In this document: positions 1 to 64,000 of the stretch, piece after piece
How the letters are laid out: each line of letters begins with the position of its first letter
Position numbering within the stretch: position 1 is the first letter of the stretch
From: Forficula auricularia
Lineage: Eukaryota; Arthropoda; Insecta; Dermaptera; Forficulidae
NCBI GenBank assembly: GCA_024734495.1
Contig: JALMQS010000411.1
Location: forward strand, 1,649,725 to 1,713,724
Direction of reading: 5' to 3'
DNA length: 64,000 nucleotides
Program-made: the position numbers and the translations under genes
Notes under the pieces: model-generated
Databases searched by the model: none
Told to the model about the DNA's origin: nothing
What the model saw: the letters and a program-made list of their open reading frames with translations, nothing else

Positions 1-571
1 AGATGTGTATTTTTTGATATTTCATTAATTTCATTAATAAAAAATAAAAAATAAAGAGTAAATTAACTTATAATGTGTTTCTAGAATGGATTATTTATAA
101 TGGATTTTTTAATTATATAATAATTGACTATGCAATGAGATAATTAGAAAAAATAAAATTGAAAATAATATTTAATATAATCATTAATTCAAAATAGTTT
201 CTAGTTCAGTGATAAACGTTTTTATAAATTGTTGCTATATATATATATATATATGTGTGTGATTGTAATGAATTATGTGATGTATCTATATTGAAGATTT
301 AAGAATGAATGTTTCATGTGAAATGACAAATTCCGGTCCTTGAACGAGATGTATGTATGATTTCAAATTATTATAAAAAAAAAAATTTGTGTTATATAAT
401 TCTCTATAAAAAGAAAAAATGTAAATAAGTGTTTCATTTCAATTTTTAGAACTACTGAGGATGGTCGACCAGTGGTGACCGAAACTGTATAGTTATCAAT
501 TAAATAATACAAATAGTTATTAAAATTATTGTTTTATTATATTTGTGACAAAACCAACCCTTCAATTTAAC
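1..571 (+). mobile_element. Arm of a fold-back element with a hammerhead-like motif (family 1)
   Basis: This stretch matches, in reverse complement, the region 40240-40765 over most of its length, including the (AT)n/T-rich spacer, the motif block at 450-494 and the terminal block ending near 571 (terminus CCCTTCAATTTAAC). The left end lies outside the window. There is no coding capacity. The 40240-40990 copy shows the complete layout, with two such arms facing outward. By analogy this is one arm of a dimer or a solo arm. The class (Penelope-like or retrozyme-like) is inferred from the ribozyme-like motif only. Confidence 0.6.
450..494 (+). ncRNA. Hammerhead-ribozyme-like motif, family 1 copy A
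   Basis: In order, the motif shows AACTA (450-454), box CTGAGGA (455-461), a stem GGTC/GACC (463-466 with 477-480), box GAAA (481-484), a minimal C-T-G-T-A segment with GTA as the possible cleavage triplet (487-489), and TAGTT (490-494). TAGTT is exactly complementary to AACTA and would close stem I next to the core. One unpaired base separates box I from stem II, and stem III would be one base pair. Minimal stem III and an extra core nucleotide are both known from natural hammerheads. The same elements recur at 40319-40363 and 40860-40904. Activity is not shown. Confidence 0.5.
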
Positions 572-654
572 GAAAAATTTATTATTATCTTTTTACTTTA
601 TTTTTTTTAATGCAGAAAAATATGTAATTTTTAATAAAAACCTTAATTACATTG

Positions 655-778
655 CCCGACAAAAATTGGTAACGCGACATTTCATCCCCCGACAAAATAT
701 CCCCGACAAAACATCCCCCGACAAAACATCCCCCGACAAAATATCCCAAGGACAAAATATCCCCGACAAAATATCCTT
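655..778. repeat. Short tandem repeat, ~14-15 bp unit
   Basis: Seven occurrences of a unit close to CCCCGACAAAATAT stand in a row, with the variable position being C or T in the AT tail. It abuts the palindromic ~119 bp repeats that start at 779. The short reading frame across it on the minus strand is a by-product of the repeat. Confidence 0.8.
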
Positions 779-1535
779 GCTGAAGACATAAAGGAATCGA
801 GTTAAAATCAAAAATACCGATTGATTCTCATCTAGTACTTGAGGAATAACCATTCTATATTGGATTTGTGACGTTTCGGTTTTTATTGGTAACCATTGCT
901 GAAGACATAGAGGAATCGAGTTAAAATCAAAAATAGCGATTGATTCTCATCTAGTACTTGAGGAATAACCATTCTATATTGATTTTTGACGTTTCGGTTT
1001 TTATTGGTAACCATTGCTGAAGACATGGAGGAATCGAGTTAAAATCAAAAATAGCGATTGATTCTCATCTAATACTAGAGGAATAACCTTATTGCATTCT
1101 ATTTTTGATGTTTTGACTATTAATGGCAACGTGGAGGAATCGACTTAAAATCAAAAAAGACTAAATTCTTTTATGACAAACAACTCAAACTTGAGTTGGT
1201 TACTAAAAAAGAATTTAGTCTTTTTGATTTTAATTCGATTCCTCCACGTTTTCATTAGAGGTTGCCATTAATAGTCAAAACATCAAAAATGGAATGCAAT
1301 AAGGTTATTCCTCTAGTATTAGATAAGAATCGATTGTTATTTTTGATTTTAAGCCGATACCTTCATGTCTTCAGCAATGGTTACCAATAAAAACCGAAAC
1401 GTCAAAAATCCAATATAGAATGATTATTCTTCAAGTACTAGATGAGAATCAATCGCTATTTTTGATTTTAACTCGATTCCTCTATGTCTTCAGCAATGGT
1501 TACCAATAAAAACCGAAACGTCAAAAATCTAATGT
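779..1535. repeat. Palindrome built of ~119 bp repeats
   Basis: The left half holds tandem copies of a ~119 bp unit starting near 779, 897 and 1016 (each begins TGCTGAAGACAT). The right half (about 1200-1535) is the same material in reverse complement. The turning point is near 1190 at CAACTCAAACTTGAGTTGG, and the inverted arms are roughly 345 bp. The unit contains GAAACGTC on the minus strand, preceded by a GGTT/AACC stem but without a CTGANGA box. The repeat continues past 1920 (ATTCCTCGACTATTAAATAAG), so the element at 1540-1910 was inserted into it. Confidence 0.75.
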
Positions 1536-1603
1536 AAAATTGAAGGAGACAATAAAAGAGTGTGTCTTCTGCTGGAATTATAAATTTTATTTATTTATAA
1601 CGA

Positions 1604-1638
1604 GACTATAGTTTCGAGGGCTTTGCCCTCTTCATCAG
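1604..1638 (-). ncRNA. Hammerhead-ribozyme-like motif, family 2 (intact boxes)
   Basis: Read on the minus strand, box CTGATGA (1632-1638) is followed by one A, a perfect 6-bp stem GAGGGC/GCCCTC closed by AAA, box GAAA (1612-1615), then C-TATA-G and the triplet GTC (1604-1606). C pairs with G to give a one-pair stem III with loop TATA, and GTC is the classical cleavage triplet. Stem I is weaker: GA/TC next to the core, then AUA-type pairs beyond a bulge. This is the motif closest to the hammerhead consensus in the window. Confidence 0.55.
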
Positions 1639-1775
1639 TCTATTGCAATGTGTTCACAGGAATTGATTTATGAATGAAAGTTTTGCATTTTTCATGTGTT
1701 AAGTTAACCTTAACACATGAAAAATGTAAAACTTTCATTCATAGAATTAATTCCTGTGAATACATTGTAATAGAA

Positions 1776-1810
1776 CTGATGAAAGAGGGCAAAGCCTCGA
1801 AACTATAGCC
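1776..1810 (+). ncRNA. Degenerate hammerhead-like motif, opposite arm of family 2 element
   Basis: The right arm repeats the motif on the plus strand: CTGATGA (1776-1782), a stem with one lost base (GAGGGC against GCCTC), GAAAC (1799-1803), TATA, and GCC (1808-1810) where the other arm has GTC. The change at the middle of the cleavage triplet should abolish cleavage, so only the minus-strand arm keeps the consensus. Confidence 0.5.
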
Positions 1811-1983
1811 TCGTTATAAATAAATAAAATTTATAATTCCAGCAAGACACACTCTTTGTGTCTCCTTCAATATATAAAAATTCTGCTACTCTCGGCAAAA
1901 ACTTTCAATTTAATGTAAAATTGTTATTCCTCGACTATTAAATAAGAATAAATATTTTTTTTTGAATTTAAGTCAACATAGAC

Positions 1984-2245
1984 TGTGTGTTGATTAGGAA
2001 AAAAATGGGAGCCGAAACACACCAAGCCCGACGATTGGCTGTTCGGTTTTCAATGTGTGTTTGATTAGGAAAAATGGGAGCCGAAACACACCCCAGTCCG
2101 ACTATTTGCTGGTTCGGTTTACAATGTGTGTTTGATTAGAAAAAAATGGGAGCCCGAAACACAACACGTCCGACGATTGGCAGTTCGGTTTTCAATGTGT
2201 GTTTGATTAGAAAAAAATGGGAGCCCGAAACACACCCCGCCTGGA
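1984..2245. repeat. Minisatellite, ~67 bp unit, four copies
   Basis: Four consecutive copies each carry GTGTGTTTGATTAG, ATGGGAGCC(C)GAAACACA and a block near CCGACGATTGGC followed by GTTCGGTTTTCAAT. The copies differ by a few substitutions and single-base indels, and the last is cut off near 2245. No gene is associated. Confidence 0.8.
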
Positions 2246-2549
2246 CTAAACTTTCGGAGGTTCGAGTTAATATATATTCAAGGAAATTGCTCAAGTGTGA
2301 TCTAAAAAAATAAAAGAAAAATTGTTTTTTTTATTTGTGTCGCTAAATAAACATATGACTGAAATTTAGGTCGCGGCTTATTAAGGTCCAGAACCAGTGG
2401 TTTAAGCAATTGTGTACTTTTGGCATATGTCATGCTTAGGAAAACTCAGGGCCACATTGAATGTCTAGGGTCTAGGGTATGCATTCTTATAGGACATTCT
2501 ATGTGATAGGTTGCATCGCCAGAAATCAATCGAATATGCATGAATAACC

Positions 2550-2686
2550 TGAAGTGTGAACCGCGAACTAATATAGTGTACACCTACTTCCACTTTCATT
2601 TCCAAGTAGAAGACAATAGATGAAGGGGCATTATCTAATTAATTCCAAAATAATTCCACATAATTCCAATCGCGGTTCACCCCTCG
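2550..2686. mobile_element. hAT-type MITE, copy A
   Basis: The element is bounded by a perfect 8-bp direct repeat GAATAACC (2542-2549 and 2687-2694). The right terminal inverted repeat is GGTTCACCCCTCG and the left is a diverged version (TGAAGTGTGAACC), extended inward by GCGA/TCGC. The interior has TGTACACCTACTTCCACTTT and several copies of an AATTCCA-type block, shared in reverse complement with the element at 45970-46135. An 8-bp duplication is the hAT superfamily signature. It is non-coding and non-autonomous. Confidence 0.85.
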
Positions 2687-2694
2687 GAATAACC

Positions 2695-5600
2695 CTAATG
2701 CAGTGTTTTCCAAAGTTTTTGTTCCTCATCTCCCTATGACACTTAAAAATGTCAAAGCCCCCCTCCTCCCAGATAATTAAAACATCCCAGAGTAGGGAGG
2801 TTTAATTTAAATTCAGAAGGAGCCAATTTTTTAGAAATATTCATAAATTTTATTAATAGAAAATTAATTAGTTTGAAAATATTCTTAAGCCCCCCTCCCT
2901 CCATTTGGTCATCATGAATTTCACATAATGAGTCATTTTCATAAGGTCGTTTAAGGAGCATATGCGAAATTTGGACAAACCGATTAAAGGATCTAGGACT
3001 TTAGTGATTGTTCTATTTTTTGAACCCTCAAATTTTGGCCCCCGAAGAAATAATAACTCTCTTTTTTATTATATGTAGGTTCATTTTATAGTATATGTTA
3101 CATTTTTCATTGTTTTTTTTTTAGTTTGAATATATAATATAATTTTAATTAATAATTTAATAATGTTAATTTTTAAACTCCTTAATTTTTGGTTCGATTT
3201 CAACGAAAATCTAATCAATTCTTACTTTCACTGCACCAAAACTTTAATGTGAAATTTTTTTGTCATATTCCACACTAGTTTTTGAGCTAGAGCGTACACA
3301 AAATCTAAAAACAGCATCAGACAAATTATGAACATTGTCATTTATGTTTTAAGAGATAGTAAAAATTATATATTTATCATCAGGCAGAAAATTTTTGATA
3401 ATTTCAAGAGCGTATATATCCTGGGCTTATGAATTATTGGAATTAAAGAAAATTATAAAAATAAAATCATTTGCAAGCTTCCAAAAGTTGACTTGTATAA
3501 AAAGTTAAAAAAACGAATTAAACATAATGAAGATTCAAGAGGCTATTTTCACTTTTTCCTTTTTTAATTTGTCCTTCTATTAAGTAAACATGACATATTT
3601 TACTTAGAAATAGGGATAGGCAAATTATTTTAATATATCGCAGCAAATATATCGTTAAATACGATATATCAATATATTTTTATTAATTAATTAATTTTGT
3701 TTGGATGTTTTGCTAAAAAACTTCCAAATTAATAATTTTGGGGCCATGATTATTCACGTATGTGCAACCTACGACTGCAAGACACAATAAAGATCTATTA
3801 TCTATTGGTTTAACTGGATACACCGTGCACAGAAACACCCAAAAAATGTGCTAGTGTTCCTAGATGGAATTTGAAAGAAACAGTAGAAAATCGTTAAATT
3901 TAGGAGTAGAATGATAAACCATCAGAAGACTTATTAATAATTTTTCATGCTTTAAAATACCTATTAAAAAACTTTAGATAATAAAAAACTTCATATTAAA
4001 AATAAAAACTAACATTTACGCTTAAAAATGTGATATAAATTTAAAAAAAAAAAAAAAATAAACTAAATTGGAGTAAATAAAATGAAATATAATATAATCT
4101 AATTTATTATGATGAAGATGATAATGACTCTAAAACACCTATATAATAAATAATGACATTTTTCTGCCACTCTATACAATACATGACATAAATTTTTATT
4201 TTTTTGAGTTTAGATTACCTAGTCAAAGCATTTTTTAATAGTTGCGATGTTGTGAAATAAAAATTTCCTATAAAATTGTGGAATTCAAAAATTGCAGCAG
4301 TTTTTTGGTCTTTGCAAGTGAAGAAAATTCCGATATATTTTTCGGTATATATTGGAAGGCATCGATATATTTAGCAGGAACAAACAAGCACTCCTGATTA
4401 GTTCTAGACTCCGGGTTTGAAATTTGCTGACCATTTGAGGCAGACTATTCGGCGCTGAATTTATTTATAATAATTATAAAACAGCTAAAAATAAAATGGT
4501 GTGCCCATCACATGACCTTAACATACACCCGTCCACCCTTTAAAATAAAATAAAATATAAATTGATTTTTATTCTGTCTTTATTTTTTTTTATAATTTTA
4601 ATATTCGTTTGGTAAAGTAAAAACAAAAATACGAAAGGGTAAACTGAAATATAAAAAAGTTGAAATTTTTAATATAAATATTGTATAGAAGAGATATGAA
4701 AGATCGCGGATGACACAAGGTGTTGTTAATATGAGCAATTTTCGTTTTATCTTTCGTTATATATACATGTATACATAGAAAAAGAAAAGTCTCCTTCTTT
4801 AAGAAAAGGACCATTTAACTCTTACCCAGAGGTTTTATAAAATATACGAGGGTGGATGAATATATACTCAATTTTATACTTCACATTATATGTCAAATTT
4901 TTAAAATATAACAAAAAAGTGAATAGTATTAAAAAGTCCAATAATAAAATACTTTTTGAGAAGAATTATGATATCAAATGATAAAACAAACGAACCAAAG
5001 ATTAAATAAAACTGAAATGTTTATCTTCATAGTAAGTAATGTTAACATAACCTAGGTCAATTTGATGAGTTATATGAACCGTTCATTAGAATAATTATTG
5101 TAGATTTGATGCTTAGATGGTTTAATTGTTTAACAAAGAGAGGGTTCGATTGTAGATCAAATGTTATTCTCATCAAAATACCCTTCGTTTTGATATCTAA
5201 TTGGACAGTCGTTTTCAAGTGTTTGTGAAGTCGTTCTTAGGTGTAGTTAATTATTTCGAAATTTATGTATCCTCGTTGATGGATTGGCGTTGAGTAGTTG
5301 GCGTCATCAAGAGGTAATTTAATATTGTTAATTAATTAATGATTAAATATTTATTAAAGCTTTTTCAAATAGTGAAATATATTTATTTATAGTACAAATA
5401 TATTAATAATTTTCCGAAAAATGAATTCGATTATATTCAATTCTGCATTTGAAAATTTTAAATTTTATGTACCCACTGAATTCTTAAGTTAGGCCTCGGG
5501 TCTTGTTTGTAGTTTTATGGAGGTCCTTACGCCCCCAATGTTAAATAAAAAATATTAGATTATAACTATAACTTAATTTTTTATAAAAATTTAATCTCTT

Positions 5601-6344
5601 ATCTATGCTTTTGGTAAAGTTTCAATCACACATTAGTTGCAAATTTTTTGAAAATGTTAACATTTTCTCAGAGTCTTATGGAAAATTAAGATCTTGACAC
5701 TTTCTCTTGAATTATACTACTATTAGTTGAATAGATAAAGTTAAAAAAAACTAAAAATTAGCTTTTTGAAACATGCAGGTTCTTTTTTTGTAATAAAATA
5801 TATCATTGATCGTCGAATTTACTGAGATATTTACATTAAAAAATCACATAAATGCTATGTTTGAATGTAAACATAAACAGTATTAAATAACGCATTGCAA
5901 ATCATACAAGAGTTATTATCAGCTGATTTGAATAAATCAAACTAACTTTTATATTTACTTATTTTTTATAATTGTTTTTATTTCAAACATTTACGGCTTT
6001 CATACGATTTATTTTTTAATTCTATTATTTTTTCATTTGTATTTTAACTAATTTTATTAAATATTAGATACTACACTTCATTTGACTCAACTGGAGCAAA
6101 AGGACCTCCTTAAGAACTTTTTTGCTAAAGGGATTTCAATTTATAGTGAGGTCAAAGGTACAAGGTGGAAAAGATAGATTTTTTTAATTCAGTCTGTGGC
6201 CTCTACAGAATGCGAATATTCGAAATTGAAGTTAATAAAAAATAATCTAAAAATAATTCTTCTGGTAATTATCAATCACATCAATTTTGATCATTAAACG
6301 TAGAAAAATGTTTTACACATTGGATTCTGGACTATAGGGATTTC
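2695..6344. other. AT-rich non-coding stretch
   Basis: I see no supportable gene here. The sequence is A+T-rich with homopolymer runs. At 2700-2725 a sequence (CAGTGTTTTCCAAAG) resembles one hAT terminus, but no partner end was found. The short frames here lack motifs and show no codon structure. Confidence 0.5.
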
Positions 6345-6565
6345 CCCTTCCTGGAATAACTTCTTCTCATTTTTTCCTATGCCATCTAGAGACTGGAACT
6401 CTCTTCCTCCGACCGTCTTCCCAGGAACATTTAACCTTCAATATCTTTCAAGACACGAATCCACAAATACCTTCAACTCCGACCTAAATCTCTTCTTATT
6501 TCCAAGATACAAGGGCCAACCGCGGACTACCGAGGTGAATATATATTTTAAATTTAAAAATAAAA
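6345..6565 (+). pseudogene. LINE 3'-end fragment
   Basis: A short frame from 6379 encodes RDWNSLPPTVFPGTFNLQ, the kind of segment found at the C-terminus of CR1/jockey-group LINE ORF2 proteins. It is followed by a diverged RIHRY-like region and a 3' untranslated part (CAAGGGCCAACCGCGGACTACCGAGG). Related tails occur at 38390-38610, 33958-34260 (minus), 56520-56640 (minus) and 63070-63200 (minus). Only the last part of the gene is present and it is not functional. Confidence 0.55.
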
Positions 6566-6776
6566 AATTCTAGTTAGGTTTCACAAAATAAAAGACAAGC
6601 TGCTTATTAGTATGACTCTAAATATGTATATATTTCGGGATATGACCCCATCTTTCAGGAGTTCAAAAAGAAAACTGAACTCCTGAAGATGGGCTCATAC
6701 CACTAAATATATACATATTTAGAGTCATGCTAATAAGCATCTTGTCTTTTTATTTTTGTGAAACCTAACTAGAATT
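6566..6776. mobile_element. Fold-back element (family 3), hammerhead-like remnants
   Basis: Inverted arms of about 100 bp run from ATTCTAGTTAGGTTTCAC to GTGAAACCTAACTAGAAT, turning near 6669. The right arm has CTGAAGA (6683-6689) followed by TGGGCTCATACC and a diverged second box. The left arm, on the minus strand, has the second box CCCGAAATATATAC but an extra base in the first box. The same block recurs at 32326-32352, and the terminal block recurs near 62878-62945. It is non-coding. Confidence 0.6.
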
Positions 6777-6999
6777 TCTATATTTTAAAATTTAAAAAAA
6801 AAATTTTAATTTTTATTACTTTATTTCGTAAGGTTCCTACGTTTGTATGATGTCTTTTTATCAAAACCGGATACCCATAATCCAAGTGTATTTCATGCTT
6901 AAAGAGATTAATAACAGATAATAAAAATCCGATTCTCAAATATCTTCTATGTTTAGATGTTTGCTTCATTTTTAAAGCTTAATGTCTCCCTGCGAGTTA

Positions 7000-7360
7000 A
7001 GATCGCTAATCTCTCTGTCTGTATGGTGTGCGTGTTTCTAGGCTAGGGCTGAGGTGGTTAAAATTTGAATAATTCCTCCATAAAACCAGAGCAACTGTGC
7101 TTCTTTATATATTTACCCCTAAGTGAACACGCTCCACCCTTCAGGCACCCTTCTACCCCTGACCTACCCCCGTAACCTCGTCTCATGTCCTCGGACTCTC
7201 CACAAAGGCAACAAGCACATGCCACAGCAGTTAGTCGTGGATATTTTATTCATGTCTGTCCATCCAGTGACACTCACAAACACACCCAAACATGACAACA
7301 CGATTAAACCACCAACCCCGGAGCTCTCTGTCTCTTTTCCACCATAAAAGCGACACTTTA
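7000..7360. other. G+C-richer non-repetitive island
   Basis: This segment is clearly less A+T-rich than its surroundings, with C-rich runs on the plus strand (for example CACCCTTCTACCCCTGACC). It includes an open frame at 7123-7347 without recognisable motifs. It could be an untranslated exon, a regulatory element or an old repeat. I cannot choose between these. Confidence 0.3.
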
Positions 7361-8250
7361 ATAAGTTTAATTATCCGAATATAAAATCCCCCTTTTTTTT
7401 AATTCCTCGGTTAAAAGAACAATTTAAAACGGTTGATTAACGTTCTTTCTCCCCTTCTATTGATTATTTTAAATGTCTTCATCTTTGAAAGATTTTTAGG
7501 GTTAATTTTCGGCTTAAAACGGTTCCTACTTGACCACCGAGGAAATTAATTGAAATTACTCAATTTGCGAATTCACTAAAAATTATCTCTTTTTATCACT
7601 TATTCGTGTTTTGAAACAAAAGTAATTTTCAGGCATATCACTTTCTTTCTGTCTGTCTGAATTCAGGATTCATTTACCTAAGAAAAACAAAATGGTACCA
7701 AAATGTTAAACAACTGATAAGATTTTGAACTTTCTTGGTTCAAAACATTAGGTTGAAAAATGCTGAAAATCAGATTTATATAGGCAGCTCTTGAACATTT
7801 GAAGATAGTAAAATTTGTCTTATAAATGTGTATTTATAAGTCTTCGTGCTGAATTTAGTTCAAACCGGTCGTTAAAAAAAAATCCAAAATTTATGGAGAG
7901 CCAACTTAAATGTTTTCACTTTTCTCTCCGAGCGACTAGCTTTTTATATTTACTTATCAATTTTAAATTTCTTTATCATTAATTTGTGTTTAGAAATATC
8001 TGAATGATGAAGAAAAATATTTTTAACGCAATTTTTTTTCCGATCTCCCCATCTGTATGTAACTGCGTCTATCTGTATCCACGATAATTCGAGAACTAAA
8101 GGCCCTAGAAAGTTTGTTCTAGTGTTAAAATGTTTATATTTTCAAAAAAGCAAAGAATGATTTAAATTTTAAACTTTTTAGTTTTCGAACTTTACTTGAA
8201 AAATGCTGAAAGTAAAAAAATTGAATCGTTATGAATGATTGATTGTACTT
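7361..8250. other. AT-rich non-coding stretch with a weak dispersed repeat
   Basis: There is no coding signal. The part around 8080-8120 (CGATAATTCGAGAACTAAA) resembles 29650-29680 (CCATTATAGCTCAAGAACG), suggesting an old dispersed repeat whose type I cannot assign. Confidence 0.35.
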
Positions 8251-8253
8251 AAC

Positions 8254-8720
8254 AGACTCAGGTTAGAAAACAGGAAGATGCTATTGATGAAATAAGTATG
8301 GAGCATAGCCATGTACGGGTGTGAAACCTGGACAATTAGAGAAGCGGAGAGAAAGAGATTAGAGGCTTTCGAAATGTGGTCCTACAGAAGAATGATGAAT
8401 ATCAAATGGTTGGATAAAATTACAAATGAAGAAGTTCTTGGAAGAATCGAAGAAAGAAGAACCTTGTGGAAGAGTCTAAAGAAGAGAAGAGGTCAGATGA
8501 TGGGGCCCACACTGAGACATGGGAGACTGCTTAGGGATATCTTGGAGGGGGAGGTGGGAAAGAAAAGGGGAAGGGGAAGGCCCAGATTAGAATATTTCAA
8601 CCAAATAATTGGGGATATGGGATGTGAGACATTTAGAGAGGTCAAACAGCTAGCGGTGGACAGAGACGAGTGGAGACGGGTGGTTGCGTCAAACCAGTCT
8701 TAGGACTGTATAATCAATGA
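8254..8720 (+). pseudogene. RTE-like LINE ORF2 C-terminus, 5'-truncated
   Basis: The plus frame 8311-8703 encodes YGCETWTIREAERKRLEAFE near its start and a GRGRPR...EVKQLAVDRDEWRR end. This is the typical region downstream of the reverse transcriptase palm in RTE-type endonuclease/reverse transcriptases. Reading continues upstream in frame to about 8254 across one TAA (8292). Catalytic domains are absent, so this is a 5'-truncated dead copy. After the TAG stop at 8701 comes TGATGATGATAAC, a short tandem tail typical of RTE 3' ends. It is a different family from the LINE at 13225-17430, whose C-terminus differs in sequence. Confidence 0.75.
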
Positions 8721-9554
8721 TGATGATAACAGACCCAAGTAAGCTTTCCAATACAAACATACATACTCGTTCTTTTTTTAATACAAATAGATAAATAATG
8801 TGTCTTTTGTGTCAAGTTCCAGCTCTTTAGCTCAAAAAATTCGACGACTAAAAGTTGCCAATTATTCAAAATTTTAGCAGATCGTATCAACTTTTGTAAA
8901 TGTTTTCAATTTTTTTAATTCTATTTTATTTTTAAAACTACTCATCTAGTTGAATGTGATAAAAAATTCAAGATCCGTTCAACGGCTTGTATTTTAAGAA
9001 AGAGACCAGACGAATTCCCCTTTAGTAATTAGATTAAATTTAAATACAGACACACGGTGAGTTGTTGCATTCAATTTTAATTGCGATTAAATCTCAATTT
9101 GTTTCGACGATGTGAACAGTCACAAAATTAGTAATATATAATCTGGCTCTTTCACTTAACACATGAATTACATGATAAATCGGTAAAATATTAGAATGTC
9201 ATCCCCTTCCCCCCAAAAAAACTTAATTTTTTAAATTCATCACTGTTAAAAATTATTATGAAATTTTATAAAAATGGCAAATAGGTATTTATATTTATTT
9301 CATTAAAAAATTTTTTTATTACTAGCAGTGGATAACCTAAGGCCTTGCGAGACATGATAAAATTAGCCTTCTAATTTAATCCGAATTTTGCCGAAAAATT
9401 ACTTATAATTTTATCAATATGATTATCTCGCTTTAATTATTTATTTATACACAGACATTTGCACTAGATTATTTAACAAGAATTACTAACAAAGTTATTC
9501 CAAAAACATACAACTGTAGGAATTGTAGTGAACTTAAAATAAATAGAAGATTTA
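8721..9554. other. AT-rich non-coding stretch
   Basis: I see no gene or structured repeat here, only A+T-rich sequence between two mobile elements. Confidence 0.4.
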
Positions 9555-9810
9555 TATCGTCGGCTTAGAGTGTAAACCTGCGAACTCCATTTTTATCATA
9601 TATGACATATTAATATCGTTCGAAAGAAAAAGAGATGCAGAATCGTCCAAGTAAAACTGCTACTTAAAATTACGATCGTAGAGTTGTAGAAAAAAAATGT
9701 GAAAGATAGTTTCTTTCCATAACAACAATATTAAATTTTGTTTGTTTTTTCTCTGCCCTGTAAAATTTCTTTTTTGGGAGTTAGCAGGATTACTCTCTAA
9801 GGCCACGATA
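9555..9810. mobile_element. TIR MITE, TATCGTC family, copy 1
   Basis: Terminal inverted repeats TATCGTCGGCTTAGAGTG and CTCTCTAAGGCCACGATA enclose about 256 bp and are flanked by TA on both sides (9553-9554 and 9811-9812). The whole body aligns with 44250-44501, sharing GTAAACCTGC and GTTCGAAAGAAA. A TA duplication and short TIRs fit an IS630/Tc1/mariner-type transposase, but the mobilising element is not in the window. It is non-coding. Confidence 0.8.
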
Positions 9811-9847
9811 TACATATACATGTAAGATATACATGTATAATTCTCTT

Positions 9848-10932
9848 CACCGATGATCTTCAGATCTATTCCACCTAGGACACGTCGACAGTAGGCTTTC
9901 TGTTGAAAAAATTAACACCGACATTGAATCGATCTCCATGTGGTCTACCGTGAACGGACTGATGCTCAACCCCACGAAGACACAGGCGATTGTATTATCC
10001 TCCCGTGATCAGGGAGTGATTCCTGCGGTGAATGTCTGTGGCACAGACATCCCCTACTCCGAACATGTCAGAGATCTTGGCATAGTCATTAACTCTAGAT
10101 TGACATGGAGTGGCCATGTTAGTCTGATCTGTAAAAGAGTATACGGTTCGTTGTATCCTCTCCGAAAAATGGCCCACGCAACACCTGTCTGGCTGCGCCG
10201 TAGACTTGTTCTCGTATTATTATTACCCCACTTCTTGAATGGAGAGGTCGTCTACTACGGCCTCGACAGCGTTTCTCTCCACAGGTTATCGGTGGCACTT
10301 AATTCGTGCATAAGATACATCTACGACCTGGGCCATATGGATCATGTTTCTGAGAAAGCAGTAGAGGTATTAGGCTTCAGCCTTCCTAACTATCTAAAGT
10401 TTAGGTACCTGAGGTTTGTCCATAGGGTCCTTATATCGGGGTCTCCCTCCTACATGGCGGAACTACTTACCCCTGGTCCTTCAATAAGATCAAGAGCCCT
10501 GGTATGCCCGCGACACCAGACTGCCCTCAGATCGAGGTCATTTGAGATCACAGCCCCACGACTGTGGAACTCAATGCCCTCTGCCCTAAGACAACCATCC
10601 TCTGCTGCCCGCTTTCTGCGTGGACTCACTGAAGCCCTATCATGCTAATGCTATAGCCTCTAACTTATATTTTATATTGTGTAATTTATATTTTGTAATA
10701 TACTTATACTTTGTATTTCTATTTTGTATTTTATATTTTGTATTTTATATTTTGTATTTTTTTACGTTTTGTTCTGTTTCTTGTATTTTTGTATCTAATT
10801 TATATTTCATTTTTCTTTATATTGTTAATCTCTATATTTGTCAGTTTCTTTTTTTCTTTTTTTGATTGTACACTATAAGGGTCTACTCTGACCTATGTAC
10901 ATAACATCATTAATAAATAAAAAAAAAAAAAT
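9848..10932 (+). pseudogene. Jockey-like LINE ORF2 3' part with poly(A) end
   Basis: The start shows TDDLQIYST, corresponding to the YADD-like palm motif and its downstream strand, followed by a TAG stop and a frame shift. The frame 9938-10648 then encodes the thumb and C-terminal region: GLMLNPTKTQAIVLSS, an HVRDLGIVINSRLTW block and LRSRSFEITAPRLWNSMPSA, all standard for jockey-group retrotransposons. The 3' untranslated part is rich in TATTTTGTATTT repeats and ends in an A-run at 10919-10932 after AATAAATAAA. The first two thirds of the element are missing, as is usual for 5'-truncated LINE insertions. The stop and frameshift make it inactive. Base composition is more G+C-rich than the flanks. 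Confidence 0.85.
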
Positions 10933-11600
10933 TATAACTGGTATCAAAGAAAAGTTTAAATGGAAATGAAAATGGGAAGAAATTAGCGAAATGAACGAAT
11001 ATAACCTGGAGGTATGGCTTACATCGAAATGGCTCATTTAATAAACATATTGTAAAACAAAAGTGACTAAGGCTACAAGGACCATCTTTAAGAAATCCCT
11101 AAATGGAGTGCTTGTAAAAGCTGGGGTAAGTAGATACTTGCACTTGTTTGAAAGCTATTTGTTTTGTTTTTTGTTTTTGTATTGACGTAAAGAAAAAAAA
11201 ATATTTTATTTAATTTTTGGTATATTTTTCGTATATTTAGTAAACTACTATTAATTCAACAAAATAATTAAAAATGTCATATAAAGGAAACACCAAATAT
11301 CAAAGGTAACAATTCTATTTCATTCAACAATGTCAATCATTTCAGCTCTTCGTCAAATCAACAAGTTTTTGTTTGAACTTGTACCTAAATATTATTAAAG
11401 ATATCGGCATTATTCAAGAACCTAAGAGCAAGAAGAATTCAGGAATTATACCAATAATTCCTCCTAAAAAATTTAAGTGAAAATATTCCGGTGACTCTGG
11501 TAACTCCAACCAGTACTTGGCAGACAGCCTCGTAACTATCGATATTTTGAATATGATCGATCTATAAATATCATAATGTTGTCGCAGTTTAAGATATTCA
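10933..11600. other. AT-rich non-coding stretch
   Basis: I see no supported gene or repeat between the LINE fragment and the fold-back elements. Confidence 0.4.
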
Positions 11601-11604
11601 GTTC

Positions 11605-11850
11605 ATAGAAAATATTTTGTTTTTTTCCGAGAGTAGCAGATTTGTTGATTCATAAAGAGGTTGTTCTCTGCTTGATGCAAATAAACATATAAATATATAT
11701 TTAAAAAGCAAAGCCCTCGAAACTATAGTCTTGTTATAAATAAACAAAATTTATAATTCCAGCAGAAGACACACTCTTTTATTGTCTACTTCAATATATA
11801 AAAATTCTGCTACTCTCGGCAAAAGCTTTCAATTTTATATTGATAGCGTT
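11605..11850. mobile_element. Rearranged family 2 fold-back element
   Basis: The left part carries, on the minus strand, the tail CTGCTACTCTCGG followed by the GAGGTTGTTCTCTGCTTGATGC block seen at 31215-31345 and 33770-33840. The right part carries the second half of the family 2 hammerhead-like motif (GCCCTCGAAACTATAGTC, 11704-11721) and the complete downstream segment to CTCGGCAAAAGCTTTCAATT. The first box is missing, so the motif is a half. Two related elements are joined here. Confidence 0.5.
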
Positions 11851-11968
11851 TTTCTTTAGGAGACGGACTGGTATAAATATGTAATTGGATGTTGATGAAG
11901 GCAGTCCACGGTGGTTGTAAAAAATAAGACTATAATGGTTTTATTATTTTACATTTATTTGTTAAACC

Positions 11969-12001
11969 GACGTTTCGGAGATTTATTCTCATCTTCTTCA
12001 G
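11969..12001 (-). ncRNA. Hammerhead-like motif, family 4 left arm
   Basis: On the minus strand box CTGAAGA (11995-12001) and box GAAA (11973-11976) are followed directly by C and GTC (11969-11971). The stem between the boxes has mismatches compared with the right arm (GATGAG against CTCC), so this copy is probably weaker. ACC/GGT next to the core would still form stem I. Confidence 0.4.
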
Positions 12002-12140
12002 GGTAACAAAAAGTCAATGAAAGTAGTTCAAATCATAATTACTTCCTGTCTCCTTTGACAATGCCAAAAAAACATTATAAAATTTTTTCATCTCGAATAG
12101 ATCAATTGCTTTTTTCTATTCGAGATGAAAAAATTTTCTA

Positions 12141-13014
12141 ATGTTTTATTTTTATTTTATTCGATATACGGGAGTTATTCCAGTTACAATATACATTTTT
12201 ATACAATAAATCAACAATTTAACAAAACTAAAATACTAATTTATAGTCTTAATTATTTTTATAGAGAAAAGTTTGCGGAATTTAACATAATGTAATGCAT
12301 TTATTTTTATTATAATTATATTATTTCATTTAAATTGAGTAGGTAAACAATTATTTTTATAGAGAAATTTAACAGAACAAAAGTCACATTAATAGATAGA
12401 TAAATAGTACACAGATAGATACATACAAGTGAAGCTAATATAAAGCATGTAATAATATAATACAATCTATTAGACAATTAATCGTAGTGTGAGCAATATC
12501 TTTTGATATCCCTCACACCACATGAAAAGAAGTCCAATTGTGAGGAGTTTGCCTTTAGCATCACTCTATTCAGCCCTGTATTTTTTGAATAATTAGTATT
12601 ACAAATGGGGATAAAAAAGGTTTCGACAATGCGACTGTAATATTGAGGTACTTTGAAATTAATATATTGGAGAATTTCACAACAATCAATCAGACCATTC
12701 AACAGTTTGCGAAGGAATATCAAGTCATTTTGTAGTCTACGGGATGACAAACTTTGGATATTTAGTTCGGTTCTTAAGAGTCTAGAAGAGGGATAGTTAT
12801 ATGGGGTAAGAGAGTTATTAGTTGATGAGAATTTATATGATATAATTTTTTAAAAATTTATTTTGCACTCTTTCAATTTGGTCAATTTGATGTTGGACAT
12901 GCGGTGACCAAATTAAACTGCAGTATTCCAGCTTGCTTCTTACTAGGAAGTTAAATATGATAGTATAGGTCGAATTTTATGTCTGTGAAAAGATACAACA
13001 TTGCACTTTTTGGC
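12141..13014 (-). pseudogene. LINE ORF2 C-terminal fragment with 3' UTR
   Basis: On the minus strand the start encodes RSKLEYCSLIWSPH, a signature of the region after the palm in CR1/jockey-group LINEs. The frame 12478-12750 then encodes DLIFLRKLLNGLIDCCEILQ and the conserved end of the protein. The 3' untranslated region runs to GTATATCGAATAAAATAAAA. A homologous copy with insertions is at 30545-32550 on the plus strand. Frame breaks separate the two coding parts, so it is a dead fragment lying between the arms of the fold-back element. Confidence 0.75.
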
Positions 13015-13081
13015 AGTTTTTTTGGCATTGTCATAGGAGACAGGAAGTAATTATGATTTGAACTACTTTCATTGACTTTTT

Positions 13082-13128
13082 GTTACCCTGAAGAAGGAGA
13101 GAATAAATCTCCGAAACGTCGGTTTAAC
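13082..13128 (+). ncRNA. Hammerhead-like motif, family 4 right arm
   Basis: Box CTGAAGA (13088-13094) is followed by one A, a 5-bp stem GGAGA/TCTCC (13096-13100 with 13108-13112), box GAAA (13113-13116), C, and GTC (13118-13120). Upstream GTTACC pairs with downstream GGTTTAAC as ACC/GGT and GTT/AAC around a TT bulge, giving a stem I adjacent to the core. Stem III is a single C-G pair with no loop, which could only fold as a dimer. Such minimal stem III versions are known from Penelope-like elements. Confidence 0.45.
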
Positions 13129-13471
13129 AAATAAATGTAAAATAATAAAACCATTATAGTCTTATTTTTTTACAACCACCGTGGACTGCCTTCATCAACA
13201 TCCAATTACATATATTTATATATATATACCAAATATAAAATATATTATTATATTATATTATAGCCTTTATTGGTTCCAAGTTATACATTTCTTAGTATAC
13301 AAGTTTCTATTATTAATTTTATAATTTTATCTACAGTAGTTTACAAAAGTTATTATAATAAATATTTACATCTGCATATACATACATATATATTTTATTT
13401 TAATTATTTTATTTTTTTATCAACTTTTACAATTTAAATTTTAACATTTATAATAAGTACTAACTAGTTGG

Positions 13472-15466
13472 TTAGTTTAACTGTGGAACCAGACCCCTTA
13501 GGGCGAAGGCCTCTCCCAGCCTCTTCCATTCATTTCTGTCACGAGCTATTCTTGACCATGTCATTCCTGTGAAACTCGTTATCTCGTCCGCCCATCTTCT
13601 CGATTGACGTCCTCTTTTTCTTTTTTGGTGGGGGTGCCATTCTGTAATTCTTTTTGTCCATCTGTCCTTCATTCTGCAAATGTGTCCCGCCCATTTCCAT
13701 TTGGATAGTCTGATTGTTTTTAATATATTTTCAGACTTAGATAGTTTATATAGTTTTTCGTTAGATATTCTATCGATTTTTCTTATTTTCATTATACTAC
13801 GCAGCATCGCTCTATGGGTAGTTTCTATTTTCTTTTCTAGTTTGGTTGTTAAAGCCCAAGTTTGGGCTCCGTAGATCATTGTTGGTATTACGCACTTATT
13901 TAGTACTTTTATCTTTGATGTTGAATTGATATTATCATTTTTTAAAATGAATTTTAGTTGCCAAAATTTATTCCAGCTCAAGCTGATTCTTCTCTCAATT
14001 TCTTCCTTTGATCTGTTCTGAAAGCTCATTGTTTGGCCTAGGTATATCGTTTTCTCCTTTAATGGAATGGGAGGGTTGGTTATTTGTGATAAAAGATTCT
14101 CGTTTGTCATAATTATTGATTTTTTTGTATTAATTTCGAGGCCTATCTCTTTGCTTCTAAGCAGTAGCTCTTCATACATTTGAATTAGTTGATCCTTCGT
14201 TGGTGCTATTATAATTATATCATCTGCGAAGCGTAAGTTGTTTAGATAATTGCCGTTTATATTTAAACCTTTTTTATCCCAATCAAGCTCCTTAAACATA
14301 CTTTCCAAGACGCAATTAAAAAGAAGGGGTGAGAGGGGATCTCCCTGTCTCACTCCCCTCTTCACCGGGAAGAATGGACCAGGATTATCCATTAGAATTC
14401 TTGCTTGGTTTTCTTTATACATATTTTCTATTATTTGTATATAGCTTCGGTTTATTCCCTGTTTCTTTAGTGCCTCAAATATAGATTTATGACACAGGGA
14501 ATCGAAGGCCTTAGAGAAGTCAATGAATGCCAGATAGATTTGTATTTGATGTTCGTTTGCCTTTTCGATCAGTTGGTTTACCACATGCAGATGGTCAATT
14601 GTGGAGAATCCCGATCTGAACCCTGCCTGGTCTATCGGCTGATTAAAATCTATGGTTTGTCTAATTCTGTTTTGGATTATTTTTGAAAATATTTTTCCTA
14701 CGTTGCTTGATATAGTCAGTGGTCTATAATTATTTATATCCTTCGAATTTCCCTTCTTTAACATTATCATTATATTAGCTTTCTTCCACTGGTTAGGTAT
14801 TATTTTTGTTTCGAAAATGTTGTTAAATATTTTCATTAATGGTTTTTTAATATCATTTTTAAGCAATTTTAATGTTTCATTTCTTAAGCCGTCTAAGCCT
14901 GGTGTTTTTCCTTTTTTTAAGTTTTTCAAAACTTGTTCTATTTCACTTTCAATTATTTTTGGTATTTCTTCCACCTCACTTATATTTTCCTGTTTCACTA
15001 TTTCATGTTGAGCTTTATTTTCTTTATATAGATTTCTATAGAAATCAGTAGCTATTTTTGCTATGTTAATACGATTATATTCATTTAAGTTTTTAGTATT
15101 TTTCATACTTGTTATTAAAGAATTTCCAGAAGATAGCGATTTTTTAATTTCTTTTATTGAATTATGTGGTACTATTAAAGAGTCAATTATTTTATTATTA
15201 TAAGTTTTCAAATCATTTTTAATGTTATATTTCACCAGTTTGCAAATTATATTATGTTCTATTTTACTTTTTATATCGATTCTCTTTTTTTTTAGTTGAT
15301 TCCTTTTCAAAATGAGCATTTTGGTTTTTTCTGATAATTTTGAAGGTTTATCATTTTTTCTTGAGAGTTTGTTCTGAATTTGTTTAATACTTTTTTCCAT
15401 TTCATCATATTGTTTTTGTATTTCGAATTTGTTTGCCATATCAATGTCTTTAATTTGATTAATCAT
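13472..15466 (-). CDS. LINE ORF2, reverse transcriptase part
   Basis: The product is 664 residues. The first ~130 are lysine-rich linker. Reverse-transcriptase motifs follow: GKTPGLDGLRNE (~185), YRPLTISS (~247), QAGFRSGFSTIDHL (~280), AFIDFSKAFDSL (~313, first catalytic Asp), RGVRQGDPLSPLLF (~370), and FADDIIII (~413, catalytic Asp pair). The C-terminus (GRQSRRWADEITSFTGMTW and ARDRNEWKRLGEAF) is typical of RTE-type elements. In frame, the coding continues upstream of the first ATG through NPNWNKNLFIDTQQDK, overlapping the endonuclease end, so the present start is not the real one. All catalytic residues are kept. The only damage seen is the upstream frameshift. Confidence 0.88.
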   Translation of the reverse strand: MINQIKDIDMANKFEIQKQYDEMEKSIKQIQNKLSRKNDKPSKLSEKTKMLILKRNQLKKKRIDIKSKIEHNIICKLVKYNIKNDLKTYNNKIIDSLIVPHNSIKEIKKSLSSGNSLITSMKNTKNLNEYNRINIAKIATDFYRNLYKENKAQHEIVKQENISEVEEIPKIIESEIEQVLKNLKKGKTPGLDGLRNETLKLLKNDIKKPLMKIFNNIFETKIIPNQWKKANIMIMLKKGNSKDINNYRPLTISSNVGKIFSKIIQNRIRQTIDFNQPIDQAGFRSGFSTIDHLHVVNQLIEKANEHQIQIYLAFIDFSKAFDSLCHKSIFEALKKQGINRSYIQIIENMYKENQARILMDNPGPFFPVKRGVRQGDPLSPLLFNCVLESMFKELDWDKKGLNINGNYLNNLRFADDIIIIAPTKDQLIQMYEELLLRSKEIGLEINTKKSIIMTNENLLSQITNPPIPLKEKTIYLGQTMSFQNRSKEEIERRISLSWNKFWQLKFILKNDNINSTSKIKVLNKCVIPTMIYGAQTWALTTKLEKKIETTHRAMLRSIMKIRKIDRISNEKLYKLSKSENILKTIRLSKWKWAGHICRMKDRWTKRITEWHPHQKRKRGRQSRRWADEITSFTGMTWSRIARDRNEWKRLGEAFALRGLVPQLN

Positions 15467-15501
15467 TTCCAGAGTTTCCTCATCCTTATCCTGTTGCGTA
15501 T

Positions 15502-16590
15502 CTATAAATAAGTTTTTGTTCCAATTAGGATTAGGTCTTTTTCGAGGGAAAGAGAAGATATTTCTATTTTTAATAATCGATGGTCTGTTTCATATGGGAA
15601 TTTGTTGAGAACTTCGAATTTATTTATCAAATTTATGTGTGGAGTTAGAATATAGTCTATTTGCGTTTTGTATTTGACATTTGGTGCAGCCCAAGTCCAT
15701 TTTTTCCCTGCTCGTTTTTTATAGAAGGAATTTACAATTTTAAGATTGTTTTCCTGGCAAAAATGTATCATTCTGGTGCCTCTTTCATTCCTTTTTCCAA
15801 ATCTGTATGGTCCCATAATTTTATTTTCATCTATTAAACCTTCTCCTATTTGACTATTGAAATCTCCCATTATTATTAGTTTATTTTTGTAGTTTGGAGG
15901 GTTTAAATTTATTGTTTCTTTTAGTAGTGAGTAAAAATCTTCGACGTTTTTCTCTTCAGAGTCATTTGTGGGTGCGTAGACCTGGATTATTGTAATTTCT
16001 CCATCTTTTTTGTAGGCAATTTTTAGTAGTCCTATCCTTTCAGAAATACCTCTAAATTCTGTAATGTTTTTTTCCCATGTGTTTTTTATTAGGAAGCCTA
16101 TCCCTTTATGTCCCTGTGTTTCGCCCATATAGCAAAAAAGATATCCGCTTTTTCTTCTAATTATTTTCTCTCCCAATCTTCTCACCTCACTCACTCCTAG
16201 TATATCTATATCGCTCGTGTTCATAGCATTTTCCAATTCTTCAAGTCTTTCTTCGTCTTTCAGTGTTCTTACATTTAAGGTTGCTATATTTAGTTTGTTA
16301 TTATTGTTTTTATTCTTCTCTTTTTTCCTTTTATGATTTTTATCTTCATTGATTATAGTTTTTTTGACTTCATCTAGCCTTTTGTTGTTTTTATTATTGC
16401 TCTTTGACGTCAAATTAGTTTCCACTCTTTTATTTTTGTTTTCGACATATATAGTTTTAACATTGTTATCTGGGAGGTTTTGGTCGTAATAGCCCGAGGT
16501 GACCAGTCTTCCTGGGCTATGGGTTGGTTCGAGGTTGGTTTTTTGAATCTGGTATTTTTTGTATATCGCCTGAGTTCCACAGTCTATTTC
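15502..16590 (-). CDS. LINE ORF2, endonuclease part
   Basis: The frame is open from the TAG of ORF1 to a stop at 15502. The recognisable protein of about 307 residues begins near 16425 at a GTG codon, and there is no ATG before the catalytic region. Motifs of the AP-type endonuclease follow in order: IATLNVRTL (metal/active site), DILGVSEVRR (catalytic Glu), IIQVYAPTND, IIMGDFNSQIGEG (Asp/Asn), KWTWAAPNVKYKTQIDYIL and ETDHRLLKIE (catalytic His). The enzyme would nick target DNA to prime reverse transcription. The C-terminus is reached in a different frame from the reverse transcriptase, with the switch near the T5 run at 15538-15542. The two were therefore one polyprotein. Confidence 0.85.
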   Translation of the reverse strand, partial: EIDCGTQAIYKKYQIQKTNLEPTHSPGRLVTSGYYDQNLPDNNVKTIYVENKNKRVETNLTSKSNNKNNKRLDEVKKTIINEDKNHKRKKEKNKNNNNKLNIATLNVRTLKDEERLEELENAMNTSDIDILGVSEVRRLGEKIIRRKSGYLFCYMGETQGHKGIGFLIKNTWEKNITEFRGISERIGLLKIAYKKDGEITIIQVYAPTNDSEEKNVEDFYSLLKETINLNPPNYKNKLIIMGDFNSQIGEGLIDENKIMGPYRFGKRNERGTRMIHFCQENNLKIVNSFYKKRAGKKWTWAAPNVKYKTQIDYILTPHINLINKFEVLNKFPYETDHRLLKIEISSLSLEKDLILIGTKTYL

Positions 16591-17334
16591 CTATTCTTGG
16601 TCTACCGAATTCGACAGGTTTCCCATAGATCCGCTTTTTCCATTTAGGAATTCAGTCATTTTCATTCTTTCATTTATGAATTGTTTGTTATTATTGGTTT
16701 TCAATTTTTTCCCTTTAACAGTTTGTGGTGTTGTTACTGGATCTATTGGGGAGTTGTCATCTCTTCTTCTTTTGATTGAATCCTTTATTATTAGTTGGTC
16801 GTGTTTTATAATGGCATATTTTCCACTTTCCCTGGCCTTGATTAATTGAGGTATTAGTTTTCTACGGGTTTCTAGCTCTTCTTTTGTAAAATCCTCAGTT
16901 ATGTATTGCTGAGAGCCGTTTAAGCTCCTTTTATTCCTCAAGATTTTGGTTTTTATTCTCACTGTAGTTAGAGCTATTAGAATTGGCCTTATTTTACTCT
17001 GTTGAGGTCTGCCAAGCCTTTTGATTTCGTCTACATGACTTATATCGAATTCCTTAAAGACTTTTTTATTTATCAATTCTATAACATTATTTTCCAGCGA
17101 ATCTATATCTTTTTCCATTTCCGGCAAACCGAACAGAATTATGTTCTTCAGCCTCTGCTGTTTTTGCATTGTGTCTACTTTCACTTCTACACTCTCGATT
17201 CTATTATCGTGTTTCATTAGTATATTCTTAGTTTCTTCCAATTTTTTAGAAATATGGGAGATTTCAGATCTTATTTCATCCTTTATCTCTTCCTTCCAAG
17301 CTTTTAAAATCTCTATCAATTCTTCTTTATTCAT
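16591..17334 (-). CDS. LINE ORF1: coiled-coil nucleic-acid-binding protein
   Basis: The product is 247 residues and starts with ATG. Residues about 5-65 are a charged heptad-like coiled coil (KEELIEILKAWKEEIKDEIR onward), suggesting multimerisation. Residues about 65-150 resemble the RRM-like core of L1-type ORF1 proteins (KNIILFGLPEMEKD, then DISHVDEIKRLGR). About 150-200 matches the basic C-terminal part (TKEELETRRKLIPQLIKARE). The last 50 residues are lysine-rich. Such proteins bind LINE RNA in the ribonucleoprotein. It ends at a single TAG (16591-16593), after which the same frame stays open into the endonuclease. No internal break is seen. Confidence 0.8.
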   Translation of the reverse strand: MNKEELIEILKAWKEEIKDEIRSEISHISKKLEETKNILMKHDNRIESVEVKVDTMQKQQRLKNIILFGLPEMEKDIDSLENNVIELINKKVFKEFDISHVDEIKRLGRPQQSKIRPILIALTTVRIKTKILRNKRSLNGSQQYITEDFTKEELETRRKLIPQLIKARESGKYAIIKHDQLIIKDSIKRRRDDNSPIDPVTTPQTVKGKKLKTNNNKQFINERMKMTEFLNGKSGSMGNLSNSVDQE

Positions 17335-17460
17335 TTTTGCAATATAGATTATAATATATTGATATATTTACTCACTTTTCTATTTCTTCGACTCTGAACT
17401 CGGAGCTAATCCCATGCGATGTGCACTGTTCAAAGGTTCGCACTCAACTCCCAAATATAT

Positions 17461-17575
17461 ACATTTACTTAATTTATTTGTTAGAGACTATAGTTTAGAA
17501 GGTTTGACCTTCATCATCAATCTTTTTTTAATTAGAAACGAAGCGAAACTATAGTCTCCCAACAATTAAATTATA
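17461..17575. mobile_element. Small fold-back remnant with family 2-like motif
   Basis: On the minus strand there is TTGATGATGAAGG, a stem AAGGT/ACCTT, TAAACTATAGTC and AACAAATAAATTAAG. The plus strand carries GCGAAACTATAGTCTCCC at 17537-17554. Both are decayed versions of the GAAACTATAGTC half of the family 2 motif, arranged as an inverted pair. Both core boxes are mutated. Confidence 0.45.
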
Positions 17576-18959
17576 TATATAAAACTCAACCCGGTCTTCC
17601 AATGTTAATAAGTTCCTCCTGTTGTACTCAATGTATATAATGTATTAATTTTCCCTAAAAAGAAACTAACTCGCCTTATACAGTAAAACTTTATTGGTAC
17701 TAACCCTAAATTTTCTTCTTTTTTAAAAGTAAATATAAAAATACAAGTTAAACATAAACTCATAATAAACCTAGCTTGATTAGGAGATAAATACTCTTCT
17801 TGTTTGTCATGGTTCATTTGGTGTTGAACAACTTTGTTTTCTAATAAAAGTTTTATGAATCTTTAGGGATAGAAAACTCCTTTGGATAATTAGACAGTTT
17901 TCTCTACTCTCTTGTTTTCAAAATTAAACTTTTTCTCTCTATGCATATATGTATATAGTATATTTATATGCATGTTTTTTGAATGAATTATATAAAAGAA
18001 AATAACAAGAACAAAATAACCACGAAGCGATAAAAAGATTTATTTTCATTTTATACGATACATAGGTAGATAGACAGTCGAATTTGGAATTTCCACTGAT
18101 TGGGTCTCTAGTAGTCGAGGCTAGCTGAATATATACCTATATGTATATAAAGAGGAAAATAAAATATCTAAAAAAACTCAATAAATGAAAATATTTTTAT
18201 ATTGGTTGTATTGTATTTTTATTTGTATCTGTTTCTCATAAAATGGTAGGAATTTCATTTCATTTTTACAAAAAAAAAAAGTTGATTGAAATTCAACTAC
18301 CTATATATAACCTATAGAGTGGAAGAGATAGAGGTGGAAATAAAGTGAAAGGAAATACTGAGAAATGGGGTTAAAAGGTAAATAATAATAGAATTGTTTA
18401 ATCGATTAAAAATTGTGGAATGTAAAATAAATAATTATAATTATTTTTGAATTATATAGATTGAATATGAAAATTTTTGTACAATTATATAAAAGGAAAA
18501 AATAATTTTAAAACGGTCCATGGCCTGAAAGTTAGCCGGAAACATATCTAACCAAAAAGGATTTCTTCAAAAATACAAGTTTTTTAATTAAATAGATTGA
18601 ATTAAAGAATAAGAAAATCAATGTATACATGACAATTTCTAATACCCCGAAAGAATATTCACTTTGGATTAAATGTTCGAATTGCCACCAAATGTAAAAT
18701 TTATTAAAAAAAGGCTGAACTTCAAAAATGTAGTCTCGACTATTTGGAAGTAACGTTAAAACTTTTGAACAGCCGGTACGCTTCTTCGTAAATTTTAAAG
18801 ATTTGTAACTTTATTTGTCAAGGAACAGTTTGAGCTATAAAGCTGAAACTTTGCACCTGACTAATAATCCAAACATTTAAACCAAATTTCAGCTCATTGG
18901 CTGCAAGCATACAAGCTAAGTCTCGTTTTAAATATTGGATTTTTTTCTGAATTTTAGTA
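17576..18959. other. AT-rich non-coding stretch
   Basis: No gene is supported. The part around 18780-18960 reads like an old repeat (CAAACATTTAAACCAAATTT), but I cannot classify it. Confidence 0.4.
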
Positions 18960-20133
18960 CAGTAGAACCTCGCTATTCGTACACAATTCGTTCTAGCAGG
19001 CAGTTCGAATGGCGATTTGTAGCCTAATGGCGAATCATTTTTTCACATAAGATATAATGTAAATTGCATTAATCGGTTCCAAAGTCTTTATCTAAACTAA
19101 TGAGTTGAACAGTAGAAGTAAAAAATGTATAATTGTATAATTCTTTAATACGATTTTTATTATTTAAACTCTACTTACATATTAGAATTCCCTCATTACT
19201 TTCTATATTAAAAACGTTAGATGATTTTTCCCTTGATTCTTTTTTTCTGTCTTTTTGGTCCTTTACATATTAAAACGATAGCCAATGTTGTTTGTTTTTG
19301 TCTTTTTTTTAGAATCCTCCTAAAATGCTCAATCACATTGTCGCTAAATAAGTTAACGCTTCTATTCGCCACAGCTGTGTTTGGATGCCATTTTTAGGCA
19401 ATGTATTCTATATTTTCCCAATGGTGACACAATTCTTTAATTTCCTTACTTGAAATGTTTTCCTCTACCTCTGAAGACACATCTTTAATCACTTCCTGCT
19501 GTTCTCTGTAGTTCTTGAAGTTCTTCAGTTGTCAACTCATTTCGATGATCTTCAATCAACTCCTCCACATCATCATTGTTTACGTCCAAACCCATGGATT
19601 TTCCCAGGGACACAATTTCATTCACTACAACAGCTTCCGTGGCAGTGTCTTCTAAGTCTTTCAGTGCCACACAGTCTGGCCATAGATTTCTCCAGGAGGA
19701 TTTCAGTGTCCTCAAAGAAACTTCATCCCAGGCTTTGTCTATTATTCTCAAGCAATGGAGGATATTAAAATGGTTCTTTCAAAAGTCTCTGAGGGTGAGT
19801 TCTGTGTCAGAGGTCACTTCGAAACATCTTTGAAACAGTGCTTTTGTATAAAGTTTTTTGAAGTTTGAAGTTACCTGCTGATCCATGGGCTGGATAAGTG
19901 AAGTGGTGTTAGGGGGCAAAAATCTCACTTGAATAAAACTGTATTCACCAGTCAGATCTTCCTCCAAACCTGGAGGGTGAGCAGGAGCGTTGTCCAGTAC
20001 CGGTGCAAAGTTGCGCTCAGTGGCGCATGCGTGCACGCAGTCCGAATCGCGAAAAAGTGTACGAATGGCGATTTAAATTTTACTTGAAAAAGTTATACGA
20101 ATAGAGAGGCGGACGAATAGCGGAGTTCCACTG
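18960..20133 (-). mobile_element. Tigger/pogo-like DNA transposon, internally deleted
   Basis: The ends are CAGTAGAACCTCGCTATTCG (18960) and, on the other strand, CAGTGGAACTCCGCTATTCG, with TA on both sides (18958-18959 and 20134-20135). This is the classic Tigger terminus and pogo-group TA duplication. Transcription of the transposase is from the right end. The 5' half of the gene is missing: the 5' untranslated end runs directly into the second catalytic region. Confidence 0.85.
19485..20036 (-). pseudogene. Tigger-like transposase, C-terminal part with a stop
   Basis: The frame opens with VLDNAPAHPPGLEEDL (second catalytic Asp of the DDE/D domain) and continues through FLPPNTTSLIQPMDQQ (third Asp) and NFKKLYTKALFQRCFEV. 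A TGA at 19779-19781 replaces the tryptophan expected in LTLRDFW. The same frame then continues as KNHFNILHC...RIIDKAWDEVSLRTLKSS to the Asp/Glu-rich C-terminus, ending at 19485. The helix-turn-helix and CENP-B-type DNA-binding domains and the first catalytic Asp are deleted, so it is inactive. Confidence 0.85.
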
Positions 20134-20135
20134 TA

Positions 20136-21075
20136 TTGCTCAACCATCAGTTATTAATAAGCTAAAGACCGAAATCTATTTGGTAACACAAACATTTTAT
20201 CTCCAGAACGAAATTTCTTCGAGCTTTCTTCTCGTGTTATCGTGGGTATCGTAAAAATTAATCCTCCATAATGATATTTCTACATGTTCCAGACATTTCT
20301 AAACATGTAAAAAAATAGAAATGTTCTAGTTTATTCATTATTAATAATATTGTTGCAAGACGATGTTACATCAAGAAGGTGCTTCTCCTTATAAACTGAC
20401 ACTCTATATCGTGAAAAAGAATGAAGAAATTTCAAGAGTTGAATTGGAGTCGAAGGTACATGTGCCATAGATGCGTCTTTTAAATTAATGAAAAGTCAGT
20501 GAAAAAACCCAAAGTGGGAAGCGAGTTACAGACTCTAGAAGTCATAGGAATAAAAGTGTTTGCAAATTATGTTGTTCGATGTGTATCTAATTTGAATGCT
20601 GAGGTATGTTAAGCATTTTTAAATAGCTGGCTACTCGGTTACTTAATTTTGATACTCTTTTGGTTTTTGAGCTATATTCTGCACAAAATTTGTTGCCATA
20701 TTTATATTTTAACAGAATAATTAATTTCTCTTAAAATATAATTTTTATTATAAATTACTTTTTTGGAGACCAAAACGCCGTGATACACCATTTAATTATT
20801 TTTTTATCAAAATAACCGTTTTTTAGATATGTGTTTACTCAGATAATCGGGTTTTCACATCTTATTTGCTTAACATATTTTATCCGAAACCAAGCTTTAA
20901 AGAATCCAATTAACCGGCGCCGCCGTGTTTTTGGTCTTTTCCAGCATTCTCTTTGATAAAGGAAAACCGCGGATATAATTCTACCATGATTCAGAAAATG
21001 TGTGCTAGAAAGTGAGGAATCATTTATTAGTTTTATTGATCTCTTTTAATTAGCATCTAGTGTGATAAGAGAATA
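20136..21075. other. AT-rich non-coding stretch
   Basis: I find no supported gene or element between the Tigger remnant and the mariner copy. Confidence 0.4.
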
Positions 21076-22337
21076 CCAGGTGTATAAGTTTAAAGCGGTG
21101 CATCGCTCATAGTATGCGTTAGTGAGCGTTTTAAGCTACTTTACCGACAGGTTATAACCTCTTTTTATGATTTTGACATTTGTGAACATTAATCAGTGCA
21201 AATCACTAGCAATTTCACACAGCAACATACATTTTCCTTTGGTAATCATGTCTAGTTTCTTGTCAGAAAAAATTCAAATGCGGGATGATCTGCTTTTTCT
21301 GATTTAATTTGAAAACATAGGTTGCTGAATCGCTTGTGCAGGCCAATGACGACATGTGCTTTATCTGAAACAATGTGCAGAGATTGGTTTCATCGGTTTA
21401 AAAACGGCAATTTTGAGCTGAGCGACAAGAAGCGTGAAAATCAACCCAGGAACGTTGAGGACCATCAATTGCAGTCCCTTTTGGGCCCAATGGCAAAAAA
21501 TGCTTGCCGAGCAATTGGGTGTTACTCAACCAACCATTTCCATGGGCCTACGTGCCATGGGAAAGGTTCAAAAGATCGGAAAATGAGTCCCGTATGAATT
21601 GAAAGATAGGCAGATGGAGCGACGCAAACCACATATAAAATATTGCTCGCCAGACAAAAAAAGTCGTTCCTGCATCGGATTGTGACTGGGGATGAAAAGT
21701 GGATATATTATAAGAATCCTAAACGCAAGAAATCGTGAGTTGATCCCGGCCAACCATCAACATCTTCCCCAAGACCAAATCTCTTCGGACGGAAAACGAT
21801 GCTGCGTGTTTGGTGGGATCAGCAGAGTATCGTCTACTATGAGTTGTTGAAACCTGGTGAAAATGTCAATGCCATCCGCTACCACCAATAACTGATTAAA
21901 TTGCACCGTGCTCTGTGTGAAAAAAGACCGGTTTATCAACAAAGCCATGACAAGATGAATTTCCTCCACGACAACGCCCCATCGCACACGTGAACAATAG
22001 TCCGAAACTACTTGAAGAGACTCAACTGGGAGGTGTTACCCCATGCCGCTTATTCACCAGACCTGGCCCCTTCTGACTTCCACCTTTTTTTCGTCGATGG
22101 GCCACGCGCTCGCTGAGCAGCACTTCGATTCTTAGGAAGACGTCTGAAAATGGCTTGGTGGGTGGTTCGCCTCGATAGAGAAGGAATTTTTTTGGCGGAT
22201 TATCTACAAATTGCCCGAGAGATGGCAAAAATGTGTAGTTAGTGAGGGCCAATACTTTAAATAAATTTGATTTTGTTTTCTAAGAAAAAATATGTTTTTT
22301 TTACTAAAAAAGCACCGTTTTAAACTTATACACCTGG
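21076..22337 (+). mobile_element. mariner element, complete ends, decayed gene
   Basis: The terminal inverted repeats CCAGGTGTATAAGTTTAAA...GCGGTGC and its partner agree at all but one of 26 positions. TA lies outside both ends (21074-21075 and 22338-22339). The length of 1262 bp is the normal size of an autonomous mariner, and the whole transposase gene can be followed inside. Confidence 0.92.
21248..22264 (+). pseudogene. mariner transposase, several stops and frameshifts
   Basis: The gene starts at ATG 21248 (MSSFLSEKIQMRDDLLFLI then a stop). Later segments give LSETMCRDWFHRFKNGNFEL (helix-turn-helix region), RIVTGDEKWIYYKNPKRKKS (first catalytic Asp), LRVWWDQQSIVYYELLKPGE, FLHDNAPSHT (second Asp) and AYSPDLAPSDFHLF (third Asp, the D,D34D arrangement). 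It ends with LPERWQKCVVSEGQYFK and TAA at 22262-22264. At least four stop codons and several frame changes occur, so the gene is dead, but every catalytic Asp codon survives. Confidence 0.9.
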
Positions 22338-22339
22338 TA

Positions 22340-24560
22340 CTTGAAGGCCCCTTTTCATAAGTGTAACCCATATTCAAGATAGAGGAAAATTTGTATCTTG
22401 TATATGAGGACCAAGAGTACTTATTTACATATTTTGGTATAGAGATAATATGGTCATACTCTCGAGAGACATATTTGGGGATGGATGCCAAAACCGGCTA
22501 CGATGAGAATGTAAATTTGGATTTTAAGATATACCTAAGTATCTTAGAGTTACAGACATTTATAAATTATATACTTTAATCAAATATAATTTCCCCAATT
22601 CTTATCTTTTAATTCTGCTTAAGCTAGACCCACCCACATAACCATTATTTATTAAATATTCTTAAGAATTAATATTCCATCTCTAAAGGCGTCTCAGGTG
22701 AGAAAGTTTCCGAACTACTGATTCATTAAACGGCAAACTTTTGAGAGTCTTATACATAATATATTTATTAATTCTTTCATCAATATAGATTCATTGAATA
22801 AGAGATAATTCACGTTAAAAACCTTTTATTTTCTAAATTTATTACATTAAATTCGAAACAGTGAACAATTTTTGTTTTCGCGCTTTTCTAAAGTAAGTAA
22901 AAATGTCTCAAAAAGTTGAGTTGAACTAAAAAGCGGGGCTATGGAGTATAGAAAAGAAATCTCCCGATTTTGTTTTTTTTAAGTCCATATTAAAATTTTA
23001 TTGAAATAATGAAGTTTGACTCAAATTTTGAATATGTATATATTTTCTTAATTTTTTATTACAAAAATCATAAAATGGCTTTAAAGCATATTAGACTTAA
23101 TGCACTCGCCTCACATTCGGACATAGAGAGCATCTGTAGTTACTTATTATTATTTTTTTTAGAATTATCAAATATATATGCTCAACACGTTCATATTTGG
23201 AGCGAACGCATAAAGTCGAATATTCCATTAGTATTTAATTACTTCAGAATCAAAGCCTTCTACTACATAACTACTAAAATTGCCAAAAATTATCAGTAGT
23301 AGCCAGACTTTGTGTTTTTCTATACATGCGATATCTATAAAATTGAAAGTTTCTCCTATTGAAGTATGATAGCAAAGTTTTTGATTTTATTATACCCGCT
23401 TATCATTTTTCATTTTTATTTTTTTCAGTTCAAATCAGTTTATTAAAAAAAGATTTTTAATTATTATGTATTCCGTTTTTATAATGTGTTCATCATAATG
23501 ATATTAATAATTACCTTGTTTTTAGTGTTTTCTATTTACGTACATAACCTATATCTAAGTTATATGGCCGTAGAGAAGTACGTATTATTTTTGTAGCCTA
23601 TGAGCTAAAAAGAATACTTCTAATTTTACTTTTCGTAAATTTTATACTTGATAATAGCTTCTTGTATATGTAAATAAATACCTAAAATACATACCTACAT
23701 ACTTACAAAAAGTGATATTATGTATTAATATTCGTTTATATTTTTTCCTGGCTAGATAATTAATATAAAATTATATTAAAGAGACAATATTCAATTTTTC
23801 TTTCAGATCGTTATTTAATTGTTGTTCTAGAACATTGAATCAAAAAGTTTGAAATTAGAAAATTTATTTCTAATGAAATCTTGAAATCTATAATAGTTCC
23901 AGATTCAAAATTTACAATTAGCACCTTTATTTTTCGAAAACTTCACAGTAGATTTTCAGATTTCTTATTTTAGAGAAAAACAATTATCAGGCCAAATTTT
24001 TGTTTTTCCAGTATCTACATATAAATCTTAACGTTTTAAGGAATTTTATGTCTTTATATTGGGCCAGGGGTTGGACAGCCCTGGATTAAATCGAATGAGA
24101 TTAAAGAAGGATATGAGGAATGATAATTTATTTTTTAAAAGGGCCACAGCTATAATAATCCCTGACTATCCATTATCTATTAACATGTAAGAACGTGCAA
24201 AGACCTAAAAGACAAATCCTGACAAGTTTTAGTCCAAGAGAGAAATTATCAATTAATTGTGATTGTTCTAGAAAACCCCAATTCCTTGTCTTCTTGTACT
24301 AGAATGATATAACTATAGACTTGGTTAGTGTCATAGCATATAAATTACTGAAATAATAAATATTTTAGAAAATGAAAATATGAGAAGAAGAAGAATTTTT
24401 AAAAATTCGAAACTTCATTATTTTTTTTATCTTATATAGTTGAGCTTATAATTTTGCTTTTAGTGAATCTTATTCTTGAAAAACCCTTCACGTATTGTAC
24501 AAATGTACGTACATTCATATTTATAAAAAGCGAAAAAATATATTTCTACATAGAAAACTC
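22340..24560. other. AT-rich non-coding stretch
   Basis: No supported coding sequence. At 24058-24085 the string CAGGGGTTGGACAGCCCTGG resembles a hAT terminus, without a partner end. Confidence 0.4.
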
Positions 24561-24564
24561 GATT

Positions 24565-24860
24565 AATTTGAAAGTTTATATTAGGAAAATAAGGACAAGT
24601 TTTTATGTGTGACTTTTTTATCTATCAACCAACAATTCGTCGACTTTGCCGACTTCTTCAGGGCTTCTACAATTATAAGAACATTATTGAATTGAATTTA
24701 CAAAAGTACAATTCCAATTCCAAAACAAACATGTATTAATAGTTTAACTACCAAATAGTCATGTCACATATACCTGAAGTCGACGAAACGTTGGTTGATA
24801 AATAAAAGAGTCACACATAAAAACTTGTCCTTATTTTCCTAATATAAACTTTCAAATTAA
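24565..24860. mobile_element. Fold-back element with hammerhead-like arms (family 5)
   Basis: Inverted arms begin ATTAATTTGAAAGTTTATAT and end in the reverse complement near 24860, about 75-95 bp each. On the minus strand the left arm has CTGAAGA (24655-24661), a GTCG/CGAC stem, GAAT where GAAA is expected, then TGTTGG. The right arm on the plus strand keeps CGACGAAACGTTGG but has lost bases after CTGAAG. Each arm has thus lost a different part of the motif. It is non-coding. Confidence 0.55.
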
Positions 24861-27800
24861 TACAAATTATGGACGGAAATTATAATAATAATAAATCACA
24901 ATGTTTTAAGAAAATTTTTAAGGAAGATTTTATGTTGGGCCACACTCATTGCAGTTTTAGGCTGCATGCGGCCTGCGGCTACGGGTTGAACAGCCCAGAT
25001 CTCGATCATATCGAGTTTAAATTTTTTTTCAATTTTTCCTTCAAATTAAGAATCAAATATGTATTAAATTTAAATATTAATTTTAAATAATTTATTTAGT
25101 TTGTAAGCTTAAATTAAAATCATATAAATGGGAATACCAAACCCAGTTTTTGAATTTTATTTTACTATATTGAAATATAATAAAAAATTATTATTATTAT
25201 TAATAAAATATACTGAATTTATCGTTGATCATAAAATTATATTTGTTATGATATTTCGGTGTTTGTTGCCCTTTCTCGCTTAAACTCGCCCTTTAGTTAT
25301 ATTTTAGCAGCTCCTATCGCTCAAAACAGCTATCAATTTGAAAAATATAAAATTGACCTCAATTTTTTATAGTCTATACCTAGCCTTTTATATACATATA
25401 AAGGTATATGCATATAGCATAATATCAATGTTCGTTTTTCATGCATAAAGGTAATAGATTTTCTTATATATATTTTTTATCGTGTAATTTCCGATCATTA
25501 TTTTTTTCATAATCTCTAGAATTAAGAATCTATTTGAACTCACTTTAAAGGCATGCTTAGGGTTTCACGCGCTCTTTGATTAAATTCTAAATTCGTGATC
25601 CTTTACTTTCTTATTAAAGACACGACATGAACTTTTTTTGCTACCAATGATTAATGCTTTATGTACTGAAAATATTATAATAAATTTAGAATCAATATAA
25701 TACTGAAAATTGAATACGCTCTGCACTTGGGGGAAAGTATTTTCTTCCAAAGGGTAATAGACGGAATTCAGAAATGAGCTATTGAATCAAATCTAAATAA
25801 TATTTTTTTCCATTTTTCAAAACTAAATTTCATTTTCACATTATTTTATTTGTTTTATTTTTTGACCTCAGTTACTATAGCTTATTTTCCTCTTATAGGT
25901 ATTTAATAAGTAATAATGTTATCAAGTGTTAGTGCTCTAGCCGATTCATATCCATTCAAATTTTATTCTACCGCTAGTGAGGCTTGAACTTGGTTGGCCT
26001 TCCACTCCAACATTCTTATCAATACCACGATGACGAAGCAGTAATGCTACGCGCGCGACCAATCCAACTCTCAGACAATTAAAATCCATCAAAACCTTAG
26101 ATAAATATAAATACATATTAAAATAAAATAGTAATGAAAATGTACATAAAGTCACAACAACCGTAATAGCGTTTAGAAGCAATGGTATAGCAATAGGAAA
26201 GTATCGATAATAAAAGATTCAATAATTATAAGGTCAGTAAGACAGAAGTCATGCTCAGAATATTGAAAATAAAATTTCTCAACGTAAAAAAAGTTTATTT
26301 TTCTTTTTTTTAACTCGGTATTCTTGACGAGGCGTCGAATTATTGAATTCCTTCAATTTTTTTTTTCTTACTTATTTGAAACATTGCGAAAAATCATATT
26401 CAAACTTACCTTTTTTCTATCCCCACGATAACCCAGCAAGGGAAGCTCTTAGAAATTTCATTTGAGTGCAGATTGATTATATATGTATTTAAAAAATGAT
26501 GATCTTCTTTCTTTGGGCTTTTTTCTAGTGTCAAAACTTGCAAATGAAAATACAGGAAAAACAAATTTTCATTTGCTAAACGTTTGACAATTGTACTGTA
26601 GTATATAAGTTAAAATTTGGACTAGTAATTTTCACCTTGTATCATGTTACAACTTTGTAAAACAAAGCGAAAAAAAACAATAATTAAAATTTTAGAAAGT
26701 CTAAAAAAATTTCATTAGCTATCTAATTTTCAAATTTGAATTATTTAAACATTTTTATTCCTTGAAGGCGTCTCCAAACCTTTCTTAGGATCATACTAGA
26801 AACGAAGCTTTTATTACGCCATGGCCGTTGGCATTAATTACATTTGCTACACCACTATTTAGCTTAACTGATTTTATTTTACCATTATCCTTTGATTTAT
26901 TATTATTTTTATTATTTTTTAATTTATCTGCTTTCAAAAACGGTTCTTCGATTTTGATAGGGAGAGAAAGAGAGAGATCCATTTATTAGAAGATTTTTAT
27001 TCATTACATTAGTCAAGCTATAAAAAAAATAAAACGAAATATAAAAACCAATCGAAACTGTTTGGCCTCATTCGAATTCTAATAATATCGCCATCACAAC
27101 CATCAAAGATTTGAATTCCGTATGATGAGTGAGGAGGGGATACGATGCGGAGGTTGGTAGCACTGTATTTGATAAAGGGTTCGCAGCAGGGTTAGTGGGG
27201 GCTTAAAAAAGGGGGAATTTTAAGACCCATTTTGTCCTATTTTCATGATGAAAAACGCCTCGCTTATTTTACGACCAACCAATAAAAAGGAAAATTTGTG
27301 GCCATTTTATTCATCATATAAATTTATACCAATATATATAAAATGTACTCTGAGAAGAATAGAAAGATAATTTGGATCGTTCGTTACATATTATTTTACA
27401 GATATAGCTATGTATAAATTTTAACGAAATAATAAGAGGGAAATAGAATTTGCTATTGTATTTATATAATAATCTATCGATTTATTTATTTATTTTATTT
27501 GCTTATCGTGTTATCAAATAGATTAAGAAATTGATTAATGAGTGTAATATTTATTCATTTCTATATTTACTAAATTGATTTTTTTTGATATATGTTTAAA
27601 TTGATGTATATAATTTTTCGTTTGGAATTAAGTTGTATAACATAAGTAGATTAACTTTTTTTTATTATTAATTTTTAATATCAATTTTATTTCTCTCTCA
27701 GATGTTAAGCCTATTGACGAAAAAAATTACAAATGGTTTAGACACCTGTTTTCATTTTATCTAATTATTATATAGTAATTTGTACACATTTTAAAAAATA

Positions 27801-28070
27801 AAGTATTTTTATTATGGATCGCTCGCTTCGAAATTCGATATTAATTAAATTAAGGGAATGCGATGTTGGTTTATAGTGAAATATTGTATAAATTATAATA
27901 AGTATAATAAAATGCATTTTTGTAAATCTCACCAAAAATCCCCTTTAATTATAAAACCATATTAATGATTTAAATAAACAATTTTAATTCTTATAATTTA
28001 TTTTCTTTTTAAAACGACCTATTTTTTGGGTATATTGGTCATAATCCATCCTAATAGTCTTTTGTGAGTC
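24861..28070. other. AT-rich non-coding stretch
   Basis: There is no supported gene. A G+C-richer patch around 27110-27230 (GAGGAGGGGATACGATGCGG) is non-repetitive in this window and may be regulatory. Confidence 0.35.
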
Positions 28071-28072
28071 AA

Positions 28073-28258
28073 ATTTTTTTTTTTTGACTTTTCGGCCTTT
28101 CTAGCCATAAGCCATTTACGATACTATTTATTGTTTTTAAATTTGTCCCTACCCCGAGGGTCAGATCTTAGCCGGATGCCTCGAGTCGGATTCGAACCCG
28201 GGTCCACTTGGTTAGCAGGATGACACGCTACCGCCTAGCCTATCTGACCCCCCCCCCC
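28073..28258 (-). mobile_element. tRNA-derived SINE
   Basis: On the minus strand an A-box-like TAGGCTAGGCGGTAGCG and a B-box GGTTCGAATCC lie at normal internal-promoter spacing within a tRNA-like head. This is followed by a short body and an A-run (the T-run at 28073-28085). Flanks GAGTCAAATTTT (28066-28077) and GAGTCAAAATTTT (28259-28271) form a target-site duplication with one length difference. The plus-strand C-run at 28248-28258 is the 5' end. A functional tRNA is unlikely because of the tail and duplication. Confidence 0.75.
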
Positions 28259-28271
28259 GAGTCAAAATTTT

Positions 28272-30540
28272 AATCCCTACCATTTAATAACTTTCTAAAA
28301 CTACTCATTGTTGAAATTTCAGTTTTTTTCAAAAGGACTAACTTTGAAAAATAATATCACCATCAAGCAGGCGTCTCAAAAGTTCAATTTTCTGATATTA
28401 GCAGACTTAAGATTTATTTTTAGAAATTACGAGAGCTTATTTTCTATTAAATCCAAGGTGTCATGGATAATTTTTGGGTTTAATTCCTCAGGGGGTGTTT
28501 ACAACCCTTTTGACATCTAAGAAGAATTATCCATGTCAGCTCGGATTTAGTAGAAGACAATCACTCGTAAGAAATGTTTAGTCTGCTATCATCAGAAATC
28601 TATACTTTTATATTAATTAATGTCGTTCCATTGTTTTGAAGGATACCAAATTCGAACCATATAAAAATTTTATTTTAACAATATGCATGGCTATTTGATT
28701 AACTAACCGCGAAATATTATAAATAAAGATTAAATCTTAGGCGGGTGAAATGTTTTACCAGCGGCTCGGAATGTATTTTATTATTATTACAAGCTTTTAT
28801 TTAACTTGCTTTGTTAGATACGGGAGTGGAATTTTGCAACTGAATTTTAAACCAGTTTCACCCAACCAATTGAGCTGAAATTTTACACACTCTTTTGGTC
28901 CTTTTGACAATACAATTTAATATACTCATTACTCACTTATCTAATTTTTGTATAATTTACATGTACATTTACAAATCTTACATTTTGCGCCTAGAAGTTA
29001 TATAATCCGTTGTATTCTTAGGCACAGAAGAGGAATACCCTGTAGGCGTTGAGTTTTTTATACTTTCATTTATCTAGAACAGTGGTTTCCTAACCTAGGG
29101 GTATTTACTCTTATGGGGGTAAAATACCTTCTTAAAGGGGATAATCAGGCTAATTAATATATGTTGACGGTAACGGGTTCAATTTTCTCCACTACGGGGC
29201 CGAGGCGAGGATGGCTCACGGCCGGCCGCTGGGTGGCTCACTCATTTGAGGTTTGTCTAGATATAGACTTACCATAATATTTTTTCTCAACGCGGGACAA
29301 TTTCGAGATTTATTCGAAAAAAATGATCAACTTCAATATGATTTTATAAAGAGAGAATTATATTGAGCTAAGTATTTATGATTCAAAAAGTTAGTCTTTT
29401 TTATGAAGTGGTTAACAAAGAAAAATAATTAAGTAGTAATGATTTTTAATTACTCATAACTGAGCTAAACTATTAATCTATATCACTAGAATGAACTAAA
29501 GTTAAAAACCACACTCCTCCCAGCCTCCCAGGCATCACGAATAAAAATAAATTTTTGCTCATTGTGCTTTTAAATGTCTGAAACGCGAAGAAAAATATTT
29601 TTTCGACTAAGATAATTTTTCTCTTTGTGTGCCTGAATTCCGATACCCATTATAGCTCAAGAACGAAAAGTCAAAAAGTTCGTTTGTACCAATACATAGT
29701 ACTAATTAATGTTTTTTAATAAATAAATAAAAATAAATAATTAGTTTTTAGAATATCTCGTTCAAAAGACAAAAAATATTATCTTTTAAATTAATCTATT
29801 GAGATTTTAAGAGGATGTTATAGTATATTTATAGCCATAAATGAATAATTTATATTTAAATTTATTATTGATTACTAGGGCAGCTCTAGTGTACCGAGTA
29901 TTGAAAAAGTTTTTACTTTTTTATTATTTAATGTGTGGGTGAGCGATTCTTTCATTAGAATGAGAATAACTAAAAAAGTTTTCTTTAGAACTAAGGTGTA
30001 TTGAAAGGATGCCTGAAACAGGTCTGAACTTGTAAGTGCACTTGGCATGCCATGGCATCCACTTATAAGAACAGACCTGTTTCAATCTAGGAATGGCCTT
30101 TTGCACTCGGGCCAAAACGATACCTTCTCGTTATAGAGAGAGAGAGAATATTCAATTGGACTTCATTAAAATTCAGACAAAAATGTACAAAAGAAATTAC
30201 TTGTTGTGGCTCTAATTTCTTGAAAAAGTTTACTTTTTCCTCTATTTATTTTTATTTTTAATTGCTTAGTGAAATTCACTAAAATTTAGTTCAAAATTAA
30301 CTTTACCGAGGCAGCACTTATAATTTTTCCAAAAAAAACAGACAAAATGACAAACTGACCGGGATACATAAATTATACCTTCAAACCGGGATATACATAC
30401 TTTTATGATCATAACGCGACAAGCTTTTTGAAATAGAATAAATTCAAGGCGAGAAATACATTCCTTTTGACACGTAAAAAAACAATCCTTGACAGCTCAG
30501 ATTTAGTAGAATCTCTAAGGTGACTTTTCGACATAGAACC
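28272..30540. other. AT-rich non-coding stretch
   Basis: There is no supported gene. A hairpin at 30025-30086 (GAAACAGGTCTG against CAGACCTGTTTC) and one hAT-like end at about 29075 (CAGTGGTTTCCTAACC) are the only structures seen. Confidence 0.35.
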
Positions 30541-30684
30541 ATAGCTCTAATATATAAATATATAAAAATATATATAATATATATAAATTCTCATCAACTA
30601 ATAACTCTCTTACCCTGTTTAACTATCCATCTTCTAGACTCTTAAGAACAGAACTAAATATCCAAAGTTTGTCATCCCGTAGAC

Positions 30685-31959
30685 CAGTGTTCCGCAAAGT
30701 GTGTGCCGTGGCACACTGTTGTACCTTGGTCATTAGTTGTTGTGCCGGTGAAAAATGTCAAATTTTATGAAGATAATGCACCTACATATAGCTGAGAACA
30801 GTTATGCGAGCAGCAAGAGATGAGAGCAGCCTTATCAACGATTGCTCCAAATTTTGATCGCCTGTGCTCAGTTAAGCAGGCTCACATTTCTCATTAAACA
30901 TCTTTTCATATTATATTGATTTTAAGGTAGTTGTTACACCATATGGGTTTTGTTAGAATTTTTTTTTGAAATATAGAGAGAATATCATTTAAATACTTCT
31001 GCATCGATTGGTGGCAAAACGAAATTTATCGAACAGTATACATAGTTCCGGAGATATTAAATTCCAAAGATAGAGTTTTTCAGACACTTATAGATTGCAC
31101 TATACAGGATATCAGAAAGTTTACATACATATTTAATTATAATTAAGAAACTCTTCTTACCATTGTTATAAAAAACTAAACCAACATTAAACAATAAATA
31201 ATACACAAAAAGAGAAACAAAGAGGTTGTCCTCTGCTTGATGCAAATAAACATACACACATATATATCGAGATGATATATCTGTATATATATTATTTATT
31301 TGTTTGAGACTGTTTGCATCAAGCAGAGGACAACCTCTTTGTTTCTCTTTGTGAATCAACAACTCTGCTACTTTCGGCAAAACAAAAACTTTTCAATTAA
31401 ATAAATAATACATTTTTGAAAATTTCAATTCATAGTTACAACACAGTTTCTGAGATAATAATAAATAATAATGAATAATGTATAATGAAAAATTTACACT
31501 AAAAACAAGCTGGCAACAACGCATTTATTTAACCTAAAAAGTGGGTTAACTTTAGTAATTTTTTGACGTTTTTTGTCGCTCTTCAGCCATTGTCGCAACA
31601 GCTTTTAATCGTTGATTAAGAACTTTTTGTTTTATAAATCGATCTTTATAATGTATTTTATCTGTCATTTCTATGATAAAAATATTCAAGCTCGGACAAT
31701 GTTGGCAGATTTGTCAAACGAGCACTGGATTGGCTAGTAGTGGTACATAAACAGCAAACAGTTTTGGGCTTATGAATTATGAATCCTTATTGTCTGTTCT
31801 ATATACTCTAGCATTAACTTTTTGTCTAGTATTGTCGCGAAACAACTACCTTAGTAATAAATAAATATTAAATAAACATTGGTTTTTTTCTTTGGCTTTC
31901 CTTTAAAATTTGTTTATTTGGTAGGTGTACCTTGAACACAAAAAGTTTGCGGAACACTG
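30685..31959. mobile_element. hAT non-autonomous element, copy 1
   Basis: The ends are CAGTGTTCCGCAAAGTGTG and TTTGCGGAACACTG. The 8-bp flanks CCGTAGAC (30677-30684) and CCATAGAC (31960-31967) are a target-site duplication with one change, confirmed by the uninterrupted LINE sequence at 12725-12745. The terminal ~250 bp on the left and ~290 bp on the right match 51959-52603. The extra length comes from further insertions, including 31206-31399. No transposase frame is recognised. Confidence 0.85.
31206..31399. mobile_element. Fold-back retroposon with 13-bp duplication
   Basis: Flanks AATAAATAATACA (31193-31205) and the identical string (31400-31412) bound a short inverted repeat. Its arms are AACAAAGAGGTTGTCCTCTG...TGATGCAAA and the reverse complement, separated by an AT-rich centre. 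The tail CTACTTTCGGCAAAACAAAA is shared with the family 2 elements. The arm block recurs at 11665-11690 and 33810-33835. The motif region is reduced to TTTGAGACTG. It sits inside the hAT at 30685-31959. Confidence 0.75.
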
Positions 31960-32255
31960 CCATAGACTACTATGACTTGATATTCCTTCTCAAACTATTG
32001 AATGGTCTGATTGATTGTTGTAAAATTCTCCATTATATCAATTTTAAAGTGCCTCAGTATTACAGTCGCTTTGTCGAAATCTTTTTTAACCCCATTTGTA
32101 ATACTAATTATTCAAAAAATACAGGACTGAATAGAGTGATGGTTAGAGCAAACTCCACACAATTAATATAAAAATAATAAAAATAAAAACATTTCATTCT
32201 GTTAAATTCCGCAAAAATTTTCTCTATAAAAATAATCAAGGCTATAAATTAGTTT

Positions 32256-32443
32256 AATAATAAAACTTGAGCAAGATGCGAGGTAGGTTTAAAAAAAGAA
32301 ATAAAACAAAATTGAGTTTTTGAATTCGATATATTTCGGGAGTGAGCCCATCATGTGAAACCTACCTCGCATCTTGCTCAAGTTTTATTATTATATTAAA
32401 ATGTTTCACCTAGAACCAACACCTAACTCCTTAAAAAGTTATT
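32256..32443. mobile_element. Fold-back retroposon with 13-bp duplication and visible empty site
   Basis: The direct repeat TATAAATTAGTTT (32243-32255 and 32444-32456) flanks 188 bp. The arms AATAATAAAACTTGAGCAAG...GAGGTAGGTTT and AAACCTACCTC...CTTGCTCAAG are about 35 bp. The loop carries, on the minus strand, GATGGGCTCACTCCCGAAAT, a family 3 hammerhead-like remnant with a mutated first box. The paralogous LINE at 12222-12250 has a single copy of the target, so this is an insertion. Confidence 0.8.
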
Positions 32444-32639
32444 TATAAATTAGTTTTTTAGTTTTGTTAATTTATTGTATAAAAATGTAAATCTGTTACT
32501 GGGATAACTCCCCGTATATCGAATAAAATAAAAATAAAATAAAAAATTAAATTAAATAAGTCACAACAAACGTCACTCATTTTAGTCATTGTTTTAATAA
32601 TTTCAAAAAATAATAATGTGGAATAAGATTATTATTTTA

Positions 32640-32900
32640 TTTAAAGTTGAAATTTTATCTAACACACACAAAATTAATTATAACTAAGGATTAATTGAAC
32701 ACAAAAAACAAATACTACAATAGTACTACGACGTTTCGATCGGCTTATTCTGCGATCGTTCTAAGTATGAGTACCTACATGATAACGATAACAGAATAAT
32801 CCGGTCGAAACGTCATAGTTATATTGTAGTATTTGTTGTTTGTGTTCAAAAATAGTTATAATTAATTATGTGTGATTTAAAGAAAATTTCAACTTTCAAT
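32640..32900. mobile_element. Fold-back element
   Basis: The arms TTAAAGTTGAAATTTTATCT...and their reverse complement are about 120 bp each, turning near 32775. Both arms carry GAAACGTC in outward orientation (minus at 32741-32748, plus at 32810-32817), with a GATCG/CGATC stem before it in the minus copy. Neither has a CTGANGA box. It is likely a relative of the hammerhead-bearing families that has lost the first box. Confidence 0.6.
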
Positions 32901-33234
32901 AAATTTAATTACAAAAATACAAACTACTTACATATCTAATAAAGATTATTATTATTATTATTTATTTGGTCTGGATAGCGCAACTCATTTGTCTCTTAGC
33001 AAATTTATTACAATTACATACAATATATTTATATCGTACAATAAAATATTCATCATATTTTGATTAAAAGAGGATTATTAATCGTAATATTTCTTTTGGT
33101 ATTTAATTAAATGTTACACCTTTTATTTGTAAACTTTTTTTGTTTAAAAAAATATATTTAATGATATTATCTGATGCTGTTGTTTTTTTGGTCAATATAT
33201 CGAGTCCGTTAAGGTATTATAGTATTTAATTAAA

Positions 33235-33700
33235 ATCCTCTACTGACTCTCATCTCTACGAATGAAGAAGAAGAAGAAAAAAGCCCATCCAGGGTAGTTC
33301 TTGAGATGGTATGGGATGGATGTCCGGAGTAGGGGTGTTGAGAGTGGCAGGGATGGTTTGAAAGGGCCTTGCCATAGTTGAAGAGAGAAATGTTAGTTAA
33401 TTTGGGCTTGAGGGATAAACAGCCGGAACAAACTTAGTGAAACGAACTGAACCGAAAGCAGGGCGGCGAAGGGAGGAAGGTCGGGGGTGGTGGAGATGTA
33501 CGTGGGGAGGGTGGAGAGGTAGAAAATTGTCCCTCGGGAACAACGCCTAAACACTTTTCAAATTAAATTACAATCCCACCCTTTTTCAACCCTATCACTC
33601 TGAAAACATTCCATCCCACTTGCATCTGTACCATCATCACAGCTTGCCTCCACCTCTAGATATACATCTATCTTCAATATTTCAAAGAGGAAATCAATGA
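33235..33700. other. G+C-richer non-repetitive island
   Basis: After a short GAA repeat (33262-33280) the sequence becomes G-rich on the plus strand (GGGCGGCGAAGGGAGGAAGG near 33460), then C-rich (33570-33660). No open frame with motifs is seen. It is possibly a regulatory element or an untranslated exon. Confidence 0.3.
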
Positions 33701-33839
33701 GGGTGTCCACTGATTGATATGAATAAACAATACCTATATATTTGATTCAAAAGATTTTGTTTTGCCTAGAATAGCAAAGTTGTTGATTCATAAAGAGAAA
33801 TCTATGAAGTTGTCCTCTGCTTGATGCAAACAAACATAT

Positions 33840-34620
33840 GCATATTTATATGTTGCAGTAAAAAACTGTTTTTAGTAAGAACGGGTTCTTACAAAATATT
33901 TAAAACCCGTTTCACTAAATATCTTTGTGGCAACTAAAATTTACTGATGTTGGTTTTTTTTTTTATAATGATATTGATACAAGAAGAAGTTGCACTAAGA
34001 ACGTACAACCTCTGAAGTCCGTGGTGGACCCTTGAATCGTGAAGATAAGGGGAGATTTAGGGATTGGGTAGCAGTCAAAGGTATCTGTGGATGCCGGTCT
34101 TGAAAGATTGAAGATTATAAGTACAGAGGCTTTATTACTAAAGAGACCGCGGATGTTTGTATAATGGAGGGTTAGCTTGGATATGATAGGGGGTGGGTGT
34201 GGATTATTTGAGGTGATAATCAGATGTAATAGAATAGAAAGAATAGGAACCGGAATCACAAGTTAGACAAAGAAAATTCATTTTGGTTCAAAGCTCTAGA
34301 ATCTTTATTTATGATATTCCGCTTCATTTTGGGTGTTTATTTTCAAAAATATTTATTTAAACGAATTTATTAATATCAAAAATTAGAAGCGAAGTTGTAG
34401 AGGATCTAATTTTTCACATTTTTCGTTTAAATATATTTGAAAATAAACACCCAAAATGAAGCGGAAAGTCAAAATTGAAGATTCTAGACCTTTGAACCAA
34501 ACTCAACCAACATTAGTAAATTCTAGTTGCCACAAAGGTATTCAGTGAAACGCGTTTTATGTTAACTAGAACCCGTTCTTACTAAAAAACGGGTTTTTAC
34601 TGCAACATATAAATATATAT
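33840..34620. mobile_element. Fold-back element carrying an internally deleted LINE
   Basis: The ends TATGTTGCAGTAAAAAAC and GGGTTTTTACTGCAACATA are inverted, with arms continuing through GTAAGAACGGGTTCT and TTGTGGCAACTA...TTTACTGATGTTGG. The centre holds a second inverted repeat (34278-34510, with CATTTTGGGTGTTTATTTTC) and, inside the left arm, the LINE derivative at 33958-34260. A related copy without that insertion is at 51625-51880. Confidence 0.65.
33958..34260 (-). pseudogene. Internally deleted LINE: start of endonuclease fused to 3' end
   Basis: On the minus strand the frame starts in LINE 5' sequence and encodes KLTLHYTNIRGLFSNKAS, the N-terminal strand of a CR1/jockey-type endonuclease. 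It then jumps to the ORF2 C-terminal and 3' untranslated sequence (the segment giving STDTFDCYPIPKSPL and the TTCACGATTCAAGGGTCC tail) and ends in an A-run. Nearly the whole of ORF2 is missing with both ends kept, which makes it a short non-autonomous derivative. Compare 56520-56640. Confidence 0.65.
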
Positions 34621-34637
34621 CTCATTTATTTGTTTGA

Positions 34638-34672
34638 GACTATAGTTTCGAAGACTTGACCTTCATTATCAG
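34638..34672 (-). ncRNA. Hammerhead-like motif, family 2, first box mutated
   Basis: On the minus strand the order is CTGATAA (34666-34672, G to A in the box), a stem GAAGG/TCTTC, GAAA (34646-34649), C-TATA-GTC (34638-34640). A second, more decayed copy in the opposite direction begins CTGATGA at 34830 and ends CTATAGTC at 34864, with GAAA changed to GTAA. The pair forms another inverted arrangement (34625-34880). Confidence 0.45.
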
Positions 34673-35560
34673 TCTTTTTAATTAGAAATATTTTATCTAT
34701 TATTTCTCGTTGGTTCAAAGACTCGTTTGTGTGGCTAGGTTGTTATAACAACAAAATGAATTTTTCTATATCAAATCGTATAATTGGACCCATAAGAAAT
34801 AACAGATAAAATACTTATAATTAAAAAGACTGATGATGAAAGTAAAATCTTGGTAACTATAGTCTCAAACAAAATATATACATATTATTTCATATTTGGT
34901 ATATTTATGACTATATGTGCTTATTTGCATCAAACAGAGGACAACCTCATTGATTTCTCTTTATATACTTATATAGGCGACGTGGGTTTTCATCAAAATT
35001 TCCCCACAATTAAAAAATTTAAAAATGATTGAAATGTTACAAAAATACATTGTTGTAAAATGGACATGGCTCTGAGAGTGTTCACTCGATGCCCAAATTG
35101 TAATAATAAATATATAAGTAATTTTAAATTTGGTAAGTAAACAATTATGTTCATCATAGCTATATAGTTGCTTTATATTTCATTTTTAAATCAACTATTT
35201 TTAATAATTTTCATTGAAAAGGAGAGAATTTCTCCCGAAACGTTTGGATTTTTAATGAACGTTTTGACATTGCTTTTTTGAAACAATTGTAATTATTGAA
35301 TATGAAAAACAAACAATAAATTATATACCTATATATCATTTATTTGTTTGAGACTATAGTTTCGCAGATTCACGGATTAATATGACATAGAAGGGACAAA
35401 GTGAAAGTACTTTTATAATTTTGAATTAGAACTTCTCAAAGTGTGAAAATTTAATACATTCACATTATCAATTAATGATATTTGTATAAATGCAAGTAAA
35501 ATAAGAAAATGATAGAAAATATTTGTTTCCCTAATTTTTAATCATTTAATTGTGTTTCGA

Positions 35561-35850
35561 GGCAACTGAGGGTTCAGTGGGTAGAGTGTTGGGTCGCTTA
35601 CTCGATGATCGCTGGTTCGAGACCGAGTCTCGGCAGATAGATATTTGCAGTCGCTTCCTCTTGGAAAGTAATGGCAACCTACCAAGAGTATAATTTCCAA
35701 GTAACCTCTCCAAATTAGCCGTTCGGAAGCGGCGTTAAAAAGTAGGTCCCGTATATCTGTGTAAAAACAACTAAAACACACTCAGCACAGGTATATGTGG
35801 AGAGGCGCCGACGCTCGTTTCGGGTATGACAGTCTAAGAAGAAGAAGAAG
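35561..35850 (+). mobile_element. tRNA-derived SINE, full length
   Basis: A perfect 13-bp duplication AATTGTGTTTCGA (35548-35560 and 35851-35863) bounds the element. The head is tRNA-like with an A-box region GGTTCAGTGGGTAGAGTG and B-box GGTTCGAGACC. A body of about 200 bp, unrelated to tRNA, follows (GCAGTCGCTTCCTCTTGGAA, then GGAGAGGCGCCGACGCTCG), and the 3' end is a GAA microsatellite. It would be transcribed by RNA polymerase III from the internal boxes and moved by a LINE. The reading frame on the opposite strand is not a gene. Confidence 0.88.
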
Positions 35851-36059
35851 AATTGTGTTTCGAAAAAATTAAATTAATTTATGATAGATAGCTGAAAAAA
35901 TACTTCCAGATCAACCTGACTATCATTACTTTAATATACAAAAAATAAAAATGTATATAATTCCGAGTATTTGCAAAAGAATTCACTGCCGTAATTTTAA
36001 TCCTTCAATTTTCTCGATGAATTTGCACTTATTTGAAATCTCCCGGCTTTAATGAAGCG

Positions 36060-36310
36060 TAAATCTATCCATTACTTCGGGGTGGGTCCGGGGGGTATAA
36101 ATGCAGAGGGTGCAACGGGGCGTCGTTAACGACTGCCACCCACCCCTCTGCGAAACATACATATCAACGTTTTCCTCCTGGCTGCCTTCAATTTCCACTC
36201 AACGCTGACGATGTCTTCGTACTCAACTTTGTATTTTGAAATAGTTTTAATATTTTATCTTATCGCTGACATTTTTAATGCACCTCCATCTCAAATTTGC
36301 GTCTGAAAGA
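36060..36310 (+). promoter_or_regulatory. Candidate core promoter in a G+C-rich island
   Basis: A sharp rise in G+C surrounds a TATA box in GGGGGGTATAAATGCAGAGG (TATAAA at 36097-36102), followed about 30 bp later by GTCGTTAACGACTGCC. An ATG at 36211 opens a 31-codon frame (MSSYSTLYFEIVLIFYLIAD onward) with a hydrophobic, signal-peptide-like stretch, ending at a TGA at 36304-36306. No convincing splice donor precedes the stop. It might be the first exon of a secreted or membrane protein, even of the Ig gene, but that link is speculative. Confidence 0.3.
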
Positions 36311-38380
36311 AATATAACCACACTCAGGTGAATGTCGAGATAACGGAGGAAAAAATGAAAATAAATAAATATCATTATAATGACCGAAATAATAATAATA
36401 AAAAAAAATCAATACTAATAAGGTGTGAGTGGATATGAATTTAAATTTATTTTATTATTAATCAATAATATTTTTCTTTTTGATAATTATTAAGAAAAAA
36501 AATATATAAATAAAAAATTGAGAAGTCTATGGAAAAATAGAACAAAACGTGATTTCAGAGTTTAAACACTTTATTTAAAATTAAATGATTTTCCCTACAG
36601 TAGCACTAGCAAATATGAGATGCATTTATGTAAATAAATGCTAATATTTCTATCAAATATATAAATATGTAAAAAGAAAGAATTTATTTGTTCAAAAACC
36701 AAAATCTACTTTTCGAAAAGCTAAAGAGCTGAAATTTAACATGCAACTTATGGACGAAATTAAAAAATCTAAAAATTATAAAGCAGTAGATACATTTAGT
36801 GATTTTCTTTATTTCTTGTTAAATAGATATACTGATATATTGTTAGGCATTTTTTTATTAAAAAAAGACACAAAGGATACCGTTTAGGGTCCGAAAAAGC
36901 GAAAAATCCTAAAAGTCAATCAAAACCAGACTTTTGATTTAAAACGATCACAAAAAAATTATTCGAACGAAAAGATGTGTAATTATTTATTTTTTTAATA
37001 TTTTTATATTTAATTTTTTTATAGATAAACCACTAATGATTTAACAAAATTATCATTGTTCAACCGGAACTATTTTTTGACCTAGTTGTACGCTTCGCTC
37101 GTTAACCTCGCAAGGAAGCATCGCTTCCCTGCAACACCACTATAAGCCTTCCATTTATTACTTATTTAATTATTTTTATTTGTTAATTATTATAATTTGT
37201 TTACATTGTAGACATTTTCATTCTCTTAGTATGATTTTGGAAAAACAATCAGATTCAGATGAATATTTAGGGTGGATTTATAATCAAAAATAAAAATAAT
37301 AATAAAAAATATATGTTTTTATATTATTCCAAAAATAATAACTACTCAATCGTTCACATAAACTCACCTTGCTATTTACTATTATTTTTTACACAGGGCG
37401 TAATGGAAATAATCTGTGCCGCCTGAAATGTGGTGGAATATGCAACCAATTTGAACGCTCTGTTTTGCGGGTTGTGCCATCAGGCGCTAAACATTAAAAC
37501 TTGTTTTAAAACCTTTAAATATATATTTTTGAATATTAACATTACTACTGAATTCGAAATTGCTATTTTTTGATATTTACGAATTCAATAAATTATTTAG
37601 AAGAATTTGAAATTCAAATGACAAAATTGATTTTTGACTCTCTCTTCAAGTTAAACCAATTTTGCAATTGATTTTAATTAATATAATATATAATCTATTA
37701 GATTTTTCATGAATCAAAAAATCAGGTTCGAATTTTGTATTTAATGAAAAAATTGTAATAGATCGGGATCTTTAATACACTGTTTCTTCAAGTAAGAATC
37801 ACGACGCCTTGTAATTAAGTTAAATTACTGAGATGAAGAAGATCTAATTTGTTGATAACCTCATTATGTGCATTATCCCACAGAACGTAGATGTAATAAA
37901 TATTAATTTTGTTTATTTAGATCGTTACTATTGAGCGAGAAAACTGTTCTTTGAAAATAAACATTTACTACATACTATTATTTGGAACTTGGATTCTTTA
38001 TTTGTCGGTTCCTCGGTCTCGGTAGTTAAATTTTGATTCACTTCTAGTAACTCTATTTTCTTGAAATTTTATGCACTTATATATTTGCAATGTCAGTAAA
38101 ATAATTCATTTTTCACCTAAACCAAAATCAAATTTTAAAAACTATTATAGATGAATTTAAACTATAGTCAATAAACACCTTTTTAGTTCAAAATACACTA
38201 AAAAGAGAAAAGTAATTTTTTCTTTAATATCCCAAAAATCTTCACACTTGCATTATTAAAAAATGGTGCTTTACCATAAAATTAAATTAAAATAAAGATG
38301 TTTTTATTTTTGGTCATCTGAATTTGGAAATTTTGCAGTTGCAATTTTGCTCAGCACCCCTTCGCTGTCAAATTGGATAA
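36311..38380. other. AT-rich non-coding stretch
   Basis: No supported gene or structured repeat seen. Confidence 0.4.
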
Positions 38381-38389
38381 AAGTCGAAC

Positions 38390-38610
38390 AAGCGCTTTCG
38401 CCAACTCTTTTATCCCTATGACCTCCAGAGACTGTAACTCAGCTCCCAGCCAACATCTTTCACGCGACTTATAACCTTCAGCTATTTAAGACCCGTATCC
38501 ACAGATACCTTCGACCCCCGCCCAACCCATAAAATTCTTTCTTCTTCTTTTCACGATGGAGGGGCCAGCTCAGGCCTTTAGGGGCTGCACCTTTTTGGTG
38601 TAACTCCTTC
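38390..38610 (+). pseudogene. LINE 3'-end fragment
   Basis: The plus strand gives a diverged version of the SRDWNSLP...NLQLFKTRIHRYL C-terminus (here ATGACCTCCAGAGACTG to AAGACCCGTATCCACAGATA) with frame breaks. The 3' tail CACGATGGAGGGGCCAGCTC is the same tail as on the minus strand at 56520-56640. Only the last ~60 codons and the tail remain. Confidence 0.65.
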
Positions 38611-39452
38611 TCTCATCATTATCATTAAAAAAAAGTAGAATATATAGTAGGTATAATTTCTACTTTAAAGTACATTTTTTAAATAAAATTCTCTTACTTT
38701 TTTAAAATATATTTTTATAATAAATTCCCTAGACAAAACTTGTTACTTCACTATGCTCATTTTTATGCATGAGATTTGAATAGTGACTCCCGGATAAAAC
38801 CACATCATAGAAGCGTATCAGCTGTCGATTTCCCAGTCGTGCTACTTTCATCCCACTGGAATTGATTTACATTGTTGCTATAAGCATAATAATTTGGTCA
38901 AAAAAGGACAGTGCTGAATTGACAATAATCAAATTAATGTTAAAATATATGTTTAAAATCTATTTCACACATTTCGAAGTTTCAATTTCCCCATGATAAT
39001 TGGAATAGTTTGTGAACACAATTAGGTATCACTTAAAAATGACAGTTGCTCTCTCTTTCTCTCACTGCCTATTTTTACATCCTTAATCACAAAAAATTTC
39101 TCTCAAAGTTCAATTTAAAATATGTTTAGCCAGCATATAATTATATTATTTTTACCATGGAGCTATGAAGGAAGTTGAATCTGGTAAAGTTAATAAGAAA
39201 ATAAATAAAAATGATGGCGCTGGAATATTTAATTGTTTAATTAATTAATCAAGGCCTACGCTGCGAAAAATGAATGAATGATATGAAATTTCATTGGACT
39301 TTATTATAAGGAGATGTAAATAATTGTATATTCGTATGTTGTCTCATTTTAAATTTGTATATATATGTATGTGTGTGTTGTGTGATCGAGCTTTTTATCA
39401 ATGTTCTGTACAAACTGATGGAGTCGGCACATTGGTGGGGGAGTGGTTTCCA

Positions 39453-39490
39453 CTGAGGAAGAGATGCTGAGAAAGCTCTCGAAATATTTG
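39453..39490 (+). ncRNA. Isolated hammerhead-like sequence (weak)
   Basis: CTGAGGA (39453-39459) is followed by AGAG...CTCT and GAAA (39481-39484), so box I, a 4-bp stem and box II are in the right order. Stem III and a clear GUH site are missing (GAAATATTTGG follows). No inverted partner was found. It may be a decayed monomer or chance. Confidence 0.25.
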
Positions 39491-39539
39491 GAATAATCAT
39501 TTGAAAAACAAAATAAATTACTGGAAATAAGCAAATTCA

Positions 39540-40235
39540 GTTTATTTATCCTAACAATAAAAAAATAATCTTTTCTTCGTTCCCTAAATTTGAAATAAAT
39601 AAAAATGTCAAAAGGTGAAGCTAAAAAGCCATCATATCGCTCCCTAGTTAGTGTAGTTCTACAAGAGAGGACTCTTGTTTAGTAGCTTAACTTGACGTTT
39701 CTGATGGAAATTTCTACTCATACTTACATCAAGCAATCAAGTCTCAAAACTTGTAAATTTATTTATTATATTGTTTTGATATTAATGTATGAATTATTTA
39801 GATTTAATATATAATACAAAGCATAACTGAGGCTTCTACTTGTAGAAATGGAAATCTAGTTAGAGTTCGTGAAAAAATTCGAATTTGATTTTTCGTAATT
39901 CTTTAACTTTCAAGGTTCTCTAAGTTCAAAAATTAAATTTAAATAATTATAAGTGTGTGTGTTTGTGCTACCAATTGTACCCATAATTATAAAGCTTAAA
40001 AATTTCAAAATTATTTTTTAAATAGGTACTTTATTCCAATAGATTTTAATTTTTTTTTACTTTGTTCAATTGATAAAAATATATTTGTAGAATCTAAACA
40101 AAATCTGGATTAAAATACTCAAAAAAGGTGGTACAATTAAAAAAAAAAAAAAATTGGATTACATATATTAACAAATGGTCTTGTGTAAAACAATTTATTA
40201 AAATTCTTCCAGAACTTAAGTGACTTGATTTAAAT
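39540..40235. other. AT-rich non-coding stretch
   Basis: I see no supported gene here. It ends at the left terminus of the fold-back element. Confidence 0.4.
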
Positions 40236-40318
40236 TTTTTGTTAAATTGAAGGGTTGTTTTTGTCACAAATATAATAAAACAATAATTTCACTAATTATT
40301 TGAATTATTTAATTGATA

Positions 40319-40363
40319 AACTATACAGTTTCGGTCACCACTGGTTGACCATCCTCAGTAGTT
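40319..40363 (-). ncRNA. Hammerhead-like motif, family 1 copy K
   Basis: On the minus strand the order is AACTA (40359-40363), CTGAGGA (40352-40358), stem GGTC/GACC, GAAA (40329-40332), C-T-GTA, then TAGTT (40319-40323), pairing with AACTA. Only the stem II loop differs from the copy at 450-494 (AACC for GACC in the loop). All proposed paired positions are unchanged. Confidence 0.5.
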
Positions 40364-40859
40364 CTAAAATTAAAATTAAACATTTTATTTACATTTTTTT
40401 CTTTTTATAGAGAAATATATAACACAATAAATATACAATATTTTGAAATCATACATACATCTCGTTCAAAAACCGGAATTTGTCATTTCACATGAAACAT
40501 TCATTCCCAAATCTTCAATACAGACACAATACACAATTCATTACATTCAACTGTATATAGCAACAATTTATAAAAACATTTCTCACTGAACCAGAATCTA
40601 TTTTGAATTGATGATTACATTAAATATTCTTTTCAATTTTATTTTTTCCCTAATTATCAATTAATTAAAAAACCCATTATAAATAATCTATTCCAGAAAT
40701 ACATTATAAGTTAATTTATTCTTTATTTTTTATTTTTTATTAATGAAATATCAATATATACATCTCCTTATTACTTTTTCTTATAAACTTAATACCTGTT
40801 CAATCAATACATTAAACCAAATCAACACTTTCACAACAATGACACAATGATAATTTTAG

Positions 40860-40904
40860 AACTACTGAGGATGGTCAACCAGTCGTGACCGAAACTGTAT
40901 AGTT
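40860..40904 (+). ncRNA. Hammerhead-like motif, family 1 copy L
   Basis: AACTA (40860-40864), CTGAGGA (40865-40871), stem GGTC/GACC, GAAA (40891-40894), C-T-GTA (40897-40899) and TAGTT (40900-40904). Two loop bases differ from copy A, and the stems and boxes are identical. Confidence 0.5.
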
Positions 40905-40999
40905 TATCAATTGAATAATTCAAATAATTAGTGAAATTATTGTTTTATTATATTTGTGACAAAAACAACCCTTCAATTTAACAATAAAACAATTTAATC

Positions 41000-42380
41000 A
41001 TTTTAATAAAAGCTTCATTACCAAGGTTAAAAGAAACACAAATTTAAATTTTTAAAATAGAGTCTTTTTATAATATTTGAAAAAAGTGTCGTTTTGAAGT
41101 AGCACTTTTGTCTTCTAGCTTACAAATGTCTCTAATTACAAGGACCTTCGAACTACCTAGGCTCGACTCACCATTACTCTACTGTAAAGATTATACAAGA
41201 TCTAATAATTTGGACTAAAATATAACTATGATAAATTGTTTTTACATTTGTTAATGGAAATTTATCCCTTAATTTTGTATTTCTAATAATATTCAAAATT
41301 CGAATTAAGGATACTGGCAATCTTGGTAACATTCGTGGTGGTGGCTTGAAAATGGTTTCGATTTTTTTTATCTGCTGGCTTAAGACATAGTACTAAAGCT
41401 GAGAAGAGCTGAGAGATTGGAATTCAAGCAAGTTTGTTTTTACTGCTTTGTTCTCTGCTCATATATGTTTTAGGCTGAAAACATAGTAAAGTGGAGAGAA
41501 AAGAAGTGAACAAAGCGGTGAAAACAAACAGTACTTTATTATAAACGAGTTGAACATTGAATTTTATTAAAAAAAAATTTGACACTATCTAATATACTTT
41601 CATCATAAAGGCTCTTCTCCCAACACTATCTTCATGGATGAAGCGGATGCGCCGTAAAAGCAATTACAAGTGAATTGGATTTAATATATAAAGATAAATC
41701 CAATTTTCTTTTCATTTTTTACTTATTTAATATTAACATTTACATCATCTTATTTTTCGAAATTTTCATAAGAAAAGTTTGTTTTCTTAGTAATTAAAAA
41801 AATAAATAAACAAATAAATAAAATCAAAAACAAAGAATTGTTCTTACTGTTAAGTTGTTGTTTTAAAACCTGACACTCACTACCACCAGTCCACCAGCAT
41901 TCCAATAAAGTATTTACATTTCAAAAGAATTCAAATAAAAAAGTAGAAGACAGAGAAAAAGAAAAGATGTAAACTTTTATAAATTAACAATTTACCAATT
42001 TACTAAAGTATATATTTATATTTTATTGTACTTTAGTGTATATAGCTATATAAGATATATTACTTAATATTTTTGTTCTTTCTCCTCTTACTTTTCGATA
42101 TATATATATTTTTAATTTAACTTAAACTTTTACAAAAGGGCAGATTGTTCGAGAGTTTTGGGGGCGGACAGAAATGGTGGTCCGAAAAGAGTATGGGGTG
42201 GAGGTTGTTTTATACTATTCTGAAAGTCAAATCTTTCTGTACATCAAAGCTTATTTCTAGACTATCTATGTGTGTGTTATTAGTTAATTTATTTGTTAAA
42301 AGTTTCAAAGGGAGGCTGAACCTATTTTCTATGATAAAAAGTAATTAATAATCGACATGCTCTATTTAAATGATAATATT
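41000..42380. other. AT-rich non-coding stretch
   Basis: No supported gene seen in this interval. Confidence 0.4.
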
Positions 42381-42384
42381 CTTT

Positions 42385-42458
42385 AGTGTTCAATCAATCT
42401 TTAGGACAAATTCTAAGATTTTAGAGGAAATCTTGGAATTTATCCTAAAGATTGATTG
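42385..42458. repeat. Hairpin
   Basis: TTCAATCAATCTTTAGGA and its reverse complement (TCCTAAAGATTGATTGAA) face each other about 30 bp apart, with partly complementary sequence between them. It is possibly a remnant of a fold-back element. Confidence 0.5.
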
Positions 42459-42759
42459 AATTCTTTCTCTTTTAAAATACTTATTGGTTAATCTGAACCC
42501 GAGCTGATTTTTGAAAAACATTCCAACTATTTTCAAAAAAAGATGCTCAATTCTTTAGTTTTTTATTCTTTAGTGATTTAACGCAAAAATTAACTCAATT
42601 ATCAAAAATAATTATTTACAATATTTTTTTGTAATTTTTTTAGCTATTTTAAAATTATTTAAATTTAGGATTGTTTTCTTTTATGTTGAAAAGTTTTCTT
42701 AAGGCTGGTTATTGTCGGTACATGGACTTGAAATAAATTTGAAATTACATTTTTAAACT

Positions 42760-43200
42760 GTTGCTACGTTTCGCAGTATATTTTTCTGCTTCCTCGGGCA
42801 ATTTTTAAACTTGACCTCCTCGTAATAAGTAATACCTATATAATTCATTAGACCATATGTCGATCACAATTAAAACAATTATCACAGCAAAACAATATAA
42901 CATCCTTTCATTTTTTTCTTACTCTTTTTTAAAAAACACAATCGTTTACAAGGCTTAACTGATACAGATAACAATATTATATTAATTAATATTGTTATCT
43001 GAACAGTTAAGGCTTGTAAACGATTGTGTTTTTTAAAAAAGTAAAAAGGAAAGGATATAATTGTTTTGCTGTGATAATTGTTTTAATTGTGATCGATATA
43101 TGTATGGTCTAATGGGCTATATAGGTATTATTTATTACGAGGAGGTTAATTTTAAAAATTGCCCGAGAAAGCAGGAATATACTGCGAAACGTATAAAAAA
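42760..43200. mobile_element. Fold-back element with hammerhead-like remnants (family 6)
   Basis: Arms of about 200 bp are inverted around 42980 (TTAATTAATATTGTTATCTG). Both outer ends carry a GCAG/CTGC stem directly followed by GAAACGTA, on the minus strand at 42764-42775 and on the plus strand at 43179-43190. Where box I is expected the sequence is CCGAGGA or CCGAGAA rather than CTGAGGA. The layout is the same as in families 1 to 5, with a changed first box. Confidence 0.6.
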
Positions 43201-43209
43201 TATGAGACA

Positions 43210-44245
43210 CTCTTCCATACCTATGTGATTTATTTATAAAGATTTTTTTTTTAACAATAAAAAATTCTTAAATGAAAATCAATGAATGTCGTTTTGTTTT
43301 TTTGATATTTAATTATTTTCTCAATGTAATTTGTAATAAAGATAGAAAGAGAGATAGAGAAAGGAATAAGAGAGAATAAATTAAATAATATCGAATTGAT
43401 TTGATTACGTTTGATTGTATCCTATTTCTTTTTTATTCACTCTTTAAAATGGAATATTATTAAAATTGGAAAATTTGCTATCAATGGGAATATTTTTTTA
43501 TTAGAAAAGGAAATTTAATTTGATTCCCAATATAGTTGTCTGAAATGAACCACTTTGCTTAGCTTATTGACGTTTTAATTTTCTACTTTTACTTTTAAAA
43601 CTGGAGATCACCTGCTTAGGAAGGTCGAAAGTCCAGGAAGAGACCAGATTTATTATACATAAGTTACACCCACACACATATGTATAATATATACCTACTC
43701 AAAAGCATTAACAGAAGTCAGTAATGGAATTATTCAGTTTATAAAAAAGGCTTAGAAAATAATGAAAAAAGTCAGCCTGCATACCAAGAAATAGGTATAC
43801 TTGAGATTTCGTTTTTATTTGTTTTTGATAAGGAGGGAATGAGTGAATTTGTGAATTTTTTATATAATTTTAAATGAAGCTACTTTTCTCACCTCTGATC
43901 ACTTAAAAATCACCATTTTAGTCACATCCTTATTTTAAAATGAATTTAATAAAAAAAATAGCATAGTTGTTCTTAAAGAGATAATGCAGAGATACCTCAA
44001 ACAGCATGATCAAAAAAATTAATAAAGAGAAAATAAAAGACTTTTACTTGCGGCGACCGGCTAAAAACTGATCCCTACATAGAAGACAAGATTTAATAAT
44101 AGTATTGTAAATGGCTGAAGGACAATAAAGCCAAAAAAAAAAAAAGACATCATATTTTCAACAATGTTTCAAATGTGATTTTACTCAATTATATTTTGGT
44201 TACTTTTCATGTAAATTCAGTTTTCATTAATGTTCCAATTGATCT
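43210..44245. other. AT-rich non-coding stretch
   Basis: No supported gene or element seen. Confidence 0.4.
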
Positions 44246-44249
44246 ACTA

Positions 44250-44501
44250 TATCGTCACCTTAGAGTGTAAACCTGCTAACTCCATTTTTTATCATATATG
44301 ATATATTAATACTGTTCGAAAGAAAACGAGATGAACCATCGTCCAAATAAAACTGCTACTTAAAATTACGATCGTAAGTTGTAGAAAAAAAATGTGATAA
44401 ATAGTTTTTTCCATAACAATAATATTAAATTTTTGTTTTTTCTTTGCCCTGTAAAATTTCCTTGTTGTAAGATAGCAGGATTACTCTCTAAGGCGACGAT
44501 A
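44250..44501. mobile_element. TIR MITE, TATCGTC family, copy 2
   Basis: The ends TATCGTCACCTTAGAGTG and ACTCTCTAAGGCGACGATA and the whole body are homologous to 9555-9810. TA is kept on the left (44248-44249), while the right side has TG. The first and last ~10 bp are shared with the neighbour at 44762-45020, whose interior differs. Confidence 0.8.
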
Positions 44502-44761
44502 TGAAATGTTATTAAAAAAAATGGGAAAACATTCAAGAACACACTAAATTATCGAGAAAGGAATTCCTAGATGGCTTAGAATTAGAGTTCTTAATATTTT
44601 TCATACACTAGTAAATTCTATAACCAAACATTCGGAGGCTTCATAGGCGAAAAGACATCCCCTATAATTTCATAGTTGTTTAATATTTTCCGCACTGACA
44701 AATAGAGAATTTCTTCAGAAACTTTTCAATTTCTAATAACTGTTTTGAGATTGTTTTACTA

Positions 44762-45020
44762 TATCGTCACCCCATTGCAAGAACTAGGAACTAGGTAACT
44801 CCAAAAAATGGTTTTTTGAGATATCTGGCTATTTCATAGCTAAAAATACATTTGAATTGTTATTCATAACTGTAATAATAATAATCTGTAGTCATATTAA
44901 CTAGTTAATTCAGATAGGCACTTGAAACATGCCTGGTATGGAATAGGTAAAATATTTTCAGGCCATTTTTCAAGAACTTGAAAAATCGAGTTACCTAGTT
45001 CTTGCAATGGGGTGACGATA
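44762..45020. mobile_element. TIR MITE, TATCGTC family, second type
   Basis: Terminal inverted repeats TATCGTCACCCCATTGCAAG (continuing AACTAGG) are matched perfectly at the right end, and TA lies on both sides (44760-44761 and 45021-45022). The inner sequence is unrelated to copies 1 and 2 apart from the terminal TATCGTCACC, so two MITE types may use the same transposase. Confidence 0.85.
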
Positions 45021-45022
45021 TA

Positions 45023-45969
45023 AAAGAATTTGTATTTATTTTATAGAAAAAATCATCAAAAGATTATTTTAATATATCTTATAATATTATATTATTAAAA
45101 AACAGTTTTAATTTTTCCTCCAATTATTGTTCATCTAAAAATTAATTCTTTGTTCAATAATTCATATTTAATAGCGAACATAATATCATAATGTATGAGT
45201 ATATTATAATAGAATCGAGACAGAATAGAACACCATGTTTTAAACCAATGTTGATCTAATGTAATCTCTGGATCTATTGCATGAGATTTGTTTATGGAAC
45301 AAGCAAATATTGTTCGAGTAGGTAGGAAGGTGTGGATGGAGAAGGATACAGTAGGAGAGGGGGGGTAAATAGATCGAGAGTGAAAGAATCACACATAAAC
45401 ACACAAACAAACACACTTACACACAGATATTAATGTACATTTACAAACAGAGTCATGATCGGAGAGTGCTAATTAGGATGTGTGAAAGATAGCGGTGTGG
45501 TGCGCGCATGTATCCTTCACATCGACCCTGATACTTTTATTTCATTTTTACTTGAAGGTCAAATTCTGATTTAATTTTATATACCTCTATCTGTATCAAA
45601 TTCATTAAGATTCTTTGAATTTTTCCCTTAGATTTTGAATGTCCTCCAGTTGAGCTTGTTGTTATTAATCACCCAATAAAACTTACACGCTTCTAGAAAT
45701 TTGTGGAATAAATTTTTATTATGGATTAAATTTAAACCAGTTAGATTATGCATCACATGACTTTCACTTAGATATTTTTGATCAAAATTCTTTTTTTGAC
45801 AGAATATACCTAAATTAGATAATTTATAATGAGGTAATCTTATCAAAATACACAACGTTTCGATATTTATATATGAAGACGTTTTTAAATGCAAAGTGTA
45901 GCTATTCCATGACTAGAAGCGTCCTATCTAGCACTGAAGATTGTATTATAGCTAAATGATAGCTATACA
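45023..45969. other. AT-rich stretch with a G-rich patch
   Basis: Around 45320-45365 the plus strand is G-rich (GGAGAAGGATACAGTAGGAG), followed by a CA-rich part (45390-45425). There is no supported gene. Confidence 0.35.
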
Positions 45970-46135
45970 CGAGGGGTGAACCGGGATTGGAATTAAGTAT
46001 ACACCGTCTTTGGAATTATTTGGAATTACTTTGGAATTCATTAGATAATCTATTGTCATCTATTGTCTTCCACTTGGAAATAAAAGTGGAAGTGGAAGTA
46101 GGTGTACACGATTTTAAGTCGCGGTTCACCCCTCG
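45970..46135. mobile_element. hAT-type MITE, copy B
   Basis: The 13-bp terminal inverted repeats CGAGGGGTGAACC and GGTTCACCCCTCG are perfect. The 8-bp duplication GCTATACA (45962-45969 and 46136-46143) is also perfect. The interior shares the TAGGTGTACAC block, the TGGAAT repeats and the AGACAATAGATGA block with 2550-2686. It is non-coding and the better preserved copy. Confidence 0.92.
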
Positions 46136-46143
46136 GCTATACA

Positions 46144-47180
46144 GGTGACAATGCTAGACACACCTACGATTTTTTTCCAACTCTAAAGTAACTATTTTTT
46201 TTTCAAGTGCGCCCACAAAGAGGAGGTAACACGATTTCTGCTTTTTATATTTTATCTTCAATAATGGAGTGATTTTTGCGAGGAGGATCCCTTTTTTAAT
46301 TGAGCCCTTAATTTCAAAAATATTAGCCACCCCTGCTTTAAAGTTTATGTTTTATTGAAGTGTTCGACTTAAAAAAATGTCATACTAGTTTAGTGATCCC
46401 TGACTTAAATAATTTGAGAAGCACTGTCATAGGGTATGGAGTTGGAATAGAAATAGCATCAGGATATGAATAGAAACCTAAGCCACGTGCTGCAGCTTTT
46501 GCTCCTTAAGAAATGTGGTCATTACAAGAAAAGCCAGAGCCCAGAGTGATACCCAGTGGCAGATGGGCCGGCTGGAGACCGGTAGGTTTTCAGGTGGGCT
46601 GGTCGTAACGGAGCCGGGGAAATAATTTTCGTCCTCCTGAAAAAATAAATTCTTCTCTGCAATAAGATTTTCCTGGGTAGGCTTAATCTGCCAGCACGGT
46701 TCTGGTAATAGCTAAAAAATATCCAAACTCACTTGACTAAAAATAAAATCGTATTCCACCTGTTCTAATTAAATTTTAAAGATCCCATGATTTTAGTCAT
46801 GTGAGTATGGGACATATCTTTCTGGGCAGTGCATAATAATTTATTTTCTATCTTTTAATTAATTTCAACCTGTACCAAAGAGTATTAGAAAATAGTCTTT
46901 GAATTCAGTAGGTGCAGGTAGTTTGAGACTAGTAACCCGATATATTAAAGAACTTACACCCATTCAATCTACAGCTAATATACAAACACAGTACAAAAGC
47001 CTGGCTATAATCAGCAATAAATCGAAGAATTAGTATTACTACTGGGTATTTTAACTAATCGTTTCTTTCTAACTCATCTGATAGCTTAATAAAAGTAATG
47101 TTTTGTTTCAAATTGCCCTCTGACCTGGCAGCTCAGTATACTCCAGGGGATAGCCAAAGTTTCTTAAAACAACAAACTTT
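46144..47180. other. Non-coding stretch with old fragments
   Basis: A single hAT-like right end lies at about 46400-46424 (TTTGAGAAGCACTG) and a G+C-rich patch at 46550-46620 (GGCCGGCTGGAGACCGGTAG). Neither could be extended to a full element. Confidence 0.35.
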
Positions 47181-47263
47181 GAAGATTTTAAGTTGGTATG
47201 TTTGCTAGAATTGTCATAGCTACATGATAATAATGATTCTGACCACTATAAGATGGAAGTGTT

Positions 47264-47695
47264 CTATGGATGTGTGTGTCTGTGAGTGAAATGAAGAATG
47301 ATGAAGTAAGGGGAACATAAGGGAGAAGAAAATGTTGGACGAAGGTGGTTTGGGGAGAGAGGAGAAAAGAGAAATGATAACAGGGCGTGTGGAAATTCGC
47401 AACGCAAGCGGATATGAGTTCTGTCAGATGTTTCGCAAAAGCAAAAAATATATATATATATATATAGGACATGGTGTATAAAATAAAAGACGAACGGAAT
47501 GGAATGGAATAAGACCGTGGGGTTCGCATATTGGCAGAGTTCTGGGCAGACAGGTTCGTCGGTCGGTTCTTCACCCTGAAACCGACATGCCGAACAAAAA
47601 GCAGAAAAAACATACAACAAGCATCCGATGATAAATGTCAGCTCTTTTAGCTTAGACATAGGACAGTACGACATTCCACTCTCACTCTTTATCAC
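47264..47695 (-). other. Open frame with signal-peptide-like start, uncertain
   Basis: On the minus strand, residues about 13-40 read MSKLKELTFIIGCLLYVFSA followed by FCSACRFQ, a plausible signal peptide. A Cys-containing, acidic stretch (GEEPTDEPVCPELCQYANP) comes next. The remainder is low-complexity and crosses a TA microsatellite (47449-47466), so if real the coding part would stop at a splice site near ACG|GTCTTA. The segment is G+C-richer than its flanks. I cannot exclude a chance frame. Confidence 0.2.
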
Positions 47696-47719
47696 GCCCT
47701 GTCACCCTCTGACCAATTC

Positions 47720-49285
47720 ACTTTTAGATTAATATGTATATATATTAAAAAAAAAACAATGAAAATCTAGCAGGAAATTGAAAAATCATTAATTTCAATA
47801 AAAAGGGTTTAAATTTTTAAAAGCTTATCTCACCTAATTTTTTGTCCAATTTCAACGAAAATGTAATTTCCTCTCTTTTCTCATTATAAAATTTTCTTTT
47901 GAAATCTATTGATTTTTGAACTTGAGCGTATACAAAATTTGGTAACACACTCACTAACTGACATTTTGAAAAATTAATTAATATCTCTTAAAATATACAT
48001 TTTTGCTGTTTACAGTACAGTGGTAAATCAAAACGCCCTGAATTCGTTCACTTTTTTTTTATCAAAATAATTTCAGCCATTTTTTAATTATTTCTAAAAT
48101 ATGAATCAAAAAACACCTTTTTCAAGCACAATTACAATATCTCACCATATCCCTTATGGTAAACTAAAAATTTAATTAAGAATATATTATTATATTAAGG
48201 AAGTTAAATGTAAAATATATGTGATTTATTTCATAGAAGACTATTTATGGAGAGAAAGGCTTGAGGTCCCTGAGCCTCTTATTCTCCTCTATATCTCTCC
48301 CGTATAAATTTCTATACAATTCAATTTATTTGATGACATGTATGACACTTGAATGAGATTGAGAGGAATTCGTTATTTTTTTACAGCACAATTGAATTAC
48401 AATCATTTTCACTTTTTCTCTTTCTCTCTTTTATTAAATGATGATAGCGCCTCAACGAGACACTGATTATTGTTTATATGTCATTTCTTTTTATTGGTGT
48501 TTTTGTTGTTAATGTCACTCGTTGGTTGAGACAACCGAGCCGATGTCGTGGGGTCCATTTTTCTTTGGATTTTTTTTTATCCAATTTAGCAAACTTTCTC
48601 AACATAGAATGTTGAAAAATATTTACCTACTCCTTAGACCAGGCTTATTATTCTTTTTGAACAATCATTTATTTTATGAACTTAGCACATTTTGTGTATA
48701 GTTCGTAAGGTTTACTTACCATCTAAGGGTGATAAATATGACTATTTAATGTCATAAAACTCCACTCATCTTTTAATACATTATTTCAAATAATTTTATA
48801 GTTTATTTTAATTTTTTCCACAAATAAAACATAATTGCCTGTTATATTATTGAAAATATTCACTTTGCAGAGAACAGTAGAGTTGATGATAAGATGAAGT
48901 CAATGAGGTTGTCCCGTTCTTGAAACAAATAAAACTTATACATGTTGTTTATTACAACAAAACGAATGCACCTACATCAAATTGGGTAAATGAACCCATG
49001 ACAAATAACAGATACTCATGTTTCTCTCGTTTATTAAAATTAAATAATATATATATACTAATATTTTCTAACCATATACCTAGTTTTTTAATCATTTCAA
49101 TTATTTTGGAATCCGCTCATCTCTTCCCATTTTGAGTCACTATACATTTTTCGTAAATAGTTATTCTCGCAAGTTTTCAAAATAATGGCAAATATATACA
49201 AAATCTGGCACAGAACTTAATGCGATAATTGTATTTTTTAAACCCTCTTTCCTTTCTTATCTAATAAATTTTACCTTTCTTGGTC
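47720..49285. other. AT-rich non-coding stretch
   Basis: No supported gene. Around 48840-48935 a diverged copy of the tail block of the 31206-31399 type (AACAGTAGAGTTGATGAT and AATGAGGTTGTCC) is recognisable. Confidence 0.35.
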
Positions 49286-49290
49286 TATAT

Positions 49291-50204
49291 CAGTGGTTCT
49301 CAAAGTGAGAATAGCCAAAAATATTTGGGGGTTCTTAGAAAAATTGATAACGGATCAATTTTTTTCATCTGTTTATGAAGAAGTTAAGCTTATGGAAGTG
49401 AAGTGTGGAAAATGGCACGTTTGTAATGTTTTCAAATAGATACATATGATTTTATTACTGAAAATAATTAGGATAATATTTTAATTAAGAAAACCATAAT
49501 TGATCATTTGTTATGTATTGAAGAACAATTTAAAAAATATTTTCTGTCAGATTGGAATACTAAACAGTTTATCTGGGTGCAAAAATTATTCCTTGTAGAA
49601 ATGTGATACAAATCTTAAAACAAAGTTTAGTAAGCAAACATTGAATTCTTTTTGTCTTATTGGGAAAACGGAGTGTCCACTACTCGCTGAATTAGCAATG
49701 GCAGTTCTCTTACCATTTGAAATCAATTACTTAAGAAATTATATGAAATAGCATTTTCAGTAATGACCAACATCAAAACAAAGCAGTGCTCTCTGCTCTG
49801 GTCTTAGCAGCATAGAAATCGCAATGAGACCTGCAATGGCCGATATTAAACCCAGGTTTAATTTATTGTGCCAAAATAAGCAGGCTCAACCAACACATTA
49901 AATTTAATTTAAAATTTGTTTAATAAACTTAGATAGTTAGTAAAGTTAATGTCGAAACATATTCATAGAATTTTTATTCAAAGTTGTACCAAAGATAAGT
50001 TTTATTGATACTAAAAATAAATCTGCTATTAATCAAAATTATGAGCGTTTCAATGCAATTAAACAAAAGAAATGAACTTTGTCTGAATTCAAATTAAACC
50101 CCAAGCACCCACTCCGGCATGTTTTTCTACGTATACCCATTCTCTGGGGGTCCTTTAAAATTCTTATAAGTGCAAAAGGGGACCAACAAGTTTGTGAAAC
50201 ACTA
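49291..50204 (+). mobile_element. hAT element with transposase remnants
   Basis: A perfect 8-bp duplication GTCTATAT (49283-49290 and 50205-50212) encloses ends CAGTGGTTCTCAAAGTG and GTTTGTGAAACACTA (last base changed from G). Within it, broken frames on the plus strand between about 49630 and 49900 read ECPLLAELAMAVLLPFEINYL, then VMTNIKTK and, near the end, AMADIKPRFNLLCQNKQAQP. These match the C-terminal dimerisation part of ZBED5-type hAT transposases. Most of the gene is missing or unreadable. Confidence 0.85.
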
Positions 50205-50298
50205 GTCTATATATTGAAGGCTTCGCTTTCCCCAAAAAATAAACGAATTTGGAAAAAGTACTTACCACCCTTGATAATTATAACTATTTCTAATTATT

Positions 50299-50949
50299 CC
50301 CGTATAACACAGAGACCAAAATAAAACCCAAATGCAACTTTCTTGATTGGTCGAATTATAGTCATTATATAGTTTTATTTAGGTTGAATTACGGTTTCAA
50401 AACGGTAGTTATGTCTCGTTTTTTTCAGTTTTGCAACTGTGTTGTATTATCGATAAATTATAGTCGCAAAGATTATCAAGTAACCGTTACAAAAAAGGTT
50501 GTCGCCAACATTTTTGTCCCCGATTTGCAACTATTTATTTATAATTTTATATTTCTTTGATTTGATTAATATAATGAATAATTACACAATTCTTTAATAA
50601 AGAACAATAATCAACATTATATATATATATATTGTATATTATTAAAGAATTGTGTAATTATTCATTATATTAATCAAATCAAAGAAATATAAAATTATAA
50701 ATAAACAGTTGCAAATCGGTGACAAAAATGTTGGCGACAACCTTTTTGTAACGGTTGTTTTATAATCCTTGCGACTACCTATAGTATAATTTAACGATAA
50801 TACAACACAGTTGCAAAACGGGAAAAAAACGAGACATAACTACCGTTTTGAAACCGTAATTCAACCTAACTAAAACTATATAATGACTATAATTCAACCA
50901 ATCAAAAAAGTTGCATTTGGGTTTTATTTTGGTCTCTGTGCTATACGGG
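50299..50949. repeat. Large near-perfect palindrome (~650 bp)
   Basis: Two arms of about 320 bp, from CCCGTATAACACAGAGACC to GGTCTCTGTGCTATACGGG, differ at only a few positions and indels. They meet at an AT dinucleotide centre near 50625. Blocks such as GTTGTCGCCAACATTTTTGT and its complement are conserved. No hammerhead boxes, open frame or clear target-site duplication were recognised. It ends about 150 bp upstream of the Ig exon. It could be a very young fold-back transposon or a locally duplicated inversion. Confidence 0.85.
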
Positions 50950-51102
50950 TTAGTATTTATATTTCTAACTACGCTACTTAAGAGAAAATATTTTCCAAAA
51001 ATACATATTTTTTTATAAAGACAATTCAAAGTTAAAAAATATTTGATAAATTAATATTTAAAACGAGTTGATTGAATTTATTTTTAATTTTTTCGTTCCC
51101 AG

Positions 51103-51233
51103 TGGCGGTTGGTTTGCAACAGTTTTTCGATCGGCAACCCGTCTACACGGAGGTGAACGCACGTGATGATGTTCTCCTCCAATGTCATGTCATCAATAAG
51201 AAAGGACAGTGTGTGTGGCAGAAAGATCGCAGG
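51103..51233 (+). CDS. Internal exon of an Ig-superfamily cell-surface protein
   Basis: A pyrimidine-rich tract and acceptor TTTTTTCGTTCCCAG precede the exon, and AGG|GTAAGT follows it, a consensus donor. The first two bases complete a codon begun in the previous exon. The next 43 codons give AVGLQQFFDRQPVYTEVNAR, then DDVLLQCHVINKKGQCVWQK and DRR. Strand B of a V/I-type Ig fold (VLLQC) and strand C with its tryptophan (CVWQKD) are visible, so the exon covers roughly the first half of one Ig domain, probably the first after a signal peptide. Partner exons with the second disulphide Cys are outside the window or unrecognised. The form recalls nephrin/IRRE/SYG-type adhesion proteins of arthropods, but the family is not certain. 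G+C content and codon choice stand out from the flanks. Confidence 0.85.
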
Positions 51234-51624
51234 GTAAGTCTTTTTATTAACATTTTTTTTCGTTATTTTAAACAGTGCTATAGTGTCTAATTCTAATCAG
51301 TGTTTATTTTATCAATTAAAATAATTCATTTACAATTTTTTAGATAAAATAACTTTTATTGAACTATGAAAACAATATTTTAGAGTTTCGTACAAACGAA
51401 AAACTAACTATGTTAGCGGTATCGACACCTGTCAGAGCGTTCAATCAGTTTTAAGCTTCTTAAATTAGTTTTAAATAAGCCGTTAATTTTCCTAATATAT
51501 TTATTTATTAGAAACGGATCATCAGTGTGCTTTTGAATGGATAAGCACGGTTATTCTCATTTTAATTTAATTTTTTTGAGGAATATTTTTTTCCATAATT
51601 TTTTATAGAATTTTTTTGTTATTA

Positions 51625-51880
51625 TTTACTGATGTTGGTTGAGTTTGGTTCAAAGGTCTGGAATCTTCATTTTTGACCTTGCGCCTCATTTTGGGTATAT
51701 ATTTTCAAAAAATTTTAAACGAAAATTTCAAAAATTACATCCTCTACAACTGTACTTCTAATGAGGATGTAGTTTTTGACATTTATTATCAGTAAATTCT
51801 AGTTGCCACAAAGGTATTTAGTGAAACGAGCTTTAACTAGTAAGAATCTGTTCATACTAAAAACGTAACTGTAACATATA
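51625..51880. mobile_element. Copy of the 33840-34620 fold-back element, truncated
   Basis: It shares TTACTGATGTTGGTTGAGTT, TTTGGTTCAAAGGTCT, CATTTTGGGT, TTCTAGTTGCCACAAAGGTA and the terminal CTAAAAACG...GTAACATATA with 33840-34620. One outer arm is missing. It lies in the intron just after the Ig exon. Confidence 0.6.
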
Positions 51881-51958
51881 TACATCTTTCCCTATTTTTC
51901 GTGTTTGAATCCTTTAAAAAGCTCACTTTTATGAATCTGTATAGTGTATAGTGTATAT

Positions 51959-52603
51959 CAGTTTTCCGCAAAATGTGTGCCGCGGCACACTGGTGTACCG
52001 TAGTCATTAGTTGGTGTGCCGCGGAAAAATGTCAAGTTTTGGGAAGATAATGAACCTAGACATAGCTGAGAGTTATGCGAGCAGCAAGAGATGAGAGCAG
52101 CCTTATCAACGATTGCTCCAAATTTTGATCGCCTGTGCTCAATTAAGCATGCTCACATTTCTCATTAAACATCTTTTCACATTATATTGATACTAATAAT
52201 AAATAAATATTAAGGTAGTTTAATAATTAAGTGGATATTGATGAGGCATGCCAAAAAAGAAGATAATTTATACTATCTTTTTATTTTTATTCAAAAACCG
52301 ACGTTTCGGAGGCTATTCCCTCCTTCTTCAGGGTTTCTATGATAAAAATATTAAATTGGACAATGTTGGTAGATTTGTCAAACAAGTACGGGATTGGCTA
52401 CTAGTAGTGGTATAAACAGCTAAAACTTTTGGGCTTATGAATTATGAATCCTTTTTGTCTGTACTATATACTCTAGCAGTAACTTTTGCTAGTATTGTCG
52501 CAAAATAACTAAATTAAATAAATATTGTTTTTTCTTTGGTGTACCTCTAAAATTTCTTGATTTGGTAGGTATACCTTGAACACAAAAAGTTTGCGGAACA
52601 CTG
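51959..52603. mobile_element. hAT non-autonomous element, copy 2
   Basis: The ends CAGTTTTCCGCAAAATGTG and TTTGCGGAACACTG and the perfect 8-bp duplication GTGTATAT (51951-51958 and 52604-52611) define it. Long stretches match 30685-30930 and 31665-31959. Between them sits a family 4 arm (52218-52340) with a hammerhead-like motif, absent from copy 1 at this position. Confidence 0.9.
52295..52336 (-). ncRNA. Hammerhead-like motif, family 4 single arm
   Basis: On the minus strand AAACC (52332-52336), CTGAAGA (52325-52331), one A, stem GGAGG/CCTCC, GAAA (52304-52307), C, GTC (52300-52302) and GGTTT (52295-52299). AAACC pairs fully with GGTTT, and stem II differs from the 13088 copy at both strands (GGAGG/CCTCC against GGAGA/TCTCC), so pairing is kept. 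Stem III is a bare C-G pair, as in the other family 4 copies. Confidence 0.5.
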
Positions 52604-53064
52604 GTGTATATGATAAATCAAACTCAAAAAAATTTAGATGGCGCAATTCTTTTGCTAGAAAGTGAATAAAATTATGATTATTTTCTAAAGATGTTACAAA
52701 AATAATTTTAAAAAGTTATTTCATGATTTTTTTTCTGCTTTAAGAAGCAAATATTTTGTCTCCTTCTATTATTAAAATGTATTCTATACTATTCTATTCT
52801 CTTTCATTCACTTACTCAAATTCACAAAAAAAAGTAAATAAAAATATTTCAAGTTGATGTGAGAAAGAGAATAAATTAATAAATTAAAATATAATGAAAA
52901 AATAAATCTTCATTTTATCTTCAATTCCCTTTTCTTTCTGTTTTTATTATTTTATTATTGTTAGAAGATGTTCTTTTATTTAGCACATACATAATTATAT
53001 ACTATCTATTTGTGTGCATTGTTTTCTTGTCTTTGTTTTTTCGTGATAATTCAATCTGAACCAT

Positions 53065-53255
53065 AACATTCTGTGAAAAAACAGACCAAGTTCGAAAAAG
53101 TAGTGAAATCTCGTGTGTAGCCAAGTTAAATTCGCCAAGAATAATTAAGTTGTGAGATCTAATATTTTCTCAACTTAATTATTCTTGGCGAAACTTGCTA
53201 CTCACGAGATTTCACTACTTTTTCGAACTGTATTTTTCACAGAATGTTTTGGTTG
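53065..53255. mobile_element. Fold-back element
   Basis: Arms of about 85 bp start AACATTCTGTGAAAAA, contain GTTCGAAAAAGTAGTGAAAT and CCAAGAATAATTAAGTTG, and turn near 53160 (GAGATCTAATATTTTCTC). The right arm ends TTTTTCACAGAATGTT. No hammerhead boxes and no frame were found. Confidence 0.7.
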
Positions 53256-54000
53256 TCTCTTCTTTTTGTAAGCTATGAGGAAACCCGTTGGCCCAAAGGG
53301 CTAGAATTTTCATTTTTGACCCCCCCCCCATTTTGAGTGGTTAGTTTTGCATTTCTAGCCTTAAGGGGATCACATAATATGAATAGAAAATTTGGTTGAG
53401 TCTGGTCCATCGGACTAGAATTTTTAGAGAGTTTGGATTTTTGGAATTTTTCCTTTGTTTGTGTCCCAAACTCTACAATTAGGCCAAATTTCATGATACT
53501 GGAATGATTGGAAGTAGTACCCTATAGGTTTTGATGACCTGTCAGTGAGTAAGTGAATGAGTGTGTTCCAAAATTAGGTATTTTCTCAGGTCCATATCTC
53601 AGAATCTATTTAAGATATATTATTGAAATTTGGTACTCTCCTCAAGATGGATCAAATAATTACATGTGTATAATTTCAGCTCTGTAGGTATCTCAAATGT
53701 ATTCCGAGTTGCAGGGCATGGGGTCAAAATTGGCTCGAAGTGGTTCGTGTAAATAGCGTACAGCGTGTACGGCCAAGCTAATTCTCGAACTTGGCCGGGG
53801 CACGCTGTGTGCTTTGATTTATGTTATTCGCTCAGTGCACTAGTAGTGTGTGTAGCCTCTTACTACCCCTAGTGATCGATTATTGTACTTTTGCAAAAGA
53901 AATTCAGTGAGTATGTACCCTACTTGATTCAAATAAACATACATCTAACAGCTATATATACCTATATATATTAAATAAATACAGTTTTTTTATCAAAACA
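53256..54000. other. Non-coding, moderately G+C-rich stretch
   Basis: Around 53690-53900 the sequence is G+C-richer (GAACTTGGCCGGGGCACGC), without a motif-bearing frame. It looks like an old repeat or an untranslated exon. Confidence 0.3.
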
Positions 54001-56515
54001 AGTTTATTAAATATCCAAAACTTTCTGCATAAATTTTTTCTTTATTATTGGAAAATGTGAAAAATAGTTGCTTTAAAAATAAATGATAAGACAACTATGA
54101 TTAATTATGGTTTTAATAAATAATGATAATATAAATATAATTTATTTTAATTAATTATATACATATATAGTACATATACTATATATATTTCAATATTTAT
54201 TGTCAAATAATTTTACTCTAATATTGCGGGAATCTTTTCCTGCACAATTTTAGCAATAATACATATTATTAAAATTTTAATGTAATATTGCAGAAACATT
54301 TATCTGAAATACCTCGGTATTTCACGGTATGAAATGTGCACTACTTGACAGTTTCATAGATACATCTCAATTATTTAAGCTCGTAGATAAATCGTCCTGG
54401 TGCCGAAATGTTTTTCTTTCCTAAAGAAAGAACAAATAGAATACGGATTTTCAGTATTTTCAGCTGTAAAATAAAGAAAATCAGGAAAATATCGAATCAT
54501 TATATATATATATATATATATAGGTAAGTATATGACGAAAATATTATTATTTAAATAAGGTGCAGTTTCTATCAAGTTTCAGCTTTCTATTTTATTTATT
54601 GGGCCTCCGAGGAGCGGGCCGGGCCGCCTCTTACAAGACAAAAGATGATTACACAAATTTATTTACAAATATTTCACACTTTCGGCTTCAAAACAAATTA
54701 ATTCAGATTCAGAGCGGGTGGCTGAGAGAGCCAGGATTAATCCTGCTTAACACGGAGAATAAAAAACGTCAAATCACCAAAATTTTCTTAAAAAGTATAG
54801 GTACATGCCGAGTCTTGAAAATGGTTTCACTTTTCCTTAAATTTTATTATTTTACCTCGTTTAGTGACCTATTAGTATGTGAGAGATTGTTAGTTGATTG
54901 CTAATATTAATCAGAGATTAATTCATCATTTCGGTTGATATATAGTACAAATCGTTTAATTGAATGACCAGCTACAATATTACTATATCTAAATCTAAAC
55001 GTTCGTGTGAGTTCAAAGGGGTAAAAAATGGCTCAGTGAAATATACGATATCCTACTCAATTTATTTTATTATTTTATGTTTATTACTCTGTTATAACAT
55101 AATTTCTCTTTCTTTTTTCTCACTTAACATCTCTGCACTTTTACACACACACACACACCAGCCCTTAAAGAGTATGCTATTATAGAACATGGATGTGAAT
55201 GTGAACCTATTAGATTATGAACAGAATAATAAATCCAATTTATGGAAAATTAAATGTCTTTTGATTTTTATCTTAATTCATTTTTTTTTTATTTTTTTAT
55301 TTGAAAATTCGGAGGAAAGAGTGGCTGACCAGAGTGGCGTGTAAAAAAATTCCCTTCCGCTTGTAATACATGACTTTATCGAATGGATGAAAAAAACATA
55401 AACACTACAAAGAGGTGGAGAAATAAAAAAAAAAAAAAAAAAGAAAGAAACAAAAAATAATAATAGTCTGGTTTAAAATGCTTTCAGATTTTCTGTAGAT
55501 CATTAAATTATTAATCAAGCAAAAGAATCACATTCTTTGATTTATGTAAGCTTAATTAAACTAAACAACTCAGCCAGCAACGTTTAGCAATAAATCTTAT
55601 TAATTTTATTCAAATTTGTCCACCCTCACACACACAAGTGTGTTTTTGTCAAAATTTTCTCACAATTTAAAATCATTGAAATGATAAAAAAAGACATTGC
55701 TGGAAATATGTTCATGGGTAGTGAGTGTTGACACGATGTTAATATGTAATTTTTAAATTTGTCAAATAAACAAATTTTGTTTGAAAAAAAAATCAAATTC
55801 GTATTCTTTTCTATCTATTTGCTAAAAAAATCTAGCGGGGTATTGTGAACATGTATGACTCACTTATCCCGCAGTAATTAATAACAAATCACAAAATAAA
55901 ATCATAAAATATAATAATTAAAATTATTTTTTATTTATTTATTTATTTATCCTTGGCCTTTCATTATTTAAATTAAAAGTAAATTTATTTATCGAAATAT
56001 TATATATTGAAGCTCGGTCTCTCACTTAGTACAGTATATTAAAATTTAAAAAAATAAATATTTAAACACATATCTTACATAAGCAGAATCATAATGTTAA
56101 TATGTTGGTAAAATTGTTATAGAAAAGTGCTGGATAGTTGTGGCCCTCAAAATACTTTAATAGAATCTTAAATGTGATCAAAATTGGTTTAGTCATTTTT
56201 CAAGATATTTTGAAAAAATTAAAAAAGTACTTGAATAAAGTACTAATGTTTATGGGCCGATATGTACCAAAAACTAATAAATCAGCGCTTCTTTTTGTTA
56301 AAGTAAAGGTATGTTTTCAATTCTTTTTCAATCGGTTGAATGGTGTGGAAAAAATTGTTGATGAAAAAAATATATCCATCCATCCATCCCCAATGATTAA
56401 ATGAAAAAATCATACTTTTTGGGGACTGGACGAGATCCCATGTGATTTTTAGCAAAACCCTCATGTCCTAAAATTCATACTAAATAAATACTACAATTTT
56501 TTTTTATGTTATTGA
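54001..56515. other. AT-rich non-coding stretch with microsatellites
   Basis: It holds a TA run (54503-54522), a CA run (55143-55158) and an A-run (55427-55442). A short G+C-rich patch lies at 54600-54630. No gene is supported. Confidence 0.4.
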
Positions 56516-56519
56516 TGTG

Positions 56520-56640
56520 AGAAGGAGATACACCAGAAGGTGGATCCCCTAAAAGGCCTGTATGGGCTGGCCCCTCCATCGTGAAAAGAACAGAGTAGAA
56601 GGAAAAGAAGCCGGGATCACAAGCCAAATCTCAGCAAGTT
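56520..56640 (-). mobile_element. Very short LINE derivative: 5' end joined to 3' tail
   Basis: On the minus strand CTTGTGATCCCGGCTTCTT, resembling the 5' end at 34240-34260, is followed within ~50 bp by the LINE 3' tail CACGATGGAGGGGCCAGC and an A-run. It has no coding sequence. It is either a derivative with a larger deletion than 33958-34260 or a SINE using LINE ends. Confidence 0.5.
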
Positions 56641-56749
56641 ATATATAATCCAATTTACTAAGTTTTTAGGGGCTTCGAGCAGTGGTAAATTCTCCGCGCG
56701 ATAAATTAGGTTAAATTTATCTCCCACTTAATTTTTTATTACCAGACCC

Positions 56750-56840
56750 TATACTTACAGAAAAAATGTCTGGGTATAGCCGGGAATCGAACCCGAGACC
56801 TCCGGGTTGCCAGTCAAATTTGTGACTTTGTTGAGACTAT
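56750..56840 (-). mobile_element. Possible tRNA-derived SINE fragment
   Basis: On the minus strand GACTGGCAACCCGGAGGTCT is followed by the B-box GGTTCGATTCCC, a tRNA-like arm. An A box at the right distance is not clear, and ends and duplication were not found. Confidence 0.4.
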
Positions 56841-56959
56841 GGGTTCCGTAGTTTTTACCTGAGGACCTTTTGAAGTCGCTCTTGGCGCAAGACAGATTAC
56901 ATATACTTTACCCTAAGATGTTTCGCATTTATAAATAAAGTAAAAATAAATTTGAATTG

Positions 56960-59515
56960 ATTTGAATATAATACAATTAATTTATTTTGGTAATATTTTG
57001 ATTTGGATTGATTTTTCCTCATTCAGCCATTAAATGAAAAACACTTTAGATTTTCTCTCAATAACCATAAGAACGGAGATGGATTGATGGCGAGAAATGG
57101 GCGGTAAGAGATTGCGAGGTGGGATGGTAACACGCAGACACGACACTTACCTGAAAGGTGAAGTATAGAGGGTTCTAGACACGAGGCGTAAACACGCAAC
57201 CCTTAAAAAAAAAAATTAATTCTTAAATTAAGAATAGACAATAAATAACAAGCTGATGGGATATAAATAAACGTATCCATATGCTTTAATTTTATAAATC
57301 GGAGTTTGGTGAATTTTTGTAATCATGCAGGAATAATTTGGTGTTTTTGTTTCGTTTTTTCGAAATGTTTCAAAAACAGTTAAAAAAACTTTTATGATTA
57401 AAAAAATACACGAAATCAACGCACTACGTTCTGTAGAAATGTATTATAATATATAGTGAACAATAATAAAATGATCATAGAGTATCCGCTTGGAGAGTAG
57501 AACTCCTGATCTTGCCCGGAAATTTCCAAATATTGATACACACACACCAAACACATATATGCATGTGTGTAATTTAACAGTTGATTTTAAGAAGTCAAAA
57601 TAAGTAGTCTCTGTTTATTATAAAATTGACTTGGAAAAAAAACAGTTAAGAAAAAGTTGAGATTCGAGTGAAATTAATGGTGATTCATGACATGAAGTGC
57701 GCTAGAGTTTGTCTCGCATTATCACTTTTCTTTTCATTTTAGAAGCTAGTGGATATAAATAACTTTTTTTTTTATCAGGTCAGGTCTCGAATCAACTGGA
57801 CGGGAACCATTCATTCAATATCTGTTCTAATTCCAAATATTTTCAAAAACTCTCAAAAAAAAATATTTTAACCATTGTTCCGAGTTATCATGTTAGTAGT
57901 AGTTGAAATTCACTAATCATTGCTTTTTTTATTTAAATAGAGCCCATAATTAAATGAAATGATGTGAACCTTTGGAAAAATCAACTTAAAAAAACAAAAT
58001 AAATAAATAAAGCCTAAAGATTATTCATGACATGAAACACTTTGGTGGAGTTTTCAAAGACAAATGAAAAATAATAACTTTTATCAGTCCCGCGTTAATA
58101 TATAAATTTTCTAATTATTTATGTATCGTTGGATTTATAGAGTGAAATCAACGAATATGAGTAAATATTAATCAAATGAGTTATGATATTAAATATTAAT
58201 TATTGTACGTTATTTATTTGTAGTAAACTGATGACGGGGTTGAAATCAAATAGCACACACACACACAACAGGCAGAATTATTTTATTTAAATCATATGTA
58301 TTGATATTTATAAATATGATGAATTCATAGTATAAATTTCATTTATCTCTTCTGACTCGATTCCATAATTATGAATACTAATATTTGTTAATTAGACACT
58401 TAATTGTTATCAATAATAATTATGAAATAATAAATTTGATATAGAAATATATATTAGTATATTAATTCGCTTAAAATGTTAAAATGAAATATTTAATTGA
58501 TATGGGAAATAAATTTCTATTCGAAATTAAAAAAAATCGTTTCAAAGGGGGATCAATAATAAAATTCTATCTTTACAGTGAAACAACGTTTAACAAAAGC
58601 ATATTAAAATAGCAAGAGAGAGAGTATTATGTACATTAGTGTAGAATGTAGAGCGTAGAGAATGATTTGCTGGCTTGTTCGTTTCATTCTCCCAATTGTA
58701 TTGAACCTGACCTGTGGATAAAATAAAAAAAAAAAAAAAGGGAAAAAATAAATCCACACCATCCATCTATTTCCTCCACCTATCCACCACCTGGCTCCCC
58801 TATCCCAACCCAATCCATGCCAAATCCCGTTTGGTTAGATTATTCCCTTTTGGCTGCTTTGATATAGAGATGATAGCAATTTGACCCGATTTTAATCGCC
58901 TCTTCTATACGACATTCGATCTCCATTTCAATTGCAATTCACAGGATGAATGAATACCTTCTATCTCTATCCTTATCTCACTCTTTATGTTATTTCTTGC
59001 TTGTTTTATTAACGAAATAATAACATAAGCCTCTTAACTAAACGATCTATTTATGGGGAGATAGATTTATGTATCTTTTCAAAACCATATTAGGATTTAT
59101 TTATATATCTATGCTTTCTGCGTTTTTAAAACCCTTACTCACATTAATCCTTCTTTTCTCCACTTTTTCGTTTAAGCCTTGTGTACACTAGCAATTTATT
59201 TGCTACATTGATTGCGCAATAAACTTTTTATGATAATGATTTGAAAAAGTTACAATTGGGTTTTCCCTCCAAAAAAAAGATAGCAGTATTAAATTTTATT
59301 AATTTGTAATTCTAGACTTTGTCATTCTAAAGTAAATTAAAAAAAATTTAAATTCACCAATTATTTATAGAGCTTTTAAAGTGGTAATTAAATTCAAATA
59401 AAATCACATGACACGAAATGCCTCTATCTAAATTACTAAAGGATATGTATAGAAATTACGGTTGTCTAGTTTTACTATATATACAAATTATTCAGGGTGA
59501 TTCAAGGAAAATAAT
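56960..59515. other. AT-rich non-coding stretch
   Basis: No supported gene. A CT/CCA-rich patch lies at 58755-58820 on the plus strand. Confidence 0.4.
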
Positions 59516-59532
59516 TTTTTGAAATTTATATT

Positions 59533-59693
59533 TTGAAGGAGACAATAAAAAAGGATTTCTGCTGGAATTATAAATTTTATTTATTTATAACGTTATAAAT
59601 AAATAAAATTTATAATTCCAGCAGAAGACACCTCTTTTATTGTCTCCTTCAATTTATAAAAATTCTGCTACTCTCGGCAAAAACTTTCAATTT
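59533..59693. mobile_element. Fold-back retroposon, family 2, centre deleted
   Basis: A 12-15 bp duplication with core GAAATTTATATT (59521-59532 and 59694-59705) flanks the start TTGAAGGAGACAATAAAA and the tail CTCTCGGCAAAAACTTTCAA. The arms meet at TTTATAACGTTATAAA, so the hammerhead-like part present at 1540-1910 is lost. Both termini equal those of 1540-1910. Confidence 0.8.
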
Positions 59694-59709
59694 GAAATTT
59701 ATATTGTTA

Positions 59710-62480
59710 GTTATCAAGACCGTACCCAGCTTTTTGCTTTGGGCAGGGCGGGAGTGTGTGTGTGTGTGGGGGGGGGGGCAAGAGGGAACTGTGGATTACA
59801 AATAAATTAACAATCAGAAATTTAGAAAAAATAAATTAAGAATAAGAAAGAAAATTAATAAAAAGCATTTTTGTTCATTAATTTTTGGTAAGTATATATA
59901 GATTTTTATTTAAATTAAAAAGATTTACTTTCGATCTAGGGGGGAGGGGCTTTGGCCATATGCCTGGGTAAGCCCCTTCTACCTGCACTTCTTATATGGA
60001 AGTTTCTATAAGGCAATTTATTTTTTAATTCAAAGGGAATATGATAATTCCAAGAGAGATCCCAGTAAGTTTTAAGATCTTAGATTCAACTCATGATGTT
60101 GAGAATATTTATTTTACCTCTAAATGAATTTACCTCCTAATTGAAAACATCAAAACGTTGGATTTTTTTTTAATTTTTAAATAAACACTTAAAAAATATC
60201 AACTTCCTTAAGCGCTTGCGTTTCGCAAATAAATAAATAAATAACTAGTGGGGATGTGAAAAATAATTTGTCAATGAACGCGGTTTGAACTAGAAAGTTA
60301 AAAGTTTGCCTAGGAATTTTTTGCCATTTATTTAATAAATCCATTTAATTATTACTAGATCAAATCAAAATATTAACATACTTTTGAAAGTAATTTTAGT
60401 TCATTGATTAAATTTCAATTTAAAGATTGGATTTTTTCCAAATTCTTGAATGTTTAAACAAGAAATTCTAAAGCTAGAAAGTCAAAAATCCAATCAGTTC
60501 TTAGGCTTGGATTACCAACACTTCAGCTTAGGAACAAACTTTTTAAGATGTTATGGTTGATAGAGTAATTAAGATACACCGAAAGTTTTTTCTTCAAGTT
60601 TCAACATTTTTAAACATAGATAAGCAAAAAATTAACGTCTTTGGTTGAATCATTACCTACTTCCTCCCACCTGTAGTGGCTTAATCCGCCAAGCGTACCG
60701 AAAATTATTTTATTTACTTTTAGGGGTAATTTTCATTAAGTCGCTCAGAAGTCAATGCGTCCATAAAATTGACGTTTTTGAAATCCCATCCCATAAGGGA
60801 AAATCGAAGTAAGGAATAAAAAACCTTTTGTATAAAAATAAAAAAATCTAATTTGTTAGATAAGAATTTATTGAATTCAGAAATTTTCCAAAAAATAAAT
60901 CCTCATAGACTTCTGAGTGACTTATTTATACAGATTAATCAGAAGATACAATCTTTTAATTTGTAAATTAAAAATTCTATTTACTACTTTAAATATAATT
61001 TATTTTAATGATTTTTTATATTATAGGTATAAACATAGAGGAGTAGAGAAAATAATCAAATCGGACAGTGAAAAAAAAATAAAAGCCCTTTTTTCGTCTC
61101 TGGAATCTAATTAAAAAAAGCCAAGCGAGAAGAGAAAGATATTAACCTACTCTACCTTAATACCCCGGAAAAATATATAGATATATAAACTTGAAGTGAA
61201 ATTCTTGTGTAGTTATAATTTTCTCTCTAATTAAGTGTTAGTTATCTGTGAAAATTATCCGTTGAGACTTTAATCCAGTTGACTGTAATTCTACTTGAAA
61301 ATATTATTTAAATTCTCCTACTTCCTTTATATATAGGTACATATACATATATCTTTCTCTATTTCATGCTTCACTCCCTTAATCAGCGCTGTTCTATTTT
61401 TCCATAAACATTTAAATATTAAATTGAAGTTTTGTATAAGAACTATTTTACCCCACATTTCGCTAGATGACTATCCAGTAAGTCTTGTTTTTTAATTTTT
61501 CTTTTTTTTGATTTCGTAAATTATACCATTTTGTAGCTATCGTTAGAAACCTGCTTCCACAGTCATATATCCTTGTGTCATTCTCTTTATTAGCGGTTCT
61601 CAACTTTTTAGGTTTCGGTTCAAAAATAAAACAGAAACCTATCAGAGTTGCTTCAATGTCTGTGTGTTAACCTATCAGAACATTGTAGCTTGTAAGCTAA
61701 AGATACAACTTGTAAACTAAAGATACAAACTTGAAAATTACAAGTTATTTGTATTAATTTTCTCCGAATTGAAAAATAGTATTAAAATTTTAATCCAATA
61801 ATTATTTTGAAGAGGGTCGAATTTTTGTGGGATCAAAGATAAAAATATTTTTGTATCATGATATTCCTATATAAAAAAAATATATTTTTATCGATAATCA
61901 AAAAATTTGTTAAGTTTCGGAATGTCGCCTTCATCTTCAGCCTGTTATAAATATTTTACGTGATTATGTAAATTTTAGTTAGAATTGAATTCATTTTAAA
62001 GAGAAGAAAAAGAGGTCTTTTTAAGTAGAATTATATTTTTGTAATTATTTTGACTTAAAATGGCGATGCACTAAAACTTTAAAGTGGCCTTTTTAAAGTG
62101 ACTTTTGTACATGTTGGTTTTTAAAAATGGCCTAACTTAAAATTATGGAAAAATTCACAAATTCTCTCATTCTCTCCTAAATAAAAACAAATTTGATATC
62201 TTAAGTATCTCGGAAGATACAATAGTTAAGATACTGAATCCTTGGTATTGCCTTATTTTAAATCATCAAAAATCGAATTCATAAATTTATGCTCCACGAA
62301 CAAAAATATTTCTATTCCCTAAGACACAATTTTCTAATTTGAAAATATTTTAATTTTTAAAATTATAAAAATAAAAAGATAAAAATTTTAATCCAACGTA
62401 TGGTAGAATACCTACAATTTAATAATTAAAAAAAACTTTAATTAAGGCTAAGAAAGAAAATCTAGAAACGAAAAAAACAA
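59710..62480. other. AT-rich non-coding stretch
   Basis: It includes a GT run joined to a G run (59755-59778). A decayed minus-strand hammerhead-like sequence lies at 61911-61944 (CTGAAGA and GAAAC kept, stem II not complementary). A hAT-like left end is near 61592 (GCGGTTCTCAACTTTTTAGG). No gene is supported. Confidence 0.35.
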
Positions 62481-62482
62481 TA

Positions 62483-62742
62483 ATTGAAGGGTTTGCTACA
62501 AAAAGGAGGTAGCTCCAATTTTTTCAGTTTTTGGGAAACCAAAAAAAACGTTTAAAAAATTCAAAACGACGACAAAATTCAAAATGACGGGCAGTTCCAT
62601 CTGTTGAGCAACGCTGGAAATAACGATTGGAGCTACATCCTTCTTGTACCAAACAAAAGCTTTTTTTTGCACAAGATAGTGTTAATATCTCCCAACATCA
62701 ATAGGATGGAGCTACCTCATTTTTACAGCAAACCCTTCAATT
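62483..62742. mobile_element. TIR MITE, ~36-bp terminal inverted repeats
   Basis: The left end TTGAAGGGTTTGCTACAAAA continues to GGAGGTAGCTCCA. The right end in reverse complement is TTGAAGGGTTTGCTGTAAAA to GAGGTAGCTCCA, with few differences. An inner partial repeat GATTGGAGCTACATCCTTCT lies near 62620. The target-site duplication is unclear (AATT-like flanks). It is non-coding. Confidence 0.7.
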
Positions 62743-63069
62743 CGAAAATCACTTTTAATCATTTTATCGTTCATGGAAAAAGTTTCAGAATGTTGCCTTT
62801 ATCTCCAGTCTGATATAAATATTCCAACAAAGTAATACAAATTTAAAAATTTTTAAAATATATACAAATTTTTGGTACCTAGGTTTCACAAAAATAAAAG
62901 ACACCTTCTAGAATTTTTATATATTTAAAAAAATTTAAATTTTTTAAAATTTTCATTACTTTATTTAAATATGTTTCACCAAGAAATCTACCCCATTCTC
63001 CCTTAACAAAAATAAATATTCCAAGTGAAAATTTAAGTATTAGTCAGAATTTAATTGATTTTTTTTTTT

Positions 63070-63200
63070 GTTATTTATATTGATACAAGAAGAAGTTGTT
63101 CCACAAAGTATAATCTCTGTAGACTTGGGTGGAACCTTGAGTAGTGAAAAGAAGAAGAAATTTCAGTGGTCGGGTCAGAGTTGAAGGTATATGTGGATGC
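63070..63200 (-). pseudogene. LINE 3' tail fragment
   Basis: On the minus strand the sequence matches the 3' end of 33958-34260: CACTACTCAAGGTTCCACCC, a TACT/TTGTGGAACAACTTCTTC block, TTGTATCAATATAAATAAC and an A-run. Only about 130 bp of 3' untranslated and C-terminal sequence remains. Confidence 0.6.
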
Positions 63201-63209
63201 AAAGAAAAA

Positions 63210-64000
63210 ATGAACGAATTTCTTTAAAACTTTTTAGTGTATTACTTTTTCTAATTTATCCATTTATGATAACTACAAACAAGAAGTATCTTGTTCGTCA
63301 ATTTGAGCATCAAGACCTCACTAAGATTTATTTGTTATTTTTTAAAATTTGAAGATACTTTAAGCCTTCTTTATTCACAAGAAATTTTCCACACCACGGC
63401 TCTGGTATAAATAATAAATGTATTAAAAGACCTTAATATTTCATTAAAGATACGTGATATTTAATTAGAATACGGTATCTTCAAAAAAGGTATTGGGATT
63501 CTTTCTTTGTAAAAAAACCGTAAATATAATCCTTCTTTTCTCCCCTTCCTTGCTCTTTCTAATCAGCTAAGAAGGTTCGAGGCGACACAGACAAGCCCTG
63601 ACAAGTTTTACTCGATTAGAAATGATTAATAAAATCCGTTATTCTAGAATTATTCATTCGCACTTTGACCCAAACGAAACTCGTTATAAATACATATAAA
63701 GTGAAAATAAAAAAGTTTCAGAACTCTAGCTGGTCAGGATCTGGTTGAGATTTCGATTGCAAAGTTTTGACCATGAGCGACAAACACCAAAAGCGAGTTA
63801 AATAAAAGTTAATAAAAATAAAAGGTCATTCAATCTTAGATAACTATCGCTTGATTCCTTGGCAAATTGTAGTTTTATTTCAATTACTAAACAAATAGAA
63901 TGGGTGATTCAATTAATAGTAATGAAAATCTTGGTTTTATATAGATACTTCCATGGTATTGTTTCTAACAAGATAAAATCAAGAACCCCACCCCCCGAAA
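63210..64000. other. AT-rich non-coding stretch
   Basis: No supported gene or element seen to the end of the window. Confidence 0.4.

What the first reader, a model, noticed from the sequence alone, without database searches (positions are those of the whole stretch)
1540..1910. Fold-back elements with ribozyme-like arms inserted by an RNA-type route
The element is an inverted dimer, yet it is bounded by a direct target-site duplication (TAATGTAAAA) and has a defined common start and tail. It sits in a tandem array that resumes on its right side. The same termini with their own duplications occur at 59533-59693, the same tail at 31206-31399, and another fold-back at 32256-32443. Inverted dimers with long, variable duplications are not expected of a cut-and-paste MITE. 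They would fit reverse transcription of an RNA, for example from template switching onto the opposite strand or from a circular RNA released by a ribozyme. I know of no described class with this exact form.
Basis: partly seen in the sequence, partly recalled or inferred. Interest (0 to 1): 0.82.

Follow-up and report, generated by a model that had tools for sequence, protein, structure and literature searches.

The report
Twin-primed Penelope retrotransposon fold-backs
The hairpin-shaped repeats in this animal genome are short insertions made by a Penelope-type retrotransposon that appears to copy its RNA twice, once into each side of a staggered cut, and their ends seem to record where that RNA began, including at its built-in hammerhead motif.

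Summary
Element 1540-1910 is an inverted dimer with a one-sided 40-nt tail and a 13-nt target duplication; a unit of the surrounding array supplies the empty site. The window holds six such fold-backs, with 12-15-nt duplications. The class is known: Penelope-like elements (PLEs), whose inverted pseudo-LTRs, one-sided tail and minimal hammerheads are in print. For family A membership was tested: the same pseudo-LTR and tail follow an ORF with reverse transcriptase and GIY-YIG domains. The exact tail occurs 4617 times in the genome.

In 100 tail-bearing insertions, the other arm starts at one inner site in 70 and carries the tail too in 2 (fold-backs without any tail were not sampled). The tail-less arm reaches further 5' than the tail arm in 30 of 87, less far in 30, equally far in 27. 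So in many, neither arm can simply be a copy of the other, which favours two primings, one per side of the cut. Arm ends peak at the predicted hammerhead cut (10 of 183, one an artefact; about 0.75 expected) and 71 nt upstream at an initiator-like site (18). A minority of templates was probably ribozyme-cut. Ribozyme activity and the priming model are inferred.

The parts
1530..1542 (+). Target-site duplication of A1, left copy (TAATGTAAAATTG)
   Evidence: empty site
1540..1708 (-). A1 left arm: antisense copy of the family-A pseudo-LTR, starting at the inner start site, no tail
1604..1638 (-). Minimal hammerhead in the A1 left arm; predicted cut between 1604 and 1603 on the minus strand
   Evidence: motif consensus recalled; no Rfam hammerhead match
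1709..1870 (+). A1 right arm: sense copy of the pseudo-LTR (its hammerhead, core at 1776-1802, departs from the motif)
1871..1910 (+). A1 tail, ending at the outer start site; its 28-mer occurs 4617 times in the genome
1911..1923 (+). Target-site duplication of A1, right copy
59533..59690 (+). A2: family-A fold-back, hinge at 59591/59592 next to the predicted hammerhead cut, tail 59653-59690, TSD 59518-59532/59691-59705
31206..31399 (+). B1: family-B fold-back, tail 31354-31399, TSD 31193-31205/31400-31412; left arm longer than right
32256..32443 (+). D1: fold-back of a third family, tail 32393-32443, TSD 32243-32255/32444-32456, hammerhead-like remnant (2 core mismatches) in the left arm
32637..32941 (+). 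E1: further fold-back, tail 32903-32941, TSD 32625-32636/32942-32953, hammerhead-like motif with 2 core mismatches
40240..41041 (+). F1: fold-back with a 509-nt antisense left arm and a short sense right arm plus 58-nt tail; hammerheads at 40324-40358(-) and 40865-40899(+); TSD 40228-40239/41042-41053 (a second 12-nt repeat, 40186/40985, was also found and not chosen)

Best explanation
These are ORF-less insertions of Penelope-like retrotransposons. Shown by sequence: in this genome the family-A pseudo-LTR and tail follow a PLE ORF; most insertions are flanked by AT-rich duplications of about 12 nt; they carry two head-to-head arms, one starting at an inner and one at an outer site about 40 nt apart. 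Inferred: the PLE protein makes a cut staggered by about 12 nt, and both 3' ends prime reverse transcription on RNA of one source, one at the outer start (arm with tail) and one at the inner start (arm without). The two antisense cDNAs face each other and are joined at their far ends, giving the hairpin. Each cDNA runs until it falls off or meets an RNA 5' end. Two ends recur: the predicted hammerhead cut (+1), so a minority of templates was probably ribozyme-cleaved, and a site 71 nt upstream, probably the transcription start.
For: PLE membership: a 510-aa frame with RVT_1 (E 3.1e-13) and GIY-YIG (E 3e-5), both above Pfam cut-offs, ends about 80 nt upstream of the arm sequence shared with A1 and is followed by the same hammerhead and tail. 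176 proteins match it at E<=1e-10 among 7998 candidates scored; the listed ones that bear an organism name are insects. TSD >=12 in 36 of 39 A1-like copies (three of the 39 are one duplicated insertion, one repeat includes element sequence, one is a TA run) and in 57 of 85 deduplicated fold-backs of the second sample; G+C of duplications >=11 nt 135 of 801 against 29.8% in the window. Inner/outer rule: given a tail on one arm, the other arm starts at the inner site +-5 in 70 of 100 and at the outer site in 2. Arm extents: tail-less arm longer by >=5 nt in 30 of 87, tail arm in 30, within 4 nt in 27. One source: at the three interior columns that mark subfamilies the two arms agree in all 15 minor-allele cases, 0 discordant, 38 copies. 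RNA footprints: 10 of 183 arm ends at +1 of the hammerhead cut, mean 0.75 per position around it, Poisson 8e-9; sequences of nine such insertions checked; 18 ends at -71, the A of TTTC-ATTC. An Anolis PLE protein cleaves and extends both strands and starts internally at two adjacent sites between which its genomic tail lies (PMC11167929, parts 1 and 2 of 4 read).
Against: 62 of 96 right arms extend 5' of the hammerhead cut (summed from the list), so most templates were not cut there; at least two of these (L065, L073) could also be read as +1 ends with overlap. One of the ten +1 ends, L098, is a mutated longer arm; another, L151, was lost by trimming. The Poisson figure ignores that ends cluster elsewhere too. 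The two ends of an insertion are correlated (Spearman 0.55), as expected of one RNA 5' end but also of copying; deletions at the hinge after insertion could make arms unequal. In one search other columns speak less clearly: column 13 agreed in 8 and disagreed in 4 copies, and ten interior columns (85-95, 153-160) changed almost only in one arm (for example 0 both, 9 one at column 153), which I read as later mutation or misalignment. Junction overlap is modest: >=2 nt in 13 of 27 spacer-free junctions against 19% in a simulation not fully matched. Five insertions share the symmetric -71 hinge, which could reflect copying of a fold-back or a GAATTC palindrome. 22 of 85 fold-backs lack a duplication of >=11 nt. 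The sample needs an exact tail on one arm and comes from three contigs, so fold-backs without a tail are unseen. The Anolis study saw no start-site difference between strands. Family A's stem I has only 2 contiguous base pairs. No RNA or biochemical data were available.
Confidence: 0.68

Rival explanations
1. Self-priming: the tail-bearing cDNA (or an antisense RNA) folds back and copies itself, making the second arm. Self-priming on an antisense template is what the Adineta study proposed.
For: Palindromic junctions; head-to-head arms; proposed in print for Adineta Penelope (PMC3846280 Discussion); in 57 of 87 fold-backs the tail arm is as long as or longer than the tail-less arm, and arm ends are correlated.
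Against: In 30 of 87 the tail-less arm holds 5' sequence absent from the tail arm, while the tail arm holds the tail that the other nearly always lacks, so in those neither arm is a full copy of the other, hinge deletions aside. In B1 and F1 the loop is antisense and belongs to the tail-less arm; for D1 this rests on a degraded hammerhead-like motif. An antisense-RNA template trimmed at one end is not excluded.
Confidence: 0.15
2. The fold-back replicates as a fixed unit, like a MITE or a SINE with a hairpin, using PLE enzymes.
For: Thousands of tails; about 40 near-full-length A1-like copies among the 40 candidates scored of 4264; some hinges recur, for example -71/-71 in five insertions.
Against: Hinge sequence and arm lengths differ between insertions; no column separates left from right arms in 38 copies; subfamily alleles agree between both arms at three columns. 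Unit replication would let the two arms drift apart.
Confidence: 0.12
3. Metazoan retrozyme: a small circular RNA released by type I hammerheads is reverse transcribed and inserted.
For: Hammerhead motif in the arms; TSDs longer than 4 bp are noted for metazoan retrozymes (PMC7229834, one section and passages read); further sense matches upstream in 16 of 60 loci were not analysed.
Against: Retrozymes are described there as tandem repeats of 150-450 bp with canonical hammerheads; these are inverted dimers with a minimal helix III, linked to a PLE ORF in the same genome.
Confidence: 0.04
4. Cut-and-paste MITE or Foldback DNA transposon.
For: Inverted arms.
Against: Duplications of 12 nt (mode), not 2, 3 or 8; asymmetric tail; variable hinges; link to an RT/GIY-YIG ORF.
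Confidence: 0.01

Closest known systems
Penelope retrotransposons of Adineta vaga (PMC3846280; passages and Discussion read)
   Same: Pseudo-LTRs in head-to-head orientation, tail of 31 bp on one of the inverted pseudo-LTRs, an inverted pseudo-LTR 37 bp shorter, palindromes at inverted junctions, TSDs of 8, 9 and 10 bp, solo and captured forms.
   Different: Here an ORF-less fold-back is the common form in the sample (an antisense arm in 86 of 100 tail-bearing insertions), the TSD mode is 12, the tail occurs thousands of times, and arm ends map to the hammerhead cut; the word 'hammerhead' is not in that paper's main text.
PAc, Poseidon of Anolis carolinensis (PMC11167929; parts 1 and 2 of 4 read, plus a term search)
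   Same: RT + GIY-YIG ORF, hammerhead near the pseudo-LTR/ORF junction, two adjacent internal RT start sites about a tail length apart, AT-rich target, both strands cut and extended.
   Different: [quoted passage not shown] a term search found no discussion of inverted products. Here the two arms use different start sites, and a minority of ends falls on the cut.
Non-LTR retrozymes of metazoans (PMC7229834; passages and one section read)
   Same: Small, non-coding, AT-rich elements with type I hammerheads.
   Different: Tandem repeats with canonical hammerheads; the word 'inverted' does not occur in its main text.
Twin priming of LINE-1 (recalled, not read)
   Same: Two target ends prime on one RNA and give an inverted segment.
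   Different: As recalled, in L1 the second priming is occasional and at varied positions; here it is the usual form in the sample and uses a fixed second site.

Membership tests
Penelope-like element (PLE) | ORF with reverse transcriptase and GIY-YIG endonuclease associated with the same termini | tested here: met
   L153:493-2022(-) RVT_1 E 3.1e-13 and GIY-YIG E 3e-5, followed by the family-A pseudo-LTR and tail. The N-terminal part lies in a second frame without a Pfam match. Tested for family A only; families B, D, E, F not tested.
Penelope-like element (PLE) | Pseudo-LTRs in direct or inverted orientation with an optional tail of about 30-40 bp | tested here: met
   Six window fold-backs, tails 38-58 nt, three of them longer than 40; antisense arm in 86 of 100 genomic tail insertions.
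Penelope-like element (PLE) | Target-site duplications (8-10 bp in the cases seen in PMC3846280; wider range recalled), AT-rich targets | tested here: met
   Mode 12; low G+C
Penelope-like element (PLE) | Minimal type I hammerhead with reduced helix III in the pseudo-LTR | tested here: met
   9 descriptor matches versus 0.18 expected; met as a motif only, activity untested, Rfam models do not match
Metazoan retrozyme | Direct tandem repeats with canonical type I hammerheads | tested here: not met
   Inverted arms, minimal hammerhead; direct matches upstream in some loci not analysed
Metazoan retrozyme | Circular RNA | not testable with these tools
   no RNA data
MITE / DNA transposon | Short fixed TSD and symmetric termini | tested here: not met
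   Mode-12 duplications, tail on one side

The most novel reading that the evidence does not exclude
Penelope-like elements integrate by a coordinated double priming: each of the two 3' ends of a cut staggered by about 12 nt is extended on RNA of one source, one from the outer and the other from the inner start site, and the two cDNAs are joined head to head. The genomic fold-backs are thus direct prints of the PLE reaction, and their ends record that hammerhead-cleaved RNA is a real, minority template in vivo beside RNA starting at a promoter in the pseudo-LTR.
Probability: 0.6. Interest if true: 0.75.

Novelty: new member of a known kind. Interest (0 to 1): 0.62.

Why it matters
How PLEs integrate, why they leave inverted repeats, and what their conserved hammerhead is for are open questions; [quoted passage not shown] A genome with thousands of tail copies, most of the sampled ones simple fold-backs, lets the reaction be read at base level: start sites, stagger, template 5' ends and joining. 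The +1 excess is, if it holds in a larger set, in vivo evidence that hammerhead-cut RNA is used.

Tried and rejected
Rfam at gathering and at E up to 10 over the window and on two hammerhead stretches: no hammerhead model matched; the microRNA hits are long hairpins below the gathering scores, rejected as chance. A strict hammerhead descriptor found 4 matches versus 0.033 per simulated window, a wider one 9 versus 0.18. Arm distances could not separate models: within-copy mean 0.025 versus 0.029-0.032 between copies, and the nearest neighbour of an arm was its own partner in only 3 of 38, for left and for right arms. An early idea that the hinge lies at the hammerhead cut in all copies was dropped: A1, D1's left arm, E1 and F1 read through it and B1's left arm passes it by 3-4 nt. 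A small excess at -94 (4 right, 4 left) is a subfamily difference from the reference and shrank with two references. Pattern scans for relatives: viral contigs 0 matches with 4 patterns; genome contigs 5 matches to the 19-mer, of which L005 was read and all matched only 19-23 bases by BLAST, taken as chance. The A/B chimera near 11600-11840 shows no clear duplication by eye. 'Penelope' with 'twin-priming' is in 0 held papers, with 'twin priming' in 3, not about PLE integration by their titles (listing only). Not held.

Full report
What is there. The element at 1540-1910 is a hairpin: arms 1543-1867 pair with themselves at 90.7% identity, followed by a 40-nt tail on the right only. It is flanked by TAATGTAAAATTG at 1530-1542 and 1911-1923. 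It lies in a 118/119-nt tandem array, and the flanks joined with one copy of the repeat align without gap to another array unit (137 of 154), which is an empty site. A scan of nearby inverted repeats for a one-sided direct repeat listed 36 pairs; four had a repeat of at least 12 nt: B1, D1 and the new E1 (32637-32941) and F1 (40240-41041) (F1 had two such candidates). A1 and A2 were split by indels in that scan and come from the finding itself. All six have 12-15-nt repeats; random site pairs reach 12 nt in 0.2% in the asymmetric search and 13 nt in 0.04% in the symmetric one.

Hammerheads. Minimal hammerheads (CUGANGA, stem II, GAAAC, reduced helix III, GUH) occur 9 times in the window against 0.18 per simulated window. 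In family A the predicted cut is GAAACUAUAGUC^UCGUUAU. No Rfam hammerhead model matches, which fits reduced forms but leaves activity open. The consensus is recalled; reviews describe minimal forms in PLE pseudo-LTRs (PMC7761336 and PMC6155905, passages).

The family in its own genome. The genome (1.06 Gb, 845 contigs; species not named by the tool) contains the exact 28-nt tail 4617 times and the reversed pattern 0 times. For A1, 40 of 4264 candidates were scored and about 40 are full length at 92-96% identity. Of 39 fetched, 38 have a repeat of at least 10 nt and 36 of at least 12 at the ends; three of the 39 share one repeat and are one duplicated insertion, one repeat runs into element sequence (L045) and one is a TA run (L052). 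These 39 are biased to A1-like hinges, so a second sample was taken, not chosen by structure: the 100 tail sites that one search listed (5 on contig C3, 58 on C4, 37 on C5), with 900 nt upstream. It requires an exact tail on one arm, so fold-backs without a tail are not in it.

It is a Penelope-like element. L059 carries sense sequence further upstream that encodes a GIY-YIG domain, and L061 is 95.5% identical to it over 806 nt. The longer stretch L153 has RVT_1 and GIY-YIG on one 510-aa frame and more of the ORF in a second frame without a Pfam match. The 510-aa frame ends about 80 nt before the arm sequence shared with A1, then hammerhead and tail follow. 176 proteins match it at E<=1e-10 among 7998 scored; most listed ones carry the RT domain, some GIY-YIG, the best (64% identity) is unnamed, and the named ones are insects. 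Family A is therefore a PLE; families B, D, E and F are assigned by architecture only.

Anatomy of 100 insertions. An antisense left arm that begins near the inner site is found in 86 of 100. In a second count the left arm starts within 5 nt of the inner site in 70 of 100, carries the tail too in 2, starts between in 7, and in 21 is truncated or the match is only a short or chance one. After removing two duplicates, 57 of 85 fold-backs have a duplication of at least 12 nt and 63 of at least 11. So one arm comes from the outer, the other nearly always from the inner start site; the tail is the difference. An Anolis PLE has two adjacent internal start sites with its tail between them, and it cuts and extends both target strands (PMC11167929).

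Two cDNAs. In 87 fold-backs with both ends mapped, the tail-less arm is longer by at least 5 nt in 30, the tail arm in 30, and they are equal within 4 in 27. An arm that holds sequence the other lacks was not copied from it, unless the hinge was later trimmed. The two ends of an insertion are correlated (Spearman 0.55), which fits one RNA 5' end and also fits copying. At the three interior columns that mark subfamilies, the arms of one insertion agree in all 15 minor-allele cases in 38 copies, so both seem to come from RNA of one source. Against this, column 13 agreed in 8 and disagreed in 4, and ten other interior columns changed almost only in one arm, which I take as later mutation or misalignment. 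Hinges differ between insertions, so the hairpin seems to be formed anew each time. Together this favours double priming over self-priming, which was proposed for Adineta Penelope (PMC3846280), and over unit replication. I found no paper in the held library that joins Penelope with twin priming in its title-level topic (listing only).

Footprints of the RNA. Of 183 arm ends, 10 lie exactly at +1 of the predicted hammerhead cut, where neighbouring positions average 0.75. Nine insertions were inspected: L056, L067, L076, L078, L092 and L139 on the right arm, L076, L142, L150 and L151 on the left; L098, counted, is an artefact and L151 was missed there. In L076 both arms end there with a blunt CGATCG hinge; L092 and L139 look similar by eye but for one substitution or a nested stretch. 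In several the partner arm ends elsewhere, so the peak is not just a palindrome effect. The largest peak, 18 ends, is at -71, the A of TTTC-ATTC, which fits the arthropod initiator (recalled) and suggests a transcription start; five insertions share one symmetric hinge there, so copying of a fold-back cannot be excluded for them. Most right arms, 62 of 96, read 5' of the cut, so cleavage is not needed for insertion, in line with the Anolis result in vitro.

Verdict. Observation confirmed; class known; mechanism reading new to me and testable. What is shown: architecture, duplications, PLE link of family A, start-site rule given a tail, unequal arms in both directions, end peaks. What is inferred: staggered cut, double priming, joining, ribozyme cleavage, promoter.

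Noticed in passing
684-1540 and 1984-2238: Inverted array of 118/119-nt repeats (roughly 777-1130 against 1221-1540), a 14-15-nt array and a 71-nt array; array units hold CCGAAACGTC, perhaps a relic of a minimal hammerhead (by eye).
   Followed up: partly
11597-11838: Chimera: left arm of family B with tail joined to right arm of family A with tail, no clear target duplication by eye; may be double priming on two RNAs or a deletion.
   Followed up: partly
33745-34970: Family-B fold-back in the opposite orientation, interrupted by an inverted-repeat element (about 33850-34605).
   Followed up: partly
17447-17600: Hammerhead-bearing arms lie close upstream of a LINE-type element on the minus strand (13472-17367; RT and endonuclease domains in two ORFs); chance neighbour or a ribozyme in its leader, not resolved.
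   Followed up: no
11919-13170 and 52300-52331: Another minimal hammerhead type (GAAACGUC); at 11919-13170 it sits in 98% complementary arms that enclose an ORF without Pfam match, LINE-like by eye.
   Followed up: partly
28-595: Sense copy of family F (F2) with hammerhead at 455-489, 85% identical to the F1 left arm.
   Followed up: partly
50299-50949: Nested palindromes with a 9-nt direct repeat at 50285 and 50960, probably an unrelated DNA transposon.
   Followed up: no
L053-L152: Left-arm ends are also raised at -9 to -13, just 3' of hammerhead stem II (9 of 87, list), as if the reverse transcriptase pauses at the fold.
   Followed up: partly
L053-L112: 16 of 60 loci have further sense-strand matches upstream of the insertion, several short; neighbouring or direct copies, not analysed.
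   Followed up: no
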